Assembly (NCBI GenBank): GCA_029241985.1
Contig: JAQWUU010000055.1
Span: 1-47,538 of the forward strand
DNA from: Aquiluna sp.
GTDB taxonomy: Bacteria; Actinomycetota; Actinomycetes; Actinomycetales; Microbacteriaceae
Reading direction: 5' to 3'
Length of the DNA: 47,538 bases
Positions within the stretch are counted from its first letter, which is position 1, and each line of letters starts with the position of its first letter. Of this stretch, positions 1 through 47,538 are shown in pieces. Made by a program: the position numbers and the translations under genes. Below the pieces are notes generated by a model. It was not told where the DNA came from. It ran no database searches and saw nothing but the letters and a program-made list of their open reading frames with translations.

Positions 1-1057
1 TTAGCACTGGGCCTGGCTTATTTGGATTATTCGGATTGACGGTGAAGCCAATTTTCACTGCCTCTGCCTCTATACCAATCAACGCGTCGGTAAGAAACTG
101 AGGTCTCAAAGAAACTGAGGTCTCTTCTCCTTTGAGGCTGCAAGCTAATTGCTCGGATGCGTCAGCCACATCGGAGCCGATCGATTCTAAGGAGAGCTCG
201 TTTTCTGAAAATTTATATCGCAACGGCTTTTCTCTGTCTACGACAAGCGCTACACGCCTTGTTGCGTCCAGTAAATCATGGCTATTTAGAACTGCGAAGC
301 TTGAGGTCCCCTCAGGAAAGAGTTGCAACACAGCCGGGTATTTGCCCTTAATCGTTGCCGTAGCCACGGACTTGTTGCCGCTCGAAAAGCCAACCATGTC
401 TTTTTCACCCGTGCCGAAACCAATTTCTAATTCGCCATCGTGGCTGAAAGTCTTCGAGATTTCATTTAGAACTCGAGCAGGAATCAAGATTTGCCGGTCT
501 AAGGATGCACCCGACCAAGGTAGCGTCTTGACGGCAACTCTAAAGCGATCTGTCGCAACCATCGTTAGTTCCTTGGTGTCGGCAGTAATCATTACAGCCG
601 TCAAAACTGGTGTTACCTCTTCGCGTGACGCTGCATTCGCAACTTTCGATACACCGTTTGTGAATTTAGACGCAGACACCTTGCCGGTAGCGGGTGGGAT
701 CTCAGGTGCATCTGGATATTCCGTTGTGGACATTGATGACAGCGAAAACTTGCTCGCTCCAGATTGAACTTGGAGTCTTGATTCGTCCAGGTGCAATGAA
801 ACAGAAGAGCCTGGAAGTTTGCTAATAATTTCGGACACTAGCTTTGCTTGAACAAGCACTTTTCCTGGGGATTCAACAGCAGCGGCGATTCTTACCTTTG
901 CTGCGACTTCGTAATCAAAAATTGACAAGTGGACTTCGTCTTTTGTGGCCTCTATCATCACGCCGGAAAGTTGTGGCAATTGGGGTCTCGGAGACAAGAG
1001 ACGAACTAGAAATGAAACTGCATCACTTAGAACTTCTCGATCGGCCTGGAATTTCAT
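1..1057 (-). CDS. dnaN: DNA polymerase III sliding clamp (beta subunit), 3' end missing
   Basis: This frame runs from an ATG at 1057 down to the left edge, giving 352 residues with no stop; the family is usually about 375-380, so only the last twenty or so residues are outside. I translated it from the complement: it opens MKFQADREVLSDAV and contains VATDRFRVAVK, a hallmark of the second clamp domain, and LIPARVLNEISK. The product is the ring-shaped processivity clamp that holds replicative polymerase on DNA. It lies downstream of dnaA in the same direction, the classical dnaA-dnaN order, and oriC occupies the gap between them. The plus-strand open frames over this stretch are antisense shadows. 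Confidence 0.95.
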   Translation of the reverse strand, partial: MKFQADREVLSDAVSFLVRLLSPRPQLPQLSGVMIEATKDEVHLSIFDYEVAAKVRIAAAVESPGKVLVQAKLVSEIISKLPGSSVSLHLDESRLQVQSGASKFSLSSMSTTEYPDAPEIPPATGKVSASKFTNGVSKVANAASREEVTPVLTAVMITADTKELTMVATDRFRVAVKTLPWSGASLDRQILIPARVLNEISKTFSHDGELEIGFGTGEKDMVGFSSGNKSVATATIKGKYPAVLQLFPEGTSSFAVLNSHDLLDATRRVALVVDREKPLRYKFSENELSLESIGSDVADASEQLACSLKGEETSVSLRPQFLTDALIGIEAEAVKIGFTVNPNNPNKPGPVL

Positions 1058-1386
1058 AGCAGCTTTCTAATTCGTGTGGCTTTTATCTTGTCACAAGTTG
1101 GCTAAAGAATGACAAACGCGAACTCAGCGGCAAAATAATAATTATTTAATATCTTTAATAATCCTTAATAACCATCTGTGGATAAGTGGATAACTCGATG
1201 TTCTCCTTTTATTACTTACTAACTACAACGGTGTAACTTGTACACAGCCTTGTGGATAAGTCTGTGGACAACCGCAGGGCCTGTGTAATTAGATAAGAGC
1301 TATTTCTGGTTTCCAGTAGTTATTAGCTGTTTGTTGCTTAGTTTTAGGGGTATTTCGAGAGAGTTATCCACAGGTTTTATTGAAAA
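1058..1386. other. oriC: Chromosomal replication origin (oriC), dnaA-dnaN intergenic region
   Basis: The 329-bp gap between dnaA and dnaN has no gene but has origin structure. Perfect DnaA boxes (TTATCCACA or TTGTCCACA) lie at 1177-1185 (minus), 1251-1259 (minus), 1263-1271 (minus) and 1364-1372 (plus). One-mismatch boxes lie at 1185-1193 (minus) and 1238-1246 (plus). An almost pure A/T block at about 1132-1171, rich in TTAATA/TTTAATA, is the likely unwinding element and sits next to the first box on the dnaN side. This position is the usual one for actinobacterial origins. Function is inferred from position and motifs. Confidence 0.9.
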
Positions 1387-2775
1387 CTATTTGTGGTTGT
1401 CTTTTATTTTCTGGATTATTTCGGACACCTGGTTGTAGATGTACCTGCGTTCTCGCATCTGGGCACTTATTTTTTTCGTCGCGTACATAACGGTTGTGTG
1501 ATCTCTGTTGCCGAAATGCGTACCAATCTTAGGCAGCGACAAATCCGTTAGTTCCCGGCATATGTGCATCGCGATTTGTCTTGCCAGTGCGATAGCTGCT
1601 TGTCGTCCTGAGCCCGTGATTTCTTCCTGGGTGATCTTGTAGTAGCTCGATGTGGCGGCAATGATTTCCAGCGGAGTGATTCTGGTGTCGTCAGAAACTG
1701 AGAAAGTGTCCTTTAGAACCGTCTGAATCAGGTCCATGTTTATTGGCTGCCTGTTTAGGTTCGCAAACGCGGTAACCCTAATCAAGGTTCCTTCTAACTC
1801 TCTTATGTTAGAAGAGATTCTAGAGGCCATGTATTCGATTACTTGTTCTGGAATATCAATTCGTTCGGCGGCGGCTTTCTTGCGGAGAATCGCAACGCGA
1901 GTTTCAAACTCGGGGGCCTGGATGTCTGTTATTAGCCCCCACTCAAACCGCGACAGCATTCGTTCTTCAAAACCCTCAAGTTGCTTGGGTCGTAGGTCTG
2001 ACGTTATGACAACCTGCTTGTTGTGGTCATGAAGGTTGTTGAATGTATGGAAGAAGGCTTCCTGGGTTTGGTCTTTGCCTTGCAAAAACTGAATGTCATC
2101 CACTAGAAGAATGTCTACGTCGCGATATTGGGCTTGAAACTCCGCGCGGCGATTGTTTTGGATCGCATTAATAAAATCGTTTGTAAATTCCTCGCTGGAA
2201 ACGTATCGCACCTTGGTCCTGGGCTTTAGATGCATGGCGTAGTGGCCAATTGCGTGGAGTAGGTGAGTCTTCCCGAGACCGCTTGAGCCATAAATAAAAA
2301 GTGGGTTATACGCCTCCGCTGGCGCTTCTGACACTGCGAATGCGGCCGCGTGTGCGAATCTATTCGACCCTCCGGTAACGAAATTGTCGAAGCTGTACTT
2401 CGGGTTGAGACCAGACGCCCCGGTAAGCGCCACTGGCCCTGTCGCTGGGTCCCGATCAAACATGGCCGGCTCTGGCTCTATCGCGATGTCGATTCGCGTT
2501 GGGGTTTGTAAGTCCTCATTTGTGATTACTAAAAAAGAACTCGGGCCACCGAACTCGCTGTGGTCTTTAAGTGCCTCCAGCAATAACTCCCGAAGCCGCT
2601 GCTGAAGCATTGATCGAGTCGTATCATTCGGAACCTCTAGGTAGAGGGTTTGGTCTAGGACGCCCTTTGGGATAGCTAGGTCTAGGTGTCCTTTGAGGTG
2701 GGGTGTTACTCTCGGATCCGCACTCATTTTGGTCACCAAGTTGCTCCACATTGTTGTGAGAGCGACGTCGGCCAT
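1387..2775 (-). CDS. dnaA: Chromosomal replication initiator protein DnaA
   Basis: The 462-residue product binds DnaA boxes at oriC as an ATP complex, melts the duplex and recruits the DnaB helicase. Visible parts are an N-terminal domain I (about 1-90), a short linker, the AAA+ core with Walker A GSSGLGKT at 163-170 and Walker B DILLVDD at 221-227, and a C-terminal DNA-binding domain with the signature around GNRDHTTVMYA near residue 430. Length is a little shorter than many actinobacterial DnaA proteins, mainly because the domain II linker is short. The ATG at 2775 is preceded by AAAGGA. Perfect and near-perfect DnaA boxes just upstream (2805-2867) suggest autoregulation. Confidence 0.98.
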   Translation of the reverse strand: MADVALTTMWSNLVTKMSADPRVTPHLKGHLDLAIPKGVLDQTLYLEVPNDTTRSMLQQRLRELLLEALKDHSEFGGPSSFLVITNEDLQTPTRIDIAIEPEPAMFDRDPATGPVALTGASGLNPKYSFDNFVTGGSNRFAHAAAFAVSEAPAEAYNPLFIYGSSGLGKTHLLHAIGHYAMHLKPRTKVRYVSSEEFTNDFINAIQNNRRAEFQAQYRDVDILLVDDIQFLQGKDQTQEAFFHTFNNLHDHNKQVVITSDLRPKQLEGFEERMLSRFEWGLITDIQAPEFETRVAILRKKAAAERIDIPEQVIEYMASRISSNIRELEGTLIRVTAFANLNRQPINMDLIQTVLKDTFSVSDDTRITPLEIIAATSSYYKITQEEITGSGRQAAIALARQIAMHICRELTDLSLPKIGTHFGNRDHTTVMYATKKISAQMRERRYIYNQVSEIIQKIKDNHK

Positions 2776-2804
2776 CTTGAATCCTTTTCCTCATACATCG
2801 ATAG

Positions 2805-2867
2805 TTATCCACAGAGTTTTACACAGAAACTGCTGCCTGTGGAAAAACATTGAACCCCTGTGGAAAA
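2805..2867. promoter_or_regulatory. DnaA boxes upstream of dnaA (probable autoregulation)
   Basis: A perfect box TTATCCACA is at 2805-2813, and two TGTGGAAAA boxes (one mismatch, opposite strand) are at 2838-2846 and 2859-2867, all just upstream of the dnaA start. They fit DnaA control of its own gene, or an extension of the origin. The rest of the 315-bp dnaA-rpmH gap (2776-3090) holds the rpmH promoter at 3011-3039 and an AT-rich stretch around 2957-2995. I see no convincing small gene in it. Confidence 0.75.
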
Positions 2868-3010
2868 CTTAGTGAACTTCCCCAGTTTCTTGATTTGAAC
2901 ATCTAACTGGAAAGGGCCACCAGATATCAAATTCTCTCGGCGTGTCGCGTCACGGATTTTGTAATTTTTGTGAGAAGAGATTATTTTCTTGGATTAGCAC
3001 CCGGTAAGCC

Positions 3011-3039
3011 TTGACTATCTTGGAGTTTCGGCGTATCTT
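3011..3039 (+). promoter_or_regulatory. rpmH promoter
   Basis: TTGACT at 3011-3016 and TATCTT at 3034-3039 are separated by 17 bp, a near-consensus sigma-70-type promoter reading toward rpmH. The start of transcription would be near 3046, leaving a leader of about 45 nt. It probably drives rpmH-rnpA-yidD-yidC-jag. Confidence 0.7.
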
Positions 3040-3090
3040 ATTGAAGTTGTTTTGGGATGAAATTCCCAACAGACCCAGGGAGTTTCTAAA

Positions 3091-3228
3091 GTGAGCAAGC
3101 GCACCTTTCAGCCAAACAATCGTCGCCGTGCAAAGACCCACGGTTTTCGTCTTCGCATGCGTACCCGTGCCGGACGCGCAATTCTAGCCGCACGCAGACG
3201 CAAGGGCCGCACCGAACTAAGCGCCTAG
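3091..3228 (+). CDS. rpmH: 50S ribosomal protein L34
   Basis: A 45-residue, highly basic protein beginning GTG ([18 protein letters not shown]) and containing [17 protein letters not shown]. This is the universally conserved L34 sequence, a small protein of the large ribosomal subunit. It is the first gene of the rightward run beside dnaA, as in nearly all bacteria, and is followed seven bases later by rnpA. The GTG start is chosen because the conserved sequence begins there; the AGGG nearby at 3077-3080 is a distant ribosome-binding site. Confidence 0.98.
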
Positions 3229-3235
3229 AGGGCAG

Positions 3236-3559
3236 TTGTTAGCCAGGCCTAACCGACTCACCTCTGGCGTTGACATACGCCAAGTAATTAAATCCGGCAG
3301 GCGCTCGAGCAACAAGATCGCCACGATTCACTTCTTACCTGCGTCGATCGCTGCATTCGCGATAGTCACCTCTAGGGCAGTTGGAAATGCTGTAGTCCGG
3401 AATCGGCTGCGAAGAAGAACCAAAGCAATCATCTCAACCCACTTAGATTCTCTCCAGCCCGTGCGGGCCGTGATTCGATATCGTGCTGGAGCCAGCGAGC
3501 TAGCGTTCGATGAGCTGACAGAGAAGATATCCGAGCTTTTGAAGCGTGTGAATCAATGA
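3236..3559 (+). CDS. rnpA: Ribonuclease P protein component
   Basis: A 107-residue basic protein that assists the RNase P RNA in trimming the 5' ends of tRNA precursors. The family signature is visible in GNAVVRNRLRRRTK (the RNR motif), and the N-terminal ARPNRLTSGVDIRQV is typical. The start is TTG at 3236, with AGAGGG a few bases upstream. The gene follows rpmH by seven bases and overlaps the yidD start by four bases (ATGA), so rpmH-rnpA-yidD are probably cotranscribed and translationally coupled. Confidence 0.95.
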   Translation: MLARPNRLTSGVDIRQVIKSGRRSSNKIATIHFLPASIAAFAIVTSRAVGNAVVRNRLRRRTKAIISTHLDSLQPVRAVIRYRAGASELAFDELTEKISELLKRVNQ

Positions 3560-3864
3560 GGTTGCTTCAGTTTCTGTTACTTCTACCTAGAAACCTATTA
3601 ATTGCGCCTGTGTTGTTTTGGAGAAAACTAATCTCACCGCTTTACGGAGATGTTTGCCGATACTATCCGTCCTGCTCGTCTTACGGCCTAAAGTCTCTTC
3701 AGAACCTCGGGGTTTTGAAGGCAATACCACTAACCACCTGGCGGGTTCTTCGGTGCAACCCATGGTCGCCCGGAGGGGTTGACGAGGTTAAGCGTGCGCC
3801 GAGCTGGATCGCAATTAGCCAGCTAGGATTTGTAACATCCGCTAAATCAGAAATTAAGAGGTAA
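3556..3864 (+). CDS. yidD: Membrane protein insertion efficiency factor YidD
   Basis: A 102-residue protein of the YidD family, thought to help YidC-dependent insertion of membrane proteins. The family core CRYYPSCSSYGLKSL followed by WRVLRCNPWSPGGVDEV is intact, including the conserved cysteines. The N-terminal stretch RLLQFLLLLPRNLLIAPVLFW is amphipathic or hydrophobic and probably attaches to the inner face of the membrane. It starts within the last codons of rnpA and is followed two bases later by yidC. Confidence 0.95.
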   Translation: MRLLQFLLLLPRNLLIAPVLFWRKLISPLYGDVCRYYPSCSSYGLKSLQNLGVLKAIPLTTWRVLRCNPWSPGGVDEVKRAPSWIAISQLGFVTSAKSEIKR

Positions 3865-3866
3865 TC

Positions 3867-4796
3867 GTGGATCTGTTATGGCCCATTAAGTGGCTCATCG
3901 AACTAATTTTGGTGAGCTTCCATACGCTTTTTAGCTCGATTGGGTTCTCCTTTGACTCCGGCGCCTCCTGGGTGCTTGCAATTGTTGGACTTGTGTTGGT
4001 CGTCCGCGCGGCACTAATTCCTGTTTTCGTTAGGCAGATCAAGAGCCAGCGAAACATGATGATGGTTCAACCCGAACTTCAGAAACTTCAGAGGAAGTAC
4101 AAGGGCAAAACAGACCGTGAATCCAGGGAGCGTTTTGCCAAGGAGCAAATGGAGCTCTACAAGCGAACTGGCTCAAACCCCCTAAGCTCTTGCCTCCCCC
4201 TACTTTTGCAAATGCCGATTTTCATGGGCTTGTTCTTTGTGTTGAATGTTGCGCAGCGTAATGAGGCCGGAGTGGGCCTTCTAAATGCGGATCTAGCGGA
4301 GTCTTTTTCACAAGCTCAAATTCTCGGTGCACGCCTGTCGGACACCTTCTTTGGGTCTGACGAACTCAATGTGAAAATCATTGCCGGCGTGATGATTGTT
4401 CTGATGTCTTCCTCTCAGTTCATAACTCAGAAGCAGATCATGGCTAAGAACCAAAACCCTGCGACTCAGAACAGCCAGTTCATGCAGACCCAGAAGATAA
4501 TGCTTTATGCACTTCCTGCGGTTTTCCTTTTCTCGGGATTGACTTTCCCGCTAGGCGTGATGACTTATTGGTTGGTATCAAACTTCTGGACTATGGGCCA
4601 GCAGTTCATTGTCATCAGGAACATGCCAACACCCGGATCACCAGCTCACCAGGCCAGGCAGGACCGCTTAGAGCGCAAGGGCAAGCTGCCCAAACAAGAG
4701 ACCACCCCAGCTATCGAGGAGGCTGCGCCGGAACCAGAGATCAAACAGCGCAACCAACCCGTCAGCAAAAAGCGAAACAAGAAAAAGAAAAACTAA
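3867..4796 (+). CDS. yidC: Membrane protein insertase YidC (Oxa1 family)
   Basis: A 309-residue polytopic protein of the YidC/Oxa1/SpoIIIJ family that inserts and folds membrane proteins alone or with SecYEG. It is the short Gram-positive type without the large periplasmic domain of proteobacterial YidC. The conserved groove arginine is in VVRAALIPVFVRQ near the second membrane segment; further membrane segments include LLLQMPIFMGLFFVLN and LPAVFLFSGLTFPLGVMTYWLV. The C-terminal tail is very lysine-rich, as expected for ribosome binding. The GTG at 3867 has AGAGGT upstream. jag follows with no gap. Confidence 0.96.
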   Translation: MDLLWPIKWLIELILVSFHTLFSSIGFSFDSGASWVLAIVGLVLVVRAALIPVFVRQIKSQRNMMMVQPELQKLQRKYKGKTDRESRERFAKEQMELYKRTGSNPLSSCLPLLLQMPIFMGLFFVLNVAQRNEAGVGLLNADLAESFSQAQILGARLSDTFFGSDELNVKIIAGVMIVLMSSSQFITQKQIMAKNQNPATQNSQFMQTQKIMLYALPAVFLFSGLTFPLGVMTYWLVSNFWTMGQQFIVIRNMPTPGSPAHQARQDRLERKGKLPKQETTPAIEEAAPEPEIKQRNQPVSKKRNKKKKN

Positions 4797-5264
4797 ATGA
4801 GTGAAGAAAAAGAATTAGAACAGCAGGGCGAAGTGGCTGCAGACTTTATTGAGGAATTCCTCGACGTTGCAGACCTAGACGGAGACTTGGACATTGAGTT
4901 TAAGAAGGAGCGCGTCTACATCAGCGTTCAAAGCGAAGGCGACTCAAACCTGGGGAAGATTTCTGACCCAGAGACCGTTGAAGCGATCCAGGAACTAGCT
5001 CGTTTAGCAGTTCAGGCGAAGACCGGCGAGATGAGCCGGCTAATTCTGGATATTGCCGGGTCTCGGCAGGCCAAAACCGACAAGCTTAAAAACCTCGTTG
5101 AGCGCACAATTGAAAAGGCCGAAGAGACTGACAGCGAGCAGCACTTGAAGCCGATGACTTCCTACGATCGCAAGCAGGTTCACGACATGGTTTCTGAGGC
5201 CGGGTATGTATCCGAGTCCGAAGGACAGGGGCGTGACCGCCACATTGTCGTTCGCAAGCCCTAA
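4797..5264 (+). CDS. jag: Jag/KhpB-type RNA-binding protein (KH and R3H domains)
   Basis: A 155-residue acidic protein with a central KH-like domain (about 45-100) and a C-terminal R3H domain, where RKQVHDMV supplies the R-x3-H core. Jag/KhpB proteins bind RNA and are encoded beside yidC throughout Gram-positive bacteria, where they affect cell-wall synthesis and division; the exact role here is unknown. The ATG directly follows the yidC stop (TAAATG). The N-terminal Jag_N domain present in Firmicutes is absent, as is normal in Actinobacteria. A parS site lies immediately after its stop. Confidence 0.92.
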   Translation: MSEEKELEQQGEVAADFIEEFLDVADLDGDLDIEFKKERVYISVQSEGDSNLGKISDPETVEAIQELARLAVQAKTGEMSRLILDIAGSRQAKTDKLKNLVERTIEKAEETDSEQHLKPMTSYDRKQVHDMVSEAGYVSESEGQGRDRHIVVRKP

Positions 5265-5265
5265 A

Positions 5266-5281
5266 TGTTTCACGTGAAACG
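5266..5281. other. parS: parS centromere site 1 (ParB-binding)
   Basis: TGTTTCACGTGAAACG matches the universal 16-bp parS TGTTTCACGTGAAACA at 15 of 16 positions, failing only at the last base. It lies between the jag stop and the rsmG start. ParB loads here and spreads to form the partition complex at the origin. It is about 4 kb from oriC and 1.7 kb upstream of parB. Confidence 0.93.
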
Positions 5282-5289
5282 GTAGTGGT

Positions 5290-5934
5290 TTGAACGAGCA
5301 AAAATCTGTTGAATCGGAGCCAGCTTTTGCAAAAGAGCTTTTTGGCGATCGAATCGAAGTTGCTCGCCGTTATGTATCTTTGTTGGCGCGTGACTCAGAC
5401 ACCTTCGGGTTGTTGGGCCCTAGGGAGCTATCCCAACTATGGAGCAGACACGTGCTCAGCAGCGCACTGTTATCCGAATTGGTAAAGCCGGGTCAGGCGA
5501 TTGTCGACATAGGCAGCGGGGCAGGGCTTCCTGGAATACCCATGGCAATCGCGGCTCCGGATTGTAAATTCACCCTGGTTGAGCCCATGGAAAGAAGATC
5601 GAATTGGCTGTCGGCAACAATCTTTGAATTGGGTCTAACGAACGTAGAAGTTGTTCGGGCAAGGGCCGAGGACCTACAAAGAACGGACTTTGACGTCGCG
5701 ACCGCTCGGGCGGTTGCTGCTTTGGACAAACTTGTCCGGCTGCTGTCGCCGCTAATCAGAGGGGCCGACGGAAAAACCATTCTCGCTCTGAAGGGGAGCA
5801 AGGCACCTCAGGAGATCGAAGATGCTTCCGGGAGACTGGAACTGCTCGGGTTTGGTGTCCCTGAGATACTTACACTTGGTTTGGGGAAAGCTCCTGAGAC
5901 TGCAACCGTGGTTCGAATTAGGCTAAAGGCTTGA
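5290..5934 (+). CDS. rsmG: 16S rRNA (guanine-N7)-methyltransferase RsmG (GidB)
   Basis: A 214-residue SAM-dependent methyltransferase that modifies a guanine in the 530 loop of 16S rRNA (G527 in E. coli numbering); loss gives low-level streptomycin resistance in other bacteria. The SAM-binding motif IVDIGSGAGLPGIPMAI (about 71-87) and the family motif LWSRHVLSSALL are clear, as is ATARAVAALDKLVRLL. The start is TTG at 5290, just after the first parS site, so the ribosome-binding region and the centromere site are adjacent. It sits at its normal place before parA. Confidence 0.95.
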   Translation: MNEQKSVESEPAFAKELFGDRIEVARRYVSLLARDSDTFGLLGPRELSQLWSRHVLSSALLSELVKPGQAIVDIGSGAGLPGIPMAIAAPDCKFTLVEPMERRSNWLSATIFELGLTNVEVVRARAEDLQRTDFDVATARAVAALDKLVRLLSPLIRGADGKTILALKGSKAPQEIEDASGRLELLGFGVPEILTLGLGKAPETATVVRIRLKA

Positions 5935-5939
5935 GGGAA

Positions 5940-6119
5940 ATGAATAACGACAGACCAGCAGAGGCGACGGCGGTAACAAAACCTACCGTGACGCCTGGAT
6001 TGGGCTACCCGAACAATCGCCTAGAAGAGTCACCGGAGCAAATTGGCTGGCAAGGGATAACCAAAGGCGAAATCGATCATGTTTCACGTGAAACATCGGA
6101 GGAGGAGTCAAATGACTAA
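5940..6119 (+). CDS. Possible small protein between rsmG and parA
   Basis: A 59-codon frame from ATG 5940 to TAA 6119, opening MNNDRPAEATAVTKPTV. GAGGG lies three bases before the ATG, which is rather close. Its last eight bases overlap the parA start (ATGACTAA), the arrangement expected of translational coupling. It reads through the second parS site as HVSRET. The protein is polar and acidic with no recognisable domain. It may be a real leader gene or merely an open frame kept free of stops by the parS site and the parA ribosome-binding site. I do not recognise a family. Confidence 0.35.
   Translation: MNNDRPAEATAVTKPTVTPGLGYPNNRLEESPEQIGWQGITKGEIDHVSRETSEEESND
6080..6095. other. parS: parS centromere site 2, perfect palindrome
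   Basis: TGTTTCACGTGAAACA is an exact 16-of-16 match to the universal parS sequence. It lies 16 bp upstream of the parA start codon. Read in the parA frame it encodes FHVKH, which commonly produces a false N-terminal extension in predicted ParA proteins. Confidence 0.97.
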
Positions 6120-6996
6120 CCCCTCTGGAATCCAAGCTCCAATCATGCGGGAGATGACCCTCAACGCTGAAAGAGCCCGCCGGGTTGACCAGGCGATTCT
6201 CACTCCCCCTGCTCAGACTCGAATTATCACGATCTCCAATCAAAAAGGTGGGGTAGGCAAGACCACCACCGCTGTGAACGTGGCTGCAGCGTTGGCCACG
6301 AAAGGCATGAGGGTGCTTGTGGTGGACCTCGACCCTCAGGGAAACGCGTCGACTGCTCTGGGCGTTGAACATCACAATGGCATTCCTGGTAGTTACGAGG
6401 TCTTGGTGGACGGCGACGCCGTTGCTGATTTAGTTAAGCAGAGCCCCGAGCACCCTAATCTTTTCTGTCTACCAGCCAGTATCAACTTGGCCGGAGCTGA
6501 GATTGACATGGTGACAGTGCAGAATCGTGAGCAGGTTCTGGCAAAGGCGCTGGCAGAGTATGTAAAAACCTCAGAGCCACGGGTCGATTTTGTGTTTATC
6601 GATTCACCACCGAGTCTTGGATTACTGACTGTAAACGCACTGGTTGCAGCAACCGAGGTATTGGTTCCGATTCAGTGCGAGTACTACGCCCTGGAGGGTG
6701 TAACGCAGCTGGTTTCTAACATTGAGAGAGTAAAAAAGGCTCTCAACCCTGCTCTGCAGGTCAGCTCAATACTGCTGACCATGTTTGACAACCGAACCAA
6801 CCTAAGCACCGACGTTGCGAATGAAGTGCGCAAGTACTTCCCTAAAGAGACCCTGGGCGCCACCATACCGCGCTCTGTGAGGCTCTCTGAGGCCCCCAGC
6901 TATGGTCAGACTGCAATCACCTTCGATCCAAAGAACTCCGGCTCCCTTGCCTATCAAGAAGCCGCCATTGAACTTGCTCAACGAGGGGAACACTAA
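6112..6996 (+). CDS. parA: Chromosome partitioning ATPase ParA (Soj)
   Basis: A 294-residue deviant-Walker ATPase that moves ParB-parS complexes and segregates newly copied origins. The motif KGGVGKTT is at 45-52, followed by VVDLDPQGNAST and FVFIDSPPSLGLLT, all diagnostic of ParA. The ATG at 6112 is preferred over an in-frame ATG at 6079 because it has a strong ribosome-binding site (GGAGGAG, 6100-6106), while the upstream one lies at the edge of the parS site and has none. parB follows directly (TAAATG), so the two are one operon. Confidence 0.97.
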   Translation: MTNPSGIQAPIMREMTLNAERARRVDQAILTPPAQTRIITISNQKGGVGKTTTAVNVAAALATKGMRVLVVDLDPQGNASTALGVEHHNGIPGSYEVLVDGDAVADLVKQSPEHPNLFCLPASINLAGAEIDMVTVQNREQVLAKALAEYVKTSEPRVDFVFIDSPPSLGLLTVNALVAATEVLVPIQCEYYALEGVTQLVSNIERVKKALNPALQVSSILLTMFDNRTNLSTDVANEVRKYFPKETLGATIPRSVRLSEAPSYGQTAITFDPKNSGSLAYQEAAIELAQRGEH

Positions 6997-7923
6997 ATGA
7001 GTGAAAAAAAGAGACCTGAACGCCGTGGTGGGCTAGGCAGAGGCATCGGCTCACTTATCCCCGAGGGTGATAGAAATGCCGTAGACGTCTTTTTTGGATC
7101 TGACGCTGCAGCACCTGTTCAGGTAGACATCGCTCCTGGTGCAAGGCTTGCACTGCTGGATCCCAAAACCATCGTTCCCAATCCCCAGCAACCCAGAAGT
7201 GTGTTCGAGGCAGAGGCATTTGCTGAGCTGGTTCACTCGATTAGCGAATTTGGAGTGCTACAACCGATTGTGGTGCGCCCAAGTGGCGAAGGATTCGAAC
7301 TCATCATGGGTGAGCGCCGACTCAGGGCCTCAATAGAAGCCGGCTTGGCTGCGATTCCTGCGGTCGTTCGCGATACAGCCGATGAGAACATGCTTCGAGA
7401 CGCGCTGCTTGAAAACATTCACCGTGCAAACCTAAATCCACTGGAAGAGGCATCCGCCTATAAGCAGATGCTTGAGGATTTTGGTACGACACAAGACCAG
7501 CTTGCTGACAAACTGGGCCGTTCAAGGCCGCAGATCACCAACACCTTGCGGTTGTTGAAGCTCCCTCTCGATGTTCAGGACAAAGTGGCCTCCGGTGTCC
7601 TAAGTGCGGGTCACGCGAGAGCGCTTTTGGGGGCATCTGATGAGAGCCTGATGCGAGAGCTCGCCTCGAGAGTAATTCGCGAGGGCATCTCGGTTCGTGG
7701 GTTGGAAGAAATAGTGTCTGGTGCCAAGGCCAAGCCGGGCAAAGCAAAGATTACCCCCGGTGGCAGGCAGGATATGCTCAAGGAGTTATCCGAGGACTTG
7801 GCTGACCACCTGAATACCGTTGTGAAAATAAACATCGGTAGGAAAAAAGGTCAGTTGGTGATTGAATTCGGAAATCTTGCGGACCTACGCCGAATCATTG
7901 AAGACATCAAGGGCAAAAACTAG
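6997..7923 (+). CDS. parB: Chromosome partitioning protein ParB
   Basis: A 308-residue ParB/Spo0J protein that binds parS, clamps around DNA using CTP, and spreads along the chromosome. Visible features are the N-terminal GLGRGIGSLIP peptide, which stimulates ParA, the CTP-binding box GERRLR at 105-110, the ENIHRANLNPLEEA motif, a helix-turn-helix at about 150-175 (QLADKLGRSRPQITNTLRLL), and a C-terminal dimerisation domain. It directly follows parA. Its stop codon overlaps the stop of the convergent Ddl-like gene in a shared CTAG. Confidence 0.97.
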   Translation: MSEKKRPERRGGLGRGIGSLIPEGDRNAVDVFFGSDAAAPVQVDIAPGARLALLDPKTIVPNPQQPRSVFEAEAFAELVHSISEFGVLQPIVVRPSGEGFELIMGERRLRASIEAGLAAIPAVVRDTADENMLRDALLENIHRANLNPLEEASAYKQMLEDFGTTQDQLADKLGRSRPQITNTLRLLKLPLDVQDKVASGVLSAGHARALLGASDESLMRELASRVIREGISVRGLEEIVSGAKAKPGKAKITPGGRQDMLKELSEDLADHLNTVVKINIGRKKGQLVIEFGNLADLRRIIEDIKGKN

Positions 7924-8861
7924 TTTTTAGCCAGTTTCGCCAGCGCGAGATAGCTGTCGGAAAGCTTTAGCCCCTTGGCTATGACCGCTTGAGGCAGTAA
8001 CGAGGTCTCAGTCATTCCGGGAGTTACGTTTGCCTCTAAGAACCATACTTTTCCAGCACCGTCAACGATGATATCAACCCGGCTCAGTTGAGCTAAGCCC
8101 AAAGTCTTGTGAGCCAAGAGCGCTATTCTGGCGGCCTCATCCAAGATCGACGCGTCAAGCCGTGCCGGCACGTAGTAGCTGGTTTGTCCCGGTGTATAGC
8201 GCTCGTTGTAACCAAACTCACCTGATTCAGGCACAATTTCAACTGCCGGAAGGGCAATGGGCCCGTCGCCTAGGTCGATGACGCTGACTGCTAACTCAGT
8301 CCCAGAAATGAACCTCTCGATCATCACCTGGTCACAATAGGCAAAAGCATCAATCATGGCCTTGGCAAAGGTCGCGGGCTCTTCGATCTTCGAGAAACCT
8401 TGAGCAGAACCGCTCTTGGCAGGTTTCACACTCACTGGAAACCCAAGCTCGGTGCCAATCATTGCCAAAACAGATTCGGCATTAAGTTCCCGAAAACTGG
8501 ACTTCGGCAATGTAATTGCTTGAGGCGTGCTTATTCCCACTCTGGATAGCAAAACCTTCGCAATTGGCTTGTTCCAGGCAAGCCTTGCGGCGGCAGAGTC
8601 GGAACCTACAAATGCGATCCCGGCGAGCTGCAATAAATCTTGTAGCGTTCCGTCCTCACCAACTGCGCCATGGAGAGTGGACCAAACAACGTCAGGCCTG
8701 GTTGCCATCAGATGTCCAATCAGCTCGCCATCAGGCTCTTTGATTTCTGCCAGTGCGCCCGCTTCAGTAAGGGCATCGGCCACCCTACGTCCTGATTTCA
8801 GTGATACGTCGCGCTCATGAGAGATGCCGCCGGCAAGAACCAGGACTCTGAATTCATCCAC
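7920..8861 (-). CDS. D-alanine--D-alanine ligase family ATP-grasp enzyme
   Basis: A 313-residue ATP-grasp protein resembling D-Ala-D-Ala ligase: VLAGGISHERDVSLKSGRRV at the N terminus, STLHGAVGEDGTLQDLL, the ATP-binding VKPAKSGSAQGFSKI, and the metal-binding end LEANVTPGMTETSLLPQ. Ligases of this family make the dipeptide used for peptidoglycan cross-linking. At 313 residues it is at the short (DdlB-like) end, and it lies next to parB rather than in a cell-wall cluster, so the genome may carry another ddl; the substrate should be treated as unproven. Start is GTG at 8861, one base inside the aminotransferase stop (TAGTG), so the two are coupled. Confidence 0.85.
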   Translation of the reverse strand: MDEFRVLVLAGGISHERDVSLKSGRRVADALTEAGALAEIKEPDGELIGHLMATRPDVVWSTLHGAVGEDGTLQDLLQLAGIAFVGSDSAAARLAWNKPIAKVLLSRVGISTPQAITLPKSSFRELNAESVLAMIGTELGFPVSVKPAKSGSAQGFSKIEEPATFAKAMIDAFAYCDQVMIERFISGTELAVSVIDLGDGPIALPAVEIVPESGEFGYNERYTPGQTSYYVPARLDASILDEAARIALLAHKTLGLAQLSRVDIIVDGAGKVWFLEANVTPGMTETSLLPQAVIAKGLKLSDSYLALAKLAKN

Positions 8862-10120
8862 TAGTCAGTCTTTCCAAAGGTTTCAATGAGCTCAATCTGC
8901 TGATTCAGAACCCTGGAAAGCCTCTCAATACCGACGCCAACGTTTTCCGCGGTTGGGTGAGAAAAACAGATTCTGATGTTTTCAGCTCCCCTGCCGTCCC
9001 CGAAGAAGGCAGTTCCAGGTGTGTAGGCAACCAGCTCGTTTACAGCCAGTGGCAACATCTCTTTGCTATTGAGGCCTTCGGGCATTGTTAACCATAGGAA
9101 AAACCCACCATCAGGTCTGGTGGTGTGGACTTTGGGTAAGAACTTTTCAACAGCCGAAAGCGCTGAATCACGTTTGGTTTGGTAGAGGTCTCGAAACGTT
9201 GCAATTTGTTTCTGCCAGTCGGCTATCGATAAGTACTCGCTAACCAACATCTGGGCAAAGCTAGCCGGAGACAGAATTGCCGATTCATTTGCCAAAACCA
9301 GCTTTTCTCTGATTGCAGGAGGAGCCAAGGCGTAACCAACCCTGAGCCCCGGAGACAGAATTTTTGAGAAACTGCCAAGGTAGACGACGTTTTCGTCGTC
9401 GAGAGACCGAATCGCCTTGGGGGGCTCCTTCTCGAAATAGAGCTGCCCATAGGGGTTGTCCTCGATTATCAGGATGCCGCGCTCTTTGCAGACCTCCAAA
9501 ACCTGGAGTCTGCGTTCTGCGGTGAGGGTGACGCCACTTGGGTTAGCAAAGTTCGGAACCAAGTAGAGAAGCTTTATTTTTTTGCCAAGGGCTGCGAGCC
9601 GATCTGCTGCCTCCGCTAGGGCCGTGGGTGAAATCCCATGCTCATCCGTGAAAACATGCTCAATGTGAGCTTCTTTATGACGAAAAATACCAACGGCACC
9701 AACGTAGCTGGGCGCTTCGACCAGCACTACGTCACCCTGGTCTAAAAATAGGTCCGCAATTAGCTCTAGGGCATGCTGTGAGCCAGTGGTTACAGTTATG
9801 TCGTCCACAGAACCATGAACACCCTCTAGCGCCATGATCTCTTGAATTTGTTCGCGAAGGCGAAGATCTCCCTGGCCGCCACCGTACTGAAGTGCGTAAT
9901 TTCCTCGATTAGCCATCATCGAAGCAAAGGCATTTTCGATTAGGTCACGATCAAGAGCAGCTACGTCGGGCATACCCCCGGCAAGCGAGACTACCTCTGG
10001 CCTGGAAACGACTGAAAACAGCGCCCTAACCTCTGACACGGAAAGGTTTTCCGCGCGCGCGGCGTAAGCATGCTTCCAACTATCAAAATTGGTAACACCG
10101 CCAGCGTGCGTTTTAGTCAT
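8861..10120 (-). CDS. PLP-dependent aminotransferase, class I/II (LysN/2-aminoadipate type)
   Basis: A 419-residue fold-type I aminotransferase. The pyridoxal phosphate lysine is in YLGSFSKILSPGLRVGY, and LYLVPNFANPSGVTL, IIEDNPYGQLYF and DGGFFLWL are typical of the subgroup that includes 2-aminoadipate aminotransferases and the catalytic half of MocR regulators. No N-terminal winged helix is present, so this is an enzyme, not a regulator. The substrate cannot be read from sequence. It is upstream of, and overlaps, the Ddl-like gene. GGGAG lies seven bases before the ATG. Confidence 0.88.
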   Translation of the reverse strand: MTKTHAGGVTNFDSWKHAYAARAENLSVSEVRALFSVVSRPEVVSLAGGMPDVAALDRDLIENAFASMMANRGNYALQYGGGQGDLRLREQIQEIMALEGVHGSVDDITVTTGSQHALELIADLFLDQGDVVLVEAPSYVGAVGIFRHKEAHIEHVFTDEHGISPTALAEAADRLAALGKKIKLLYLVPNFANPSGVTLTAERRLQVLEVCKERGILIIEDNPYGQLYFEKEPPKAIRSLDDENVVYLGSFSKILSPGLRVGYALAPPAIREKLVLANESAILSPASFAQMLVSEYLSIADWQKQIATFRDLYQTKRDSALSAVEKFLPKVHTTRPDGGFFLWLTMPEGLNSKEMLPLAVNELVAYTPGTAFFGDGRGAENIRICFSHPTAENVGVGIERLSRVLNQQIELIETFGKTD

Positions 10121-10181
10121 TCAGGACTCCCGTATCTAGGAAATCAAAGTTTAGTTGACCGTGAGCCTTGGTGAAAAGGCT

Positions 10182-10508
10182 TTAGGCAGGAAGGAACTCT
10201 TTGATTTCGTCCAGGATTGCCGCCTTTGGCCTTGCACCAACCAGCTGCTTGACAAGTTTGCCGCCCTGAAAGACGCCAAGAAGAGGAATTGAAGTCACGT
10301 TGTAGTCCTGCGCTAGTTCGCCCTCGAGATCTACGTTCACCTTCACGATTTTGACGGTAGCGGAGTGCTCACCAGCGATTTCGTCCAACACGGGCGCCAC
10401 CATTCGGCATGGACCGCACCACTCTGCCCAGAAATCTACGATTACGAGCCTGTCCTCCTTGAGGACATCTGCCTCGAAAGCTGCCTTGGTTGTCTCTACT
10501 GCGTTCAT
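10182..10508 (-). CDS. trxA: Thioredoxin
   Basis: A 108-residue thioredoxin, the cytosolic dithiol reductant. The active site WCGPC has its cysteines at 31 and 34, and the conserved cis-proline is in SIPLLGVF (the commoner sequence is TIPT). It lies 24 bases downstream of trxB, which encodes its reductase, so the pair forms a complete reducing module. AGGAAA precedes the ATG. A short direct repeat of ctaaatagga (twice) sits in the gap before the ribosome-binding site. Confidence 0.97.
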   Translation of the reverse strand: MNAVETTKAAFEADVLKEDRLVIVDFWAEWCGPCRMVAPVLDEIAGEHSATVKIVKVNVDLEGELAQDYNVTSIPLLGVFQGGKLVKQLVGARPKAAILDEIKEFLPA

Positions 10509-10532
10509 TTTCCTAACCTTTCCTATTTAGTC

Positions 10533-11453
10533 CTATTTAGAGCTGAGGTAGTGCTCTGCATCAAGGGCTGCCACGCATCCTGAACCGGCTGCGGTTATGG
10601 CTTGGCGGTAGGTGGGGTCAATGACATCCCCAGCAGCGAATACGCCGGGCAGAGTTGTCTTTGAAGTTCTTCCGTCAACCTTGATGAAGCGCTCTTCTGA
10701 AATTTCTACCTGTTTTTCAACCAGATCAACCCTCGGGTCATTTCCAATCGCGATAAAGAGGCCATCCAATTTCAGCTCACTCTTTTCACCGGTGACGGTG
10801 TCCTCGAGCTCGACGGCTTCAAGTTTCGGGGACCCTTTTAGTTCTGTGATGGCCGAATTCCAGATGAACTCGATCTTTTCGTTGTCGAAAGAACGCTGCT
10901 GCATGATCTTTGAAGCCTTCAGGGAATCGCGACGGTGAATTACGTAGACCTTCGAAGCAAATTTTGTGAGGAAGTTGGCCTCCTCCATTGCTGAATCGCC
11001 GCCTCCGACCACTGCAATGGTTTTTTCGCGGAAGAAGAAACCATCGCAGGTGGCGCACCAGGAAACTCCGTGACCGCTGAGCTCTTTTTCGCGCGGCAGA
11101 CCCAGTTCTCGATAGGCAGCTCCGGTTGAAATGATTACGGTCTTGGCTTCGATTGTTTGGCCGCCCCCGGTTTTTAGAATCTTGATGTCACCGGTTAGAT
11201 CTACCTCGATGACATCATCAAACAAGATTTCGGTCCCGAATCTCTCCGCCTGCGCCTGGAAGTTAGCCATCAAATCTGGCCCCATTAGGCCCTCAGGGAA
11301 GCCGGGGTAATTCTCAACCTCGGTGGTCTTCATAAGCTCCCCACCTGGCTCAACGCTCGAAGCAATCATGAGGGGGTTTAGTTGTGCTCGGGCGGCGTAT
11401 ATGGCTGCGGTGTAGCCTGCTGGGCCGGAACCGATGATTACTACTTCACGCAT
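10533..11453 (-). CDS. trxB: Thioredoxin-disulfide reductase
   Basis: A 306-residue FAD/NADPH flavoprotein that reduces thioredoxin. The FAD-binding GSGPAGYTAAIYAARA is at the N terminus, the redox pair is CATC (cysteines 133 and 136), the NADPH-binding site is GGGDSAMEEA, and the C-terminal FAD motif is VFAAGDV. Length matches the low-molecular-weight bacterial class. Its order after murJ and before trxA is conserved in Actinobacteria. Confidence 0.97.
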   Translation of the reverse strand: MREVVIIGSGPAGYTAAIYAARAQLNPLMIASSVEPGGELMKTTEVENYPGFPEGLMGPDLMANFQAQAERFGTEILFDDVIEVDLTGDIKILKTGGGQTIEAKTVIISTGAAYRELGLPREKELSGHGVSWCATCDGFFFREKTIAVVGGGDSAMEEANFLTKFASKVYVIHRRDSLKASKIMQQRSFDNEKIEFIWNSAITELKGSPKLEAVELEDTVTGEKSELKLDGLFIAIGNDPRVDLVEKQVEISEERFIKVDGRTSKTTLPGVFAAGDVIDPTYRQAITAAGSGCVAALDAEHYLSSK

Positions 11454-11524
11454 TCTGCTCTTTTCTCATATCGCTGTTTCAAACATAGACGCCTGTCTAT
11501 TTATTCCATAAACGCTGGTGGTGG

Positions 11525-13174
11525 TTACTTGGGCTTCTTGCCAAATCTAGCGCCCAATTGCTTACTAACTTCTCTCAATTCTGGTGACTTGAACAACCAC
11601 AGCAACCCTAGGTAGGTAAAAAGCATTGCGATTCCAACTGCAAACCCACTTATAACCGAGGTGACAACCCGGTCTAGCACGAATGAGCCCTCCGAAATCC
11701 CGCCCAGCAATTGCAATACCAAGATTCCGACCACTGTCGCGGGGATTGCTGCCAAAACAAAGCTGACTAGAGACTTTCCAACCCCAAACCCCTCTAGGCC
11801 TCCGATTCGGGATTTCAATGCCAAGTAGGCAATAAGGCCTTGAACCGAAACAGAGAAAGCAGTAAGCAGGGCGATCGAAACAACCAGCCACTGCTTGTCC
11901 ACTGTGGCGCCGAGAATCAATGATCCGGTGATGTGAATAGAAATCTGAATTGTCGTGAAGAAAAATGGTGTGCGAGTGTCTTCAAGGGCGAAAAATGCCC
12001 TTTGCATCATGTAAACGAAGCTAAATGGAACCAGCCCAATCATGAAGGCTGCGACAACGTTTCCAAGAGCCACGGTTGCCGGGTATTCGCCAGCAAATAC
12101 CCTGGCCACGGGGTAACTCAGAATTATCAACACCGAAGTTGAAAGAACACTCACAAGACCAATTACCTTCAGCCCCGTTGTCAGATCGCTCTTGAACTTC
12201 TGCATGTCCTTATTTGCGGCGTGCTGCGACATTCTTGTGAAGTAGGCGGTTGCTACTGAAACTGTTACGACTGAGTGCGGAAGCATGAAGATCAGCCAGG
12301 CGATTGCCAATGCAGCAATCGATGCCACAACAACTCCAGACTGCCTGCCGCTTGCGGCCGTTGATGCCACCGCAGTCTGAACTAGACCACCAATTTGAGT
12401 GACCAGCACCATGGCCAGAGACCAGCTGGCAGCCTTCATAGCCGGCCCGAGGCCAAACCCGCGCCAGTGGAAGTTGAGTCGCAGCTTCAGACCAATTCTC
12501 CTCCAGCTGGCAAGCAAGATGGCCGCTTGTGCAGCAACTCCAAGGGTCGCAGTTCCTGCCAGCAGCGCTATTTGATCTGCGCCCCACGTGTTGATTCCAC
12601 GAGACCCAGTTGGATCCGCACCGAAGATAAAAATGAACGCCGCCAAGCCGCCCAGAGATACGACGTTGTTCAAAACAGGAGCCCACATGTATGGCCCGAA
12701 AGCGCTTCTCGAGTTCAATACCTCGCCAAACACCGAGTAAAGCCCATAGAAAAACAACTGAGGAAGACACCAATAGGCAAAAGCAGTAGCAAGAGCCAAT
12801 TGCTCGGCGGTCCAGCCCGAGGTGTAGAGGCCGACCAAAAAAGGAGCTGCGATTGTGAAAATGAGGCCAACGACGAAAAACACGGTGATCGCGAGGGTGA
12901 CGAAGCGGTCAATGTAACCCTTGCCGCCATCCTTAGCAGCCCGTGCCCTGACCAGTTGCGGAACCAAAACGGCGTTGAGAACTCCGCCGACGATAATTGC
13001 GTAAACGTTATTTGGTAGCTGATTGGCAACACCGAAGGCATCGGCGGCATCTGTCGTCACACCGATTGCAGATGCCAATAAAACCGCTCTTGCAAAACCC
13101 AAAAGCCTAGAGACGATTGTTCCGCTGGCCATGATCAGTGAGCTTCTAGTCACTGATGGATTTAGGTCACTCAC
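11525..13174 (-). CDS. murJ: Lipid II flippase MurJ
   Basis: A 549-residue polytopic membrane protein of the MOP/MurJ family that flips the peptidoglycan precursor lipid II across the membrane. The N-terminal GTIVSRLLGFARAVLLASAIG and FGVANQLPNNVYAIIVGGVLNAVLVPQ contain conserved arginine and proline positions of the family; around fourteen membrane segments are visible. It lacks the C-terminal pseudokinase domain found in mycobacterial MviN. The start is GTG, overlapping the upstream gene by four bases (GTGA). A 207-codon plus-strand frame inside it is an antisense shadow. Confidence 0.94.
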   Translation of the reverse strand: MSDLNPSVTRSSLIMASGTIVSRLLGFARAVLLASAIGVTTDAADAFGVANQLPNNVYAIIVGGVLNAVLVPQLVRARAAKDGGKGYIDRFVTLAITVFFVVGLIFTIAAPFLVGLYTSGWTAEQLALATAFAYWCLPQLFFYGLYSVFGEVLNSRSAFGPYMWAPVLNNVVSLGGLAAFIFIFGADPTGSRGINTWGADQIALLAGTATLGVAAQAAILLASWRRIGLKLRLNFHWRGFGLGPAMKAASWSLAMVLVTQIGGLVQTAVASTAASGRQSGVVVASIAALAIAWLIFMLPHSVVTVSVATAYFTRMSQHAANKDMQKFKSDLTTGLKVIGLVSVLSTSVLIILSYPVARVFAGEYPATVALGNVVAAFMIGLVPFSFVYMMQRAFFALEDTRTPFFFTTIQISIHITGSLILGATVDKQWLVVSIALLTAFSVSVQGLIAYLALKSRIGGLEGFGVGKSLVSFVLAAIPATVVGILVLQLLGGISEGSFVLDRVVTSVISGFAVGIAMLFTYLGLLWLFKSPELREVSKQLGARFGKKPK

Positions 13175-13635
13175 TTGAGTTTCTTTCTAAGCCTTGAGGT
13201 GGTTCTGAAGACACCGACGACTATCAGTGCAAACATTGCAACTCCAAAAGTTACCAATAAGAACAACTCGATGTCGTAGTTGATGTTCACTTCGACCACC
13301 ACTACGTCACCGACTTGAACATCGTTCACGCTGATTGATACTGAAATCTCTACAGGACCGTTTGCAATTGCCTTGATTGGAAGCTCTGCCACTGCGCTTG
13401 ACTGGGCGGGGATGACAAGCACCGCAGGCTCCAGAACTTCTAAGCGAAAGCTGTTGCTGATTGCGGTGACCGTGACTTCAACGTCATTTTCTGTTGGGTT
13501 TGCCACGGTTACTGGGATTCTGGCGTCTCTGGCCACAACATTTATGTTGCTACCCGGCACAATGCTTGGCTCCGAAGCAGATGCAATTGACGGTAACAGC
13601 ATCAGGGCAGCGAGAACAGCTAGAAACCGCTTCAA
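13171..13635 (-). CDS. Small exported membrane protein in the DUF6049 position
   Basis: A 154-residue protein with a signal peptide (about 1-21, ending ASA), a beta-rich extracellular domain (about 28-122) of repeated valine/isoleucine strands such as RIPVTVANPTENDVEVTVTAI, one membrane segment (about 124-144) and a basic cytosolic tail. Actinobacteria normally have a DUF6049 protein of several hundred residues between the NUDIX gene and murJ. This product occupies that slot and looks like only the C-terminal beta domain plus anchor of such a protein. Function unknown, presumably linked to the envelope. The TTG start overlaps the NUDIX stop (TTGA) and its own stop overlaps the murJ start. Confidence 0.8.
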   Translation of the reverse strand: MKRFLAVLAALMLLPSIASASEPSIVPGSNINVVARDARIPVTVANPTENDVEVTVTAISNSFRLEVLEPAVLVIPAQSSAVAELPIKAIANGPVEISVSISVNDVQVGDVVVVEVNINYDIELFLLVTFGVAMFALIVVGVFRTTSRLRKKLK

Positions 13636-14078
13636 GTCATCAGCCCCCTGGCTTTGGTGGAAATTAGCTTTTCATTCGCGTGACCAAGAACATTATCCAG
13701 CTCGTTGATCTCAAACCACTGGACATCCAACACTTCCCCAGTCGGGTCATTTTCTGCGGATAGTTCGCCACCAACTTGCTGGAGCAAGAAGTGATGCACA
13801 GTTTTCTTGATTCGTTTTTTCCCCACCGTGAAGCTGTAATTGATTTCACCCAGCTTGGAAACAATTTGGCACTTAATGCCCGTTTCCTCGGCAACCTCGC
13901 GAATAGCGGTCTGCTCAAGACTTTCCGAGCCTTCAACGTGGCCCTTAGGGATTACCCAGTCTCTGCCACCGCCTCGATTGCGGTGGCTTATGAGCGCGAC
14001 TTGAGAGGGGTTCGATGAGCTAATAACCAAACCGCCAGCAGAAACCTCTTTGACGGTTCTCAAGCTCTGGGCACTCAT
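13632..14078 (-). CDS. NUDIX hydrolase
   Basis: A 148-residue NUDIX-fold pyrophosphohydrolase. The full Nudix box GX5EX7REVxEExGI runs from residue 46 to 68 (KGHVEGSESLEQ then REVAEETG), so the metal-binding catalytic site is intact. Substrates of this subfamily vary (nucleoside or dinucleoside polyphosphates), and the corresponding actinobacterial gene is often labelled mutT4. It begins the leftward murJ cluster. TAGAGT lies six bases before its ATG, suggesting a leaderless transcript. Confidence 0.9.
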   Translation of the reverse strand: MSAQSLRTVKEVSAGGLVISSSNPSQVALISHRNRGGGRDWVIPKGHVEGSESLEQTAIREVAEETGIKCQIVSKLGEINYSFTVGKKRIKKTVHHFLLQQVGGELSAENDPTGEVLDVQWFEINELDNVLGHANEKLISTKARGLMT

Positions 14079-14084
14079 AACCCA

Positions 14085-14090
14085 ACTCTA
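14085..14090 (-). promoter_or_regulatory. Putative -10 element of a leaderless NUDIX transcript
   Basis: On the minus strand TAGAGT is followed by six bases and then the NUDIX ATG at 14078. With a normal -10 to start distance the transcript would begin at or next to the start codon. No Shine-Dalgarno sequence is visible. It would drive NUDIX, the small membrane protein and murJ. Confidence 0.5.
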
Positions 14091-14117
14091 CTTGGGGACT
14101 GTGGCAAGCTATTGCCC

Positions 14118-15536
14118 ATGCAAGATGTTGCTTCGGCCCTCAAGAACCTGGATGAAAATACGGATAACCCGTTATTCATCACGCTGGGCGAGTCTTTTGA
14201 GAAAGCCGGAGAAGAGCTTGCCCTAGTTGGTGGGCCAGTTCGAGACGCAATCCTGGGCAAGCGAGCCTCAGATCTTGATTTCACTACAAGCGCTGACCCG
14301 GACAAGATTCTGAAGATAATCAAGCCGTTGGCATCTGCAACCTGGGATGTCGGCAGGGCTTTCGGAACCATTGCCGCCCAGATTGGCGAAGAGAAAATTG
14401 AAATAACCAGCTATCGGGCAGACAGTTACGACAAGGATTCCAGAAAGCCAACTGTTGAGTTTGGCGACAACCTGGAAGATGACCTAAAACGAAGAGATTT
14501 CACGGTCAACGCGATGGCGCTCAGGCTGCCCTCAAAGGTATTTGTGGATCCCCACCAGGGACTTCGTGATCTTCTGATGTCAACTCTTAGAACCCCCTCA
14601 ACACCGGAGGTTTCGTTCTCCGATGACCCCCTTCGCATGATGCGTGCTGCCAGGTTCGCGGCGCAGCTCGGCTTCGAGCTCGACCCCGAAGCATTTGAGG
14701 CGATGACAGAAATGGCTGATCGCATCGAAATAATCTCGAGTGAAAGGGTTAGAGACGAACTGAGCAAACTCTTGCTTGCAAAAGATCCGAAACCTGGGCT
14801 CCAGATGCTTGTTGACAGTGGAATCGCAGAACGGGTTCTTCCTGAACTTCCAGCCCTAAGGCTTGAAATAGACGAGCACCACCACCACAAAGACGTTTAT
14901 CAACACAGCCTGACAGTTGTCGATCAAGCGATCTCTCTAGAGAGGGACTACGGGGTGGAAAGCGATCTGGTTCTAAGGCTTGCCGCGCTATTGCATGACA
15001 TCGGAAAACCGGCAACCAGAAGGTTGGAGACCGGTGGAGCGGTAACTTTTCACCACCACGATATGGTTGGCGCCAAGCTCGCCAAAAAGCGCCTTACTGC
15101 TCTGAGATTCGACAACGACACCGTCAAGGCGGTCGCTAGGTTGGTTGAGCTTCACCTTAGGTTCTTCGGCTATTCAGACCAGCAGTGGAGCGACAGTGCT
15201 GTCAGACGCTATGTCAGGGATGCCGAGGATCAGCTGGTCAGGCTGCATATTTTGACTCGAGCAGACGTGACCACGAGGAACCAGCGCAAGGCCGATCGCC
15301 TAGCTCACGCCTACGATGACCTCGAAAAGCGAATAGCAGAACTCCAGGAACAAGAGCAGCTTGATGCCATCAGGCCCGAACTGGACGGCCAGCAAATAAT
15401 GGAGCTCTTGGGTATGAAGCCGGGACGCGAAGTGGGCGAGGCTTATAACTTTCTTCTGGAGTTGCGACTTGACGAGGGCGCTCTGGGCCCAGATGAAGCC
15501 AAAAAACGCTTGCTTGACTGGTGGTCTAACCGCTAG
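14118..15536 (+). CDS. cca: CCA tRNA nucleotidyltransferase
   Basis: A 472-residue protein that adds or repairs the 3' CCA of tRNA. The polymerase-beta-type active site is GGPVRDAILGKRASDLDFTT, followed by KRRDFTVNAMAL and DPLRMMRAARFAAQLGF. A C-terminal HD domain is present, with LLHDIGKPATR, and there is an HHHHKD motif before it. Length is normal for actinobacterial enzymes. ATG 14118 is chosen; an in-frame TTG at 14112 is possible. Neither has an obvious Shine-Dalgarno, and TGG-CAAGCT seven bases before the ATG could be an extended -10 of a leaderless transcript. Confidence 0.93.
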   Translation: MQDVASALKNLDENTDNPLFITLGESFEKAGEELALVGGPVRDAILGKRASDLDFTTSADPDKILKIIKPLASATWDVGRAFGTIAAQIGEEKIEITSYRADSYDKDSRKPTVEFGDNLEDDLKRRDFTVNAMALRLPSKVFVDPHQGLRDLLMSTLRTPSTPEVSFSDDPLRMMRAARFAAQLGFELDPEAFEAMTEMADRIEIISSERVRDELSKLLLAKDPKPGLQMLVDSGIAERVLPELPALRLEIDEHHHHKDVYQHSLTVVDQAISLERDYGVESDLVLRLAALLHDIGKPATRRLETGGAVTFHHHDMVGAKLAKKRLTALRFDNDTVKAVARLVELHLRFFGYSDQQWSDSAVRRYVRDAEDQLVRLHILTRADVTTRNQRKADRLAHAYDDLEKRIAELQEQEQLDAIRPELDGQQIMELLGMKPGREVGEAYNFLLELRLDEGALGPDEAKKRLLDWWSNR

Positions 15537-15576
15537 GCTTTCAAGGTTGCCTAGGCAATGAAGTAAATGCAAATAC

Positions 15577-15620
15577 CCTCCTGTCACGGAAAGACCGTGA
15601 CCGTTTTAGACCGAAGGAGG
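15577..15620 (+). promoter_or_regulatory. Structured rpsF leader, candidate S6:S18 autoregulatory element
   Basis: Just upstream of rpsF, GTCACGG (15583-15589) pairs perfectly with CCGTGAC (15595-15601) around an AAAGA loop. The bases directly 5' of it, CCTCCT (15577-15582), can pair with AGGAGG (15615-15620), the rpsF ribosome-binding site. This outer helix would enclose a 13-nt 3' bulge that contains a CCG. A hairpin with a conserved CCG bulge bound by the S6:S18 complex is known from rpsF leaders in many bacteria. I see the pairing; the identity with that motif is inference. Confidence 0.5.
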
Positions 15621-15630
15621 TGGGTTATAG

Positions 15631-16023
15631 ATGCATAACTATGAACTGATGGTCATTATGGACCCCTCAGTAGACGAGCGCACAGTAGCTCCCACACTCG
15701 ATAAGTTCCTGACGGTAATCACCACATCTGGTGGCACCGTGGACAAGATCGACATTTGGGGCAGACGTCGCATGACATACCAAATCCAGAAGCACTCGGA
15801 TGGACTATACGCAGTCATAAACATGACCTGTAGTTCAGCTGCTGTTGTGGAGCTTGAGCGTCAGCTAAGGCTGAACGAAAGCATTCTGCGCACCAAGGTG
15901 CTCAGACTGGAGGATGCAATCTTTAGCATCAACCCAATCGAATTCGTTCCTGAGGAGAAGCCTCCTCGTGCAGGACGCGGTGGCCCACGTGGCAAGCGTC
16001 CGTCAGGACCAAGGGACTCCTAA
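15631..16023 (+). CDS. rpsF: 30S ribosomal protein S6
   Basis: A 130-residue protein of the small ribosomal subunit. [21 protein letters not shown] and [19 protein letters not shown] are typical S6. The C-terminal tail (about 105-130) is an arginine/glycine/proline-rich extension beyond the usual ~100-residue fold, common in Actinobacteria. The ATG has a strong AGGAGGT site, which may be masked in the folded leader. Its stop overlaps the ssb start (TAATG). Confidence 0.97.
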
Positions 16024-16514
16024 TGGCTGGCGAAGTTACCGTAACCATCGTTGGCAACCTGGCTGACGATCCGGAACTCCGCTACACCCAGGGTGGGATT
16101 GCCGTGGCTTCAGTCCGCGTCGGTTCAACACCAAGGACCTTCAACCGTTCATCCAATGAATGGGTAGATGGCGAAACTGTATGGGTTCGTTGCACCGCAT
16201 GGCGCGAGGTCGCAGAAAACGTAGCTCAGTCACTAACCAAAGGATCACGCGTTGTGGTCACTGGTCGACTGAAAGCACCTTCTGCCTACCAAAGCGCACA
16301 GGGTGAAGCGAGAGCATCTCTTGAGCTTGAAATCGATGAAATTGGACCATCACTGCGCTACGCAACAGCAAGCGTTACCAGACGTGCCCGTGACGGCGCT
16401 GCTCAGGTCGAATCACCTTGGGGTGGCGACCAGGCTCAGAATAAGCCGAGTGGCAACAAAGCAGAGGCCTGGGCTAACCCGGCTGAAGCTCCAACCGACG
16501 AAGCACCGTTTTAG
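16023..16514 (+). CDS. ssb: Single-stranded DNA-binding protein
   Basis: A 163-residue SSB: an OB-fold in the first ~110 residues (VTIVGNLADDPELRYTQGG, WVRCTAWREVAENVAQSL, VVVTGRLK), a flexible linker, and the acidic C-terminal tip DEAPF that recruits repair and replication partners. It coats single strands at forks and in recombination. Its place between rpsF and rpsR is the standard one, and translation is coupled to rpsF by overlap. Confidence 0.97.
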   Translation: MAGEVTVTIVGNLADDPELRYTQGGIAVASVRVGSTPRTFNRSSNEWVDGETVWVRCTAWREVAENVAQSLTKGSRVVVTGRLKAPSAYQSAQGEARASLELEIDEIGPSLRYATASVTRRARDGAAQVESPWGGDQAQNKPSGNKAEAWANPAEAPTDEAPF

Positions 16515-16536
16515 AAAGACCTAGGAGAAATAGAAA

Positions 16537-16791
16537 ATGGCAGGAAAGTCAGCTGACCGCCGCAAGCAGATGAACTCAAAGTTCGCCAAGCTTCCGCCGG
16601 CAAAGACCATCAAAATCGAAGTTATCGACTATAAAGACGTCGCTACTCTTCGCAAATTCGTAACCGACCGCGGCAAGATCCGTGCTCGTCGTATCACCGG
16701 TGCAACGGTGCAGGACCAGCGCAAGATTGCTACGGCTATCAAGAACGCACGCGAGATGGCGATCATGCCATACTCCGGCTCTGGACGCTAA
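16537..16791 (+). CDS. rpsR: 30S ribosomal protein S18
   Basis: An 84-residue basic protein with [27 protein letters not shown], characteristic of S18. It has no cysteines, so it is the zinc-independent form; metal-binding S18 proteins carry a cysteine pair near the N terminus. S18 binds beside S6 on the 30S platform. CTAGGAG precedes the ATG. The gene lies 22 bases after ssb and 11 before rplI. Confidence 0.97.
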
Positions 16792-16802
16792 GGGAGATTC
16801 AC

Positions 16803-17255
16803 ATGTCGAAACTAATTTTGACCAATGAGGTCCAAGGGCTCGGGTCCGCTGGCGACGTCGTTGAGGTAAAGGACGGTTACGCACGTAACTTTCTAGTACC
16901 AAACGGCCTAGCAGTTAGCTGGAGCCGCGGCGGCGAGAAGCAGATCACTCAGATCCGCTCAGCTCGCGATGCACGCGCCATTGCAACTGAAGAAGAAGCA
17001 CTGGCCATCAAGTCAAAGCTCGAGGATGTTGTCGTAAAGATCAGCACCAAGGCTGGAGCAAACGGTCGTCTCTTTGGAGCGGTCAAGACCTCCGACCTAG
17101 CCGAAGCCATCAAGGCACTCGGCTTTGGCGAGGTTGACAAGCGCAAGATCCAGTTCGGTTCAGCAATCAGAACCACCGGTGACTACGAGGCGAGTGTTCG
17201 TTTGAACTCCGACCTAGTTGCACAGGTAAAGATTCAGGTTGTTGCTGCTAAATAA
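16803..17255 (+). CDS. rplI: 50S ribosomal protein L9
   Basis: A 150-residue protein: the N-terminal domain has [25 protein letters not shown], the L9 signature, followed by a long helix and a C-terminal RNA-binding domain. It is the last gene of rpsF-ssb-rpsR-rplI and is followed by a strong intrinsic terminator at 17271-17302. GGGAG lies upstream of the ATG. Confidence 0.97.
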
Positions 17256-17270
17256 GTAGGTTTCAACCAA

Positions 17271-17302
17271 GAACAACCCGCACTTTTTAGTGCGGGTTGT
17301 TC
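17271..17302 (+). terminator. Intrinsic terminator after rplI
   Basis: GAACAACCCGCAC (17271-17283) is exactly complementary to GTGCGGGTTGTTC (17290-17302), giving a 13-bp stem (14 with the inner T-A pair) around a T-rich loop. It is followed by tctgttt, only a weak U tract. It separates the ribosomal operon from the DnaA-box region and dnaB, so dnaB probably has its own promoter. Confidence 0.85.
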
Positions 17303-17317
17303 TCTGTTTGGGGGAAG

Positions 17318-17482
17318 TTCTCCACAACCCTTAGGTTCAAGTTTAGGGTTTGTTAATAAACTTTTATCCACAGGTAAAATCCAGCTAATTACTGCCCTCT
17401 GGGCGTGCAGAAAAAAGTTATCCACAAGTTATCCACAGAGTTACACAGAGTTTGTCGGCGTGTTTACACAGGGTTATCCACA
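17318..17482 (+). promoter_or_regulatory. Cluster of four perfect DnaA boxes upstream of dnaB
   Basis: The 304-bp gap between rplI and dnaB holds four exact TTATCCACA boxes at 17364-17372, 17418-17426, 17429-17437 and 17474-17482, plus a one-mismatch box at 17318-17326, all in the same orientation. Two are spaced 11 bp apart, one helical turn. AT-rich sequence (tttgttaataaac) precedes the first. Weaker tta/ttt-cacaca-like sequences lie between. This is as many perfect boxes as oriC itself holds. It may let DnaA regulate dnaB or titrate DnaA. Confidence 0.85.
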
Positions 17483-17527
17483 GACAGGCGGAGACTGATT
17501 TGTAAGCAAAGTGTCTCTGCCCCAAGC

Positions 17528-17534
17528 TATACAT
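17528..17534 (+). promoter_or_regulatory. Putative -10 element for dnaB
   Basis: TATACAT lies 26 bases before the preferred dnaB ATG. I see no good -35 at normal spacing (TTGTAA at 17500-17505 is too far), which would suit an activator-dependent promoter; the nearest DnaA box ends 45 bp upstream. Weak evidence. Confidence 0.35.
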
Positions 17535-17559
17535 GGCTTATCTAGTTTTGGAGGAATTT

Positions 17560-18903
17560 ATGTCGATGTTGGCACCGGTCCAGGCATCTGACCCACGGGT
17601 CGCTCCACACAACCTTGAGGCCGAACAGTCGACTCTCGGCGGCATGCTGCTGAGCCAAGAAGCTGTCGCAGAGGTCGTCGAAGAGGTTACTGGCCTCGAT
17701 TTCTATGCCGGCAAACACGAGCTAATTTTCAACTCCATCGTCACTCTTTTTGGGCGCGGTGAACCTACAGACGTTATCGCCGTCACGGATGAGCTAAATA
17801 AGAACGGCAATCTTCTGAAAGCTGGGGGCTCGGACTACTTGCACTCACTTGCAAGCTATGTGCCAACCGCTGCAAATGCCGGCTACTACGCAAAAATTGT
17901 CGGCGACAAGGCAATCTTGAGACGGCTCATTGATGCCGGTACCAGAATTGCTCAATCTGGCTATGACAGTCAGGGTGAGGTCGAGGATCTAGTCAACCAG
18001 GCTCAAGCAGAGGTTTATCAGGTTGCCAGTCAATCCTCGAAGGAAGACTATGTCGGGCTGAGCGAATCCCTTGAGGCCGCCATTCATGAGATCGAGGTGG
18101 CCCAGAACCGCGGTGGCGAAATGACCGGCATTTCAACCGGGTTCACAGACTTAGACACCTACACGCACGGGCTTCACCCAGGCCAGTTGATAATTGTCGC
18201 CGCTCGTCCAGCGGTGGGTAAGTCAACATTTGCCTTGGACATCGCCAGAAACGCAGCCGTGAAGCAGAACAAGGCGACAATCTTCTTCTCTCTTGAAATG
18301 GGCAGGGCTGAAATCGCCATGCGAATGCTGAGCGCGGAAAGCTCCATTTACCTTCAGAGCATGCGTAAGGGAACAATCTCCGAGGGAGATTGGACCAAGC
18401 TTGCTGCGGTCAGAGGCAAAATCAACGACGCACCGCTTTATATCGATGACAGCCCAAACATGTCCCTGGTAGAGATTCGAGCCAAGTGCAGGCGCTTAGC
18501 TCAGCAGGTGGATCTAAAGATGGTCGTAATTGACTACATCCAGCTCATGTCCAGCGGAAAAAAGGTTGAATCTCGTCAGCAGGAGGTCTCTGAGTTCTCA
18601 AGAGCACTGAAGCTATTGGCAAAAGAGCTTCGTATCCCGGTTGTTGCTCTTTCTCAGCTCAACCGTCAGGCGGAGCAGGCCAAGGATAAAAAACCCGAGC
18701 TTTCACACCTGCGTGAATCTGGATCTTTGGAGCAGGATGCAGACGTTGTAGTGCTTCTTCACCGCGAAGGAATCTATGAACGAGACCACCCTCGTGCAGG
18801 AGAAGCGGACTTGATTCTTGCAAAGCAGCGAAACGGACCTACCGGCACAGTGGTTGTTGCCTTCCATGGTCAGTACTCGCGCTTCGTGAATATGCCAAGC
18901 TAG
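17560..18903 (+). CDS. dnaB: Replicative DNA helicase DnaB
   Basis: A 447-residue hexameric helicase that unwinds DNA at the fork and is loaded by DnaA at the origin. It has an N-terminal primase-interacting domain (PHNLEAEQSTLGGMLLS) and a RecA-type core with Walker A ARPAVGKST at 215-223, MVVIDYIQLMS and LHREGIYERD. No intein interrupts it. ATG 17560 is chosen over ATG 17533 because GGAGG lies five bases upstream and the earlier ATG overlaps a possible -10. The promoter region is packed with DnaA boxes. Confidence 0.97.
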   Translation: MSMLAPVQASDPRVAPHNLEAEQSTLGGMLLSQEAVAEVVEEVTGLDFYAGKHELIFNSIVTLFGRGEPTDVIAVTDELNKNGNLLKAGGSDYLHSLASYVPTAANAGYYAKIVGDKAILRRLIDAGTRIAQSGYDSQGEVEDLVNQAQAEVYQVASQSSKEDYVGLSESLEAAIHEIEVAQNRGGEMTGISTGFTDLDTYTHGLHPGQLIIVAARPAVGKSTFALDIARNAAVKQNKATIFFSLEMGRAEIAMRMLSAESSIYLQSMRKGTISEGDWTKLAAVRGKINDAPLYIDDSPNMSLVEIRAKCRRLAQQVDLKMVVIDYIQLMSSGKKVESRQQEVSEFSRALKLLAKELRIPVVALSQLNRQAEQAKDKKPELSHLRESGSLEQDADVVVLLHREGIYERDHPRAGEADLILAKQRNGPTGTVVVAFHGQYSRFVNMPS

Positions 18904-18908
18904 GACCC

Positions 18909-19412
18909 GTGCAAATTGTCTTTGGCCTTCGGGCACTAATCGCCTTCGGGCTCGGGGTTTTTGTAACCTTCAGCCAGGCACACACCTATTTTGTTGGAAC
19001 CGCAGTATTGGCCGGGTTCGGCCTTAGTTTTGGGCTCATCATTATTGGAATGGCACTTCTGAAGAGGGCAAACAGCTCACAGGTGCCTCTTGCGTCAATA
19101 TCTGTCTTGATCGGTGTCTTTAGCGCGGCAACTTTTGTGGACCGGGACCTTCAGGCGGTCGTGTTTTTACCGCTGGTTGCGCTCTTTGGCTTGTCGTTTG
19201 CTGCTCTGGAAGGCTACTTGGCCAAAAACCTTGGTCCAAAAACTGGAGTGGGAAGAGATTTTGCGCTCAGTGCAGTGTTCGCCGCGGTGCTGGGAGTTCT
19301 GTTTTTGCTTGCGCCTCTGGATGAAGTGAGCGCTGTCGGATTCCTGGGCGCATATTTTGCCATCAGCGGAGTTTTCTGGGGCATCGCATCCTCCACACCT
19401 CAAGCGAAGTAG
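18909..19412 (+). CDS. Integral membrane protein, DUF308/HdeD-like
   Basis: A 167-residue protein made almost entirely of membrane segments (about six), with paired helices and short loops like DUF308/HdeD proteins; family assignment is tentative. No catalytic motif is visible. The start is GTG at 18909, five bases after the dnaB stop, so it is likely cotranscribed with dnaB; the only polar stretch is around VDRDLQ and LAKNLGPKTGVGRD. Function unknown. Confidence 0.7.
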   Translation: MQIVFGLRALIAFGLGVFVTFSQAHTYFVGTAVLAGFGLSFGLIIIGMALLKRANSSQVPLASISVLIGVFSAATFVDRDLQAVVFLPLVALFGLSFAALEGYLAKNLGPKTGVGRDFALSAVFAAVLGVLFLLAPLDEVSAVGFLGAYFAISGVFWGIASSTPQAK

Positions 19413-19421
19413 GCTTTAGGG

Positions 19422-19634
19422 GTGAAGCGTTTTGCGAATTTGAAGAGTTACATGGTCATGTCGACCGTTGCCGCATTTTTTGTCGGGCTAATTGTTCTTT
19501 ACGGAACCCGGTTTATTGAGCAGGCCATCATTTGGTCGCTGGTGACATTTATCGTTTCATTGGTGATTGTGGCAACGCTTGATCTGAGCTTCAAGCCGGA
19601 CGAAACTGATCCCAACAGGCCCAAACTTCGCTAA
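19422..19634 (+). CDS. Small membrane protein, two predicted helices
   Basis: A 70-residue protein with a basic N terminus (KRFANLKSY), two hydrophobic segments (about 11-28 and 34-53) and a charged C-terminal tail ending DPNRPKLR. The start is GTG at 19422, with AGGGG just upstream. It lies nine bases after the preceding membrane-protein gene and ends directly against the convergent purB stop. I do not recognise a family. Coding is supported by position and the clean topology. Confidence 0.65.
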   Translation: MKRFANLKSYMVMSTVAAFFVGLIVLYGTRFIEQAIIWSLVTFIVSLVIVATLDLSFKPDETDPNRPKLR

Positions 19635-21014
19635 CTAGAGGTGCTTGGTGAGGCTTTCGGCTAAACCAACGTAGGTGTGTGGCTTTAGGAGCAACAACCT
19701 GTCTTTGGTTACATGGGAAACCTCTAGGCCGTTCACAAAGGCCAACAACTCATCCTCGCCAACTCGCTTACCGCGCGTGAGCTCCTTCAAAAGTGCGTAG
19801 GGGTCAGAAATCTTTGATTCTCCCCTTGCAACGTCCGCTCTGATTGCGGTCTGGATTGCTTCACCCAAAACTTCCCAGTTTTCTAAGAGATCAGCCATTA
19901 AAACACCCTCGCTGATTGCAATCTCATCGAAGCCGCGACTTACGTTGTCGATTGCCAAGAGGCTGTGACCTAGGCCCACGCCAATGTTGCGCTGAGCACT
20001 GGAATCGGTCAAGTCTCTTTGGAGCCTCGAGGTTACGAGGGTCTGAGCAAGTGAATCCAGGAGTGCAGAAGAGATCTCTAAGTTTGCTTCGGCATTTTCG
20101 AAGCGGATTGGATTGATTTTGTGGGGCATAGTCGAAGAACCGGTAGCGCCTGCAACCGGAACCTGTTTGAAGTAGCCCAGAGAAATGTAAGTCCAAACAT
20201 CTGTCGCTAGGTTGTGAAGAATCCGGTTGAAGTGAGAAATAGTTGCATAGAGCTCGGCTTGCCAGTCGTGCGACTCAATCTGTGTGGTCAATGGGTTCCA
20301 CGTGAAACCAAGGTGTTCGACAAAGCCTTTGGACTCTGCTGCCCAGTCAACATCTGGAGCCGCGGCAATGTGGGCAGCGAATGTTCCGGTGGCGCCAGAA
20401 AACTTTCCCAAGATTTCTTGGCTTTTTGCTTTTTGGATTTGCCTTGTGAGCCTGTGGGAGAAAACTGCAAGCTCTTTACCCATGGTGGTTGGAGTGGCAG
20501 GTTGCCCGTGGGTTCTTGAAAGCATTGGGACACCGGCTAGGTCCTGTGCAAGCTTGGTAATTTTGGTTAGCGCTTCTTCAGCCTTCGGAAGCCAAACCTT
20601 TTCCAGAGAATCGCTCACTGTGATGGCGTAGCTGAGGTTATTGATGTCTTCAGAGGTACAGGCAAAGTGAACAAGCTCAGCTAAATCGTCTCTTCTCATC
20701 TTGCTGAGCTTGTTTCTGACGAAGTATTCGACTGCTTTCACGTCGTGCCTGGTTGTGGCTTCGATTTCCGCTAGTGCTGAAACCGAGTCGTCTGAAAATT
20801 CAGAAACCAGGGAGCGAAGTTTTTGTTTCTCGGCGTCGGTGAGCTCTTTACCGGTGTTTAGGAGGTCTCGCTCCACGAGCCAAATAAGCCACTCAACCTC
20901 AACCTGGACGCGGGCCCTGTTGAGACCAGCCTCGCTCAGGTGCTCTCCAAGTTCGTTAACCTGGGGCTGGTAGCGGCCATCGAGTGGGCTGAGGGGTTGC
21001 GAAGAAAGAGTCAC
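19635..21014 (-). CDS. purB: Adenylosuccinate lyase
   Basis: A 459-residue fumarase/aspartase-superfamily enzyme that cleaves SAICAR and adenylosuccinate, releasing fumarate, in purine synthesis. The superfamily signature GSSTMPHKINPIRFENAE is intact, as are TSEDINNLSYA and SRTHGQPATPTTMGKE. It is of the E. coli-like longer class (LSPLDGRY start). GTG is the start at 21014. A possible parS sequence lies inside the gene at 20294-20309. Confidence 0.95.
   Translation of the reverse strand: MTLSSQPLSPLDGRYQPQVNELGEHLSEAGLNRARVQVEVEWLIWLVERDLLNTGKELTDAEKQKLRSLVSEFSDDSVSALAEIEATTRHDVKAVEYFVRNKLSKMRRDDLAELVHFACTSEDINNLSYAITVSDSLEKVWLPKAEEALTKITKLAQDLAGVPMLSRTHGQPATPTTMGKELAVFSHRLTRQIQKAKSQEILGKFSGATGTFAAHIAAAPDVDWAAESKGFVEHLGFTWNPLTTQIESHDWQAELYATISHFNRILHNLATDVWTYISLGYFKQVPVAGATGSSTMPHKINPIRFENAEANLEISSALLDSLAQTLVTSRLQRDLTDSSAQRNIGVGLGHSLLAIDNVSRGFDEIAISEGVLMADLLENWEVLGEAIQTAIRADVARGESKISDPYALLKELTRGKRVGEDELLAFVNGLEVSHVTKDRLLLLKPHTYVGLAESLTKHL
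20294..20309. other. Possible third parS site inside purB
   Basis: GGTTCCACGTGAAACC matches parS TGTTNCACGTGAAACA at every position except the two outermost bases. The C at position 5 is an accepted variant in Bacillus parS sites. It keeps the central CACGTG and both arms GTT/AAC. Two outer mismatches may weaken ParB binding. Confidence 0.5.
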
Positions 21015-21077
21015 AAGGCCATTTTGCCGTATTTATAGGCGAACCACATGGTCAGTGTTGAAAAAGTCGGTTATTGG

Positions 21078-21503
21078 CTACTTGATCTTTAGCACTTTGA
21101 GTGCACCTCGGGTGAAGAAGCTGGCGACACTCATGATTACCGCAGCCAAGATCGCCCAACCTAGTGATTCGATAGCCAAACCCTCAGAGGTGAAGCCATC
21201 GATGCTAAATATATCTGCGCCGAGAAAGCCGCTGAGCCAAGCAACCAATAACAGCAGTGCACCATTGATCACAAAGGAGATCAGGCCAAAGGTGATTATG
21301 TAGAGCGGGAGCGCGATGACCTTAATAATTGGAGCAATGATCGCATTGACGATGCCAAAGACTGCTCCCACTACTAAAAATGACCCCGCGATATTCCAAA
21401 AATCAGTGCCGCCATAGGGCACAAGTTGAACCTGGGGAACCAGTGAGGTGGCGACCCAAAGGCCCACAGCATTCACAATCGTGCTTATTAGAAATCGCAA
21501 CAT
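21078..21503 (-). CDS. YvlD/phage-holin-4-type membrane protein
   Basis: A 141-residue membrane protein of the group annotated as phage holin family (Phage_holin_4_2, YvlD-like), despite no phage link. Four hydrophobic segments are visible, with the family feature FGIVNAIIAPIIKVIALPLYIITFGLISFVINGALL spread over the second and third. Role unknown; related proteins are linked to envelope stress. ATG 21503 is preferred to the TTG three bases upstream. It is transcribed away from the E1 alpha gene, with a symmetrical CTAAATTAG in the short gap. Confidence 0.85.
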   Translation of the reverse strand: MLRFLISTIVNAVGLWVATSLVPQVQLVPYGGTDFWNIAGSFLVVGAVFGIVNAIIAPIIKVIALPLYIITFGLISFVINGALLLLVAWLSGFLGADIFSIDGFTSEGLAIESLGWAILAAVIMSVASFFTRGALKVLKIK

Positions 21504-21526
21504 CAAACAATTCTTTCAGTATCGGG

Positions 21527-21535
21527 CTAAATTAG
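21527..21535. promoter_or_regulatory. Symmetrical -10 between the YvlD-like and E1 alpha genes
   Basis: CTAAATTAG reads TAAATT rightward and TAATTT leftward. TAAATT ends seven bases before the GTG at 21541, which would make the E1 alpha transcript leaderless. The leftward TAATTT would give the YvlD-like gene a leader of roughly 20 nt with a GAAAG ribosome-binding site. The start codons are only 37 bp apart. Confidence 0.5.
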
Positions 21536-21540
21536 GGGGC

Positions 21541-22659
21541 GTGACCCCAGCAAATCAGCCACCAATGTTGCAACTGCTTGCAGCCGACGGAACCTACGGC
21601 GTTCCAAAAGGCTACGAGAAGTACGGCAAGATCATTGAGGGGCTTGACGAAGAAACCCTAAAAACCTTTTATCGAGATATGGCGCGAATCCGCCGGTTCG
21701 ACGTTGAAGCAACAGCTTTGCAGCGCCAGGGACAGCTTGGGCTATGGGTTCCTGCCATTGGCCAAGAGGGTGCACAAATCGGTTCGGGCTATGGCGTCGG
21801 GCACAAGGACCACATCTTCCCAAGCTATCGCGAGCACGGTGTTGCGCTGACCCACGGTGTTGAGCTGATTTCGATTTTGAAAATGATGCGGGGAGTGAAC
21901 CACGGTGGTTGGGATCCAAACGAGACCCGCTTCCACCACTACGCAATTGTGTTGGCGACCCAGGTTCTTCATGCTGTTGGCTACGCCATGGGAGTGAAAC
22001 TTGATGGCAAGGTCGGCACCGGCAATAAAGAAGAAGACCTGGCAGTAATTTCCTACCTAGGTGATGGCGCAACCGCAGAGGGTGACGTTTCAGAGGGACT
22101 GCTGTTTGCGGCAGTCAACGAAGCTCCGGTTGTGTTCTTCATTCAAAATAACCAGTGGGCTATTTCTTCACATATTGATACTCAAACCAAAGCCCCCCTT
22201 TACACCAGGGGCGAAGGCTTCGGTGTTCCGGGTATGAGAATCGATGGCAATGACGTGCTGGCTTGTTACGCAGCAACTCAGCATCACATGGATAACGCTC
22301 GCGCTGGCGAAGGCCCGTTCTTGCTTGAAGCCCTTACCTATCGAATTGGTGCCCACACCACCAGCGATGATCCGAGCAAATATCGGGCCAATGAAGAAGT
22401 GGAAACTTGGAAGGCAAAGGACCCGATCAAGCGGTTCGAAACTTTCCTAAGAAGACAGGGTGTAGCGGACGATTTCTTTGAAGAGGTCAAGGTTGCAGGA
22501 GATGACCTTGCAAAAGACATCAGAGAGCAGACCTTTGCACTGCAAAATCCACCCATGGAAAACATCTTCAATCACGTTTACTCTGACCAGCACCCCGAAA
22601 TAGACAAGCAGCGTGCTTGGCTCAAGGCCTACGAAGCCCAGATGGGCGATCATGAGTAA
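21541..22659 (+). CDS. 2-oxoacid dehydrogenase E1 component, alpha subunit
   Basis: A 372-residue thiamine-diphosphate enzyme subunit that decarboxylates a 2-oxoacid (pyruvate or branched-chain). The ThDP motif runs from GDGATAEGDVSEGL to IQNNQWAIS, and FPSYREHG and GAHTTSDDPSKYR are typical of the heterotetrameric E1 alpha. The last pattern resembles branched-chain enzymes (BkdA), but pyruvate enzymes in Actinobacteria can look alike, so substrate is open. GTG 21541 is the likely start, probably leaderless; an in-frame ATG is at 21565. It overlaps the beta-subunit gene by eight bases. Confidence 0.9.
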   Translation: MTPANQPPMLQLLAADGTYGVPKGYEKYGKIIEGLDEETLKTFYRDMARIRRFDVEATALQRQGQLGLWVPAIGQEGAQIGSGYGVGHKDHIFPSYREHGVALTHGVELISILKMMRGVNHGGWDPNETRFHHYAIVLATQVLHAVGYAMGVKLDGKVGTGNKEEDLAVISYLGDGATAEGDVSEGLLFAAVNEAPVVFFIQNNQWAISSHIDTQTKAPLYTRGEGFGVPGMRIDGNDVLACYAATQHHMDNARAGEGPFLLEALTYRIGAHTTSDDPSKYRANEEVETWKAKDPIKRFETFLRRQGVADDFFEEVKVAGDDLAKDIREQTFALQNPPMENIFNHVYSDQHPEIDKQRAWLKAYEAQMGDHE

Positions 22660-23635
22660 CTATAAAGAGATGGCGATAGCCAAAGCCCTAAACGCAGGTC
22701 TACAGAAGGCCCTGGCTGCCGACGAAAAAGTTCTAATGTTTGGTGAAGATGTTGCCGAACTTGGTGGTGTGTTCCGAGTCACTGAAGGCTTACACGCTGA
22801 GTTTGGCCAGAAGCGAGTTTTCAATACCCCAATTGCAGAATCCGCAATCGTTGGAACCGCGATCGGTCTTGCGATGCGGGGCTATCGCCCGGTGGTTGAA
22901 ATCCAGTTTGATGGCTTTGTGTTTCCAGCCTTCAATCAAATCACCAGTCAGCTCGCAAAACTCACCTACCGCTCCGAGGGCTCGCTTCAAATGCCGGTTG
23001 TTATCCGAATTCCTTACGGTGGCGGTATTGGTGCGGTTGAACACCACTCGGAAAGCCCGGAGGCTTATTTCGCTCACACCGCGGGGCTAAGGATTGTGTC
23101 ACCGTCGAATCCAAACGATGCTTACTGGATGATGCAACAGGCAATTGAATCCCCGGACCCGGTGATCATTCTTGAGCCAAAGCGCCGCTATTGGCAGAAG
23201 GGTCCCGTGAACCTGGACACTCCGCCACTTCCCCTGCACAACGCAAGACTGATGCGCGAGGGCAGTCAGGTGACACTGGTGGCCTATGGCCCGATGGTTA
23301 CCGCCGCCCTTCAGGCCGCGGAAATTGGTGCAGAAGAAGGTAAGAGCATTGAGGTAATCGACCTAAGGTCGATTTCTCCGATTGACTATCCAACAATCAT
23401 GGCTTCGGTGAAGAAGACCTCGCGCGCTGTGGTTGTTCACGAGGCACCAACAAATGTTTCAGTTTCAAGTGAGATTGCAGCCAGAATTTCCCATGAGGCT
23501 TTCTATCACCTTGAGGCACCGGTGATTAGGGTCGGTGGTTTTGATACTCCCTATCCACCAGCCAAACTTGAAGAGATGTATCTTCCGGATGCAGACCGTA
23601 TTCTGGAAGCCATTGACCGGTCTTTGGATTACTAG
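22652..23635 (+). CDS. 2-oxoacid dehydrogenase E1 component, beta subunit
   Basis: A 327-residue transketolase-fold partner of the alpha subunit. [49 protein letters not shown] and [22 protein letters not shown] are hallmarks of E1 beta. ATG 22652 begins inside the last codons of the alpha gene. The position and overlap indicate equal production of the two subunits of the heterotetramer. Confidence 0.93.
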
Positions 23636-23646
23636 GAAGTGGTGAG

Positions 23647-24951
23647 ATGACAATTGCGAAGTTTCCACTGCCAGATGTTGGCGAGGGCCTAACCGAGGCT
23701 GAGATTGTCACCTGGCATGTTGCCCCAGGCGATCATGTGACTGTCAATCAAACAATCTGTGAGATTGAAACTGCAAAGTCCGTAGTTGAGCTTCCATGCC
23801 CATTCGAAGGTGAGGTTGTCGAGCTTTTTGCTGCCGTGGGCGACACGGTCGAAGTTGGAAATCCAATCATTTCAGTGAAAATGGCTGGTGAATCCCCGAT
23901 TCCAGTTCTATCAGAACCCGATGCACCGGCAGCTGCTCAAGAGTCTGACACTGGAGCCGAATATAAGATTCCAACACTGGTTGGCTATGGCGAAGCAAGC
24001 GAAGCAAAGAGCCGCAGATCAAGGGCCGTGAAGCCGGCAGCAACGTCAACTGCTGTACCAGTTGCAATGATGAGCGCTGCCGTCGCATCCGATGCAATCG
24101 TCGCAAAGCCCCCGATTCGCAAGATGGCAAAAGAGCTGGGCGTGAACCTGGCCCTTATTGCAGGTACTGGAACTCACGGCGAGATCACGCGTGAAGACGT
24201 CATCGCAAATGCGAGCCAGGCAAGTGTCTTTAAAAACCTCACCACACCCGATGCTCCCAGCGAGCGAGAAGAACGAATTCCAGTCAAGGGCGTTAGAAAA
24301 GCCATCGCGACAGCGATGGTCAAGAGCGCTTTCACTGCCCCACACGTCAGCATCTTCGTTGATGTTGATGCCACCAGAACCATGGAATACGTGAAGCGAC
24401 TCAAGGCCTCGGTGGATTTTGCCGGCGTGAAGGTGACTCCGCTTTTGATTATGGCCAAGGCAATCATCTGGGCTGCCAGAAGAAACCACATGGTGAATTC
24501 AACCTGGTCTGACACTGAGATCATCATCCACAACTTTGTAAATCTTGGCATTGCGGCGGCAACCCCAAGGGGCCTGATTGTTCCAAACATCAAGGATGCC
24601 GACGCCATGAACATGATTGAGCTTGCGGTGGCAATCGAACAACTTGCCGCAACCGCTAGAGACGGTAAAACACCTCCAGAGGACATGAGAGACGGCACTA
24701 TCACGATCACCAACATCGGTGTATTCGGTGTTGACACTGGAACGCCGATCTTGAACCCCGGTGAAGTTGGCATTGTTGCCCTCGGCTCAATCCGCAAAAA
24801 GCCGTGGGTTGTTGACGATGAGATTGTCGTTCGTCAGGTCACAACCATCGGTGCAACCTTTGATCACAGGGTGGTTGATGGCGATGTTGCTTCTAGGTTT
24901 GTGCAGGACGTGGCAAGTGTTATTGAGGAACCAGCACTGCTACTTGACTAA
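23647..24951 (+). CDS. 2-oxoacid dehydrogenase E2 (dihydrolipoyl acyltransferase)
   Basis: A 434-residue acyltransferase core of the complex. A single lipoyl domain occupies residues 1-78, with the lipoylated lysine 44 in ETAKSVVE; a linker follows, then an E3-binding domain ([21 protein letters not shown]), another linker, and the catalytic domain ending in [12 protein letters not shown], with the active-site histidine and aspartate. The E3 (lipoamide dehydrogenase) gene is not in the window. It is the last gene of the three-gene operon; the metal-transport promoter starts six bases after its stop. Confidence 0.93.
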
Positions 24952-24956
24952 TTGCA

Positions 24957-24987
24957 ATTGACAATCATTGTCAATAAGGATTATTAT
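24957..24987 (+). promoter_or_regulatory. Fur-family operator over the metal-ABC operon promoter
   Basis: ATTGACAATCATTGTCAAT (24957-24975) is a perfect 19-bp palindrome with a central C, the 7-1-7 form of Fur-family boxes; it differs from TGATAATnATTATCA only at the two symmetrical C/G positions. It includes a consensus -35, TTGACA (24958-24963); the -10 TATTAT is at 24982-24987. A bound repressor would block polymerase. The -10 is seven bases before the ATG at 24995, so the transcript is probably leaderless. The cognate repressor may be the Fur-family protein encoded at 27648-28040. Confidence 0.8.
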
Positions 24988-24994
24988 CGCGCTC

Positions 24995-26011
24995 ATGAAT
25001 CCTTTATTCAAGAAAATTCTTTGGTCCGTGTTGGCCGCCCTTGCAGCGCTAGCTTTGGTAATCACCGCAATCACGGTGTTTTCAGGCGATGAGGAAGACA
25101 CAGATGCCACCCCAAACCCTTCTCCAAGTGTGACGCGCGAGGGAATGACGGGTGTGATTCAGGTGGTGACCTCAACCAATGTCTGGGCAAGCGTTATCGA
25201 ATTAGTTGGGGGCGACTGGGTTGAGGTCACGACCATAATCGACAACGTCACTCAAGACCCTCACTCCTATGAGGCCAGCGCCAGAGACCAGTTGGCCGTT
25301 CAAGACGCCGAATTGGTGATCGCTAACGGTGGTGGCTATGACGAATTTATGGACCAGCTTGTTTCAGCTGCTACCGGCGACCGGGTCTTTCTTGAGCTAG
25401 TTGAAGGTGAACATTCCCATTCTGACGAAGACGCGGATCACGACGAGACCGATGCCGACACAGCCAGCGAAGACGCGCATGACGACCACGGCAATGAGCA
25501 CATTTGGTATGACCTGCACGCTGTTTCGGCTGCTGCTGAGCTGATTGTGGAGGCGATTAACGAGCTTCGCCCAGAAGCTTTTGATGATGTGAACGCTAAC
25601 TATGACTTCTTGGAATCAGAATTGGAGAATCTAGAACTCCGAGTCGAGGCGCTGAGAGACAGAGCTCTAGGTCTAGGCGTTATCGCCACCGAGGGGGTGG
25701 GCAATCTCATGCTTGAGGATGCCGGTTTTGAAAACCTAACCCCGGATGCCTTGGCTGATGCGGTCGAGGAGGAGCGGGATGTGCCACTGACCGCGTTGGA
25801 GAATGCTAAGTCCCTGCTCACCAACAAACTGGCTGTTTTGCTTGTCGTAAATGTTCAGGTCGAAGATTCGGCCTCCGCTGAACTGATACGAGCGGCCGAA
25901 GCAGCAGGGATCCCGGTAGTCAGCCTGAGCGAGACAATTCCAAGTGAAGACCTCGATTACCTTGATTGGATGGCAAGTGTTGTTGACGAACTTCAAGAGG
26001 CTATTTACTAA
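24995..26011 (+). CDS. Metal ABC transporter substrate-binding protein (ZnuA/TroA family)
   Basis: A 338-residue cluster A-I metal-binding protein. It has an N-terminal membrane anchor (about 7-29) with no lipobox cysteine, so it is tethered by a helix rather than lipid. A His/Asp-rich loop (139-168) is typical of zinc and manganese binders. Probable ligands are H90 (DPHSYEA), H169 (EHIWYDL), E233 (ATEGVGNL) and E313 (SLSETIPS). Glutamate at the third site is the manganese-type (PsaA) ligand, where ZnuA has histidine, so zinc should not be assumed. First gene of a four-gene operon. Confidence 0.9.
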   Translation: MNPLFKKILWSVLAALAALALVITAITVFSGDEEDTDATPNPSPSVTREGMTGVIQVVTSTNVWASVIELVGGDWVEVTTIIDNVTQDPHSYEASARDQLAVQDAELVIANGGGYDEFMDQLVSAATGDRVFLELVEGEHSHSDEDADHDETDADTASEDAHDDHGNEHIWYDLHAVSAAAELIVEAINELRPEAFDDVNANYDFLESELENLELRVEALRDRALGLGVIATEGVGNLMLEDAGFENLTPDALADAVEEERDVPLTALENAKSLLTNKLAVLLVVNVQVEDSASAELIRAAEAAGIPVVSLSETIPSEDLDYLDWMASVVDELQEAIY

Positions 26012-26806
26012 ATGACAGCAGTTCTCAGTGTTGATGGTGCAACTCTCTCCTTCGACGACAAGGTCATCTGGGAGAACCTGAATTTTCAGGTTCAACCGGG
26101 TGAATTCGTCGCACTCATTGGAGCAAATGGTTCTGGAAAGTCGATGCTGTTGAAGTCGATCCTCGGTCAGCAACAGCTGACCTCTGGAGACATAACCTTT
26201 ATGGGCAAGAAGGCGAGTTCGGGCAGCACCGACATCGGTTACATCCCGCAGCACAGGGCTCTTGATTCACACCTGCCGCTGAGAGTTTTTGATGCCGTCA
26301 GGCTGGGCCTGGACGGCCACAGATTCGGATTACCTTTGACCAGCTCCAAAACTAAGGGGGCCGTCATGGAAGCTCTCGCAAAAGTCGATGCAACTGAAAT
26401 GGCAAACATCCCGCTCGGGGAGCTTTCCGGCGGAGAAATGCAGCGAGTTCGCGTGGCACAGGCTCTGATTGGCAAACCAAAGCTGATCTTGGCGGACGAG
26501 CCTCTGAGCGCATTGGATCTCAACCACCAGCAAGTTGTAAGCGGCTTGATAGCCGATCAGGCCAAGAAACAAGGCTCGGCGGTTATTTTTGTCACTCACG
26601 ATTTAAACCCAATTTCGGATTACGTTGATCGGGTGATTTATTTGGCTCATGGCAAATACGAAATAGGCACGACTGACGAAGTGATGCAATCAGACGTCTT
26701 GTCAAAGCTTTACGGAACCGAGATTGATGTTGTGAGAAACCAGGGCCGAATTGTTGTTCTTGGAGCCCATGACCACAACCACCACGAAGATGAGCAGTGG
26801 GTCTAA
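26012..26806 (+). CDS. Metal ABC transporter ATP-binding protein
   Basis: A 264-residue ABC ATPase: Walker A GANGSGKS (37-44), Q-loop YIPQHR, signature LSGGEMQR, Walker B LILADEPLSALD and switch histidine VTHDL. It powers import by the adjacent permease. The C-terminal tail HDHNHHEDE is histidine-rich and could sense or bind metal. It follows the binding-protein gene directly (TAAATG) and overlaps the permease start by one base (TAATG). Confidence 0.94.
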   Translation: MTAVLSVDGATLSFDDKVIWENLNFQVQPGEFVALIGANGSGKSMLLKSILGQQQLTSGDITFMGKKASSGSTDIGYIPQHRALDSHLPLRVFDAVRLGLDGHRFGLPLTSSKTKGAVMEALAKVDATEMANIPLGELSGGEMQRVRVAQALIGKPKLILADEPLSALDLNHQQVVSGLIADQAKKQGSAVIFVTHDLNPISDYVDRVIYLAHGKYEIGTTDEVMQSDVLSKLYGTEIDVVRNQGRIVVLGAHDHNHHEDEQWV

Positions 26807-27651
26807 TGGAATTCTCAGATGTCTTTAATTTCTCGGACTACGACCGACTGATACCACTTGTTACAAACTCGCTATGGGCAGGCGCGCTTATTGCCTTGAT
26901 TGGCGGGCTAGTTGGCGTGTTTGTGATGAACCGCGAACTGTCTTTCGCGGTTCATGGCATTTCTGAGCTTTCTTTCGCTGGTGCTGCAATTTTTCTACTC
27001 ATCGGTTTCGATGTTGTTCTGGGGTCCGTAGTCGGATCGATTACCGCGGCGCTGATCATTGCGCTGCTGGGTGACAAATCCAAAGATCGAAATTCCATAG
27101 TGGCGGTGCTGATGCCGTTTGGGCTCGGGCTCGGCATTCTGGCTCTAGCCCTCTACCCGGGCAGGGCGGCCAATAAATTCGGCCTGCTTACGGGTCAGAT
27201 TGTTGCCGTTGATGATCCAAAACTTGCTTCTTTGGCCGTGATTAGCGCGATTGTGCTTGTGGTGTTGTTCTTGATTTGGCGCCCACTGCTGTTTGCCACG
27301 CTCGATGTTGAGGTTGCTGCGGCAAGGGGTGTGAAGACAAAGTTGCTTGGAATTGTTTTTGTACTGCTTTTGGGGCTTGCTGTTGCAGGGGCAGTTCAAG
27401 TTGTTGGCGCGCTGCTGGTGCTCGCGCTACTTGTCACCCCAGCTGCGGCAGCCCTTCGGCTAAGTAAGAGCCAACTCTGGGTTCCAGTGCTGAGTGTTTT
27501 GTTTGCGATGGTGTCGATGCTCGGCGGGATTTTATTGGCACTTGGTGGTGGGCTTCCAATCAGCCCATACGTCACAACGATTTCATTCCTGATCTATTTG
27601 ATCGCTCGGGGAGCTTCTTGGGTCATAGACAAAACGGCGGTGAAGGCATGA
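26806..27651 (+). CDS. Metal ABC transporter permease (ABC-3 family)
   Basis: A 281-residue polytopic protein of the ABC-3 (ZnuB/TroC) family. FVMNRELSFAVHGISELSFAGAAI, ARGVKTKLLGIVF and GALLVLALLVTPAAAA are conserved in the family. About eight membrane segments are visible. ATG 26806 overlaps the ATPase stop; its own stop overlaps the regulator start (ATGA), giving tightly coupled translation. Confidence 0.92.
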   Translation: MEFSDVFNFSDYDRLIPLVTNSLWAGALIALIGGLVGVFVMNRELSFAVHGISELSFAGAAIFLLIGFDVVLGSVVGSITAALIIALLGDKSKDRNSIVAVLMPFGLGLGILALALYPGRAANKFGLLTGQIVAVDDPKLASLAVISAIVLVVLFLIWRPLLFATLDVEVAAARGVKTKLLGIVFVLLLGLAVAGAVQVVGALLVLALLVTPAAAALRLSKSQLWVPVLSVLFAMVSMLGGILLALGGGLPISPYVTTISFLIYLIARGASWVIDKTAVKA

Positions 27652-28040
27652 CCAAGCGCAGAGCCACTTGGCAAAAGACTGCTGTTTTTGATGCTTTGAA
27701 ATCAGACGCCGTGTTCATTTCAGCTCAAGAGCTTCACCAGAAACTCTTGCTATCCGGACAAAAACTTGGCCTCACCACCGTTTATCGTGCACTCACCGAC
27801 CTGGTTGATTCGGGTGAGGCAGATGCTTTGGCAGGGGAAGACTCTGAAATGCGATATCGCATCTGCAGTGATGAGCATCACCACCACCTAATTTGCCGCG
27901 AGTGCGGCACGGCAATTGAGTTCGAACTAGAGGGATTTGAGGCCGAAATCAGCGCCCTGGCCAGCAAATTCGGCTTCAAGGATGTCGCTCACAGCATCGA
28001 ACTTTTCGGCATTTGTGAAAAATGTGGCATGTCGGCTTGA
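27648..28040 (+). CDS. Fur-family metal-responsive repressor (Zur/Mur-like)
   Basis: A 130-residue Fur-family regulator with an N-terminal winged helix (TWQKTAVFDAL to GLTTVYRALTDL), the metal-sensing HHHHLICRECG and the second structural pair GICEKCG. The two CxxC pairs form the structural zinc site. Whether it senses zinc, manganese or iron cannot be decided from sequence; the operon suggests zinc or manganese. Last gene of the transporter operon, so it probably represses its own synthesis through the palindrome at 24957-24975. Confidence 0.9.
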   Translation: MTKRRATWQKTAVFDALKSDAVFISAQELHQKLLLSGQKLGLTTVYRALTDLVDSGEADALAGEDSEMRYRICSDEHHHHLICRECGTAIEFELEGFEAEISALASKFGFKDVAHSIELFGICEKCGMSA

Positions 28041-28162
28041 TTATTTGTAATCAAGACTTGCTTTTGGGTGGCAATGCCTCCTAAACTTGCATGGTTGTTG
28101 GGCTACCGCTTGACACAAACCCAAATCATAAGCTTCGGGTAAACGCGCCCTTAGGAGGAGAA

Positions 28163-28399
28163 ATGGCAGCCTACTGCCAGGTGACGCAGACAGGACCGCA
28201 GTTCGGTCACAAAGTTTCGCACGCTCAGAACAAGACCAAGCGTCGTTTTGACCCGAACATTCAGAAGAAGACTTACTTCGTTCCTTCATTGGGACGCAAG
28301 GTCACCTTGACCCTTTCTGTGAAGGGCATCAAGACAATAGACGTTCGTGGCATTGACTCGGTTATCACCGAGCTAGTTGCACGCGGCGAAAAGATCTAG
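28163..28399 (+). CDS. rpmB: 50S ribosomal protein L28
   Basis: A 78-residue L28: [28 protein letters not shown] is diagnostic. It has a single cysteine instead of the CxxC pairs of zinc-binding L28, so this is the zinc-independent form. The ATG has AGGAGGAG upstream. An open frame extends 72 bases further 5', but the conserved protein begins here. The 122-bp gap before it holds no clear Fur-type palindrome. First gene of rpmB-rpmG-rpsN. Confidence 0.97.
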
Positions 28400-28410
28400 G
28401 AAGCAAATAG

Positions 28411-28578
28411 ATGGCCAAGGATAAGGACGTACGTCCAATCATCAAGCTGAAGTCCACCGCGGGCACCGGCTTCACATACGTGACCAAAAAGAACCGTCGT
28501 AACAACCCAGACAGAATCACTCTGAAGAAGTACGACCCAGTAGTGCGTAAGCACGTCGAATTCCGCGAGGAGCGCTAA
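28411..28578 (+). CDS. rpmG: 50S ribosomal protein L33
   Basis: A 55-residue protein opening [20 protein letters not shown] and including [21 protein letters not shown], the L33 signature. It has no cysteine, so it is the zinc-free form. It lies eleven bases after rpmB and four before rpsN. Confidence 0.97.
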
Positions 28579-28582
28579 ACAC

Positions 28583-28888
28583 ATGGCAAAAAAGTCAAAG
28601 ATTGCTCGTAACGAGCAGCGCAAAGTAATTGTTGAGCGCTACGCAGAGAAGCGTCTAGAACTCAAGAAGGCTTTGGTTGACCCAACCTCAACCGCCGAGC
28701 AGAAGGAAGCAGCCCGTCTAGGATTGCAGAAGCTTCCCCGCAACGCAAGCCCAGTGCGCGTTCGTAGCCGCGATCTAATCGATGGTCGCCCACGTGGTGT
28801 GCTATCCAAGTTCGGTGTAAGCCGTGTTCGTTTCCGCGACATGGCACACAAGGGTGAGCTTCCGGGCATCACCAAGTCAAGCTGGTAA
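28583..28888 (+). CDS. rpsN: 30S ribosomal protein S14 (zinc-independent form)
   Basis: A 101-residue S14 of the long, cysteine-free type; zinc-binding S14 is about 61 residues with two CxxC pairs. Recognised by [34 protein letters not shown] and [24 protein letters not shown]. Third gene of the L28-L33-S14 set, an arrangement shared with other Actinobacteria, where zinc-free copies are often under Zur control. The metal transporter lies immediately upstream. Confidence 0.97.
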
Positions 28889-28915
28889 AAACTTTTCTAA
28901 CCTAACTCCCGCTTT

Positions 28916-30082
28916 CTAAAAGGCCCAGTTGCCTTTTGAGGGCGGGATTAGTGTTTCTGCGCCAATCCAGTTTTTGGCGAGCTGGAGTTCTTGTTCCAGA
29001 TGCGGATGAATTTCAAGCAGCTCCTTTTTGCTGAGGTTCTCGTGCCAAAGCGATTTCACGATCAGCTGCTTCTGCTTTCTTTCATGCTTTAGATCCACCC
29101 GGCCAATCAGGCGATCTTTATAAAGAATCGGCAATGTGTAGTAGCCATAGGTTCTCTTGGCTTCTGGAACGTAGATTTCAATCAGGTAGTCAAAATCAAA
29201 CAGGCGCTTTGCTCGATTGCGATTCCAAATGATCGGATCAAAAGGGCTCAGTAGCTTGAGCTGCCTGGACGAATCAATCTTGAATTGAGCCTGTTCTAGG
29301 TGCCCGGGAATCACAAAGCCAGGTTTCTCCCACCCCTCCACGCTTACGTGTTCCAGATCACCCGACACGAGCAACTCTTCTAGTTGACGCCTTGCCTCGG
29401 TTGGGTAGAAACGGAAATAGTCCGCTAGGTCACTCTCGGTTGCCGCACCGAGAGACCTCGCAGCTTTCAAAAGCAAGGCTTGTTTTTGCTGGTCAGGAGT
29501 AAGGTCGGCTGCTGCAACAGCCGGCAGATCTTCTGCCAGTGCATATCTGCGCTGGAAACCGATTCGGCCGGCACTGACCACCACCCCTGCAAAGAGGAGC
29601 CGCTCCAGAATTTGTTTGACCTCGGACCAACCCCACCAACTACCGCCGCGCTTATTGAGGTCGTGTTCGAATTCTCCGATGGTCATCGGTCCGTTGGTTT
29701 TGAGTTCTTGCAAGACCCAGGATGCCGTCTTGTTGGTTTTTGAAAGAACGTCCCGAACACTTTGTTTTTGCAGGTAGGTGTTTCTTCTGAACTCAAACAG
29801 CGGCCAATCGGCCTCTTGAATCAACGCAGCGCAGTGAGCCCAGTACTCGCGATATTGGGGAAGCTCTCCGTCTCCAAAAGCTAAAGTCTCAAATTCTTTC
29901 AAGTCATAAGCACCAATGCGGGTAAATGCTGGCATCAGGTGGGCTCTGGCAAAAACATTCACCGAGTCCACCTGGAAGAGGTTCAAGTTTTCCAGTACGT
30001 CCGTGATGGTGTTTAGGCCCTGGTCAATGCCCTGGCTGGCAAGGGCGAGGTGACGCGCTTCATTGCTGGAAAGGCTTTGCAC
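28916..30082 (-). CDS. AlkX/YcaQ-type DNA glycosylase (winged-helix HTH_42 family)
   Basis: A 388-residue protein of the YcaQ/AlkZ family (PF06224 type), made of tandem winged-helix domains. Members unhook bulky alkyl adducts and interstrand cross-links. The catalytic Q-phi-Q/D motif is Q37-V38-D39 (LFQVDSVNVF), the QphiD version of the AlkX (E. coli YcaQ) subgroup rather than the antibiotic self-resistance AlkZ subgroup. LLSPFDPIIWNRNRAKRLFDFDY and TYGYYTLPILYKDRLIGRVD are family landmarks. Start is GTG. Convergent with rpsN. Confidence 0.88.
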   Translation of the reverse strand: MQSLSSNEARHLALASQGIDQGLNTITDVLENLNLFQVDSVNVFARAHLMPAFTRIGAYDLKEFETLAFGDGELPQYREYWAHCAALIQEADWPLFEFRRNTYLQKQSVRDVLSKTNKTASWVLQELKTNGPMTIGEFEHDLNKRGGSWWGWSEVKQILERLLFAGVVVSAGRIGFQRRYALAEDLPAVAAADLTPDQQKQALLLKAARSLGAATESDLADYFRFYPTEARRQLEELLVSGDLEHVSVEGWEKPGFVIPGHLEQAQFKIDSSRQLKLLSPFDPIIWNRNRAKRLFDFDYLIEIYVPEAKRTYGYYTLPILYKDRLIGRVDLKHERKQKQLIVKSLWHENLSKKELLEIHPHLEQELQLAKNWIGAETLIPPSKGNWAF

Positions 30083-30274
30083 TTAGCACCCTCGGATTCA
30101 TTGGCTTTGACGCCAATTTATAGCTGATCTCGTCGTTTTCGCTCGTGCCACAAGCAGGTTCATTGTGAGTTGCCCATTTCAAATGTCAAAATCCAATCAA
30201 ATCTCACCCCAAAACCGCTCACATCCCCTAAAAATAGGGGAAAACTAAGCCTGCAACACGCCGAAGCGAGAGCG

Positions 30275-30301
30275 TTGACAAGTCAAACAGGGCTATAAGT
30301 T
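30275..30301 (+). promoter_or_regulatory. Candidate HU promoter region
   Basis: TTGACA (30275-30280) is followed by TATAAG (30294-30299) or TAAGTT (30296-30301); spacing of 13-15 bp is short. TTGACAAGTCAA (30275-30286) is also an inverted repeat. CCCCTA-AAAA-TAGGGG (30225-30240) is a small perfect hairpin just upstream. The rest of the 261-bp gap 30083-30343 is unremarkable. Confidence 0.4.
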
Positions 30302-30343
30302 GATGGAGACATAAATGTCCACGAGTTGTCCAGGAGGACCATC

Positions 30344-30616
30344 ATGAACAAAAGCGAACTAGTAGCCGCAATTGCTGCGAGCACCGGAGAGTCACAGGCA
30401 GCCGTAGGCCGCGTAATGGATTCAATGTTTGAGCACATCGGCGCATCAATCAAGCAGGGTAACAAGGTCACCATTCCTGGTTACCTAAGCGTTGACAAGG
30501 GCCACCGCGCAGCACGCGCAGGCCGCAACCCACAGACCGGCGCAACAATTCAGATTGCAGCAGCTAACACCGTAAAGGTTTCAGCTGGCTCCAAGCTAAA
30601 GGCAGCGGTCAAGTAA
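30344..30616 (+). CDS. HU family DNA-binding protein
   Basis: A 90-residue nucleoid protein of the HU/IHF family that bends and compacts DNA. NKSELVAAIAASTGESQAAVGRV is the dimerising helical part; the DNA-binding arms contain GRNPQTGATIQIAA, with the intercalating proline. It is the short form, without the lysine-rich tail of mycobacterial HupB. ATG 30344 has AGGAGG upstream. A strong terminator follows, so it is a single-gene unit. Confidence 0.97.
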   Translation: MNKSELVAAIAASTGESQAAVGRVMDSMFEHIGASIKQGNKVTIPGYLSVDKGHRAARAGRNPQTGATIQIAAANTVKVSAGSKLKAAVK

Positions 30617-30634
30617 TCTAATTACTTCCCAAGA

Positions 30635-30669
30635 AAGCGGCGTCTTTGATTAGACGCCGCTTTTTTCTT
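30635..30669 (+). terminator. Intrinsic terminator after the HU gene
   Basis: AAGCGGCGTCT (30635-30645) pairs exactly with AGACGCCGCTT (30652-30662) around a TTGATT loop, followed by a run of T (30661-30666). A textbook factor-independent terminator. Confidence 0.95.
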
Positions 30670-30678
30670 TGCCTGGAA

Positions 30679-30684
30679 TAGGCT
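30679..30684 (+). promoter_or_regulatory. Putative -10 of a leaderless ICMT-like transcript
   Basis: TAGGCT ends seven bases before the ATG at 30692, and no Shine-Dalgarno is present in the gap (tagggcc). The HU terminator lies immediately upstream, so a new promoter is needed here. Confidence 0.45.
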
Positions 30685-30691
30685 TAGGGCC

Positions 30692-31156
30692 ATGAACAGC
30701 AAATCGCGCTCCTATCTCCTTGTCTTCCTGCAGTTTCTCCTGATTGCACTGTTGTTGCTTTCCCCGAGACAGGATGCCCCCTACGGTGGTGCCAGCGGGG
30801 TTGTTGGAGTCATTGGGCTTGGCCTGATTGCCACTGGCTCGGGAGTGCTGCTTATTAGTTTCCTTGGACTTGGAAATTCGTTGACCGCGATGCCAACGCC
30901 AAAGGACAACGGAACGCTCATTACAACTGGCATCTACTCACGAGTAAGACATCCGATTTACTTCGGCATTTTGGTCATGAGTTTTGGCGTAATGCTGGAT
31001 GCCGGCTACTGGCCACAGGTAATCATTGTGATGTTGATGTACGTGTTGTTTACCAACAAAGCCGAGTACGAAGAGACGATGTTGATCGCCAAATACCCGC
31101 AATACAAAAAGTATGCCGAGAGGACTCCGCGGTTTTTCCCGAGGCTCGGTAGGTGA
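30692..31156 (+). CDS. Isoprenylcysteine carboxylmethyltransferase-like membrane protein
   Basis: A 154-residue membrane protein of the ICMT/PEMT-like methyltransferase group. Three or four hydrophobic segments are followed by GIYSRVRHPIYFGILV, the family motif for SAM binding, and a C-terminal YEETMLIAKYPQYKKYAERTPRFFP. The substrate is unknown; bacterial members modify lipids or isoprenoid compounds, or are uncharacterised. It overlaps the CopD-CtaG gene by four bases (GTGA). Confidence 0.85.
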   Translation: MNSKSRSYLLVFLQFLLIALLLLSPRQDAPYGGASGVVGVIGLGLIATGSGVLLISFLGLGNSLTAMPTPKDNGTLITTGIYSRVRHPIYFGILVMSFGVMLDAGYWPQVIIVMLMYVLFTNKAEYEETMLIAKYPQYKKYAERTPRFFPRLGR

Positions 31157-33117
31157 ACCAAACCAAAACAAACTTTGTTCTCCCAGCGGTAGCAGTAGCA
31201 CTCACCGCAGGTTTAGTTAGCGTTGTTGTCGGCTTATTCTTAGCCGGTGGAGCAAGCCCGCTTCAGTTTGCAGACCCTGGACCAGTAGTTCGTTGGGGAG
31301 CGCCTTTTGCAAAACTGGTTATGAACTTTGCCATGGCCACAGCGGTTGGCTCACTTGTGCTTTCAGCATTTGCCGGAAATGAATCAGAGCGACAGAAGCT
31401 GTCGCAGCTAGCAAGTGGAGCCGCAGCGCTTTGGGCTGCTTCAGCTGCAGTGAACTTAGTGCTTACGTACTTGAGCGTCTCAGGATCTGGTATTTCTTAC
31501 GGAGAGGCTTTCTCTGAAAGCCTCTGGCTATTTGCCACTGAGATTGAACTCGGTGTGCTGCTGTCATGGAACCTTGGGTTTGCAGTTCTTCTCAGTCTGA
31601 CCACCCTTGCATTTGGTGGCAGGAGAATGACCGCTGTGAACGCGGCAATTGCTCTTGCGGGCCTATATCCCCTGGCCGAATCTGGGCACGCCTCCTCGGA
31701 TGCCGGACACGCGTTGGCCGTGAACTCGCTGCTATTGCACCTGGTTGGAATCAGCGTCTGGGTTGGAGGCCTGATTGCTCTCTACGCGGTTTTCAGAGGT
31801 GGCGACGACCGAACACATGTCTTGGTCTCCCGCTACAGCACCTTGGCCTTTGTGGCGTTTCTAATGGTTGCGGTTTCTGGTGTTACATCGGGAATCATCA
31901 GGCTTTACGAACCGGATGATCTGTTTGGCGAATACGGAGTGCTGTTGCTCTTGAAGGCCAGTCTTCTGGTTGTGCTGGGGCTGTTTGGTGTCAGGTATCG
32001 ACTTGGAGTTGTAAAAAACCTTCAGGAAAAAGCCGTCAGTTTTTGGAGGCTAGCCATTTTTGAAATAGCTGTCATGGGTCTGGCGATTGGCATGGGCACG
32101 GCCCTTGCAAAGACGCAGACACCACTTGATGCGGCAGAGTTTGTGCCACTCACACCGGCTCAGATTTTGACCGGTGATGTATTACCCCCTGAGATGACCG
32201 AATTGTCATGGGTGACAGTTTGGGACCTGGACGTTTTGTGGATCAGCGTCTGCGTTGGTGCAGCGTCGCTTTATCTTTATGGAGTAAGGGTGCTTCACAA
32301 ACGCGGTGACAAGTGGCCAGTGGTCAGAACGGTCTCTTTTGTTTCGGGGATGTTGGTTTTGTTTTATGTGACCAACGGTGCGCTAAACGCGTATCAGGAG
32401 TACCTATTCAGCGTTCACATGATCGGGCACATGGTGCTGTCGATGATGGTTCCGGTGCTATTGGTGCCGGGGGCACCTGTGACGCTGTTATCTAGGGCGC
32501 AGGCACCTAGAAAAGACGGTTCCTGGGGAATGCGAGAGTGGGTGCTGTGGGCAGTTCACACACCGTTTGCATGGTTTGTGTCAAACCCTATTTTTGCAGG
32601 TCTGAACTTTGCTCTGTCCCTGGTGATGTTTTACTACACGCCGCTGTTTAGATGGGCGACCGAGGAGCACCTGGGTCACCAGTGGATGCTGATTCACTTC
32701 TTGATTACCGGCTACTTATTCGTGCAATCTCTCATGGGTGTTGATCCTCAGCCTCATAAACCGGGCTATCCGCTAAAGCTAATGCTCCTAATTGGCACCA
32801 TGGCCTTCCACGCTTTCTTTGGCCTCGGGTTGATGAATGAAAAAAGCCTGTTGCTTGCTGACTGGTTTGGCTCGATGGGTAGAACCTGGGGCGATGATCC
32901 TCTTGCGGATCAGGCTATTGGCGGCGCTTTTGCCTGGGGTGTTGGTGAATTACCCACTATCGTCATAGCTCTGATCGTTGTCACTCAGTGGTCAAGGTCA
33001 GACGTGAGAGAGCGCAAGAGGCTTGATAGAGCGTCTGACAGAAGTGGTAATAAAGACCTCGAGGATTACAACCAAATGCTGGAAAGCCTAAGTAGCACCA
33101 AGGACTCAAGACGTTGA
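31153..33117 (+). CDS. CopD copper-import domain fused to CtaG cytochrome oxidase assembly domain
   Basis: A 654-residue polytopic protein. The N-terminal half (about 1-310) is CopD-like, with GHASSDAGHALAVNSLLLHLVGISVWVGGL carrying candidate copper-binding histidines. The C-terminal half (about 345-625) is a CtaG/caa3-type domain with FSVHMIGHMVLSMMVPVLLVPGAPVTLL and HLGHQWMLIHFLITGYLF. The fusion is common in Actinobacteria and is thought to supply copper to cytochrome c oxidase. Start is GTG. It is overlapped at both ends, by the ICMT-like gene and by the helicase gene. Confidence 0.9.
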   Translation: MNQTKTNFVLPAVAVALTAGLVSVVVGLFLAGGASPLQFADPGPVVRWGAPFAKLVMNFAMATAVGSLVLSAFAGNESERQKLSQLASGAAALWAASAAVNLVLTYLSVSGSGISYGEAFSESLWLFATEIELGVLLSWNLGFAVLLSLTTLAFGGRRMTAVNAAIALAGLYPLAESGHASSDAGHALAVNSLLLHLVGISVWVGGLIALYAVFRGGDDRTHVLVSRYSTLAFVAFLMVAVSGVTSGIIRLYEPDDLFGEYGVLLLLKASLLVVLGLFGVRYRLGVVKNLQEKAVSFWRLAIFEIAVMGLAIGMGTALAKTQTPLDAAEFVPLTPAQILTGDVLPPEMTELSWVTVWDLDVLWISVCVGAASLYLYGVRVLHKRGDKWPVVRTVSFVSGMLVLFYVTNGALNAYQEYLFSVHMIGHMVLSMMVPVLLVPGAPVTLLSRAQAPRKDGSWGMREWVLWAVHTPFAWFVSNPIFAGLNFALSLVMFYYTPLFRWATEEHLGHQWMLIHFLITGYLFVQSLMGVDPQPHKPGYPLKLMLLIGTMAFHAFFGLGLMNEKSLLLADWFGSMGRTWGDDPLADQAIGGAFAWGVGELPTIVIALIVVTQWSRSDVRERKRLDRASDRSGNKDLEDYNQMLESLSSTKDSRR

Positions 33118-34487
33118 TTATCGAACTAAGCCAAGAGCAAGAGTCGCTCTTTGAATACATTGAGCAGTCCCGCAGCAATGTCTTTGTGACAGGGCGTGCA
33201 GGTACTGGTAAGTCAACCCTGCTTTCACACCTAACCGCAAACACCGAGAAGTCCTTTGCGGTGTGTGCTCCGACAGGTGTTGCGGCTTTGAACGTTGGTG
33301 GTGTCACGATTCACTCGCTCTTTACGTTTCCACTCGGTCTCCTGGGCGAAGTTGAAATAGCCAGACATCTTTCTAAGCGCACCAGGGAGATCCTCCGAGC
33401 CCTGGACATGCTGGTCATCGATGAGGTGTCGATGGTTTCGGCAGACTTGATGGACGCCATCGATCGGGCATTGAGAATTGCCAGGGGAAGAAAGAACGAA
33501 CCCTTCGGTGGAGCGCAGGTTGTCATGTTCGGTGACCCATATCAATTGGCCCCTGTTCCTCCAAGGGATCCTCAGGAAAAGAACTACATCGCCGAGAACT
33601 ACCAGTCGCTTTGGTTTTTTGACGCCCATGTCTGGCGACAGACCGATCTTGAGCGCTTTGAACTTTCTGAGATCTTTAGGCAATCAGACGATGACTTTAA
33701 AGAGATTCTGAATGCCATCAGGGATGGCTCGGTCACTCAAGCAATGCTTGATTCACTGAACCAGGCAGGAAACCGTTACCCACCGCACTCTGATGTGATT
33801 CGCCTCGCCACGATCAACGAGACCGTGAACTCGGTGAACCACCAACGCATGGGTCTTATTGAAACGGAACCAAAGGTCTTCAAGGCCGTCTACTCCGCTT
33901 CAGCGGAGAAGTCCTTCGGCAGGGCACTGCCTGCCGAAATTGAGCTCTCCCTCAAAGTTGGCGCTCAGGTGATGTTCATTAAAAACGACGATGCGAGCAC
34001 ATCCAAAACCGGTGGCACTGTCAGGCGATGGGTCAATGGCACCATTGGTCGGGTCGTGGCATTGCCAAAGTCAGGCCTGGTGGTTGTGGACGTCGACGGA
34101 GAAGAGCTAGAAGTTGGTCCAGCTACCTGGGAAAAGGTTCGCTACGAAATCGAAGAAGATTTTGATGAGTCAAGCGGTAAAACTAAAGAGGTGCTGGTTC
34201 CGGTGACCTTGGCTGAATTCAAGCAGATTCCACTGCGATTGGCATGGGCAGTGACTATCCACAAGTCTCAGGGCCAAACCTATGATGAGGTTCAGATCGA
34301 CATGGGCAGGGGTGCCTTTTCTCCCGGGCAAACATACGTCGCACTCAGCCGAGTAAGAACGCTAACGGGGCTCTATCTGACTCGTGCAATCCTCACCCGT
34401 GATGTGATGGTTGACAGCGATGTAGTTCGTTTTATGTCCGGGGCGGAGCCTTTAGCCACCAGTTCAGAGCCTCAGCCACCCTTCTAG
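33114..34487 (+). CDS. Pif1-like ATP-dependent DNA helicase
   Basis: A 457-residue superfamily 1 helicase. Motif I is GRAGTGKST (about 29-37), motif II VIDEVSMV, motif III MFGDPYQLAPVPP, and the C-terminal motifs are VTIHKSQGQTYDEV and YVALSRVRTLTGLYL. These match the Pif1/RecD-like group that unwinds 5'-3' and can resolve structured DNA. Start is TTG at 33114, overlapping the CopD-CtaG stop by four bases. Its last 56 bases overlap the 3' end of the convergent esterase gene. Confidence 0.92.
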   Translation: MIIELSQEQESLFEYIEQSRSNVFVTGRAGTGKSTLLSHLTANTEKSFAVCAPTGVAALNVGGVTIHSLFTFPLGLLGEVEIARHLSKRTREILRALDMLVIDEVSMVSADLMDAIDRALRIARGRKNEPFGGAQVVMFGDPYQLAPVPPRDPQEKNYIAENYQSLWFFDAHVWRQTDLERFELSEIFRQSDDDFKEILNAIRDGSVTQAMLDSLNQAGNRYPPHSDVIRLATINETVNSVNHQRMGLIETEPKVFKAVYSASAEKSFGRALPAEIELSLKVGAQVMFIKNDDASTSKTGGTVRRWVNGTIGRVVALPKSGLVVVDVDGEELEVGPATWEKVRYEIEEDFDESSGKTKEVLVPVTLAEFKQIPLRLAWAVTIHKSQGQTYDEVQIDMGRGAFSPGQTYVALSRVRTLTGLYLTRAILTRDVMVDSDVVRFMSGAEPLATSSEPQPPF

Positions 34488-35550
34488 CCCAGTAACTTTC
34501 GTGGTGACCGGTGTTTGGGTAGGTAGCGGCAACAAGTGAATCTGGTTCTTGGTAACCCTTGGCTTTTATTTTTTCAACGGCGCTCGCGTGAAAAGGTGCG
34601 TAGTTTTCATCAAGCTCGATTGTGCCGGTGTCTGTCCAAAGCCGGTGCTTGCCGCCTTCTGGCAAAAGGTCTGTTAGTTCTTGAACCATAAAGTCGCCAC
34701 CGAATGGCCAGTGGGTAGAAAAGCCAATCGCAGTTCCGAAAACATCTGGTCGCTTGCTCATGGCATAGATAGACATTAGGCCACCCATTGAAGACCCCAT
34801 GACCGCTGTTCGCTGGTTGTCATGGCTTAGGCCGTAGCGGTCAATGACGAAGGGAATAATGGCATCGGCCATGAGCGACACGTAAGCGTCTCCCATCGAT
34901 TCACCCGGAGAGTCTTTGTAATCCTCGGGCATGTAGTCCCAAATCTCTTGATGGCGATCTAGAACCTCCTGGGGCGCTAGTTCACGCAATCGAGTCAAGT
35001 CGCTAAAGCCCCAGAGCGCAATCACAATTGGCTTTTCACCGCGAACCTCTTCGCGAAGAGCGGTGAGAACCTCCCAGGTTTTACCTGTGAAGGAGTCTTT
35101 TTCATCAAAGATGTTCCGGCCATCGTGCATGACAAGAATTGGCGTCGTGGGTTTGATGTCTTTCGGAGCCCAAACATCAACGGTGTGCTCATCGAATGTG
35201 AAGCGCTCTATGGAACCACCGGCAAGGCGCTTATTTAATAGCGCTCTTTCTCTAAAGGCCATGAAAAGCGGGAAGGTGAAAGCCATCGCCGTGATGCCGG
35301 AGAGTAAGAAATAGAGCCAGACTCGCTTCATGCCGAGCCTCCTGGCTTCAACCAACATAAAGGTGATTACGGCAGCACCTACGATGAGCAAATCTAGGGA
35401 TAACACCCAATCCACCGCTGACCCAAACCAGGCAGTCAGGTAGTCTGCTTCTTGGATAACAGCGGTTGCATTAAGCCACCAGGCTGTTGCTAATCCCAAC
35501 GCTGCGATTACAAAGTAAATCCAAGAACGAGTTATGTGTTTTCTAGCCAT
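34432..35550 (-). CDS. Membrane-anchored alpha/beta-hydrolase (esterase D/enterochelin-esterase-like)
   Basis: A 372-residue protein with three N-terminal membrane segments (about 10-31, 48-66 and 76-98) and an extracytoplasmic or cytosolic hydrolase domain of the putative esterase (PF00756-like) type. The nucleophile serine is in MGSSMGGLMSIYAM, a GxSxGG elbow; the catalytic histidine is probably in NTGHHESYWARR. Such domains include mycolyltransferases, enterochelin esterases and other acyl hydrolases; the substrate here cannot be told. Diverges from the MMPL gene. Confidence 0.85.
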   Translation of the reverse strand: MARKHITRSWIYFVIAALGLATAWWLNATAVIQEADYLTAWFGSAVDWVLSLDLLIVGAAVITFMLVEARRLGMKRVWLYFLLSGITAMAFTFPLFMAFRERALLNKRLAGGSIERFTFDEHTVDVWAPKDIKPTTPILVMHDGRNIFDEKDSFTGKTWEVLTALREEVRGEKPIVIALWGFSDLTRLRELAPQEVLDRHQEIWDYMPEDYKDSPGESMGDAYVSLMADAIIPFVIDRYGLSHDNQRTAVMGSSMGGLMSIYAMSKRPDVFGTAIGFSTHWPFGGDFMVQELTDLLPEGGKHRLWTDTGTIELDENYAPFHASAVEKIKAKGYQEPDSLVAATYPNTGHHESYWARRVAEALNWWLKAPPRT

Positions 35551-35609
35551 TTAGGAATCATTTCACAGTCCCCTCGGGTTCTGGCTCAACAACAGTAAAT
35601 AAGGAATCA

Positions 35610-37721
35610 ATGAACACCCTGGGTAAATTCATCGTCAAGCGCGCCAAGTTCGTGCTCTTTGGTTTCATCGGCTTGATTGCAGCCAGCAGCGTCTTTGGTT
35701 TTCAGGTGTTTGGCGAACTAAAGGGTGGCGGGTATGACAACCCAAACTCTGATTCGGCAACCGTTAGTGAGCTGCTGGGCAGCGAATTCGCAGTAGATCC
35801 GGCAGAAGTAATTGTGCTGGCGGATTTGCCAGGAGATGCCAATGAAATCAACGATCAGGGTGTGCCGGTTTATTTTGAACTTGTGACCTCGCTGAGTGAA
35901 GACCTGGCCAAAGTCGAGGGCGTTGAATCGGTCTTGAACTACTACACCCTTGGATCACCCGCATCGCTGATATCTGAAGATGGCAAGCTTATTTACCTGC
36001 TGGTAGATCTAAACAACGACATCAAGCAATCAGATGCTGTTGCAGTCATTGTCGATGAGTTCAGCGGCAACTACGAGGGCGCTGAGGTCCACATTGCAGG
36101 CTATGGCGCTGTCACCAAGGCAATCAACGAAACCATCGAGGGCGACCTGATTCGGGCCGAGATAATTGCGATCCCAATTGTTTTGCTGTTGCTTATTTAT
36201 GTTTTTGGCTCTTTGGTTTCTGCAGGCTTGCCACTGTTTGTTGGTGGGCTTGCGATCGTCGGATCCTTCTTTGTGATCTGGGGGGCCAGCCAGTTCACCG
36301 ATGTTTCGATTTTTGCATTGAACCTGATTACCGGTCTTGGCTTGGGCCTCGGCATTGACTACAGCCTGCTGATGGTCAATAGGTTCAGAGAAGAGCGAGC
36401 CAGCGGCTTGAGCGTGGAACAGGCGACAATCAAAACTGTGGAGACTGCCGGCAAGACCGTAGTTTTTTCAGGCCTAACGGTGGCAGTGGTGATGTTGTCG
36501 ATGTGGCTATTCCCACAGTATTTCTTGCAGTCTTTCGCACTTGCCGGCTTCACTGTGGTGACGCTCGCGGTTATTGGGGCCGCGATAGTGGTTCCAGCCC
36601 AGTTGTTCTTGCTTGGAGACCGGGTGAATTCGCTTCGGGTTTTCAAAAAGAAACTGGTTCCGAAGGACACCGGAATCTGGGAGAAGATTGCCCGCTTCAC
36701 CATGAGAAGACCGCTACCAATTTTGTTTGTGGTGGTGCTTGCACTGTCGGGGCTGTTCTCACTTTCCACGAATGCCGTTTTTGGTCAGGTGGATGACCGA
36801 GTTCTACCCAAGGACAGTCCGGCACTTGTTGCAAGCAACCTGCTTCGAGAAAGGTTCGAGGGGAGAGAATCATCACCGATTGAGATTCTGGTCAAGGGCA
36901 GCGACGAGGCTGTTGCCGATTACATAGAGCAGGTTGCTGCGGTCGATGACATCAGCCGGGTCGTCATTGTTCCAACTGAGCAAGAAACCGACTGGGTCAG
37001 GATTAATGCCATCACCCAGATTGAACCGAGAAGCCCGGCAGGATATGACCAAACTGTTTTGATTCGCAGTATTGATGAGCAAGCACTTGTTGGTGGAGGC
37101 GGTGCCTATTACACAGACTCACAGCAGGGCATCGAACAGGCGCTGCCGTTTGCAGCGCTCTGGATTTTCATTGCTACCTATGTGCTGCTTTTCTTGTTCA
37201 CTGGCAGCGTGCTGCTGCCACTAAAGGCGATCGCGCTTAATGTGCTTTCACTTGGTGCGATTCTCGGCCTCTTGAGCTACATCTTCCAAAATGGTCACCT
37301 GCAGTGGCTGCTGGGTGAATATTCTGTGACTGGAGCCATTGACACCTCATCGCTGGTGATGATTGCGGTGGTGGCATTTGGTTTATCCATGGACTACGAG
37401 ATGTTCCTTTTGTCCAGAATTAAAGAACAGCATGACGCTGGAATGAATACGCCTGACTCAGTGGCCATTGGTCTGCAGCGATCCGGAAGGATTATTACCG
37501 CGGCAGCCTTTATTTTGGCGGTTACCTTCGGCTCCTTCGCCTCGTCTGGCGTATCGATTATGAAGATGCTTGGATTTGGTATCGCCATTGCGATCCTGCT
37601 TGATGCCACCATCGTTAGGGCGCTGTTGGTGCCGGCGCTGATGAAGCTGTTCGGAGCTGCAAACTGGTGGGCACCGAAATGGTTGAAGGCTGTTCACAAA
37701 AAAATTGGCTTGAGTCACTAA
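35610..37721 (+). CDS. MMPL family RND transporter
   Basis: A 703-residue protein with the RND layout: one membrane helix, a large extracellular loop (about 40-190), a six-helix bundle (about 195-370), a second loop, and a second bundle ending near 690. [22 protein letters not shown] and [24 protein letters not shown] are the paired proton-relay motifs of MMPL proteins. These export lipids or other hydrophobic compounds, or are drug pumps; the cargo is unknown. AAGGAA precedes the ATG. Confidence 0.92.
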
Positions 37722-37724
37722 CCT
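37719..37724 (+). promoter_or_regulatory. Putative -10 of a leaderless dcd transcript
   Basis: TAACCT ends seven bases before the dcd ATG (37732). No ribosome-binding site lies in the gap (ttatctc), and the MMPL stop codon is just upstream. The -35 region is poor, so this is the weakest case of the leaderless pattern. Confidence 0.35.
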
Positions 37725-37731
37725 TTATCTC

Positions 37732-38322
37732 ATGCTGCTTTCAGACCGGGACATCAAAAACCAAATCGAACTGGGCCGAGTCGGCTTAGAGCCGCTTGAC
37801 ATGGGGCTATTGCAGCCAAGCAGCATTGATGTCCGCTTGGACAGGTTCTTTCGACTATTTGATAACCACAAGTATCCATACATTGACCCCAGAGAACAGC
37901 AGGACGATCTAACCAGGCCTTTTGAGGTCAAGGCGGACGAGCCGTTCATACTGCACCCGGGTGAATTTGTGCTTGGTTCGACATTCGAATACGTGAAACT
38001 TCCCGATGACATCGCAGCAAGACTTGAGGGCAAGAGCTCACTTGGCCGTCTTGGTTTGCTTACTCACTCAACTGCAGGCTTTGTTGATCCTGGTTTTCAA
38101 GGCCATGTCACTCTCGAGCTTTCAAACGTTGCGACGTTGCCGATCAAGCTGTGGCCTGGCATGAAAATAGGTCAGCTTTGCTTCTTCCAGCTTTCAAGCG
38201 CCAGTGAAAACCCATATGGGTCAGAGAAGTATGGCTCCAGGTATCAGGGGCAGCGAGGACCTACTGCTTCCAGGTCTCACCTGAACTTCAAAATCTCAGA
38301 TGTCGGTAACCAACCGCTCTAA
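37732..38322 (+). CDS. dcd: dCTP deaminase
   Basis: A 196-residue enzyme that converts dCTP to dUTP (or, in some Actinobacteria, directly to dUMP) for thymidylate synthesis. [66 protein letters not shown] and a C-terminal AFG-less tail after [14 protein letters not shown] are typical. The length agrees with the bifunctional mycobacterial form. Ends 13 bases from the convergent MFS gene. Confidence 0.95.
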
Positions 38323-38335
38323 AGCTCTTGATTAT

Positions 38336-39655
38336 CTAAAGGGATTTCCCCGGGGTGGCCAAGGCCTTAACAGAGATAAGCAGCAGCATTCCGACCACCA
38401 ATATCAACATCAATCCGAGGATTCCATAGATTGGTGAAAACAGACCTACGAATATCGCCCAGGCCGCAGGAGCCAAGAAGCTCACTGCTCTTCCGGTTGT
38501 CGCATAAAGTCCGAACGCCTCACCCTGCCTATCTTCTGCAGAAAGCCTAGACATCATGGTTCTAGAAGCTGCCTGAGCGGGCCCAACAAAGGTGCAGAGG
38601 AACAGCCCGAAGCCGAAGAAAGCAATCGTTCCAGCGCTTTCGAAGACAAAGACTCCCAAGCCACCGACAATCACTCCGATAAGAGAAACAAAGATTATTT
38701 TCCTTGATCCAATCCGGTCTTCAAAGAATGCGCCAACAAAGGCGCCGATTCCGGCCACTAGGTTCGCAGCAATTCCAAACAGGATGATTTCCGTGAGGTC
38801 CAGACCAAATGCAATACCACCCAGCACCGCTCCATAAGCAAACACGCCATTTAGGCCATCGCGATAAACGGCTGAGGCAATTAAAAACTTTAGAAGGTTA
38901 GGGTTTTCTTTGCGCATAACCAGAAGTGAGTTGATGAGCTGCTTATAGGCAAACATGATGCCTTCGCTCTCGGTTCCCTCGATTGGCTTGGCTTCTGGAA
39001 CCTTCAGAGCAAGTGGGATAGAGAAAATGATCACCCAGAACATGCTGATTACCATCACAACTCGAACTGAAAGCGCATCGGTGTCCGGGATACCCAGTAG
39101 CTCTGCCCCACCGAATTGAATAATCCAGAGTGCAATCACGAGCAAAATAATGCCGCCGATGTAACCAAGACCCCAACCAAATTGGCTGATCTTGCCTCTT
39201 TCATGAGGCCTTGCAACCTCGCTCAACATGGAGTTGTAGTTCACGGTTGCAAATTCGAAGAATATTCCACCGGCCGCTAGAAGCACCAGGCCAAAGACGA
39301 AGAAGTCACTCGATGGTGCCACGAAGAACATCAGCCCGATGGTGCCGGCAAACAAGTAGGTGTTGATCATGAGCCAGAACTTCTTGCGTCCTGATGTGTC
39401 AGCCCTTCGGCCAACAATCGGCGCAATAAGGGCGATTAGCACTCCGGCAAAAACACCGGAGATACCAAGCCAGAAGGCGGTGTATTGGCCGGCCTCCTCT
39501 ATTGAGTAGCCGGCAGGAGCGAAGAACTCACTAGTTATATATCGCCCGAATATGAAAGAGGTCACGACAGTTGGGAAGGCTTGTGATGCCCAGTCCCAAA
39601 GTGCCCACGAGAATGTTCCTTTTGGCTTTTTTGCTGCAACGTCGTTGTTGGTCAT
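38336..39655 (-). CDS. MFS transporter, Atg22/UMF1 family
   Basis: A 439-residue twelve-helix transporter. The opening FSWALWDWASQAFPTVVTSFIFGRYI is the hallmark of the Atg22-like subgroup (efflux of amino acids in yeast; bacterial cargo unknown). NYNSMLSEVARPHERGKISQFGWGLGYIGG is another family landmark. TAGATT lies six bases before the ATG, with no ribosome-binding site, so the transcript is probably leaderless. Divergent from dnaK. Confidence 0.88.
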   Translation of the reverse strand: MTNNDVAAKKPKGTFSWALWDWASQAFPTVVTSFIFGRYITSEFFAPAGYSIEEAGQYTAFWLGISGVFAGVLIALIAPIVGRRADTSGRKKFWLMINTYLFAGTIGLMFFVAPSSDFFVFGLVLLAAGGIFFEFATVNYNSMLSEVARPHERGKISQFGWGLGYIGGIILLVIALWIIQFGGAELLGIPDTDALSVRVVMVISMFWVIIFSIPLALKVPEAKPIEGTESEGIMFAYKQLINSLLVMRKENPNLLKFLIASAVYRDGLNGVFAYGAVLGGIAFGLDLTEIILFGIAANLVAGIGAFVGAFFEDRIGSRKIIFVSLIGVIVGGLGVFVFESAGTIAFFGFGLFLCTFVGPAQAASRTMMSRLSAEDRQGEAFGLYATTGRAVSFLAPAAWAIFVGLFSPIYGILGLMLILVVGMLLLISVKALATPGKSL

Positions 39656-39661
39656 AAAAAG

Positions 39662-39667
39662 AATCTA
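39662..39667 (-). promoter_or_regulatory. Putative -10 of a leaderless Atg22-type MFS transcript
   Basis: On the minus strand TAGATT is followed by cttttt and then the ATG at 39655, a six-base gap. It is separated from the nearest HAIR element (39722-39748) by about 55 bp. Confidence 0.45.
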
Positions 39668-39721
39668 GTGACTTTAAGCAAACAAATGGGAACCTTTGAG
39701 TGACGACTTTTAGGAAAATTC

Positions 39722-39748
39722 AAAGTTGAGTCATTCACACTCAACTTT
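39722..39748. promoter_or_regulatory. HAIR operator 1 (HspR-binding)
   Basis: AAAGTTGAGT-N7-ACTCAACTTT is a perfect 10-bp inverted repeat with a seven-base spacer. It contains the HAIR core TTGAGT-N7-ACTCAA known from Streptomyces and Mycobacterium dnaK operons. It lies just upstream of the dnaK -35. Confidence 0.88.
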
Positions 39749-39760
39749 CAGGAAAGTAGC

Positions 39761-39789
39761 TTGACAACATAATTGCCATACTCCAAACT
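39761..39789 (+). promoter_or_regulatory. dnaK operon promoter
   Basis: A consensus -35 TTGACA (39761-39766) and a -10 CAAACT (39784-39789) are 17 bp apart. Transcription would begin near 39796, inside HAIR operator 2. The promoter thus sits between and under two HspR sites. Confidence 0.7.
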
Positions 39790-39808
39790 TGAGTGCATGT
39801 GACTCAAC
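39788..39808. promoter_or_regulatory. HAIR operator 2 (HspR-binding)
   Basis: CTTGAGT-N7-ACTCAAC matches the HAIR consensus CTTGAGT-N7-ACTCAAG at 13 of 14 arm positions. It overlaps the -10 and the predicted start of transcription, so HspR bound here would block initiation. Confidence 0.9.
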
Positions 39809-39858
39809 TTGCGTCACAAAGATCAGGATTTTCAAAAAAAGAATAGAAGGAGCAACAA

Positions 39859-41724
39859 ATGGGTAGAGCAGTAGGTATTGACCTTGGAACCACAAACAGC
39901 GCTGTAACAGTGCTTGAGGGTGGGGAACCAAAGGTTATTTCAAATGCGGAGGGTTTCCGCACCACACCATCGGTTGTCGCATTCACCAAGGATGGAAATG
40001 TTCTTGTAGGCGAAACCGCAAAGCGTCAGGCGGTAACGAACGTTGACCGCACTGTTTCATCTGTCAAGCGCCACATGGGAACAGACTGGAAGTTCAAGGT
40101 CGAGGACAAGAACTACACACCTCAGGAAATTTCTGCACGTATCTTGATGAAGCTAAAGCGTGATGCCGAGACTTATCTTGGCGAGAGTGTTACCGACGCG
40201 GTTATTACCGTTCCTGCTTACTTCAACGATGCAGAACGTCAGGCAACCAAGGAAGCCGGCGAGATCGCCGGCCTAAACGTGCTTCGAATTATCAACGAGC
40301 CAACCGCGGCAGCACTTGCATACGGTCTCGACAAGGGTAAAGAAGACGAACTGATTCTGGTATTCGACCTAGGTGGCGGAACATTCGATGTTTCACTCCT
40401 TGAGGTTGGAAAAGATGATGACTTCTCAACCATCCAGGTTCGTTCAACATCGGGTGACAACAAACTCGGTGGAGACGACTGGGACGACAGGGTTGTAAAG
40501 CACCTGGTTGCCAAGTTCAAAGAGACCACAGGAGTGGACGTTTCAAAGGACAAGATCGCCCTGCAGCGCCTAAAAGAAGCTGCCGAGCAGGCAAAGAAGG
40601 AACTTAGCCAGTCAACAACGACTCAGCTCCAGCTGCCATATCTGTCTTTGACCGAGGCAGGTCCTGCCAACCTAGACGAGACACTTACCCGTGCTCAGTT
40701 TGAGTCATTGACCGCAGACCTACTAGAGCGAACCCGCAAGCCATTCTTGGATGTTGTGAAGGAAGCCGGAGTCAAGGTTTCAGACATTGCTCACGTTGTA
40801 ATGGTTGGTGGCTCGACCAGGATGCCAGCGGTCTCCGAATTGGTGACCAAGCTCCTCGGCGGCAAAGAGCCGAATAAGGGCGTGAACCCGGACGAGGTAG
40901 TTTCAGTTGGTGCTGCACTGCAGGCAGGTGTTATCAAGGGTGAGCGTAAAGACGTTCTACTGATTGACGTAACACCACTAGCGCTTGGAATTGAAACCAA
41001 GGGTGGCATGATGACCAAGCTCATCGAGAGAAACACTGCTATTCCAACCAAGCGAAGTGAAACCTTCACAACCGCTGATGACAACCAGCCGAGTGTTTCG
41101 ATTCAGGTTTTCCAGGGTGAGCGAGAGTTCACGAGGGACAACAAGTCCCTTGGAAACTTTGAGCTAACCGGCATTGCCCCAGCACCACGCGGCATTCCTC
41201 AGGTCGAGGTCACATTTGACATCGACGCCAACGGAATCGTGCATGTTTCTGCCAAGGACAAGGGAACCGGCAAGGAGCAGTCAATGACCATCACCGGTGG
41301 ATCCTCACTTTCCGAGGAAGACATCGAGCGCATGGTGAAGGACGCCGAAGAGCACGCAGAAGAAGACAAGCTGCGCCGCGAAGAGGCTGAGACCCGCAAC
41401 CAGGCGGAGCAGATGGCTTACTCAACCGAGAAGCTAATCAAGGACAACGACGACAAGTTGCCAGAGGATGTCAAGACTGAGGTTCAGGCCGATGTTGACG
41501 AACTCAAGGCAGCCCTTGCCGGTGAAGATGCGGCTGCTGTCAAGGCAGCTCAGGAGAAACTCGCAACTTCAAGCCAGAAGCTAGGCGAGGCAATCTATGC
41601 CAACCAGCCAGCCGAGGGCGAAGAGGAAGCCAGCACTGAAGCCGATGAGGACGTAGTTGACGCCGAGGTTGTTGAAGATGAAGAGCCAACCGAGGACGCA
41701 GACGGCGACAAGGACAAGAAGTAA
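39859..41724 (+). CDS. dnaK: Molecular chaperone DnaK (Hsp70)
   Basis: A 621-residue Hsp70: ATPase domain from [15 protein letters not shown], with [18 protein letters not shown] and [17 protein letters not shown], then the substrate domain and helical lid, and an acidic tail rich in Glu/Asp. It refolds proteins with DnaJ and GrpE. AGAAGGAG lies before the ATG. The stop overlaps the grpE start (TAATG). Two HAIR operators control the operon. Confidence 0.98.
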
Positions 41725-42284
41725 TGTCTGAAGACCAAAAGCTTCCAGAGGAAACACCGGAAGACTCAGTTGATCTAGATCAGGTGGAGGAGACTTCGCC
41801 TGATCTGGAATCAACAGAAGAGGAAGGTCAGCCGGAGGCGGACGAAGCGGAAAAAGACTCTGTCGACAGGGAGCTGGAGATCTTTCAGGACCTTCAGCGC
41901 CTGCAGGCAGACTTCGTAAACTACCGCAATCGCGTTGAGCGAGACCGCGGTGCTGAGAGGCAGTCTGCGATTTCAGAAGCCATTAGAGCCTTCTTGCCAG
42001 CACTTGATGACCTAACGCGTGCTGAGTCACACGGAGACCTGCAAGAGGGAACCCCGATGGCTGCAGTTGCACAAAAGTTGAAGGCAGCCGGCGAAAAGTT
42101 CGGACTCACCGTGTTTGGAGCAAAGGGCGACGCTTTTGACCCCGAGATTCACGACGCACTGGTTCAGAACCCAAACCCAGAGGTCAAGGCTGCAGAGGTT
42201 GCTGACGTAATCGAACCAGGTTACAAAATTCAAGATCGACTACTGAGACCAGCAAAGGTCGCAGTTTTCTTACCAGCCGAATAA
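41724..42284 (+). CDS. grpE: Nucleotide exchange factor GrpE
   Basis: A 186-residue protein that releases ADP from DnaK. The first ~55 residues are acidic and probably disordered; a coiled coil follows (FQDLQRLQADFVNYRNRVERDR), then the beta-rich head with FGAKGDAFDPEIHDAL and VIEPGYKIQDRLLRPAKV. Translation is coupled to dnaK by a one-base overlap. Confidence 0.96.
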   Translation: MSEDQKLPEETPEDSVDLDQVEETSPDLESTEEEGQPEADEAEKDSVDRELEIFQDLQRLQADFVNYRNRVERDRGAERQSAISEAIRAFLPALDDLTRAESHGDLQEGTPMAAVAQKLKAAGEKFGLTVFGAKGDAFDPEIHDALVQNPNPEVKAAEVADVIEPGYKIQDRLLRPAKVAVFLPAE

Positions 42285-42297
42285 GGGGTGAGCAAAG

Positions 42298-43203
42298 ATG
42301 GCATCACAGGATTGGATTGAAAAGGATTTCTATAAAATCCTTGGCGTCACAAAGGGTGTCGGCGATGCTGACCTCAAGAAGTCTTATCGCAAGCTAGCCA
42401 AGGACAACCACCCTGACCTCCACCCCGGAGACCAGGCGGCAGAGTCTAGATTCAAGGACATTTCTGAGGCCTACGATGTCTTGTCGGACAAAGAACAGCG
42501 CCAAGAGTATGACGCTGTTCGAGCCATGGGCGGCGGAGCACGTTTCCAAGCTGGTGGCCGAGGTGGCGGTGGCTTTGAAGATGTCTTCTCCAACCTGTTT
42601 GGCGGCGGTGGCGGTTTTCCAGGCGGCGGCGGCTTTGGTGGCTTTGGACCGCAACGGGGTTCCGACCTAACTTCAACTTCAAGCGTTGATTTCATTGACT
42701 CGATTCATGGCACCAACGTCAAGCTAAACGTCTCTGGCAACTCGGTGACCCTGAAGGTGCCGGCGGGCATTCAGGACGGACAAAAGCTCAAACTTAAAGG
42801 CAAAGGACAAGCCTCGCCCAATGGCGGTCAAGCGGGTGACTTGGTCGTGACAATTAAGGTCAGGCCACACCCTGTTTTCACCAGAGACGGTGACAACGTT
42901 CGCGTGGTAGTTCCAGTGACATTTGCTGAGGCGGTACTCGGAGCAACAATTCAAGTGCCAGTGCTTGGAGGGGAACCTGTGAAACTAAAGGTGTCCCCCG
43001 GAACTCCTAACGGCAGGACCCTGAGAGTTAAAGGCAAGGGTGTTCAGCACGATGGAAGGCAGGGTGACCTGCTTGCAACCGTGGAAATTTTGGTTCCAAA
43101 CCGAGTAAGCAAGAAAGCTGAAGAGGCTCTAAAGGTCTTCGAAAGCGAAATACCAGAAGAGGATCCAAGGGCATCACTGATTAGCCGCGCAGGACAGTTG
43201 TAG
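42298..43203 (+). CDS. dnaJ: DnaJ-type co-chaperone lacking the zinc-finger domain
   Basis: A 301-residue J-protein: J-domain 1-75 with the HPD motif in DNHPDLHPG, a glycine/phenylalanine region (about 78-125), then the two C-terminal substrate domains. The four CxxCxGxG zinc repeats of classical DnaJ are absent and there is no cysteine, so it has the class B (CbpA-like) plan even though it is the operon's DnaJ. It lies between grpE and hspR. Confidence 0.94.
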   Translation: MASQDWIEKDFYKILGVTKGVGDADLKKSYRKLAKDNHPDLHPGDQAAESRFKDISEAYDVLSDKEQRQEYDAVRAMGGGARFQAGGRGGGGFEDVFSNLFGGGGGFPGGGGFGGFGPQRGSDLTSTSSVDFIDSIHGTNVKLNVSGNSVTLKVPAGIQDGQKLKLKGKGQASPNGGQAGDLVVTIKVRPHPVFTRDGDNVRVVVPVTFAEAVLGATIQVPVLGGEPVKLKVSPGTPNGRTLRVKGKGVQHDGRQGDLLATVEILVPNRVSKKAEEALKVFESEIPEEDPRASLISRAGQL

Positions 43204-43213
43204 GGAGGATCTC

Positions 43214-43624
43214 GTGGACATTAGCGAAGACACACCATTATTTCTCATCTCAGTTGCCGCGGAACTATGCGGAATGCACCCGCAAACTCTTCGGCAGTAT
43301 GACCGCATGGGGCTAGTGAGCCCAACTAGAACCATGGGAAAATCCCGCCGCTACACGATGCAGGACGTCATCAAACTGCGCGAAGTTTCAAAACTGAGCG
43401 CCGAGGGAGTATCGCTCGAAGGAATCAAAAGAGTCCTCGAGTTAGTGAATGAAAATGCAGAGCTTTCAACCCGAGTCAGAGACCTAGAACGTGAGCTTGC
43501 AAATCAGGTCATGAGCCAGCCAGGAAACCGAGTGTTTGCCGCTGGCGACCAAGGAGTTATAAGGCTGAACCCAGGTCAGCGCCCAGAGCGCTCCGGTTCA
43601 GTTGTGCTCTGGAGGAGACGCTAA
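43214..43624 (+). CDS. hspR: Heat-shock repressor HspR (MerR family)
   Basis: A 136-residue MerR-type regulator: ISVAAELCGMHPQTLRQYDRMGLVSPTRT is the winged helix-turn-helix, followed by a coiled coil (LVNENAELSTRVRDLERELANQ). HspR represses the dnaK operon by binding HAIR sites, often with DnaK as co-repressor; both operators are present upstream. Start is GTG at 43214, with GGAGG five bases before it. The operon ends here. Confidence 0.95.
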   Translation: MDISEDTPLFLISVAAELCGMHPQTLRQYDRMGLVSPTRTMGKSRRYTMQDVIKLREVSKLSAEGVSLEGIKRVLELVNENAELSTRVRDLERELANQVMSQPGNRVFAAGDQGVIRLNPGQRPERSGSVVLWRRR

Positions 43625-43644
43625 ATCGGAAAAAGCAGACTGGC

Positions 43645-44424
43645 TTAGCTGGAAATTTCAATTACAACGGGAACATGGTCACTAGGCAGCTCTCCTTTGC
43701 GTTCCACGCGCTCAATCGAGGCACTTCTAACTCGATCGGTTAGGGACTCTGAGGTGAGCATAAAGTCGATGCGCATCCCGTTGTTCTTAGGAAAGCAGAG
43801 ATCCTTATAGTCCCAGTAGGTGTATTCACCAGGGACCAATTCTCGAAGCTTGTCGGTTAGGCCAATCTGCTCAAATGCCTCAAACGCTTCACGTTCAGGG
43901 GGCGACACGTGTGTCTCAAACATGCTCAGGTCATAAACGTCAGTGTCAAGCGGGGCAACGTTGAAATCCCCAACCAGCGCTATCTCTAAGCCGGGATCCA
44001 TTTCGAGTTGTTCGGCGGTAGTGGCAGCTAATCGGTCTAAAAACTCGAGCTTGTATTGCATATGGGGCTCATCGAGCCCTCTGCCGTGTGGAACATAAAG
44101 CGACCACACTCTCACCCCATTGAAAGTTGCACCAAGTGCCCTGGCCTCCTGCACGTCTTTGAATTCGGGTTGTTGGTCAAAGCTTGTTTCGATGTCTGTA
44201 GCCTCGAGGTGTTCCTTATAGGCAAAGGCAACGCCGTTCCATTGGTTTAGGCCGTGAGAAATGATTTTGTAGCCAATAGCTTCGAATGCCTCCACTGGAA
44301 ATTGCTCTGGCTTGCATTTGATTTCCTGCATTGCAAGGACGTCGACATTTGTTCTTTGCAAAAACGCGGTGACGCGTTCCTGCCTCGCTCTAACCGAGTT
44401 CACGTTCCAGGTTGCTATTTGCAT
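43645..44424 (-). CDS. xth: Exodeoxyribonuclease III
   Basis: A 259-residue AP endonuclease/exonuclease of the ExoIII family. Opening MQIATWNVNSVRARQERV, then VLAMQEIKCK, LYVPHGRG, LVGDFNVAPLDTDVYD and the terminal SDHVPVVIEI cover the metal-binding and catalytic Asn, Glu, Asp and His residues. It repairs abasic sites. Its ATG is only 15 bp from the divergent pyrE ATG; TAGAGT lies six bases upstream, indicating a leaderless transcript. Confidence 0.95.
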   Translation of the reverse strand: MQIATWNVNSVRARQERVTAFLQRTNVDVLAMQEIKCKPEQFPVEAFEAIGYKIISHGLNQWNGVAFAYKEHLEATDIETSFDQQPEFKDVQEARALGATFNGVRVWSLYVPHGRGLDEPHMQYKLEFLDRLAATTAEQLEMDPGLEIALVGDFNVAPLDTDVYDLSMFETHVSPPEREAFEAFEQIGLTDKLRELVPGEYTYWDYKDLCFPKNNGMRIDFMLTSESLTDRVRSASIERVERKGELPSDHVPVVIEISS

Positions 44425-44439
44425 CTCTAAACTCTAACT
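44425..44439. promoter_or_regulatory. 15-bp bidirectional promoter core between xth and pyrE
   Basis: The whole gap between the two start codons is 15 bp. Rightward, TAAACT (44428-44433) ends six bases before the pyrE ATG; leftward, TAGAGT (44436-44431) ends six bases before the xth ATG. The two -10 hexamers overlap by three bases and are placed symmetrically. No room exists for ribosome-binding sites, so both transcripts should start at their initiation codons. The -35 elements would lie inside the opposite gene and are not obvious. Confidence 0.65.
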
Positions 44440-44991
44440 ATGACCTTTGAATCCATTCACAAACCACGACTGGTTGAACTCATAAAGCAGCTGGCCGTTG
44501 TTCACGGCAAAGTGACGCTCTCTTCTGGCCTAGAAGCCGACTACTACGTAGATCTCAGGCGGGCGACGCTGCACCATGAAGCCGCCCCTTTGATTGGCAA
44601 GGTCATGCTTGAGCTTTTGGCCAGTCATAATTTGGGCAAGATCGATTCGGTTGGCGGCCTAACAATGGGTGCTGATCCGGTCGCAACAGCCATGCTGCAC
44701 CAGTCAAGCCTTCCGCTAGATGCCTTTGTTGTTAGGAAGCAAGCCAAGGCCCACGGCATGGCCAGGCAAGTTGAAGGACCAAGCGTTGAGGGCAAGAGGG
44801 TAATTGTTTTAGAGGACACCTCAACTACCGGAGGTTCGCCACTGACTGCCGCTGAGGCGCTTGTTAGTGCTGGAGCGACTGTTGTTGCAGTGGCGACAGT
44901 TGTGGATCGCGACACCGGAGCTAGGCAGGCAATTGAAGCTGCGGGGTATCCTTATCTAACGGCGATCACACTAGGTGATCTCGGTCTCTAG
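44440..44991 (+). CDS. pyrE: Orotate phosphoribosyltransferase
   Basis: A 183-residue enzyme that joins orotate to PRPP in pyrimidine synthesis. The PRPP-binding motif VIVLEDTSTTGGSPL is intact; SGLEADYYVDLRRATLH and RKQAKAHGMARQVEGP are typical of PyrE. Length is normal for Actinobacteria. Probably leaderless. An MFS gene follows and is likely cotranscribed. Confidence 0.95.
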   Translation: MTFESIHKPRLVELIKQLAVVHGKVTLSSGLEADYYVDLRRATLHHEAAPLIGKVMLELLASHNLGKIDSVGGLTMGADPVATAMLHQSSLPLDAFVVRKQAKAHGMARQVEGPSVEGKRVIVLEDTSTTGGSPLTAAEALVSAGATVVAVATVVDRDTGARQAIEAAGYPYLTAITLGDLGL

Positions 44992-45002
44992 AAGAGGTGA
45001 AA

Positions 45003-46250
45003 GTGCAGCGGAGAGTTGCGCCTTTTGTCCTAACCCAGATTTCTTCACTTTTCAGTGTTATTGCTGGTTCGATGGTGTTTATTGCCATTCCATGGATAGC
45101 GCTTGAAATCAGTGGTTCAGCAACAGCAGCCGGTTTAGTGGTTGCTCTAACCGCTATACCCGGGCTTATTGTGATCCCACTGGTTGGATCAGTAATCGAT
45201 AAATACGGCCGTAAGCGGGTAGCTGTCTGGGCAGAGCTAATAACAGGGACGCTCACGTTGCTGTTGCCGTTAGTCGCAGGACTCTGGGGATTGAGCCTGA
45301 TTGGCCTAATTATTCTTGCAACCCTGAAAAACGTGGTCGCTCCGGCTGGCCCAACAGCCAGAAAATCAATCGTCCCAGACGTTGCCGCGCCCGCGAACAT
45401 GACCCTTGATCGAGCAAACTCGATCCATGAGGCGGTGTTTGCAACTGGCTTTGCTATGGGGCCGGCGCTCGCAACGTTCTGCATCGCGCTTATTGGTTCT
45501 GCAGAGACATTCATCGTTGTCGCAGCCTTCGCGCTCGCAAGCGGCGCGGTCGCCTCACTTGTGAAGGTTGTTGAACAACATGAGCCCAACGACGAAACCG
45601 AAAAAGAACCTTTCCATCGCTATGCGATGCAGGGATTCAAGGTTCTATTCGCCACCCCTTCAGTGTTGGTGATGATGTCGGCAGTTGTCATCTTGGCAGT
45701 TGTTTATCTACCAACCGAAATGGTGGTTTTGCCCAGTTACTACAACTCACTTGGTGATCCTGAGGGCCTCGGGCTACTTATCTCGGCCATGGCGGCGGCT
45801 TCAATTTTTGGTGCACTGTTTTTTGAACAGATCCATCGTTATCTTTCTTATTCAACGATTTTGCGGATCGGAATCATAGGTGTTCCAGCAGCAATGATTC
45901 CGATGAGTCAGCTTCCGGCACAGTGGGCGATGCTGGTTGGTGCCCTGGTGCTGGGTCTTGCTTGGGGTCCATTATTGCCGCTTCTCAACACTGTGATTCA
46001 GCGCAAAATCCCTGCGAATAAGCGTGGCCGGGTTTTTGCACTCGAGATGGCAATTTGGAACGCCGGGCCATTGATTTCGATGGTTGCAGTTGGTGCTGCC
46101 GTTGACGGTATTGGCGTGAAGCCTACCTACACCGCGTTGGCGCTCGCGGTCATGACTGCAGGATTGATTGTTTCTTTCAACAAGCACATAAAGGCGCTGA
46201 ACGAAAAGGGAGTCACTTCTCCACAGGAAGATATAGATCTCAAGAGCTGA
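45003..46250 (+). CDS. MFS transporter
   Basis: A 415-residue, twelve-helix major facilitator. IPLVGSVIDKYGRKRVAVW is the cytosolic loop 2-3 motif of the MFS; the layout (short N terminus, broken loop at about 195-210) resembles the MFS_3/enterobactin-exporter-like subgroup. Cargo unknown. GTG 45003 is preferred to the GTG at 44997 because GAGGTGA lies just upstream at proper spacing. Twelve bases after pyrE. Confidence 0.85.
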   Translation: MQRRVAPFVLTQISSLFSVIAGSMVFIAIPWIALEISGSATAAGLVVALTAIPGLIVIPLVGSVIDKYGRKRVAVWAELITGTLTLLLPLVAGLWGLSLIGLIILATLKNVVAPAGPTARKSIVPDVAAPANMTLDRANSIHEAVFATGFAMGPALATFCIALIGSAETFIVVAAFALASGAVASLVKVVEQHEPNDETEKEPFHRYAMQGFKVLFATPSVLVMMSAVVILAVVYLPTEMVVLPSYYNSLGDPEGLGLLISAMAAASIFGALFFEQIHRYLSYSTILRIGIIGVPAAMIPMSQLPAQWAMLVGALVLGLAWGPLLPLLNTVIQRKIPANKRGRVFALEMAIWNAGPLISMVAVGAAVDGIGVKPTYTALALAVMTAGLIVSFNKHIKALNEKGVTSPQEDIDLKS

Positions 46251-46330
46251 TAGTTGATCTGCATCAGAATGCAGGCATGGCGTTTACTAAGAACAAAGAA
46301 TCAGATAATCCGTGAACTGGTAATCAGGGT

Positions 46331-47101
46331 CTAAATGAGATCCGCTACCGAGTCCATAACCTCGGTTGGCCTGAAGGGATACTTGGCAATTTCGGCATCG
46401 TCGGAGATTCCGGTTCGAACCAGAATTGTGTGAAGGCCGGCTTCAATTCCTGCCACAACATCGGTGTCCATTCGGTCACCGATCATGGCTGTTGTTTCTG
46501 AGTGAGCACCTATTTTGCGCATGGCAGAGCGGAACATCATGGGGTTTGGCTTGCCAACGATGTAGGGGTCTTTACCGGTTGCCTTGGTTAGCAGCGCCGC
46601 CACCGAACCGGTTGCAAGTAGCACGCCATCGTTGCTCGGGCCTGTGGCATCCGGATTGGTGGCGATGAATTTTGATCCTGTGTTTATGAATCTGGCAGCT
46701 TTGGTGAGGCTGTCAAAGCTTAGGTTTCTAGTTTCACCAAGAACCACGTATTCGGGGTTGGACTCCGTGAGGACATAACCGATGTCGTGCATGGCTGAAA
46801 TCAAGCCATTTTCACCTATTACGTAGGCGGTGCTCTTGGGAGATTGGTGGTCTAAAAAGTCCGCTGTTGCCAACGCTGAGGTGTAGATCAGGTTTTCTGG
46901 GACGTTCAGTCCTCCCGCTTGGAGTTTGATTGCCAAGTCATGGGGCGTGTAGATGGAGTTATTGGTAAGCACCAGGTACTTGGTGCCTTCATTTGTCCAC
47001 TTGGTGATTAACTCTGGGGCACCTGGGATAGCCCTACCCTCGTGCCACAGCACTCCGTCCATGTCGGTAAGCCAGCTAGTAATTTCAGAACGGTCTCTCA
47101 T
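46331..47101 (-). CDS. HAD-IIA family sugar/nucleotide phosphatase (NagD-like)
   Basis: A 256-residue haloacid-dehalogenase-type hydrolase. The nucleophile motif is WLTDMDGVLWHEG, motif II is VLTNNS, and GDRMDTDVVAGIEAGLHTILV is the metal site, with the C2-type cap between (class IIA, like NagD and p-nitrophenylphosphatases). Substrate unknown. ATG 47101 is preferred: TAGGGT ends seven bases upstream on the minus strand. A longer frame extends further upstream but runs over the divergent gene. Confidence 0.88.
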   Translation of the reverse strand: MRDRSEITSWLTDMDGVLWHEGRAIPGAPELITKWTNEGTKYLVLTNNSIYTPHDLAIKLQAGGLNVPENLIYTSALATADFLDHQSPKSTAYVIGENGLISAMHDIGYVLTESNPEYVVLGETRNLSFDSLTKAARFINTGSKFIATNPDATGPSNDGVLLATGSVAALLTKATGKDPYIVGKPNPMMFRSAMRKIGAHSETTAMIGDRMDTDVVAGIEAGLHTILVRTGISDDAEIAKYPFRPTEVMDSVADLI

Positions 47102-47108
47102 ATCACTA

Positions 47109-47124
47109 ACCCTAGCTCTAGGCT
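47109..47124. promoter_or_regulatory. Divergent -10 elements between the HAD and TrmH-type genes
   Basis: Leftward TAGGGT (47114-47109) ends seven bases before the HAD ATG. Rightward TAGGCT (47119-47124) ends seven bases before the GTG at 47132. The start codons are 30 bp apart and neither has a ribosome-binding site, so both transcripts look leaderless. Confidence 0.5.
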
Positions 47125-47131
47125 TTAGCGC

Positions 47132-47538
47132 GTGAGCGAAGAAAATTCCACCGGAACCCATGAGCAGCCAACCTGGGGCGTAGGACCATGGCCTGGGCAG
47201 CTGCCAGATGCTTCACACCCAAATTATGAAAAATTTGATCTTGAGCTGTTACAAAACGGCGACACCAGAAACGTAGTCGATCAATACCGCTACTGGTCAA
47301 TGGCCGCGATAGTTGCAGACCTTGATACCAAACGTCACCCATATCACGTTGCAATCGAGAACTGGCAGCATGACCTAAACATCGGCTCGATCGTCAGAAC
47401 CGCAAACGCATTCCTCGCAAAAGAGGTCCACATCGTTGGTAATAAGCGCTGGAATCGCAGGGGCGCAATGGTCACTGACCGCTACCAGCATGTTAGACAT
47501 CTAGAAAGTGTCGACTTGCTTGTCGAGTGGGCAAAGAC
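47132..47538 (+). CDS. TrmH/SpoU-family RNA 2'-O-methyltransferase, 3' end missing
   Basis: I translated this from GTG 47132 to the right edge: 135 residues with no stop. The opening SEENSTGTHEQPTWGVGPWPGQ is polar; HVAIENWQHDLNIGSIVRTANAFL is SpoU motif 1 (N, R), and HIVGNKRWNRRGAMVTDRYQH follows. SpoU enzymes methylate ribose 2'-OH in tRNA or rRNA using a knotted SAM-binding fold; the knot (motifs 2 and 3) lies beyond the window. Target RNA unknown. Confidence 0.88.
   Translation, partial: MSEENSTGTHEQPTWGVGPWPGQLPDASHPNYEKFDLELLQNGDTRNVVDQYRYWSMAAIVADLDTKRHPYHVAIENWQHDLNIGSIVRTANAFLAKEVHIVGNKRWNRRGAMVTDRYQHVRHLESVDLLVEWAK

Follow-up and report, generated by a model that had tools for sequence, protein, structure and literature searches.

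What does a cluster of DnaA boxes do directly in front of dnaB? Such a cluster stands in the window, by which we mean the whole stretch of 47,538 nucleotides of Aquiluna sp. DNA that was analysed, and an earlier note on this DNA had offered three possible roles for it, namely DnaA control of dnaB expression, a DnaA-titrating site like datA of E. coli or an accessory origin. The genome assembly comprises 1.31 Mb in 55 contigs and is 90.5% complete. The rplI-dnaB gap extends from 17256 to 17559, with rplI ending at 17255. The list of open reading frames puts the dnaB start earlier, at ATG 17533; this ATG was missing from the alignment in several relatives (e.g., L005, L006, and L008), and we took ATG 17560, which is preceded by GGAGG, as the start. 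The features of the locus, with two groups of boxes near dnaA for comparison, are the following.

17270..17303, + strand: inverted repeat after rplI with perfect 14-bp arms and a 6-nt loop (by eye)
17318-17326, + strand: DnaA box 1, TTCTCCACA, one mismatch (pattern scan; at the same place in relatives, many with TTATCCACA)
17326..17351, + strand: conserved non-box element AACCCTTAGGTTCAAGTTTAGGGTTT (alignment of relatives)
17364-17372, + strand: DnaA box 2, TTATCCACA, exact (pattern scan, relatives)
17418-17426, + strand: DnaA box 3, TTATCCACA, exact (pattern scan, relatives)
17429-17437, + strand: DnaA box 4, TTATCCACA, exact, starting 11 bp past the start of box 3 (pattern scan, relatives)
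17456..17462, + strand: conserved CGGCGTG element (family count of CGGCGTK)
17462..17470, + strand: degenerate box GTTTACACA, with GTTTCCACA at this site in most Aquiluna-type relatives (alignment)
17474-17482, + strand: DnaA box 5, TTATCCACA, exact, promoter-proximal (pattern scan, relatives)
17512..17533, + strand: probable dnaB promoter TGTCTC-N10-TATACA, three mismatches to the PafBC/RecA-NDp-type motif TGTCRG-N10-TANNNT (alignment)
17550..17554, + strand: ribosome-binding site GGAGG before ATG 17560 (sequence)
17560..18903, + strand: dnaB, replicative DNA helicase, 447 aa (PF03796 and PF00772)
1177..1372, no strand assigned: for comparison, oriC boxes in the dnaA-dnaN gap, three exact (1177, 1251, 1364) and two with one mismatch (pattern scan)
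2805..2867, no strand assigned: for comparison, dnaA promoter boxes, one exact (2805) and two TTTTCCACA (pattern scan)

The pattern scan confirmed the four exact boxes and one single-mismatch box that had been reported in one orientation, two of them 11 bp apart; the start-to-start distances of the five boxes are 46, 54, 11, and 45 bp, and the array spans 17318-17482. In the window, there were 19 matches with at most one mismatch compared with 7.3 expected, and none of 100 shuffles reached 19. The whole genome holds 16 exact boxes, compared with 10 for the reversed pattern, and these are divided among the dnaB gap (4), the dnaA-dnaN gap (3), the dnaA promoter (1), and other contigs (8). The claim that the dnaB gap equals the oriC gap in perfect boxes stands if the dnaA promoter is counted with the latter (3 + 1) and falls for the dnaA-dnaN gap alone (3). 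AT-rich sequence is present near the boxes as described, the GC content of the gap being 43% against 51.5% for the whole window, with a minimum of 28% over 50 bp from 17331, one of five such places in the window; the minimum in the oriC gap is lower, at 18%. The inverted repeat at 17270-17303 is probably the intrinsic terminator of rplI that the earlier note had placed here, with perfect arms and a weak T-run behind them, and near relatives have a comparable repeat with altered arms in the alignment. An Rfam search of 16700-18000 returned nine matches, all of them below the gathering score and on the terminator repeat, and an RNA element was rejected.

The same gap was compared in close relatives. 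A dnaB scan yielded 23 loci, mostly from Aquiluna and Rhodoluna-type genomes. We labeled 21 of them (L001-L019, L022, and L023) as Aquiluna/Rhodoluna-type from DnaB identities of 73-93% and record names, left L021 (Treponema) out of the counts and counted L020 (Propionibacteriaceae, three boxes) separately. Within 400 bp ahead of dnaB, all 21 carried at least three boxes with at most one mismatch, and these boxes were nearly all forward; no exact box was found elsewhere in these loci, which cover up to 11 kb each. The presence of boxes in close relatives, which had been named as a check, is therefore borne out. In Aquiluna-type loci, the boxes recur at near-constant positions relative to the start codon (about -241, -196, -152, -142, -131, -121, -87, and -77), with each locus having a subset of them, while the distances in the Rhodoluna-type loci (L016-L019) deviate from this set. 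An additional box with at most one mismatch follows directly after box 5 in 16 of the 17 Aquiluna-type relatives, L005 being the exception; this most promoter-proximal box is absent from the window in the alignment.

The earlier note had also named many equally dense clusters elsewhere in the genome as a sign against its reading. Among 22 same-genus genomes, we found 44 exact tandem pairs (gap of at most 30 bp) in 19 genomes, compared with 0 for the reversed control. All 30 pairs that were fetched lie at dnaB (26) or at oriC, between dnaA and dnaN (4), which speaks against such clusters. Among the remaining 14 pairs, 12 adjoin fetched ones or sit about 15-16 kb away, and the last two (G305, contig C28) share just the 66-bp spacing.

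To extend the comparison, we counted loose boxes, defined as having at most one mismatch to TTATCCACA or TTGTCCACA, and strict boxes in a 600-bp segment upstream of the dnaB match, with expected counts from dinucleotide shuffles of these segments. From the named loci and general taxonomy, we take the sampled family to be Microbacteriaceae and the class to be Actinomycetes. The family sample held 58 of 60 genomes (G012 and G022 left out), including the window as L024, and the class sample held 81 of 113 matched genomes, one further genome being that of the window itself; many of the unsampled class loci were intein-split, fragmentary or at contig ends, and no strict selection rule was applied. 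The rest of the phylum was represented by 60 of 101 matched genomes. Three family genomes (L054, L055, and L057) were tallied with the class in these counts. The family had 217 boxes upstream of dnaB versus 9.9 expected (22-fold), and the class sample had 257 versus 14.6 (18-fold), counts that are not independent since the sampled genomes are kin. For strict boxes, the numbers were 79 versus 0.1 and 73 versus 0.8, respectively. At least one strict box was present in 47 of 58 family genomes and 48 of 81 class-sample genomes, and was missing upstream of dnaB in the other 11 and 33; at least three boxes were present in 44 and 53. In the 54 loci that were long enough, the upstream 600 bp contained 74 strict and 199 loose boxes (at most one mismatch), while each of five equal control segments from the same loci contained 0 strict and 2, 2, 2, 5, and 6 loose boxes. 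Outside the class, the 60 genomes had 11 strict boxes versus 0.3 expected, with any strict box in only 7, and 47 loose boxes versus 5.5; as this signal is patchy, the array is mainly a class feature. Two marks of a DnaA-regulated promoter were found, namely a cluster of consensus boxes beyond chance and boxes kept in orthologous promoters. The boxes before dnaB are shared by relatives, family, and class, indicating that the array is not a local oddity.

The arrangement of the boxes was also conserved. Counted over the comparison, 400 boxes were forward and 74 reverse. Forward boxes no more than 140 bp apart were spaced at multiples of about 11 bp, or one helical turn, with best periods of 11.1 bp in the family (R 0.73) and 10.8 bp in the class (R 0.70). 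The random 99% limits for R were 0.17 and 0.21, respectively, from a control that takes no account of kinship, and the R values are not readable as probabilities because the genomes are related. The spacing vectors themselves were diverse, with 54 distinct among 61 in the family and 48 among 78 in the class. A box followed after 3-12 nt by TTG-N19..22-TANNNT was present in 44 of 61 family genomes, compared with 2.1 expected; the first three entries of the list, namely the window (L024), L025, and L026, lack this arrangement. A box just upstream of a -35-like element would suit a DnaA oligomer that contacts RNA polymerase. In other class genomes, a forward box with the same element occurred in 1 of 78 (1.0 expected), and a box in either direction with TTG or TTT occurred in 16 of 78 (1.2 expected).

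Further, the array was bound to dnaB. A tblastn search of the 1 kb preceding dnaB did not detect rplI in 51 of 77 class genomes, which had a mean of 3.16 boxes per 600 bp compared with 2.85 in those with rplI; in the family set, into which L056 of the same order was filed for this comparison, it was not detected next to dnaB in 10 of 62 genomes, with 4.50 boxes compared with 3.73. In G001, dnaB lies about 453 kb from dnaA on one contig, yet three strict boxes stand upstream of dnaB. As the boxes persist without nearby rplI and at 453 kb from dnaA, the array follows the start of dnaB, and neither rplI nor a fixed distance to dnaA.

A second signal, of the DNA-damage type, lies between the boxes and dnaB. 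TGTCRG-N10-TANNNT is the motif given for PafBC in M. tuberculosis (PMC8151990). Allowing at most one mismatch, it occurred nearer dnaB than the boxes in 47 of 60 gaps of the family, where 3.1 were expected. The other gaps of the class sample had it in 50 of 78 cases (2.8 expected), the named loci, with the window counted, in 10 of 22 (1.6 expected), and genomes outside the class in 9 of 60 (1.5 expected); a few of the listed matches sit away from the usual place. The match counted for the window is a separate, chance-like site and not 17512-17533. The probable promoter of the window resembles the PafBC/RecA-NDp promoters (PMC8151990, PMC6789036) in having a TGTCRG-N10-TANNNT-like motif and differs from them in its degenerate copy, TGTCTC-N10-TATACA. 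The nearest relatives of the window have TGTCAC in place of TGTCTC in the alignment, a variant permitted for the PafBC motif (PMC8151990).

A PafBC promoter calls for pafB and pafC in the genome. Contig C29 carries two adjacent WYL genes, one of which has HTH_PafC, while the other matches transcriptional-regulator chains and the PafBC chain 6sj9 (E 1.2e-18), so that the pair resembles both. In the same genome, the looser pattern TTGTCRGTG-N8-TANNNT with two mismatches gave 162 matches, none exact among the matches listed, and this count is uninformative because it equals that of the reversed control (162). An SOS-box-like site stood instead of or beside the PafBC motif in 12 of 78 class, 1 of 60 family, and 6 of 60 outside-class gaps; in L136, L138, L142, and L161, the SOS-box-like CGAACATNTGTTCG lies between the DnaA boxes and dnaB. 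In M. tuberculosis, dnaB is overexpressed with mitomycin C in a partially PafBC-dependent manner and has a putative SOS box upstream (PMC8151990). The PafBC-type motif, or an SOS-type one in some lineages, suggests that the dnaB promoter may also be responsive to DNA damage.

The claim that no standard description of such a site is known at this locus in Microbacteriaceae needed to be qualified. The region upstream of dnaB is one of five highly enriched DnaA regions described for M. tuberculosis in vitro, with homologous regions in M. smegmatis by ChIP-seq, and the M. tuberculosis variant DnaA I282T binds more weakly upstream of dnaB, which is under-expressed (PMC7738170). The likeness to our locus is a DnaA site upstream of dnaB that is linked to dnaB expression; the parts of that paper used here place the region at Rv0057 without describing a box array, phasing or promoter layout, whereas the Aquiluna array is known from sequence and comparison. 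In Caulobacter crescentus, DnaA boxes were likewise predicted upstream of dnaB, here in another phylum, and dnaB belongs to the DnaA regulon with dnaA-dependent expression (PMC8203912, citing Hottes et al. 2005). With these two precedents, DnaA control of dnaB is already a known kind. What we did not find in the open-access literature, most subscription papers being outside the scope, was a phased class-wide array or its pairing with damage-type promoters.

On this evidence, the conserved and phased boxes, mostly in a single orientation and next to promoter-like elements in most family genomes, probably form a site from which bound DnaA would control the dnaB promoter and set the supply of helicase around the start of replication. 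DnaA molecules on boxes of one orientation would sit along a single face of the helix and cooperate, the resulting oligomer would act on RNA polymerase at the downstream dnaB promoter, and either how much DnaA is present or which nucleotide it carries could in this way determine the amount of helicase around replication start. Control of dnaB expression is the one of the three proposed roles that drew support, from an array that is conserved, kept without rplI and, in most family genomes, upstream of promoter-like elements, and from the binding described in Mycobacterium (PMC7738170). The window departs from the family pattern in lacking the most promoter-proximal box and in its degenerate PafBC-type motif. 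As for the direction of control, DnaA might mainly repress, turning dnaB off at high DnaA-ATP. Several promoters are repressed by DnaA (PMC8203912), and a reverse box (at most one mismatch) lies inside the promoter-like spacer in L029, L031, and L048, which would suit repression. However, no box with at most one mismatch overlaps 17512-17533 in the window, and the Mycobacterium mutant with weaker DnaA binding under-expresses dnaB (PMC7738170). We regard a mainly repressing DnaA as rather unlikely, and by analogy with the lower dnaB expression of that mutant, activation is more likely than repression.

The two other roles explain the dense boxes without invoking the dnaB promoter. Dense DnaA boxes outside oriC are known as datA in E. 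coli and as oriC-proximal clusters in B. subtilis, and a datA-like titration site by definition works independently of a neighboring promoter. The boxes before dnaB could absorb DnaA after early replication and delay re-initiation, with any effect on dnaB being incidental. Their location would be suitable, since an array 16 kb from oriC is doubled early, and dnaB lies some tens of kb from dnaA in many genomes with both on one contig (by eye). Yet the array stays at dnaB where rplI was not detected nearby and persists in G001, at about 453 kb from dnaA; and, in contrast to datA and the B. subtilis clusters, the Aquiluna cluster is bound to one gene start and helically phased, while neither the phasing nor the frequent alignment to promoter-like elements is needed by titration alone. 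By this indirect evidence, the link to the dnaB start makes titration less likely as the main role, and we consider it improbable.

An accessory origin or helicase-loading site, at which DnaA would unwind DNA and load DnaB beside its own gene, could draw on the four exact boxes, compared with three in the dnaA-dnaN gap, and on the AT-rich stretch from 17331 (28% GC over 50 bp). The tandem boxes are also like those of the basal unwinding system of oriC, which consists of DnaA-boxes and DnaA-trios (PMC8287927). However, no DnaA-trio run of at least three was found within 16 bp after any of the five boxes, by a simple rule that makes this a weak test because it barely flags the oriC of the same genome. 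The least stable 80 bp of the dnaB gap were milder than those of the oriC gap. Moreover, two motifs of the dnaB gap, CGGCGT and GGTCAG, had no fixed place in 30 family dnaA/oriC loci (by eye, without computed expectation), and a shared oriC element was rejected. We consider an accessory origin very unlikely. Neither datA-like titration nor an accessory origin gained support from an array that tracks the start of dnaB rather than rplI or the distance to dnaA.

Taking DnaA control of dnaB together with the damage-type motifs, we tentatively propose, as a possibility to be taken seriously, that the region upstream of dnaB is an ancient composite switch of Actinomycetes, in which a phased platform for a DnaA oligomer is combined with a DNA-damage promoter, mostly PafBC-type and in some genomes SOS-box-type, so that one promoter would read both initiation and fork damage and set the helicase supply. 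The array looks like an old switch, common to many actinobacteria, by which the supply of helicase is coupled to the start of replication and perhaps also to DNA damage. In a concrete and testable way, it links DnaA as initiator to the supply of the helicase that DnaA loads, and the damage-type motifs suggest that this supply may also respond to fork trouble. Antibiotic producers and bacteria abundant in fresh water belong to the class in which the array is widely shared, and the conserved phasing provides a ready design to probe a DnaA oligomer as a transcription factor.

Other observations concern single genomes and smaller elements. No box whatever was found in the 600 bp upstream of dnaB in L110 (G015), L063, and L147, and the first of these is a family genome reduced to 0.9 Mb. 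CGGCGTK occurred in 53 of 60 family gaps versus 10.0 expected, and in 26 of 78 other class-sample gaps versus 17.2, which is weak. The element [GC]CWGGTCAG was present upstream of dnaB in 19 of 60 family gaps (1.0 expected) and 25 of 78 class gaps (2.0 expected), for example in L061, L123, and L149, and in 0 of 60 gaps outside the class. The element beginning with AACCCTTAGG was conserved in dnaB gaps; its reading as an inverted repeat with TTTAGGGTT was rejected, as the arms showed no consistent covariation by eye in the alignment of relatives. CGGCGTG is also present between dnaA and rpmH in the window, at 2937-2945, as TCGGCGTGT, and the dnaA promoter boxes at 2805-2867 are perhaps candidate sites of DnaA autoregulation.
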